The notes below the pieces were generated by a model. It did not search any database, was not told the DNA's origin, and saw nothing but the letters and a program-made list of their open reading frames with translations. A stretch of DNA of 20,283 nt. It comes from a bacterium. Its GTDB lineage: Bacteria; JAMCPX01. Numbering within the stretch: the stretch's first letter is position 1; each line of letters starts with the position of its first letter. Positions 1-20,283 of the stretch are shown here, in pieces. The stretch lies in the NCBI GenBank assembly GCA_021789095.1, contig JAJYJX010000019.1, positions 1 through 20,283 of the forward strand, given 5' to 3'. The position numbers and the translations under genes were made by a program.

Positions 1-379
1 GTATGTACGGACCTCTTATCCCAGCTTTTACAAGCAATTCCCGAAGCTCTTTTACGACCTCCTGGGCTGTTCTCGGTTTTGGTCCTGGATCACTCCAGCC
101 ATACCCTGCCCTGTCGTAAGAACATACCGTTGTCGTCTTTGAAATCTCCGGCTGGACAAGGCTCCAGTCAAGGGAATAGCCTGCAAGGCCTGCTTCAAGG
201 ATCACAACAGGATTTCCCCTGCCTGTGCAATCAATGTGCATTTTGTGGCCGTCTACGTCTATGAGCTTCCCCGGGGGCGGGTATTTGTAATGTTCATCAG
301 CATAGGTTTTATTGGCAAGAATACCTGCACATACCAGGGGAAACCCTGCTATCAAAATCCATGTCTTCAATCTTCCCAT
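1..379 (-). CDS. Alpha/beta hydrolase, N-terminal part (cut by window edge)
   Basis: This is the first 126 codons of a gene that runs off the left edge. The product starts MGRLKTWILIAGF, has one hydrophobic segment (about residues 7-23) with a possible signal peptidase site after NKTYA, and then shows the usual start of an alpha/beta hydrolase fold: GKLIDVDGHKMHI, then VVILEAGLAGYSLDWS (oxyanion-hole strand and loop), then VCSYDRAGYGWSD (the conserved YDRxGxGxS segment), then a helix like those before the nucleophile elbow. The GxSxG nucleophile and the Asp/His of the triad lie outside the window, so substrate cannot be guessed. The start at 379 is preferred over an ATG at 385 because AAGGAGG (386-392) sits 6 bases upstream of it and abuts the other. 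It is divergent from the protease gene to its right. It is probably exported or membrane-anchored. Confidence 0.85.
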   Translation of the reverse strand, partial: MGRLKTWILIAGFPLVCAGILANKTYADEHYKYPPPGKLIDVDGHKMHIDCTGRGNPVVILEAGLAGYSLDWSLVQPEISKTTTVCSYDRAGYGWSDPGPKPRTAQEVVKELRELLVKAGIRGPYI

Positions 380-385
380 TTTCAT

Positions 386-392
386 CCTCCTT
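386..392 (-). promoter_or_regulatory. Ribosome binding site of the hydrolase gene
   Basis: The minus strand reads AAGGAGG here, a perfect Shine-Dalgarno core. It lies 6 bases before the ATG at 379 and directly touches the ATG at 385, so it selects the downstream ATG. Confidence 0.75.
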
Positions 393-496
393 GCTTGCAG
401 ACACTTAAAATAAATCAGAACGTTATATTGTAATTTTAAAACAGTATGCTCAAACCGTCTGTCGAGTCAAATAATGACCGCATGTTTGTGCATCTC

Positions 497-525
497 TTGT
501 CTTTTCAAAAAAGAAGCGTTATGAT
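497..525 (+). promoter_or_regulatory. Sigma70-type promoter of the ctpA operon
   Basis: TTGTCT (497-502, four of six matches to the -35 consensus) and TATGAT (520-525, five of six matches to the -10) are separated by exactly 17 bases. Transcription would start near 532, leaving a leader of about 25 bases before the ATG at 557. It is the only convincing promoter pair I find on this strand before the six-gene run. The rest of the 386-556 intergenic region is AT-rich and must also hold the divergent hydrolase promoter; no clear -35/-10 pair stood out for it. Confidence 0.6.
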
Positions 526-546
526 ATTACATAAATAAATATTCAT

Positions 547-551
547 GGAGG
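547..551 (+). promoter_or_regulatory. Ribosome binding site deciding the ctpA start
   Basis: GGAGG at 547-551 is 5 bases before the ATG at 557. An in-frame ATG at 545 overlaps this site and has no Shine-Dalgarno sequence of its own, so 557 is the likely start, which also puts the positively charged MKPKTIK directly before the hydrophobic segment. Confidence 0.75.
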
Positions 552-556
552 AACGG

Positions 557-1882
557 ATGAAACCTAAAACCATTAAGAGCTGGTGGATATTGTTGCTTAT
601 TGTCGCGGTAACATCAGCTTTTGCAGCTACGGTTGTAACGACCAAAGATCACGCGAAAAATGTGGAAAACAGATATGAAGAACTTGGCCTGTTTACATCT
701 GTTCTGAACAAGGTACAAAAGGATTACGTTGAACCTGTCGGTACACAGAAACTCATATACGGTGCATTGAAGGGTATGGTCAGTTCACTTGACCCGCACT
801 CGAGCTTTATGACACCCGATGAGTACAAAGACATGCAAATAAGCACGCAGGGTCAATTTGGCGGTGTCGGCATGACCATAACGCTCAAGGACGGGATCCT
901 TACGGTTATAGCCCCCATAGAAGATACCCCTGCTGCAAAGGCAGGCATAAAGGCGGGTGATAAGATCATCCTCATAGACAACAAACCGACAAGGGACCTC
1001 ACACTCGAGCAGGACTTAAACATGATCCGCGGACCAAGCGGCACAAAGGTCAAGATAACGGTCATACGTGAAGGCTTGAAAGAGCCTAAAACGTTTGTGC
1101 TTACAAGAGAAATCATAAAAATCAAGAGTGTAAGGTACAACGTTATCGACGGACATTATGGATACGTGAGAATCATACAGTTCCAGGAAACAACAAACAG
1201 CGAACTGCAAAAAGCCCTGGACGATATTCACAAAAAAACAGGCAACAATATTTATGGGTTGATCATCGATCTCAGGAATAACCCCGGGGGACTGCTGAAT
1301 CAGGCAGTCGACGTCGCTTCACATTTTATAAAGAGCGGCATGATAGTCTATACAAAGGGCAGGCTCCCGGATCAGCAGCTTAAGTTTCTCTCGGACGGCA
1401 AACGTGTAGAACCTGATTATCCCATAGTAGCGCTCATCAACGGAGGTACTGCAAGTGCTTCCGAGATCGTTGCAGGCGCACTGCAGGACCATAAAAGGGC
1501 AATAATAATCGGTACGCCCAGTTTCGGGAAAGGCTCCGTTCAGACAATCATCCCGCTTGATGACGGCTCTGCACTGCGTCTTACAACCGCACTGTACTAT
1601 ACACCGAACGGCAGGTCCATCCAGGCTGAGGGCATACAGCCGAATATCACCATGCATGAGGAAAAGGTTGTAGAAGAGGAATCCCAGAATATATTCGGGG
1701 TAAAGGAAAAAGATCTTGAGGGGCATTTCCCGGCGCAGAACAACATAAAACAGGACAAAACAAAGGAAAGCTCTGCAACCGAGGAGTTACTGAGAGACAA
1801 CGAGATAAAGCGTGCCCTTGATATACTCAAGGGAATATACATGTACTCAAATGTCAATGGAGGAGCTACCGTTAAAAACTGA
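557..1882 (+). CDS. ctpA: C-terminal processing protease, S41A family (CtpA)
   Basis: This is a 441-residue serine protease that trims or degrades proteins from the C-terminal end in the periplasm or cell envelope. Order of parts: an N-terminal hydrophobic segment (residues 9-27, MKPKTIKSWWILLLIVAV) with a possible signal peptidase site at SAFA, a helical linker containing SLDPHSSFM, a PDZ domain (about 90-170, with GQFGGVGM and the AGIKAGDKI core) and the S41 catalytic domain. The Ser/Lys dyad is visible: Ser300 in GGTASASEI and Lys325 in SFGKGSVQ, with Gln329 four residues on; the 25-residue spacing is that known from Tsp/Prc. The C-terminal tail with EKDLEGHF is common in bacterial CtpA proteins. 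It overlaps the next gene by one base (TGATG), which suggests coupled translation. Partner adaptors and substrates cannot be read from the sequence. Confidence 0.95.
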   Translation: MKPKTIKSWWILLLIVAVTSAFAATVVTTKDHAKNVENRYEELGLFTSVLNKVQKDYVEPVGTQKLIYGALKGMVSSLDPHSSFMTPDEYKDMQISTQGQFGGVGMTITLKDGILTVIAPIEDTPAAKAGIKAGDKIILIDNKPTRDLTLEQDLNMIRGPSGTKVKITVIREGLKEPKTFVLTREIIKIKSVRYNVIDGHYGYVRIIQFQETTNSELQKALDDIHKKTGNNIYGLIIDLRNNPGGLLNQAVDVASHFIKSGMIVYTKGRLPDQQLKFLSDGKRVEPDYPIVALINGGTASASEIVAGALQDHKRAIIIGTPSFGKGSVQTIIPLDDGSALRLTTALYYTPNGRSIQAEGIQPNITMHEEKVVEEESQNIFGVKEKDLEGHFPAQNNIKQDKTKESSATEELLRDNEIKRALDILKGIYMYSNVNGGATVKN

Positions 1883-2199
1883 TGAAATGGTTTAATAAAT
1901 CCTTATTGATATTGATCGTAGCACTCTGTTTATACGCTGTATTTTCACACGGCGGATTATATGACTTGTGGCAGTTGAAAACCAATATTTCACAAACAGA
2001 GGCAAAGAAAAATCAGTTAATACAGGAACGCGATAATTTCGCAGAACAGATAAGTTTATTGCAGACCAGCAATTTTTACGCCGAAAAGATAGCACGAGAG
2101 GAGCTGGGCATGGCAAGAAAAAACGAGATTGTAGTATATTTCAAAAAGGACAACAGCAAGGCTCCAGGCGGTCCCGCAGCAGATTCTAAAGAAAAATAG
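1882..2199 (+). CDS. ftsB: FtsB/DivIC-type septum formation protein
   Basis: This 105-residue bitopic protein has a short cytoplasmic start (MKWFNK), one membrane segment (about 6-22), a heptad-rich coiled coil (about 27-62) and then the family signature REELGM (72-77) followed by ARKNEIVVYF. This is the layout of FtsB/DivIC proteins, which form the FtsQLB complex that links early divisome assembly to activation of septal peptidoglycan synthesis. The last 18 residues (KKDNSKAPGG onward) are low in complexity and probably disordered. FtsB and DivIC cannot be separated on sequence alone, so the symbol is provisional. The start codon shares its A with the ctpA stop; the nearest purine-rich stretch (GGAGGAG, 1859-1865) is too far for a normal Shine-Dalgarno, so translation probably depends on coupling to ctpA. 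Confidence 0.85.
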   Translation: MKWFNKSLLILIVALCLYAVFSHGGLYDLWQLKTNISQTEAKKNQLIQERDNFAEQISLLQTSNFYAEKIAREELGMARKNEIVVYFKKDNSKAPGGPAADSKEK

Positions 2200-2221
2200 A
2201 CCAACATAAAATGACCGTAAG

Positions 2222-4315
2222 ATGTTAAATCTGAAAAACAAGCAGATAGCCGTTATTGCACTATTTATTATATTGCTTGCGACTGCTTCCGGCGGCTATG
2301 TGCTCGGGGTAGGTATAAGCAGCGATTACACCAGCATACTCTTCCTGTCATTGATAGCCGTATTGTTTATCATGTCAGTTATGATCTACCTGTTAATGCA
2401 GATACCGCAGAGCATTAAAAATATCCTGCTCTCCCTTCTGATTGTAGCATCTTACATAATAATGCTCGACTATATTGAGAATACCTTCAAATTCAACGCC
2501 AACTCTTCCATCTACCTTGTATTCAGCCTTATCACCATGATTTTTGGTTTAACGGAAGGCTTGACCTCCGTTATCTATGGCGCTGTACTGTTTTTTCTGA
2601 AAGCCTATACATATTCCAGGCCATTTGAGCGGTACATATTCTACATCATGGTTTCCTTTTTTGCAGTCATAACCATAGGACTTATCATGGCTTACGAGAA
2701 AAAGATCCTGCAAAGACTGCGCAACAAAATTTCAACCCTGCAGGAAGCACCTATAGAATTCAGCATAAAACCCGGCAGCGGGAATGAGTCAATACAGTAT
2801 TCTGAAATCATATCCGATGATGGATTAAAAAAAGAGAAAAACAGGCTTATGACAATGCTGAATGAAAGGCTTTACGGTATAGTTGAAACCATCCGATCAA
2901 CAATACATCCTTTCACTGTAATACTTTATCTTATGGACAATAATATGAACTTAAAAGGCAGGGAGATACTGTCAAACAGCGAATGGATAGATATGGACAG
3001 GCCTCTGAAAGCAGATGATACCTACATAGGCTGGATACTAAAAAACAAGAAGAGCCTTTTACTGAACGAAATAAAGGACGAGATCAAGGACATACCGTAC
3101 TATACGCGCAATGAAGGCATAAAATCCTTCATGGCCGTCCCTGCCCTAAAGGACAATGATATAATCGGCGTAATCTGCGTAGACAGCCTTGAAGTCCAGG
3201 CATTCACGGATGAGCATGTCAAACTTCTGTCCGTTATAACCAACCAGATTATAGACCTTCTGGATAATATAGAACTGCAGTACAAGCTGCGCTACGATAT
3301 GCATGAAAAAGGTGCGATGTACACCTTTGTGAGGACCCTGTCGCACTTTATAAATGCATCGGAGATAGGAGAAACGGCCCTGAGGGAAATAATAAGAATA
3401 ACAGGCGCAAATGCAGGCATCTTTGCAATCAAGAACGAAAGCAGGACCTTTGATGTAGTTACAACGTACAATATAAACCGGGATCTCTCCGGCAAAAGCT
3501 TTTTCCTGGATACCGCACCCATACATGACGGTATACTGGAAAGCCAATTCTCGTCCGCAAACCAGGTCTCAACATCGCAGATAAAATTGCTTTATCCCGC
3601 ATTGCACAACCTTTATGAACCAGACAAAGCACTGAAATACACCGCTATAATATCACTGCGTGGAAAGACCGAAGAAGTGGGTATGGTGGTTTTGTTCATG
3701 GATAACACACTCAATAAAAGAATCAGCATAATCCTGGATACTCTCATAAACCAGGTTTCCATTTCATTGTACAACTCTATCCTGTTCAACAAACTTGGCA
3801 AACTGGCCACGACCGACGGCCTTACGGGCCTGCACAACCACAGGCATTTCCAGGAATACATAGACGTTGAGGTAAAGGAAGCGCTCAGATACAGGAAACC
3901 GCTTACGTTGTTCATGATTGATATAGATCATTTTAAAATATTAAACGACACCTACGGGCATCCAAAAGGCGACAGGGTCTTAAAGAAGCTTTCGGACGTC
4001 ATCATGCAGTCAATGAGGGACGTTGACTACGCGGCAAGATACGGCGGAGAGGAATTCAGTATAGTTTTACCAAGTACCGACGTAAAAGGCGCATACAAAA
4101 TAGCAGAGCGATTGAGAAAGAAAGTCGAGGCAGTATCAATAGATAACGGTAGTTCAGCGATAAAATTCACCATCAGCATAGGTATATCGGGCATACCTGA
4201 AGACGCCGGAAACAAGCAGGATCTCATATCGCACGCTGATGAAGCGCTTTATCTGTCCAAAGAAAATGGTAGGAATCAGACTACAATTTATGGTAATATC
4301 CGGTCAAAGGAGTAA
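2222..4315 (+). CDS. Membrane GAF-GAF-GGDEF diguanylate cyclase
   Basis: This 697-residue protein is predicted to make cyclic di-GMP from two GTP at the inner membrane. The N-terminal 160 residues hold about five hydrophobic segments (8-30, 37-60, 66-82, 96-126, 136-157). Two GAF-like sensory domains follow (about 190-345 and 365-520; the first contains SFMAVPALKDNDIIGVICVD, a typical GAF core). The C-terminal GGDEF domain (about 527-691) has TTDGLTGLHNHRHF, the metal-binding MIDIDHFK and the active-site motif RYGGEEF (GGEEF at 608-612). The product-inhibition I-site RxxD is intact (R599-D602, five residues before GGEEF), so feedback control is expected. No EAL or HD-GYP domain is present. 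The start has only a weak Shine-Dalgarno; a five-codon ORF starting at 2211 overlaps it. The ligand of the GAF or membrane part cannot be told. Confidence 0.93.
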   Translation: MLNLKNKQIAVIALFIILLATASGGYVLGVGISSDYTSILFLSLIAVLFIMSVMIYLLMQIPQSIKNILLSLLIVASYIIMLDYIENTFKFNANSSIYLVFSLITMIFGLTEGLTSVIYGAVLFFLKAYTYSRPFERYIFYIMVSFFAVITIGLIMAYEKKILQRLRNKISTLQEAPIEFSIKPGSGNESIQYSEIISDDGLKKEKNRLMTMLNERLYGIVETIRSTIHPFTVILYLMDNNMNLKGREILSNSEWIDMDRPLKADDTYIGWILKNKKSLLLNEIKDEIKDIPYYTRNEGIKSFMAVPALKDNDIIGVICVDSLEVQAFTDEHVKLLSVITNQIIDLLDNIELQYKLRYDMHEKGAMYTFVRTLSHFINASEIGETALREIIRITGANAGIFAIKNESRTFDVVTTYNINRDLSGKSFFLDTAPIHDGILESQFSSANQVSTSQIKLLYPALHNLYEPDKALKYTAIISLRGKTEEVGMVVLFMDNTLNKRISIILDTLINQVSISLYNSILFNKLGKLATTDGLTGLHNHRHFQEYIDVEVKEALRYRKPLTLFMIDIDHFKILNDTYGHPKGDRVLKKLSDVIMQSMRDVDYAARYGGEEFSIVLPSTDVKGAYKIAERLRKKVEAVSIDNGSSAIKFTISIGISGIPEDAGNKQDLISHADEALYLSKENGRNQTTIYGNIRSKE

Positions 4316-4321
4316 TCCATT

Positions 4322-5041
4322 ATGAAGAAACTGGGTGTAAATGTAGATCACATAGCTACCGTAAGGCAGGCCAGGAAAACAAACGAGCCTGATCCTGTAA
4401 GTGCGATAAGCCTGATAGAGCTTGCAGGTGCCGACAGCATAGTAATGCATCTGAGAGAAGACAGGAGGCACACTCAAGACAGGGACATCGAGCTTGCGAG
4501 AAAGATCGTCAGAACAAAACTGAACATGGAAATGGCGCCTACCCAGGAGATGATAAAGACGGCACTTGATATAAAGCCGGATATAGTAACGCTTGTTCCC
4601 GAGCGCAGGGAAGAACTTACGACCGAAGGCGGACTGGAGGTTGCACTGAACCTGGAATCGTTCAAGAAATACGCACGATTGTTCCATGATGCGGATATCA
4701 TAGTAAGTCTCTTCATAGATCCGGATCTTGACCAGGTAAAGGCTGCTCACAGGGCCGGCGCTGATGTGATCGAGATAAGCACTGCACGGTACAGTGAATC
4801 AAAAACGAGGCAGGAACTGGAAACAAACATCCAGCAGATAGTAAATGCCGTCATAACCGCTGAAAAATTAAAGCTTGGTGTAGCAGCAGGACACGGCCTT
4901 ACGTACATAAACATAGAACCTCTAACCAGGATAGACTCCATAACGGAATATAACATAGGACATTCCATCATAGCCCGGGCTGTTTTTACAGGCATTGAGC
5001 GGGCCGTAAGGGAGATGAAGGAAAAGATCAATGTAAGGTAA
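4322..5041 (+). CDS. pdxJ: Pyridoxine 5'-phosphate synthase
   Basis: PdxJ condenses 3-amino-2-oxopropyl phosphate with 1-deoxy-D-xylulose 5-phosphate to give pyridoxine 5'-phosphate, the ring-closing step of the DXP-dependent vitamin B6 pathway. The 239-residue product matches the family from end to end: GVNVDHIATVRQAR at the start, MHLREDRRH (His43), NMEMAPT (Glu70), LVPERREELTTEGGL, SLFIDPD and AAGHGLTYINI (His191). His43, Glu70 and His191 correspond to the catalytic His45, Glu72 and His193 of the E. coli enzyme. The gene is 6 bases after the cyclase stop and has a good ribosome site (AAAGGAG ending 9 bases before the ATG). The presence of pdxJ implies the organism makes B6 by the PdxA/PdxJ route rather than PdxS/PdxT. 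Confidence 0.97.
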   Translation: MKKLGVNVDHIATVRQARKTNEPDPVSAISLIELAGADSIVMHLREDRRHTQDRDIELARKIVRTKLNMEMAPTQEMIKTALDIKPDIVTLVPERREELTTEGGLEVALNLESFKKYARLFHDADIIVSLFIDPDLDQVKAAHRAGADVIEISTARYSESKTRQELETNIQQIVNAVITAEKLKLGVAAGHGLTYINIEPLTRIDSITEYNIGHSIIARAVFTGIERAVREMKEKINVR

Positions 5042-5054
5042 TGGGACCTGATAT

Positions 5055-5495
5055 ATGGCAGGAAAACCTCGAAACACGAAAGCTTTAATAAGCCTTCTCA
5101 AGAAATATTTCAGCGCGCGCAAAGACATTGCAATGAGTTTTATTTTTGGTTCGGCAGCTGCGGGAAGGCTCAGGGAAGATTCGGATATAGATATAGGCGT
5201 ATACTTCAGGCCGAAAACAGGCAGGATAGAAATAGAGGAGGCCGGTATAAAATATGAGACTGACGGTCTTTGGCTCGATCTCGAAAGGATCGCCGGGCGG
5301 GAGGTCGATCTCATAGTCTTGAACAGGGCACCGGCAACAATTGCAGAAAGTGCAATCAGTGGATTGCCTGTTTTAATAAAAGACAGAAGACTATTTATTG
5401 AATTCATGCTCCGTACAACTGCTATTGCAGAAGATTTCAGGAGTTTTATAGAAGATTATTGGGCATTGAAAAATGAGATGGAAAACAGGATATGA
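5055..5495 (+). CDS. mntA: MNT-domain nucleotidyltransferase antitoxin (MntA type)
   Basis: This 146-residue protein is a minimal nucleotidyltransferase. It has the defining GSX10DXD motif: Gly32-Ser33 followed by Asp44 and Asp46 (FGSAAAGRLREDSDIDIGVY), and a likely third metal-binding Asp at 85 (REVDLIVLN). In type VII toxin-antitoxin pairs the MNT protein neutralises its HEPN partner by transferring AMP groups from ATP to a tyrosine in the toxin's RNase motif. All catalytic residues are present, so it should be active. The gene starts 13 bases after pdxJ with a poor ribosome site and overlaps the toxin gene by four bases (ATGA). Other MNT proteins modify other targets, but the overlapping HEPN gene makes the antitoxin role the best reading. 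Confidence 0.88.
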   Translation: MAGKPRNTKALISLLKKYFSARKDIAMSFIFGSAAAGRLREDSDIDIGVYFRPKTGRIEIEEAGIKYETDGLWLDLERIAGREVDLIVLNRAPATIAESAISGLPVLIKDRRLFIEFMLRTTAIAEDFRSFIEDYWALKNEMENRI

Positions 5496-5923
5496 GGATC
5501 GAAAGAGCAGACAAAGAGAGACTGATAAAACTTACAGATTTTCTGGAAAGAGAACTCGTGGATTTTCCGAAATTTAAAAACCTTTCATGGAATGAATATC
5601 AAAACGACAACGATAAGAGAAGGAACGTCGAGAGATGGGTCGAGAACATTGTCAATTCGTCGATAGATATAGCGAAGATCATCCTTGCAACAGACAGGGT
5701 CAAGATACCGCAAACGTACAGGGACATCCTTCACAATCTGGGAGCAACACATTATTTCAAAGGGGGCCTTGCAAAAAAGCTTTCTGGCTGGGCAAAGCTG
5801 AGAAACATAGTTACCCACGAATATCTTGATATCAGATGGGACAGTATCAAAGAATTCATCGAAGAGTCCGAACCCGTGTACCTTGGGTTTGTAAAGATAA
5901 TAAAGAAAGATATTTTAAAGTAA
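5492..5923 (+). CDS. hepT: HepT-family HEPN ribonuclease toxin
   Basis: This 143-residue all-helical protein is a HepT (DUF86-like) toxin. The HEPN RNase motif RX4HXY is intact: Arg104, His109 and Tyr111 in KLRNIVTHEYLDI. Known HepT toxins cut RNA, tRNA in some studied cases, and are silenced when the partner MNT enzyme AMPylates the motif tyrosine; Tyr111 is the predicted site here. An internal GATHYFKGGLAKKLSGW segment before the motif fits the helix that lines the active-site cleft. The ATG lies within the antitoxin stop (ATGA), so toxin translation is coupled to the antitoxin. It ends 8 bp from the stop of the convergent acyl-CoA dehydrogenase gene, with no terminator visible between them. 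Confidence 0.88.
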   Translation: MRIERADKERLIKLTDFLERELVDFPKFKNLSWNEYQNDNDKRRNVERWVENIVNSSIDIAKIILATDRVKIPQTYRDILHNLGATHYFKGGLAKKLSGWAKLRNIVTHEYLDIRWDSIKEFIEESEPVYLGFVKIIKKDILK

Positions 5924-5931
5924 ACGATTAA

Positions 5932-7077
5932 CTACAGTCCCATCTGCTTGCCTATGATCTCCTTCATGATCTCCGTGGTACCGGCAAATATGGTCTGGAC
6001 GCGCGCATCAAGGTACGCCTGTGCAATGGGGTATTCCATCATGTACCCGTAACCGCCGAAGAACTGCAGGCACTGATCGATTGTTCTCTTGAGCATTTCC
6101 GTGACCCACCATTTGGACATGCATGTTTCTTTTATAATGTTGACACCCGCAATATGCTCCTGGATCAGCCTGTCAACAAATGTCCTTCCAATCTCTATTT
6201 CCGTTGCCATCTCAACCAGCCTGAAACGCGTATTCTGGAACTTTGATATGGGCTTACCGAAAGCAGTCCTTGTCTTGGTATACTCAATTGTTCCTTCAAG
6301 TGCCTTTTCAGCTCCCGCCTGCGCTGCTATAGCACTCACGAGCCTTTCCTGCTGCAGCTTCTGCATAAGCTGGAAAAATCCCTCACCCTCCCCACCAAGC
6401 AGGTTCTTTACCGGCACTTTACAGTCAGAGAAATACATCTCTGATGTGTCTTGTGATTTCATGCCTATCTTTTCAAGTTTTTTTCCTTTTTCAAATCCTG
6501 GTGTTTTATCTTCCACCACAATGAGGCTCATGCCCGTGTAAGGGGGATCCGCTTGGGGGTTAGTCTTGCATGCGACAACAACAAGGTCGCAGACCTGCCC
6601 GTTCGATATAAAAGTCTTCTGTCCGTTTACTATATAGTAATCGCCGTCTCTTACAGCGGTGGTCTTTATTGCCTGGAGGTCGCTGCCGGTACCCGGTTCT
6701 GTCATTGCTACTGCCGTTACTATGTCACCGCTCACACAACCTGGCAGCCACCTCTGTTTTTGCTCTTCATTTCCGAATGTAGCAATGTAAGGAACAACAA
6801 TATCGCTGTGAAGGTTAATGGCAAAGCCTGATTCCATGATATTTGCTAACTCCTCCATAATGACTGCCGAGTACAGAAAATTCACGCCTGAACCTCCGTA
6901 TTTCTCTTCAACCCACGGGCACAGGTACCCTGCACTGCCTGCCTTCTTCCACACATCTCTTGAAACAATGCCGTTCTTTTTCCATTCCGCTTGGTGCGGA
7001 ACAACCTCGCGCTCAAGAAACTTTTTGAAGCCCTGCCTGAAGATTTCGTGCTCCTCGCTGAAAATCTTTCTCTCCAT
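5932..7077 (-). CDS. Acyl-CoA dehydrogenase
   Basis: This 381-residue flavoprotein oxidises an acyl-CoA to the trans-2-enoyl-CoA and passes electrons to ETF. It has the three-part family fold: helical N-domain, beta domain with AMTEPGTGSD and YIVNGQKTFISNG, and helical C-domain with TRTAFGKPI and FGGYGYMMEYP near the end. At the position of the medium-chain catalytic glutamate there is alanine (IFAGTTEI, Ala365), while KLQQERL carries Glu244, the place where isovaleryl- and long-chain acyl-CoA dehydrogenases hold the base. That points to a branched- or long-chain substrate, by analogy only. The start at 7077 is chosen because GGAGG (7086-7090) lies 8 bases upstream; the longer reading from 7110 lacks a ribosome site and adds 11 residues foreign to the family. 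It is separated by 81 bp from the transporter gene upstream. Confidence 0.93.
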   Translation of the reverse strand: MERKIFSEEHEIFRQGFKKFLEREVVPHQAEWKKNGIVSRDVWKKAGSAGYLCPWVEEKYGGSGVNFLYSAVIMEELANIMESGFAINLHSDIVVPYIATFGNEEQKQRWLPGCVSGDIVTAVAMTEPGTGSDLQAIKTTAVRDGDYYIVNGQKTFISNGQVCDLVVVACKTNPQADPPYTGMSLIVVEDKTPGFEKGKKLEKIGMKSQDTSEMYFSDCKVPVKNLLGGEGEGFFQLMQKLQQERLVSAIAAQAGAEKALEGTIEYTKTRTAFGKPISKFQNTRFRLVEMATEIEIGRTFVDRLIQEHIAGVNIIKETCMSKWWVTEMLKRTIDQCLQFFGGYGYMMEYPIAQAYLDARVQTIFAGTTEIMKEIIGKQMGL

Positions 7078-7085
7078 TGTGTATG

Positions 7086-7090
7086 CCTCC
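7086..7090 (-). promoter_or_regulatory. Ribosome binding site deciding the acyl-CoA dehydrogenase start
   Basis: The minus strand reads GGGAGG here, 8 bases before the ATG at 7077. It overrules the upstream in-frame ATG at 7110. Confidence 0.7.
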
Positions 7091-7158
7091 CTTTTTGACA
7101 AATATATCAAATTTCGGCCAATAAGGAAACAATATCAAAATAAAAGTTCATGCCGTTT

Positions 7159-8754
7159 TCAAACCGGGTTCACCGGCTCGACCATGTATGAAAGCTGGGA
7201 CACAATGCGCCTCAGGATACTGACGATTTCTATGTGCAGTGCGCTTGTCTCGATGGACTCCCTGTATCCCTTGTTCAACCTTTCAAGGTGGTGTTTCAAC
7301 AGAAGCAGTTCCGTCTGTGAAAGCTGCTTCTTTCTCTCTGCAAAACTTTCGCTGTCGGTCTTCTCGCTCTCTATCGCGGATATAACGTCCTGATAGAATT
7401 TCATAACATCCTGAAAGTATTTTTTGATCTCCTGCCATCCCTCTTCCGAGAGCCTGTACTGTCCCGTGGTTTTCTTTACGATCTCCGAAGACAGGTTTTG
7501 GTTTATTATGTCGGATACGACTTCAAGGTTCTTGAGATATGTTACGAGCCCGAACTGCTGTGCCGCATTATCCTCCGAGAGGGTTTTTGATGCGGATGCA
7601 TGTGCGAGGTACAGTTTTATATGAGAGGCAAGCCTCTCTACGGCAATGTTTTTTGCGTTCAGCTCATTGATGTTCCACAGGTCGTTATGGGACAGGGACG
7701 TGTACGAAATCTCGAGCATCCCATAGATATATTCTGCGAGCCTTATAATCTCTTTCAATGCATAGTGAAAGGCAATGGACGGCGTTGACAGGGCAGATTC
7801 GTCAAGGTACAGCGGCGTGTCCGGCAACTGGAATTCCCTGCCAATCCTTATATAACGTATCAACAATTTTGACAGAGGGGATGCGAGCGGTGCAAGCACG
7901 AATGTAATGAGAACGTTGAACAACGTATGGGCGTTCGCGATCTGGTGAGAGACATTGTGCGACGTCGACTCTGCAAGCAGCATGAACGGCTTATAGAACA
8001 GAAGCACTATGATTACCCCTGCTATCTTGAACAGCAGGTGGATCGCGGCCACCCGCTTTCCGTTGGAATCGGCTTTATACATGGCAAAGAGTGCTGTAGA
8101 ACAGGTCCCGATGTTGGCCCCCAGAATGATAGGTATTGCGTGGTCAAGGCCCAGGATACCGGTATTGGCGAATGAAATGGCAAGCCCAATGGTTGCAGCG
8201 CTGCTTTGTATGATCGACGTGAGCACAAGAGATGAGAGAAAAGCCGCGTACGGGTTATTCAGTATCAGCCTGCTTACATCAAGCTGCCCGGGACTGGCAA
8301 TGTCCATAACCGTTGTAAAGAATTGCATGCTGAACAGGATAAAGCCCAGTCCTGTGAAAAAGCTTGATGCGGCCTTTGCCCTCTGGTCCTTGATAAGGAT
8401 GTTGATTAAAAAGCCCGCCGCTATAAGGAAAAGTCCAAGGTCATACAGGTTGAACGATATGAGCTGGACCGTCAATGTCGACCCTATATCAGCGCCCAGG
8501 ATGATGCCCATCGCACCTTTCAGGTCTATCAGTCTGGATGTCGCAAAACCCATGAGCATGACCACGGGCGTATTGCTGTTCTGGATCAAAATAGTGACGA
8601 CACCGCCAATGAGGATAGCCCACAGCACGCTCCTGGAGGCAAGGTGCAGGAACCTTTTTATCTGCTCACTGAATAATTTGCTCAGACCTGCATTTATGAG
8701 ATCAATGCCGTAGAGGAAAAGCGCAAGGCCTGCTACTGCCGTAATGAGGAACAT
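7159..8754 (-). CDS. Na/Pi cotransporter family protein with PhoU-like tail
   Basis: This 531-residue inner-membrane protein belongs to the NptA/YjbB (PNaS) family of sodium-dependent phosphate carriers. The first 300 residues are hydrophobic and hold the family's inverted repeat: ILIQNSNTPVVM with GADIGST (58-93) in the first half, and SIIQSSAATIGLA with GANIGTC (183-218) in the second. The soluble remainder (about 325-525) is helical and PhoU-like. In family members the QSS motif of each half lines the transport path; here the first half reads QNSN rather than QSSS. Direction of phosphate movement is unsettled for bacterial members (YjbB is linked to export). The start codon overlaps the stop of the phosphodiesterase gene by one base (TAATG), and GGAGA just before it can serve as ribosome site. 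It is the last gene of the long minus-strand run. Confidence 0.9.
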   Translation of the reverse strand: MFLITAVAGLALFLYGIDLINAGLSKLFSEQIKRFLHLASRSVLWAILIGGVVTILIQNSNTPVVMLMGFATSRLIDLKGAMGIILGADIGSTLTVQLISFNLYDLGLFLIAAGFLINILIKDQRAKAASSFFTGLGFILFSMQFFTTVMDIASPGQLDVSRLILNNPYAAFLSSLVLTSIIQSSAATIGLAISFANTGILGLDHAIPIILGANIGTCSTALFAMYKADSNGKRVAAIHLLFKIAGVIIVLLFYKPFMLLAESTSHNVSHQIANAHTLFNVLITFVLAPLASPLSKLLIRYIRIGREFQLPDTPLYLDESALSTPSIAFHYALKEIIRLAEYIYGMLEISYTSLSHNDLWNINELNAKNIAVERLASHIKLYLAHASASKTLSEDNAAQQFGLVTYLKNLEVVSDIINQNLSSEIVKKTTGQYRLSEEGWQEIKKYFQDVMKFYQDVISAIESEKTDSESFAERKKQLSQTELLLLKHHLERLNKGYRESIETSALHIEIVSILRRIVSQLSYMVEPVNPV

Positions 8755-9659
8755 TATCTCCCGGCACTCCGGGCCGTCTCCTGCGCTATGACCTTGAGCG
8801 CAACATCGGGGTAATTGGTAAAGAAGCCGTCAACACCTGTATCCGTAAGCGTTTTTAAAAGTTCTTCATCGTTGACCGTATAGACGTTCAACCTCAGACC
8901 GCTGTCGTGCACTTTCGAAATCACGGCACTGTCTGCAAGCAGATAGGACATATTTATTGTGTCAGCGCTAAGCCCTTTCGCCGTCTCAATATAAAAAGAC
9001 AGCGTGTGTAATCCCTTACTAAAGGGTGGGGAAGAGACTTCAAATCCCCCCTCTCCCCCCTTTACTAAAGGGGGCGGGGTACCCAAGCGGGGCTTGGGTC
9101 GGGGATTAACCAGCGAGTCCGCCCTGTCATGCCCGTAAACCGGGATCTCCGGGGAAAGTTCGTCGACGAGCAGGGCAACCTTTACATCATTTGACAGATT
9201 CCTCATCTGCTTTACTGCATCGATATTGAAGGAAGAAACAATGACTTCTTTCATTAAGCTATGCTTTTTGATGAGCCTAAATACCTCTTCGCAAAGTCTG
9301 TACAGAACAGACGGGTCGGGCGACTGCGACTTTAATTCTATATTCATCGCAATTTTATGGCCTATGACAGCCAGCAGTTCTTCCAGGATCGGGATGTTCA
9401 CAGGCTTTCCGTCAGCAGTGTCATGAAATGTGTATTGTCTTATTTCGTCCATTTTAAGCGCAGACACGCTTTTATCTGTATTGAACAGCCTGCCGAGCGT
9501 AAAATCATGGAATACCACAACCCCGCCGTCAGAGGTAAGCTGGACATCGAACTCGACAGCGTCTGCTTTCATCTTTATCGCGAGCTGGAATGACGGGATT
9601 GTGTTTTCAATTGCATAGCCTGATGCCCCCCTGTGAGCATAAACAACAGGCCTTTTCAT
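8754..9659 (-). CDS. ugpQ: Glycerophosphodiester phosphodiesterase with repeat-derived insert
   Basis: This 301-residue GDPD-family enzyme hydrolyses glycerophosphodiesters to glycerol 3-phosphate and an alcohol. The TIM-barrel motifs are present: HRGASGYAIENT (His9, Arg10), VEFDVQLT (Glu36, Asp38), FHD (His51), MNIELK (Glu108), LNVYTVND and a GVDGFFTNYP end, so the active site looks intact. There is no signal peptide, so it is probably cytosolic like UgpQ; the symbol is by similarity. Residues 184-217 (from NPRPKPRLGTPPPLVKGG on) are foreign to the family and are encoded by a 100-bp palindromic element described separately; they fall between the strand ending VALLVDELS and the helix before GLSADTINMSY. 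The gene overlaps ftsY upstream by four bases (ATGA) and the transporter downstream by one, fitting a joint role in phosphate handling. Confidence 0.92.
   Translation of the reverse strand: MKRPVVYAHRGASGYAIENTIPSFQLAIKMKADAVEFDVQLTSDGGVVVFHDFTLGRLFNTDKSVSALKMDEIRQYTFHDTADGKPVNIPILEELLAVIGHKIAMNIELKSQSPDPSVLYRLCEEVFRLIKKHSLMKEVIVSSFNIDAVKQMRNLSNDVKVALLVDELSPEIPVYGHDRADSLVNPRPKPRLGTPPPLVKGGEGGFEVSSPPFSKGLHTLSFYIETAKGLSADTINMSYLLADSAVISKVHDSGLRLNVYTVNDEELLKTLTDTGVDGFFTNYPDVALKVIAQETARSAGR
9009..9108. repeat. Intragenic palindromic repeat element inside the GDPD gene
   Basis: The 100-bp stretch is bounded by a perfect 7-bp inverted repeat, TAATCCC (9009-9015) and GGGATTA (9102-9108). Inside are a perfect 8-bp stem CCCCCTTT-ACT-AAAGGGGG (9056-9074), a perfect 8-bp stem ACCCAAGC-GGG-GCTTGGGT (9081-9099) and a shorter, related CCCTTACTAAAGGG (9013-9026). 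Base composition differs sharply from the surroundings, with runs of C and G. On the gene's strand only the frame used is open, the other two meet stops; it yields NPRPKPRLGTPPPLVKGGEG and so on, a peptide type I recognise as the product of a dispersed repeat common in deltaproteobacterial and related genomes. No second copy occurs in this window. Confidence 0.8.
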
Positions 9660-10495
9660 CTGAATAAATCCTCTGTAAACTTATCCCTGTCAAACGGCAT
9701 AAAATCATCCAGTCCCTCACCTGTCCCGATTGCGGCAACCGGCAGTTTGAGTTCATCGCATATCGTGAATAGTATACCGCCTTTTGCAGTGCCATCAAGT
9801 TTCGTAATAATAATGCCGTCAATTCCTATGTTCATGTTGAACTGTCTTGCCTGCTGAAAAGAGTTCTTGCCGATTGTCGCATCTATGATGAGGTAGGTCG
9901 CAAGCCTGTCACCGGTAAGTGCCTTCGTCATGACAGACTTGACTTTCTTGAGCTCGTTCATGAGGTTTACATTTGTGTGCAGCCTGCCCGCAGTATCAGC
10001 TATGACAACATCCCTGCTTCTGTTCTTATAAGCCGCAACAGCATCGTGTATAACGGAAGCGGGGTCAACGCCGGGCTTTGCCTTGACAATATCCATGCCT
10101 GTCCTGCCTGCAAGTATCGAAAGCTGTTCTATTGCTGCTGCCCTGTATGTATCCCCTGCACCCGCAATCACGCTGTATCCCTTATCCCTGTACCATTTGC
10201 CGAGTTTCGCTATGGTCGTGGTCTTGCCCGAGCCGTTGATGCCGATCATAAGAATGCCGCATTTCGGTTCACACATCCGTCCGGAAAGCAGTATCTGCTT
10301 CATGGTGTCCTTCAGGGCTTCTACCGGGGGCTTACCGGATGATCCTATTCCGTGGATCAGTTTTTCTGCAACATTGAAGCTCATATCCATTGACAGGAGC
10401 TCTTCGGTATACTTTTCAATGTCGATCGTTGTTATGCTACTCTTATCTGAGAATTTTGAAAAAACGGAGGACAATCTGGAAAATAATCCATGCAT
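9656..10495 (-). CDS. ftsY: Signal recognition particle receptor FtsY
   Basis: FtsY is the SRP-receptor GTPase that brings ribosome-nascent chain-SRP complexes to the translocon. The 279-residue protein has a short N-terminal helix bundle (amphipathic MHGLFSRLSSVFSKF, then the N domain) and a complete G domain: GINGSGKTTT (85-94), GDTYRAAAIEQL, DTAGR (167-171), TKLDGTAKGG (231-240) and GTGEGLDDF (257-265). It lacks the long acidic A domain of the E. coli protein, so membrane binding would rest on the amphipathic N-terminal helix. The start is 6 bases after the stop of the roadblock gene, with no strong ribosome site, and its stop overlaps the next start (ATGA). ftsY close behind smc is a common bacterial order; here one extra gene lies between. 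Confidence 0.96.
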   Translation of the reverse strand: MHGLFSRLSSVFSKFSDKSSITTIDIEKYTEELLSMDMSFNVAEKLIHGIGSSGKPPVEALKDTMKQILLSGRMCEPKCGILMIGINGSGKTTTIAKLGKWYRDKGYSVIAGAGDTYRAAAIEQLSILAGRTGMDIVKAKPGVDPASVIHDAVAAYKNRSRDVVIADTAGRLHTNVNLMNELKKVKSVMTKALTGDRLATYLIIDATIGKNSFQQARQFNMNIGIDGIIITKLDGTAKGGILFTICDELKLPVAAIGTGEGLDDFMPFDRDKFTEDLFR

Positions 10496-10501
10496 CGATG
10501 T

Positions 10502-10840
10502 TTAAAGCGAGCCTTTTATAAAATCGATCAGTTCGCGCAGCCTGAATCTGTTTATTATCACGTGATAGGACGATACATAAAGGACCAGCAAAAAATATTC
10601 CTTCGTAATCCTGTACATGCCGAGGACGTACGGTTCCATCGTAATGAGCATAGAGTGGGGTTGTTCGTCAAAACCGTTGATCTGGTTGAAAAACACACTA
10701 AAATGAGCCCCTATTACCTTAAGATCATAGTCCGACACGGTCCCGGCAAAATCAACGGCTTCTCCCTCGGAGTCCATAAATACAACTCCGTTCACACCCT
10801 TTGCGATGTTTATAAAATTCTGCATGACGTCTCTGTACAT
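10502..10840 (-). CDS. Roadblock/LC7-like small protein between smc and ftsY
   Basis: This 112-residue protein looks like a single roadblock/LC7 domain: an N-terminal helix (MYRDVMQNFINIAKG), the strand pair GVVFMDSEGEAVDFAGT, a long helix with DYDLKVIGAHFSVFFNQI, further strands (MLITMEPYVLGMYRI, YFLLVLYV) and a last helix (RLRELIDFIKGSL). Roadblock proteins such as MglB dimerise and act on Ras-like GTPases as GAPs or platforms. The assignment rests on pattern and length and is less sure than that of its neighbours. Its ATG follows the smc stop with no spacing (TGAATG), so it should be co-translated with smc. No transmembrane segment or catalytic motif is seen. A role in SMC or FtsY function is only suggested by position. 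Confidence 0.65.
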   Translation of the reverse strand: MYRDVMQNFINIAKGVNGVVFMDSEGEAVDFAGTVSDYDLKVIGAHFSVFFNQINGFDEQPHSMLITMEPYVLGMYRITKEYFLLVLYVSSYHVIINRFRLRELIDFIKGSL

Positions 10841-13800
10841 TCAGACAGCCTCTTTTTGCAGTTTGACAGATATGATCCTTGATACCCCGGGTTCCTCCAT
10901 CGTTATGCCGTATATTACATCAGCTATCTCTATTGTCTTCTTGTTGTGTGTTATGAGTATAAATTGACTGTTTGCAGCAAGCTCTTTGATCAGCCCGTTC
11001 AGCTTCGCGACACTTGAATCATCCAATGGTGCATCGATTTCGTCAAGAAGCGCAAACGGGCTGGGCCTTACCATGAATACCGACATGAGCAGTGCAACCG
11101 CAGAAAGGGCCTTTTCCCCGCCTGAAAGAAGGCTTATATTCTGCAGCCTCTTCCCGGGAGGCTGGATGACTATCTCCATGCCGCTTTCCAGAAGGTCCTG
11201 CTCATCTGTAAGGATAAGTTCCCCTTTGCCGCCGTCAAAAAGTTTTGGTATAACTTTCTTGAAATTTTCATTTATCCTGTCAAATGTCTCCCTGAACAGC
11301 TTTCTTGACTCCCTGTTTATAGAGTTGATTACTTTCTTGAGATTATCAATGGCGTCCTCGAGATCCTGCTTGTGCTTCTCATAAAAATCGACCCTTTTCT
11401 GCAGCTCTTCGTATTCTGTTATAGCCCCCACATTCACGTCACCCATTTTTGTTATCTTTTCCGACAGTGAAACCAGCCTGTCCCTGCTCCCGGGTATTGC
11501 GTCTTCTTTTATCAGCTGCGCTTCATACTGTTCAAGGTCTATCCCATACTTGTCTTTTGCCGCAGTGTTGCTGTAGTTCGATTTCATGGTGAGTTCTGAA
11601 ACTTCAATGGCAAGGGCTGATTCATTGCCTTTGATTGTGCCGATCTCTTTTTCAAGCTGTTTTATCTCCTGTTCCATATCGGTGTGCTCTTTGGCCTCAC
11701 GGTCATAAAATGCCTTTGCATCAACAATGGAATCCTGCAAAATCCTGATGTTTTCATTTATACCCGCAAGTTTTCCTCCGGCAGATACGATGTCCTGGCC
11801 GCTCGTTTCGAGCCTGTTATTGTTATTTCCTGCTTCCTGCTTTAACGAAGCCAGCTTCCTGCTTATATCTTCATACTCACCGTGCATTCTCTTTATATCG
11901 GAGGATCTTGCATTTACTCTCTCCTTAAATGCCGCTGTGACTGCATTGCTATCGGATATTGATTCCTTCTTAGCATCAAGCTGCGATTCAAGTTCTGTTA
12001 ACGAATCCCTGAGCCTTTCTATAAGGCTGGTATTTGCACCTTTATCTTCCTCGTATATCGCCTTCTTCTGCTTAAGGTCACTGACTTCTTCGTAAAGAAC
12101 CGATGCATTCTTCCTTATTTCTTCCTCCTCCATCTGCAGCATCAGCAGCGATCCTTCGTAACCGTTCAGTTGTTCCACTATCCCCAGGACCTTTGCTGCG
12201 ACGTTTAACTGCTGTTTTTCCAATTCCTGCCTTATGTTTCCGCTGTTTGACAGCTCAGAACTGCAGGCGTTGATCCTGTCTGCCAGTTCTGCTTTTTTCT
12301 GCTCATGCCGCTTGAGATTGTCCGATGCGGCATCGATCTCCAGCTTGAGCTTTTCCATCTCGCTGCGCCTGTCAAGAAGTCCGCCCTTTATGGCGCCCTC
12401 GGAACCTCCATGCACGATGCCCGGCCTTAAAACATCGCCCTGGCGCGTGACAGATGTTGCACCGCCTTCAGCAAGAACTGCAGCTTCTTTCAGTGAAGAA
12501 ACTATATAAACATTTCCAAGCAGTGACTGGAACACCGCAAGCATTTCATCATCTTTTACATCGATGACATCAAGGATCGGCACCGCGCCTTCCCTGGGTT
12601 CTGTGCGTAAAGGGTTGAAGCCGGATTTAACCAGGAAGATTGCCCTGCCTTTATCCTGCTGCCTCAGTACCTCGATTATCGATTCCGCTTTATCATAACC
12701 GGAAACGATCATGGCCTGAACAACGTCGCCCAGTACAGCCTGGACCGCGAGTTCATAGCCCGGCTTTACATTTATGTAATCGGCCATGACTTTCCCTATA
12801 TTGAACTGCTCCGACTGTTTAATAACAAACCTTGCGCCGTCGGAATAACCGTCGAGATTTTTTCTTAGATCCTCCAGTGTAAGGTACCTCGAACGCATAC
12901 TCTCGTATGTATTTTTGGCCTGATCTATAATGTTCGACTGCGCTTCAAATTCACCGGAAAGTTCTTTTAACTGTCCGTTGAGCCCCGCTATACTCCCTTC
13001 GGCACTCTTTAATTTGACAGCATTTTCCACTTCCTGTTTTCCCAGGTTTTCCTTTTCCTCTTTTAATATCCCGACCTTCTGCTCTATGGCTTCCCTGTCA
13101 TGCCGTATTCTTTCCTCCCTGTGCGTGATGTTTTCCATGTCATGCTCTGCCGCTATTATCTGATTATCGATTCCCGTTATCTTCTTGACCCTGCTGAATT
13201 CGTTGTTCCTTTCTTCTTCTATTTTATCCTTTACAAGGTTTATCTGCTCAATGAGCGCGTTCTTTTCCTTCTCGTACAGCTTTAACGTTTCATTCAGGGA
13301 ATTCAGCTCTTTCTTTTCCTCTTCCAGTTTCTTCTCCTCCGTGCGGAGCTGCTCCGTTAAGAGCACGCCCGTTTTATCAAGTTCATCTATGCCGGCGCTG
13401 ATCCTTTCATTGTCCTTCTCAAGGGCTTCCTTCAGTTTTTTTGCTGATTCAATTTTCTCCTGCAGTACCATTGCCTCTGCCGTCAGGCCGTTAACCCTAC
13501 CCTGCTTGTCGGATATATCAGCCGCCTGTTTATCGAGCCTGTCTTTAACACGCTGGTGATCCGAGTATCTTGCCGAAACGCGCGATGTTAACTTCGCCAG
13601 TTCAAATCTTGTCTGTTCGAGCAGAGCTTTCTTCCCGTTCAGCATGTTTATAAACTGAAGGTATTCTGTTTTTAAAAGATTGAGTTCCAGTGCCCTGTAC
13701 TCGCCCTTGAGAGACTTGTATTCCTGTGCCACCTTTACCTGCTTGTTAACCTGGTTCAGCTGGCGCTTTATCTCTGACAGCAGATCGGATATCCTGGCGA

Positions 13801-14371
13801 TATTACCCCTGGTAAGTTCAATCTTGTCGAGCGCGATCTTCTTTCTGCTCTTGTACTTCAGTATGCCGGCTGCATCCTCAATCACGTATCTCCTCATGTC
13901 CGGCTTAGCGTCTATGATCTCCCCGATCTGTCCCTGCTCTATTATGGAGAAAGCCTTGGAGCTTATGCCTATATCCATAAGGAATTCCAGGATATCCTTC
14001 AATCTCCTTGCATCCTTATTGAGGTAGTATTCGCTCTCCTGTCCCCTGTACATCCTCCTGGTAACAACAATCTCCGAGAAAGACGCATATGATGATGGAA
14101 CGCCTGTGTTGTTGTTAGAGAAGATCAGGGAGACATCGGCCATTCCCACAGACTTCCTGTGTTCCGATCCGTTGAATATAAGATCAGACATCTGGTTAGC
14201 CCTGAGCTGCTTTGTGCTCTGCTCGCCCATGCACCACTTTACCGCATCGACGATGTTGCTCTTGCCGCTTCCGTTAGGACCAACTATTGCCACTATAGAG
14301 CGTTCGAAATTAAAGCTTACGGGCTCCACGAAAGTTTTAAAGCCCTGTATCTCAAGTCTTTTTAACTGCAT
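10841..14371 (-). CDS. smc: Chromosome segregation ATPase SMC
   Basis: SMC forms the ATP-driven condensin ring that, with ScpA and ScpB, organises and separates chromosomes. The 1176-residue protein has the full layout: N-terminal head with GPNGSGKSN (31-39) and the WCMGEQS Q-loop, long coiled coil, hinge (about 505-670, with VTRQGDVLRPGIVHGGS), returning coiled coil, and C-terminal head with signature LLSGGEKAL (1081-1089), Walker B FALLDEID (1106-1113) and the H-loop ITH (His1142). Length is normal for bacterial SMC. The ribosome site AGGA lies 7 bases before the ATG and the gene starts 9 bases after the TPR gene stop. scpA and scpB are not in the window. Confidence 0.97.
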   Translation of the reverse strand: MQLKRLEIQGFKTFVEPVSFNFERSIVAIVGPNGSGKSNIVDAVKWCMGEQSTKQLRANQMSDLIFNGSEHRKSVGMADVSLIFSNNNTGVPSSYASFSEIVVTRRMYRGQESEYYLNKDARRLKDILEFLMDIGISSKAFSIIEQGQIGEIIDAKPDMRRYVIEDAAGILKYKSRKKIALDKIELTRGNIARISDLLSEIKRQLNQVNKQVKVAQEYKSLKGEYRALELNLLKTEYLQFINMLNGKKALLEQTRFELAKLTSRVSARYSDHQRVKDRLDKQAADISDKQGRVNGLTAEAMVLQEKIESAKKLKEALEKDNERISAGIDELDKTGVLLTEQLRTEEKKLEEEKKELNSLNETLKLYEKEKNALIEQINLVKDKIEEERNNEFSRVKKITGIDNQIIAAEHDMENITHREERIRHDREAIEQKVGILKEEKENLGKQEVENAVKLKSAEGSIAGLNGQLKELSGEFEAQSNIIDQAKNTYESMRSRYLTLEDLRKNLDGYSDGARFVIKQSEQFNIGKVMADYINVKPGYELAVQAVLGDVVQAMIVSGYDKAESIIEVLRQQDKGRAIFLVKSGFNPLRTEPREGAVPILDVIDVKDDEMLAVFQSLLGNVYIVSSLKEAAVLAEGGATSVTRQGDVLRPGIVHGGSEGAIKGGLLDRRSEMEKLKLEIDAASDNLKRHEQKKAELADRINACSSELSNSGNIRQELEKQQLNVAAKVLGIVEQLNGYEGSLLMLQMEEEEIRKNASVLYEEVSDLKQKKAIYEEDKGANTSLIERLRDSLTELESQLDAKKESISDSNAVTAAFKERVNARSSDIKRMHGEYEDISRKLASLKQEAGNNNNRLETSGQDIVSAGGKLAGINENIRILQDSIVDAKAFYDREAKEHTDMEQEIKQLEKEIGTIKGNESALAIEVSELTMKSNYSNTAAKDKYGIDLEQYEAQLIKEDAIPGSRDRLVSLSEKITKMGDVNVGAITEYEELQKRVDFYEKHKQDLEDAIDNLKKVINSINRESRKLFRETFDRINENFKKVIPKLFDGGKGELILTDEQDLLESGMEIVIQPPGKRLQNISLLSGGEKALSAVALLMSVFMVRPSPFALLDEIDAPLDDSSVAKLNGLIKELAANSQFILITHNKKTIEIADVIYGITMEEPGVSRIISVKLQKEAV

Positions 14372-14380
14372 TTCACCATC

Positions 14381-17300
14381 CTACATCAAGCTCCTTAATT
14401 TATTCCTTGCCGTACCCTCCATATCACTTGGAAGGCCCAGGTTAATAGCCTTTGAAAGTGCTGCCTTCGCCTCATTCTGCTCATTCAAATTGGCCAGCAT
14501 CATGCCTATTTTAAAATACGCACTGGCGGGATTCTTACTGTACTTAGCTGCGTATCTGTACTCTGTCAACGCCTTTTCATACATACCGTTGTACTCGTAG
14601 ACTGTGCCCAGGGCATAATATGCATCTCCCTCATCAGGGCTGAGCTGCACGGCCTTTTCATAGTACTGCTGTGCCCTCTGGATATCTCCATTCTGATAAT
14701 ATATATTGCCGAGTCCGATCATCGCCTCTGAATAATGCGGAGAAAGACCGAGGGCCGCGGAAAACTCCTTTTTGGCATCTTCTGACTTGCCGATATAGTT
14801 GTAAGCAACGCCGAGCTTATAATGCAGCTCAGGGCTTTTTGGCGATATATTCAACGCCTTGTTCAGATAATCTATCGCTGAATATGTCTCCTTGTTGTTG
14901 TAATAATAATCAGCGAGCGCCAGCATATAATCGGGATTATCGGGTGCATATTTCATAGCGTTCTTTAAATCATTGATTGCCGATAGATCATTGCGGCCCG
15001 AGATATTCATGATCCCCCTCTGGTAATATGCATCAGCCATTGTGCTGTTCATGTTTATGGCCCTGGTATACTCACCAATGGCAAGCTGGATATTGCCCAT
15101 GTCCCTGTACACATTGCCCAGTGTATAATGATACACTGCGTTCGATGGGTCTATCCTGATAGCGTCATCCAGTGACGATGCAGCGCTTGTAAAGGCTTTG
15201 CCGGCAACGTATGCCTTTGCCAGTTTATACATGACGCCGGCCGAGTAAGGCTGGAGTGAAATAGCGGTGTTGTACGCATGAACGGCATCATGGAGTCTGT
15301 GTTCATTCATATAAATATCTCCCAATACTTCGTGCGCATAGGGAAAGTTTTTGTTGTATGACAGGGCTTTTAACGCATATTTTTCTGCTTCTGCATACTT
15401 CGACGTATTATTCAGCATATCTGCCATGTAAGCGCTGTTTTCCGGTGTATCCGGTGATATGCCCATTGCCGTTGTCAACTGCTTGATCGCATTTTTATAA
15501 TCACCTTCTTTACCAAGTACGACACCATACTCGGTATGAAGAGGCGCATAGTCCGGGAACCTGTCTACCGCCTTTGAGAGGAGAATATCCGCATCCTTAT
15601 AATTACCCTTTTCTCTCAGCAGCCTGCCGTTCAAAACAATGAACTCCGGTACATCCTCGGAAAGTTTGACTGCACTTTCGATGACGTTAAGGGCTGAATC
15701 CAGTTCGCCGTTCTTTTCTCTTGCAAGCGCCAGCCCGTAGAGCGCATCAGGATCGTCCTTCTTAAGCTTGAGCCCGGCTGTATAATTGGAAATAGCCAGA
15801 ACATACTTGTGATCAAGATAGTATGCCCCGGCCAGTTTGAAATCAGCCTCGGCATCTGTATTATCTGCCGATATCGCCATCTGGTACTGTTTTTCGGCAT
15901 CATTCAGATTCCCTTTCTTCATATACGCATCGCCGAGGGCAACCAAGGTCTTTGCCGATGCGCTGCTGGAAAGAGAATTCTTAAACGCGGCTATTGCAGC
16001 GACATAATCGTTGCCGAGCAAATTCAGCATGCCTATGGTGTAGTACAATCTGGCTTTATCATAATCATCAATCTCTTTTCCGCCATTACTGAGGATATCG
16101 CTGAGTCTGGAGATTGATTGTGCCGTACCACTGATTGAGACTGCCTGAATATCCGCTTCAAGTATTGCCGCTGATGCGTTGTACGGATATCGGCCGAGTA
16201 TATTATCCAGAACTTCTACGGCCATGGCAGGTTCCTGCTGCCTCTGATACACCCTCGCAAGGAGCAGCTGCGCCTTTATCATATCAGGGCTGAGTTTTAT
16301 CGTCTGCTGTAAAACTGATGCCGTATCTGTAAGCGGCTTACCCTGTATAAAATCCATATAAGCCCTGTAGTACATTGCCTCGGGGAACTGCGGCGATTTT
16401 TGCAGCGCCGTGTTTATTTCATCAGATGCGAGCGAATCATTGTTGTTGGCAAGTGCTATCATGCCGTTAACAAGGTTATACCGTGCATCGTTTTTCAGCA
16501 GCACTTTCAGCCTTGAAAGAAATTTGGCGCTGTTCTTCAGCTGTTCTTTTGTATTATTCCGGTCGATCAACACCGCATAATCCCTGGCTATACCGACGTA
16601 CGCACCCGTGAGATGGTGATCAAACGTAAGTGCCTGTTCATACAGTTTTAAAGATTCCCGGTAATCCTGTATGGTGTCCTTCATGTAGGAGCTGTCGGCT
16701 TCGGAAAGAAGCTGCTGCGCCTGGTTCTTTGCCCTGGCAGAAACCGGGAAAACACTATAGGTCATATATGCCAGCTTGCTAAAATCGGGGTTCCTGGCAT
16801 TATATTCCACGAGATAATAATAGACGCCTACGAGAGCAGCCAGGACTAAAACGATACCAAGGGCCGATATGATTATAAGTCTTACCAGATGCTTTTGATA
16901 AGCAGGTGAAGCTTGCCTTTCAATCTGCCCTGCGGCAGCCGCAGCCTCTTGTATACTGATGCTTTCCTCGCTCAGCAGTGACTCTTCAGCCTCTGTTTTT
17001 ACTCCGGCTTCTGTCCCTGTTCCGGCAATACCCTCTGATACTTCAGGAACTGCTTCCTCCATTGGTATTGTCTCTTCTGACAGTTCACTTGTGCCAGCGG
17101 GACTTTCTGCGTGCGCATGTTCTTCAATCTTTGTAGATTCCAGCCAGCTTGTGTCCGTTACGGTTTCTTTTTCATGTGAAGTCTCTTCCGCCTGACCACT
17201 GTCTTGGAGATCTTCCATGGTGAACTCCTCAAATCCCTCTATTATTTCTTCATCCTTGTCCGGTGGCTTTTCTTCGGGTGGTGAAACAAATTCCTCTGCG

Positions 17301-17764
17301 GTCTTTGAAGCGGATCCACTCCCTGAGTCTGTTACTGCCCCGGCCTTATCTTCAGGAGAAGAAGGCTGCTCAATTGTTTTTGAAGAATCAAAGGAGGCAA
17401 AAATATCTTCAAGCTCAGTTTTTTCTTTACCCTGTTCTGATTTTAACGGTTTCTGTGGTTTCTGTTCCGGTTGTTCTGCTGATGTCTCCTCTTTAACCGG
17501 TTCTTCAAAAAAATGTTTCGGTAGATTTTCAGGAATATTTTCCGGAATTTTTTCCGCAGGTGTTTCCTGCTGCGGGGAAGATTCCGGAAGATGTGATTCA
17601 GGCCCTACCGGCTGTTCATGCTGCTCTTGTGAGCCGGCCTCGGACGGCAGTGCAACAATATTTTCATGCCCGCATTTCTTGCATGCAAACCTATACCCCT
17701 GGCTTTTAAGCTGGCCTTCCGTAAACATGTACATAGTCTGGCAATTTTCACATCTGAGGATCAT
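14381..17764 (-). CDS. Zinc-ribbon, single-pass membrane TPR protein
   Basis: This 1127-residue protein has three parts. The N-terminus is an MJ0042-like zinc ribbon with two CxxC pairs (Cys5/Cys8, Cys28/Cys31; ILRCENCQTMY and FACKKCGHEN). Residues about 40-290 are acidic, rich in Glu, Pro and Ser, and probably disordered. A membrane segment (about 293-317) follows, and then roughly 770 residues made of about twenty tetratricopeptide repeats, recognisable by recurring units such as AYVGIARDY, EAMYYRAYM, DAYYALGTVYEYNGMYEKAL and EAMIGLGNIYYQNGD. The topology suggests a cytosolic zinc ribbon and a periplasmic TPR solenoid serving as a protein-binding scaffold. No enzyme domain is seen and no specific function can be named. 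A strong ribosome site (AAAGGAGGGG) precedes the ATG, which overlaps the stop of the PHP gene (ATGA). Confidence 0.85.
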   Translation of the reverse strand: MILRCENCQTMYMFTEGQLKSQGYRFACKKCGHENIVALPSEAGSQEQHEQPVGPESHLPESSPQQETPAEKIPENIPENLPKHFFEEPVKEETSAEQPEQKPQKPLKSEQGKEKTELEDIFASFDSSKTIEQPSSPEDKAGAVTDSGSGSASKTAEEFVSPPEEKPPDKDEEIIEGFEEFTMEDLQDSGQAEETSHEKETVTDTSWLESTKIEEHAHAESPAGTSELSEETIPMEEAVPEVSEGIAGTGTEAGVKTEAEESLLSEESISIQEAAAAAGQIERQASPAYQKHLVRLIIISALGIVLVLAALVGVYYYLVEYNARNPDFSKLAYMTYSVFPVSARAKNQAQQLLSEADSSYMKDTIQDYRESLKLYEQALTFDHHLTGAYVGIARDYAVLIDRNNTKEQLKNSAKFLSRLKVLLKNDARYNLVNGMIALANNNDSLASDEINTALQKSPQFPEAMYYRAYMDFIQGKPLTDTASVLQQTIKLSPDMIKAQLLLARVYQRQQEPAMAVEVLDNILGRYPYNASAAILEADIQAVSISGTAQSISRLSDILSNGGKEIDDYDKARLYYTIGMLNLLGNDYVAAIAAFKNSLSSSASAKTLVALGDAYMKKGNLNDAEKQYQMAISADNTDAEADFKLAGAYYLDHKYVLAISNYTAGLKLKKDDPDALYGLALAREKNGELDSALNVIESAVKLSEDVPEFIVLNGRLLREKGNYKDADILLSKAVDRFPDYAPLHTEYGVVLGKEGDYKNAIKQLTTAMGISPDTPENSAYMADMLNNTSKYAEAEKYALKALSYNKNFPYAHEVLGDIYMNEHRLHDAVHAYNTAISLQPYSAGVMYKLAKAYVAGKAFTSAASSLDDAIRIDPSNAVYHYTLGNVYRDMGNIQLAIGEYTRAINMNSTMADAYYQRGIMNISGRNDLSAINDLKNAMKYAPDNPDYMLALADYYYNNKETYSAIDYLNKALNISPKSPELHYKLGVAYNYIGKSEDAKKEFSAALGLSPHYSEAMIGLGNIYYQNGDIQRAQQYYEKAVQLSPDEGDAYYALGTVYEYNGMYEKALTEYRYAAKYSKNPASAYFKIGMMLANLNEQNEAKAALSKAINLGLPSDMEGTARNKLRSLM
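17519..17554 (-). repeat. Short degenerate 12-bp tandem repeat in the TPR gene
   Basis: Three imperfect 12-bp units code for EKIP, ENIP and ENLP (residues 71-82) in the disordered acidic region. It is probably replication slippage in a stretch with little constraint. Confidence 0.5.
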
Positions 17765-18414
17765 AACCCCTCCTTTTGAATAATTTTCCCTGAATTTGCA
17801 AGCATCTTCTTGAAATCCTTTTCTTCCAGGCCGGCTCCCCTTACAATCTTTAATGCAAAACTGTAGTCCATCAGATCGCGGTCTGCATGAGCGTCCGAAT
17901 CAAATACAAGTCCTGCACCTGTTTTCTTTGCAACCATTGCAACGTAGCCGTTCGAGAAGCTGTGGCCGCCTCTCCCGCTTATCTCAAGGTACACATTATT
18001 CTTTGCAGCAAGTTCTGCCTCGTTCATACTTATAAACCCGGGGTGGGCGATTATATCCGCCCTGCCATTTATACCTGCAAGGTTGGTTTTCTTCTCAACC
18101 GGCTCAACAATCGTTTCACCGTGTATAACTACAACCCCTGCGCCTGTTTTTCTTGACAGCTCAATGAGCCTTGGAATGTCCCTTGGCGGCACATGTGTAA
18201 TTTCAACCCCAGCAATGACCTTAATATCGTCTTGTTTGCGGGACAGCTCCTCTGCAGCAGCCATTATGTGCTTTATCACAAACGCATAATTCGAGAAATC
18301 TACATGATCGGTAATTGCAATGGCCTTTACTCCGATTACCTTTGCCCTTCTTACAAGCTCTGATGGCAGCAATTCGCCATCGCTGAACAATGAATGTGTG
18401 TGCAGGTCTATCAT
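17761..18414 (-). CDS. PHP-family metal-dependent phosphoesterase
   Basis: This 217-residue protein is a stand-alone PHP domain, the fold of histidinol phosphatases and related phosphoesterases. The metal-binding residues are in their usual places: MIDLHTHSLFSDG (His5, His7, Asp12), AITDHVDF (His37), GVEITH (Glu71), VIHGE (His98), IIAHPG (His124) and DSDAH (Asp174, His176), so a trinuclear metal site and enzyme activity are likely. The substrate is not evident; family members act on histidinol phosphate, nucleotides or other small phosphates, and there are no histidine genes nearby. It overlaps both neighbours by four bases (ATGA on each side), placing it firmly in the operon between the regulator and the TPR protein. 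A weak AAGG ribosome site precedes the start. Confidence 0.9.
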   Translation of the reverse strand: MIDLHTHSLFSDGELLPSELVRRAKVIGVKAIAITDHVDFSNYAFVIKHIMAAAEELSRKQDDIKVIAGVEITHVPPRDIPRLIELSRKTGAGVVVIHGETIVEPVEKKTNLAGINGRADIIAHPGFISMNEAELAAKNNVYLEISGRGGHSFSNGYVAMVAKKTGAGLVFDSDAHADRDLMDYSFALKIVRGAGLEEKDFKKMLANSGKIIQKEGL

Positions 18415-19955
18415 ATACTTATTACCTTTCTTAAAAGTGTCGGTATAATATTTATGCTGTCTTTTGATCCCTCTCCCAGAACAAATATAGGCTCATCGTT
18501 TCCGGCTGACAACAATCTCCTCAATGCCGGTATGGTCTTGCCGTTTGATCTCGGTTTATCAGGCATCGAGAAAACATAAGCTACGGGCATGTTCTTTGCT
18601 CTCCTGAACCTTTTTACGGCTGTCAGGAACGGGCCAAGAATATCTTTAGAACCTTTATCAAAAAGGACTATTGCCCCTACAGCACTGCTTGACAATGCAA
18701 CCCATAAAGGCCCGTACTCCAGCAAAGGAGGTACAGAGAGTATCTCTATGCTTAAAAGCTCGGTAAGGGACAACGTGCCGATTTCTCCGAAGACGTCATC
18801 ATCATGGTTTGACACGGCAAACGAACTGTTCAATGTAAACTTCGGCATATTGTTTATGCTGTTGATAAATGTTTTAAGAGAAACATAATTAGCTGACAAT
18901 ACTATAATCCTTCCCCTGTGTGATTCCAATTTTGCATGCTTGTTGACCGATACGATTTCCAGAAGTTTGAATATCTCCTCATTTGCAAGCAGGCTGCCGG
19001 TCTGATTGCTTACCTTTGGCGGTGCCTGCTGAACAATCTCTATAATGCCCTTTTCAAGCAGTACCATGAGTACACGCAGCACATCGTAATCCGGAAAAGT
19101 ACAGTTATCAATAATATCCTCCACGTTGTTGTAGAATTCCAGCAGCAGCAATACCTCCTGAGTGATCGTTCTTACCTGCTTGGGCAGCTCTGAAAGCTTC
19201 TTCTTCAGCTTAACCGTTGCATGAATCGGAGGAAGGACATCCTTGTTCTTCTTCATCTCGTCAATGTGCCTCATTCCTTCCATTAACAGGGACTCGGTTG
19301 TTGAAGTAATCCGGATAGGGGTTAATGCACGGTGGGGGATAAACTCGAACTTCCCGTTTCTCACGCCAAGCAGCCTGTAAAACGCCTTTACGCTTTCGAC
19401 CTTCTCGAAAGTCGCATTTATAACATTTCCTTCCTGAAGGTAAATAAAACCGTTCCCCCTGTCAGAATATATTGTTATAGTTCCGTCCTTCTTGTTCATG
19501 CTGAATATCTGCAGCAGGTCTATAAGCGATATCTGGGAGAGGTTCCCTTCTATCTCCTTGTTCTCCCTTGACAGTTCTATCGTTCTCTGCCTCTTCTGAT
19601 AGATACCCGATATCGTACTTATAAGTTCATCTATGCGGAATGGCTTGGTTATTACTTTTTCGCCCATATCGCTGACCGACTTCAGTTGTTCGGCTGTGCC
19701 CATAAATATCAATGCCAGTTTATCGGTTCTCGGGTTTACGCTTATAATATCCCTGAGCTTTTCAGTATCTATTATCGGCAGCTGCATGCCAAGTATTATA
19801 ATATCAGGCAGCTGGTCAATGATAATCTCAAGCGCCTTTACGCCGTTCAGCGCTGAATACACATTATATCCCTGCGCCTTAAGTGCGTCTTTAACCAATA
19901 CAACCGATTTCTGATCCGTATCGGCTATGAAAATTTTGCCCTTTGCCCTAACCAT
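18411..19955 (-). CDS. Degenerate receiver - DUF4388 (PATAN) - pseudo-GTPase regulator
   Basis: This 514-residue protein has three recognisable parts. Residues 6-120 have the receiver fold (IFIADTDQKS, the PDIIILGMQLP strand, VITKPF), but the phospho-acceptor position is Gly56, encoded GGC, and the second acidic-pocket residue is Thr13; Lys104 and Thr87 remain. Residues about 135-235 are a PATAN/DUF4388 domain (NLSQISLIDLLQIFSMNKKDG, IYLQEGNVINA, GKFEFIP), followed by a helical stretch ending in LVLLEKGIIEI-like winged-helix sequence (about 265-308). Residues about 345-514 resemble the small Ras/MglA-like GTPases found with such domains (RIIVLSANYVSLKTFINSI; GAIVLFDKGS), but the P-loop glycines are Ser354 and Leu360, the switch-II PGQ-like motif reads VPPLL and the NKxD site reads SMPD. 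Neither phosphorylation nor GTP hydrolysis is expected. It starts 3 bases after the upstream gene. Confidence 0.75.
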   Translation of the reverse strand: MVRAKGKIFIADTDQKSVVLVKDALKAQGYNVYSALNGVKALEIIIDQLPDIIILGMQLPIIDTEKLRDIISVNPRTDKLALIFMGTAEQLKSVSDMGEKVITKPFRIDELISTISGIYQKRQRTIELSRENKEIEGNLSQISLIDLLQIFSMNKKDGTITIYSDRGNGFIYLQEGNVINATFEKVESVKAFYRLLGVRNGKFEFIPHRALTPIRITSTTESLLMEGMRHIDEMKKNKDVLPPIHATVKLKKKLSELPKQVRTITQEVLLLLEFYNNVEDIIDNCTFPDYDVLRVLMVLLEKGIIEIVQQAPPKVSNQTGSLLANEEIFKLLEIVSVNKHAKLESHRGRIIVLSANYVSLKTFINSINNMPKFTLNSSFAVSNHDDDVFGEIGTLSLTELLSIEILSVPPLLEYGPLWVALSSSAVGAIVLFDKGSKDILGPFLTAVKRFRRAKNMPVAYVFSMPDKPRSNGKTIPALRRLLSAGNDEPIFVLGEGSKDSINIIPTLLRKVISI

Positions 19956-19958
19956 GTG

Positions 19959-20283
19959 TTATATCTGTCTCTGTAAAAAATATTTCTCCTGAAGTACGGC
20001 TATCATCTCTTCGACTATGATTGGATCGCTTGTATGAAACACGGAGAACTGTTTCCCTTCTGATTCGTCGGTAATAAAACCGTATGCGTACTCCTCGTTC
20101 AGGTTAAACATAAAGTATCTGTTCCCGATATTCTCGTTTATAATGATTATGGGAGCGTAAGAAATGTCTATGTAATCCCCCTGCTGCTTCTTTCCGAGCA
20201 AATAAAACTTTGTATTCGAGTTGTACAGTTTATACTGCTCTTTTATAAGCTTTGTATCCTTTGTTATCGAAGGTATGCCCAGA
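19959..20283 (-). CDS. Unrecognised protein, C-terminal part (cut by window edge)
   Basis: The frame is open from the window edge to a TAA at 19959-19961, giving the last 108 residues. A TTG at 20201 could be read as a start, but the frame continues upstream without a stop in the same style (ITKDTKLIKEQYKLYNSN), so the real start is probably outside. The sequence shows alternating strands (ISYAPIIIINENIGNRYFMF, YAYGFITDE, QFSVFHTSDP) and a final helix (IVEEMIAVLQEKYFLQ), which looks like a small alpha/beta ligand-binding or regulatory domain. I do not recognise the family. It is 3 bases from the degenerate-receiver gene and is the first visible member of the operon, so a shared signalling role is plausible. 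Confidence 0.7.
   Translation of the reverse strand, partial: LGIPSITKDTKLIKEQYKLYNSNTKFYLLGKKQQGDYIDISYAPIIIINENIGNRYFMFNLNEEYAYGFITDESEGKQFSVFHTSDPIIVEEMIAVLQEKYFLQRQI

Follow-up and report, generated by a model that had tools for sequence, protein, structure and literature searches.

The GDPD open reading frame and its insert

The window analysed here is a stretch of 20,283 nt from a bacterial contig (JAJYJX010000019.1) of the source genome, termed G000. One open reading frame encodes a glycerophosphodiester phosphodiesterase (GDPD) and contains a segment that is foreign to the gene. The features of the locus are listed in Table 1. The closest solved fold to the GDPD product is that of B. 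subtilis GlpQ (5t91), and other GDPD structures match as well. The nearest relatives are from MAGs labelled "bacterium" or Deltaproteobacteria, and there was no Rickettsia match among them.

Table 1. Positions of features in the window, and of a related repeat on other contigs of the source genome
Feature	Position	Strand	Remarks
GDPD gene (glycerophosphodiester phosphodiesterase, 301 aa), host of the insert	8754..9659	-	Pfam PF03009, 1e-45
Inserted stretch, 106 bp if CGCTG is a target duplication	9005..9110	-	missing in all orthologues
Terminal inverted repeat TAATCCC	9009..9015	+	AATCCC...GGGATT ends recur in most aligned copies
Terminal inverted repeat GGGATTA	9102..9108	+	AATCCC...GGGATT ends recur in most aligned copies
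Left unit TAATCCCTTACTAAAGGGTGGGGAAGAGACTTCA, extra, missing in most copies	9009..9042	+	shared arrangement in two G004 copies
Inner 65-bp element AATCCCC...GGGGATT	9043..9107	+	unit common to other copies
Palindrome A, CCCCCTTTACTAAAGGGGG	9056..9074	+	perfect 9-bp stem CCCCCTTTA/TAAAGGGGG, 1-nt centre
Hairpin B, CGGGGTACCCAAGCGGGGCTTGGGTCGGG	9075..9103	+	present without palindrome A in other family repeats
Candidate target-site duplication, downstream copy (CGCTG on coding strand)	9000..9004	.	ACGCTG conserved there in several orthologues
Candidate target-site duplication, upstream copy (CGCTG on coding strand)	9111..9115	.	flank comparison
TTAACCC-ended repeat, G000	C143:4763-5009, C5:2943-3188, C149:8141-8270, C156:7401-7489, C59:12227-12449		

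GDPD genes from eight genomes of the family were aligned, of which one is truncated upstream and seven are comparable; genes of more distant bacteria were also compared. The seven family orthologues display 56–67% identity over the N-terminal part. Five further loci (L068–L071 and L074) have the same sequences as those in G004, G001, G008, G002 and G005 and are thus not independent evidence. In the orthologues, a strand ending in ...LLVDEL (or an equivalent) is followed by a short variable linker and then by TLSFYI..TA. None of the seven comparable family genes has extra residues at this site, and the aligned distant homologues are also without them. Judged against the orthologues, positions 9009–9108 are an inserted repeat, as the original prediction had proposed; no GDPD orthologue carries the insert residues as native sequence.

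The insert together with one copy of CGCTG amounts to 111 bp, i.e. 37 codons (residues 183–219, LVNPRPKPRLGTPPPLVKGGEGGFEVSSPPFSKGLHT). Deletion of these 111 bp gives ...RADSLSFYIETA, which is in frame and aligns with ...TLSFYI..TA of the orthologues. The addition is therefore in frame, as had been predicted, and is slightly longer than the approximately 34 residues first estimated. ACGCTG is native at this site in five orthologues. A flanking repeat of at least 5 bp, with the ends free to slide, is expected by chance in about 8% of cases, and CGCTG is thus a candidate target duplication only. The lpxB copy described below has a possible flanking duplication of just GAC, judged by eye.

Residues H9, R10, E36, D38, H51, E108 and K110, conserved across the GDPD alignment, are all retained. 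The AlphaFold model of the protein with its insert shows a confident barrel (mean pLDDT 86.6). Values below 50 are found at residues 174–214 only, a segment flanked by a strand (160–165) and a helix (220–229). The 37 residues of the insert, rich in Pro and Gly, most likely form a disordered loop that links a strand of the core to the helix after it. Alignment and model thus agree with the proposal that the element occupies a loop and leaves the catalytic residues intact, and the enzyme is presumed to be still working. In barrels of the GDPD type, a loop that follows a strand sits on the catalytic face. Some effect on substrate access is therefore possible.

Structure of the element

The matching 7-bp ends noted previously are present (Table 1). 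Two perfect 8-bp stems had also been described; both were found, one being slightly better than described (the 9-bp stem of palindrome A) and the other, in hairpin B, having 8 bp (ACCCAAGC/GCTTGGGT, positions 9081–9099). The composition differs from that of the surrounding gene, as was claimed: the GC content is 57% for the element and 65% for the inner 65 bp vs 47.5% for the rest of the GDPD gene. The single-stranded DNA fold of positions 9009–9108 is better than that of 200 out of 200 dinucleotide shuffles (z = -3.9), and the RNA fold of the insert has a z of -2.5 (-47.9 kcal/mol).

By comparison of copies, the element is a mosaic of palindrome A, a second mobile hairpin (B) and the 34-bp left unit. 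Palindrome A occurs alone in many copies. Hairpin B (positions 64–95 of the query) is matched alone in many genomes, and it is also found in repeats of ~100–250 bp in the source genome, where altered stems are still paired (ACCCATGC/GCATGGGT and ACCCATCC/GGATGGGT). The arrangement with the left unit is shared with G004:C198 (query positions 1–66) and G004:C168 (query positions 1–69). The inner element shows 89% identity to the lpxB copy of the same genome and 92% to G004:C389.

Other repeats were seen in these genomes. A repeat of ~108 bp with long inverted ends, TTTACCCCGTTAGAAAG...CTTTCTAACGGGGTTTA, is present on G000 contigs C139, C141, C153 and C59 (e.g. C139:5738-5846); the copies seen are all intergenic and it is a good MITE candidate. 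A repeat of ~100–250 bp with ends TTAACCC..AAAAATGCA includes hairpin B with a changed stem (G000, Table 1). Another repeat, GAACGGGTGTTCGCCGCAATCC..., exceeds 100 bp, likewise includes hairpin B and is found at loci L055, L056, L062 and L063 (G001, G003 and G008). Intergenic palindromes of the form CTGGATTCC...GGAATGACA, often paired, are abundant in the sampled G000 contigs (e.g. C140:8575-8656).

Reading frames of the repeat

On the coding strand, one of the three frames is open through the insert and this is the GDPD frame. The opposite strand has exactly one open frame, starting at 9010. This is as originally described. When the same bases are shuffled, two open frames out of six come up more often than any other number (1724 of 5000 shuffles), thus no special design is needed to account for them.

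The open frames of the repeat read PPLVKGG and PPFTKGG, and the third has a stop codon (TAA or TAG) in the palindrome. At least two of the reading frames are used across the host genes, and the frame in lpxB of the source genome differs from that in the GDPD gene. The use of different frames of one repeat in different genes shows that the added peptide is not fixed, which argues that the inserts are tolerated filler rather than a selected peptide. Translation of the GDPD insert is inferred from its open frame and, most likely, the ribosome reads through; tryptic peptides expected from this frame include LGTPPPLVK and GGEGGFEVSSPPFSK.

Copies in related genomes

The palindrome A pattern matched 3 places in the source genome, or 4 if two mismatches are allowed so as to include the lpxB copy, and 2–16 places in each of eight other genomes of the family, while the reversed control pattern gave none in the nine genomes. 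With the lpxB copy there are 47 places; one of these is native sequence that matches by chance, which leaves ~46 copies in the nine genomes. The chance match is a supposed copy in an acyl-CoA dehydrogenase gene of G005, which was discarded. The further copies that the original prediction called for are thus present, both within and between genes. Most appear to be intergenic. The four copies in the source genome are in the GDPD gene, in lpxB, and at two places outside or upstream of genes. Outside the family, a few genomes (notably G009 and G038) have weaker matches to the palindrome A module. Plasmids, phages and viral contigs gave no match to the element. There is no Rfam family for it, and the single Rfam match (mir-320, E-value = 0.18) is attributed to chance.

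Clear in-frame cases of palindrome A number six; these were detected as open frames through the repeat, so that gene-breaking copies would be missed and the in-frame share is not an independent test. Left out of this number are open frames through copies that lie ahead of several genes (efflux, uppS, kinase, pilin and others), as these frames begin in front of the likely start codon. In a sample of the source genome (20 contigs, 315 kb, from an assembly of 203 contigs), several repeat families are present and ~90% of the sequence is coding, yet the single dispersed repeat in a called gene is that in an ABC ATPase. Insertion into genes is thus strongly selected against, and the survivors are those where the frame is kept. 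With 6 of ~46 copies clearly in genes at this coding density, and with the shuffling result above, the suggestion of an element built for survival within genes is not borne out.

In-frame copies in other genes

The six cases are GDPD and lpxB in the source genome, and lpxB, an ABC ATPase, a periplasmic binding protein and truA in G004.

In lpxB of the source genome (Pfam LpxB, 1.1e-91), the insert KSPTQASLGYPAPFTKRGIGGI... follows ...AIKSQLLKD. The lpxB gene of G004 has an insert at the same position and in the same frame, and in G001 the insert at this site is more decayed and consists, perhaps, of two units; the inserts of G004 and G001 are older and decayed and are still open. No lpxB insert was found in G002, G003, G005, G006, G007 or G008. 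A single old insertion followed by simple decay conflicts with the divergences. Third positions of the G000 and G004 inserts differ by 27% vs 54% in the gene body. The G001 insert differs from that of G004 at 56% of bases, and the gene at 19%. In addition, lpxB of G008 is ~97% identical to that of G001 across the gene, yet it is without the insert. In the tree of LpxB and GDPD, the source genome is outside of the group of G004, G001, G008 and G006. Independent insertions, refreshing by related copies, loss or local recombination, on more than one occasion, are therefore needed. The filled locus of G001 (L113) and the empty one of G008 (L190) diverge sharply over the 20 residues that surround the site, and this contrast is likely the result of local recombination or loss.

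The ABC ATPase of G004 (L194, G004:C305) has an in-frame insert of 54 residues that is a mixture of repeats. At the same position, the orthologous ABC ATPase of G000 (L195, G000:C59:7306-8409) carries a different insert of 53 residues with at least three kinds of repeat. The closest related ABC ATPases in G002, G003, G005, G006 and G009, which may be paralogues, are without either insert. The G000 gene also has a second short in-frame repeat, FTPHPTSPTRGEE, nearer its C-terminus.

In the periplasmic binding protein of G004, the insert lies just behind the signal peptide and is missing in five relatives. In truA of G004, the inserted residues are left out of the matches to relatives; G001 and G003 are without the insert, and the G001 sequence joins directly across the insertion site.

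Certain loops in this lineage might act as safe harbours, where further unrelated repeats land after a first one has been tolerated in frame and a conserved protein builds up a species-specific domain made only of mobile hairpins. This is offered tentatively and is rather less likely than not. Examples would be the ABC ATPase mixtures in G000 and G004, and lpxB, where a single unit in G000 contrasts with what seem to be two in G001.

Origin of the insert

At the sequence level, the insertion relative to orthologues, the kept frame, the family of copies and the further in-frame cases are established. It is highly probable that a short palindromic repeat was inserted in the GDPD gene with the frame kept and the gene unbroken, that it is likely read through, and that the family has done likewise elsewhere. 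In the proposed process, a non-autonomous MITE/REP-like repeat with separable hairpin modules and AATCCC...GGGATT ends, presumably mobilised by a transposase acting in trans, would have inserted in the GDPD gene. As the addition of 111 bp keeps the frame and one frame of the repeat in the GDPD orientation is free of stops, the gene would not be broken. The ribosome would read straight through and the protein would gain a disordered loop of 37 residues. Members of the same family would enter other genes and stay where the frame is kept and the loop is tolerant; elsewhere they would be found mostly between genes.

The GDPD gene could instead have been inactivated and be in decay, its open frame being a matter of luck. 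The insert is known from a single genome, and a stretch of this length inserted at random could well be open. However, the 301 codons are intact, the conserved residues are all present and the predicted fold is confident, and the same event is seen in lpxB, whose ready loss would not be expected. Decay of the gene is therefore considered unlikely. In a very improbable reading, the repeat remains in the mRNA and the ribosome hops over it, as with the byps/hop elements of yeast mitochondria or T4 gene 60. The strong RNA hairpins of the insert (-47.9 kcal/mol) would suit hopping, but a skipped element needs neither to keep a frame nor to avoid stop codons. The insert is a multiple of three in length, the decayed lpxB inserts of G004 and G001 remain open, and where at least two frames of the repeat are used, each is the open one.

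The assembly is fragmented (203 contigs), and metagenome contigs could have been wrongly joined at a repeat. A wrong join would unite unrelated sequence, whereas the flanks of this insert are the two halves of one gene, which follow each other correctly and in frame; an assembly error is hardly credible. Insertion of a putatively mobile repeat that is tolerated in a loop is the preferred explanation.

Comparison with known repeat families

The element resembles MITEs in its terminal inverted repeats, TAATCCC/GGGATTA, with AATCCC...GGGATT recurring in the copies. REP/REPIN sequences, which are associated with RAYT (Y1) transposases, are short, modular and mosaic hairpins (PMC3733652, PMC3116915). 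The element also consists of short modular hairpins, and Y1 transposase genes exist in these genomes. However, both hairpins here are without the basal GTAG or CGTC tag of REP hairpins. No element hairpin was found near 30 Y1 loci (up to ~1.5 kb on each side), and Y1 transposases were for this reason rejected as mobilisers.

ERIC, the 107-bp Correia element and YPAL are small non-autonomous repeats, mostly intergenic, whose open frames can fuse into genes (Delihas, PMC2229807). The present element is likewise small, non-autonomous and mostly intergenic, with in-frame fusions. It differs in sequence and host, and those elements have TA ends with a duplication whereas here there is a weak 5-bp candidate.

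The closest parallel in principle, as originally suggested, is with the Rickettsia palindromic elements (RPE) of Ogata, Claverie and colleagues. These are palindromic repeats of ~100–150 bp with terminal inverted repeats, present in several copies that lie partly between genes and partly, in frame, within conserved genes for proteins (reviews: PMC2229807, PMC10969869). A product that bears an RPE can stay active, as in the case of gmk (PMC2229807). The element described here is also palindromic, 100 bp long, with 7-bp inverted ends and a strong fold, and it is in frame within several unrelated genes (GDPD, lpxB, ABC ATPase, periplasmic binding protein and truA). It differs in that the host lineage is not Rickettsia, that in-gene copies are a small minority, and that the element is a mosaic of hairpins which also move apart. 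It works like an RPE but is assigned, on the basis of its host, to a different family.

The best classification is as a new miniature palindromic repeat family of an uncultured lineage, members of which occasionally reside in frame within genes. The kind of event is already known; the protein-invading palindromic repeats are extended to a new family in a lineage unrelated to Rickettsia, where empty orthologous sites delimit the insertions. The loops of the ABC ATPase and of lpxB provide a testable model for disordered segments growing from mobile DNA.
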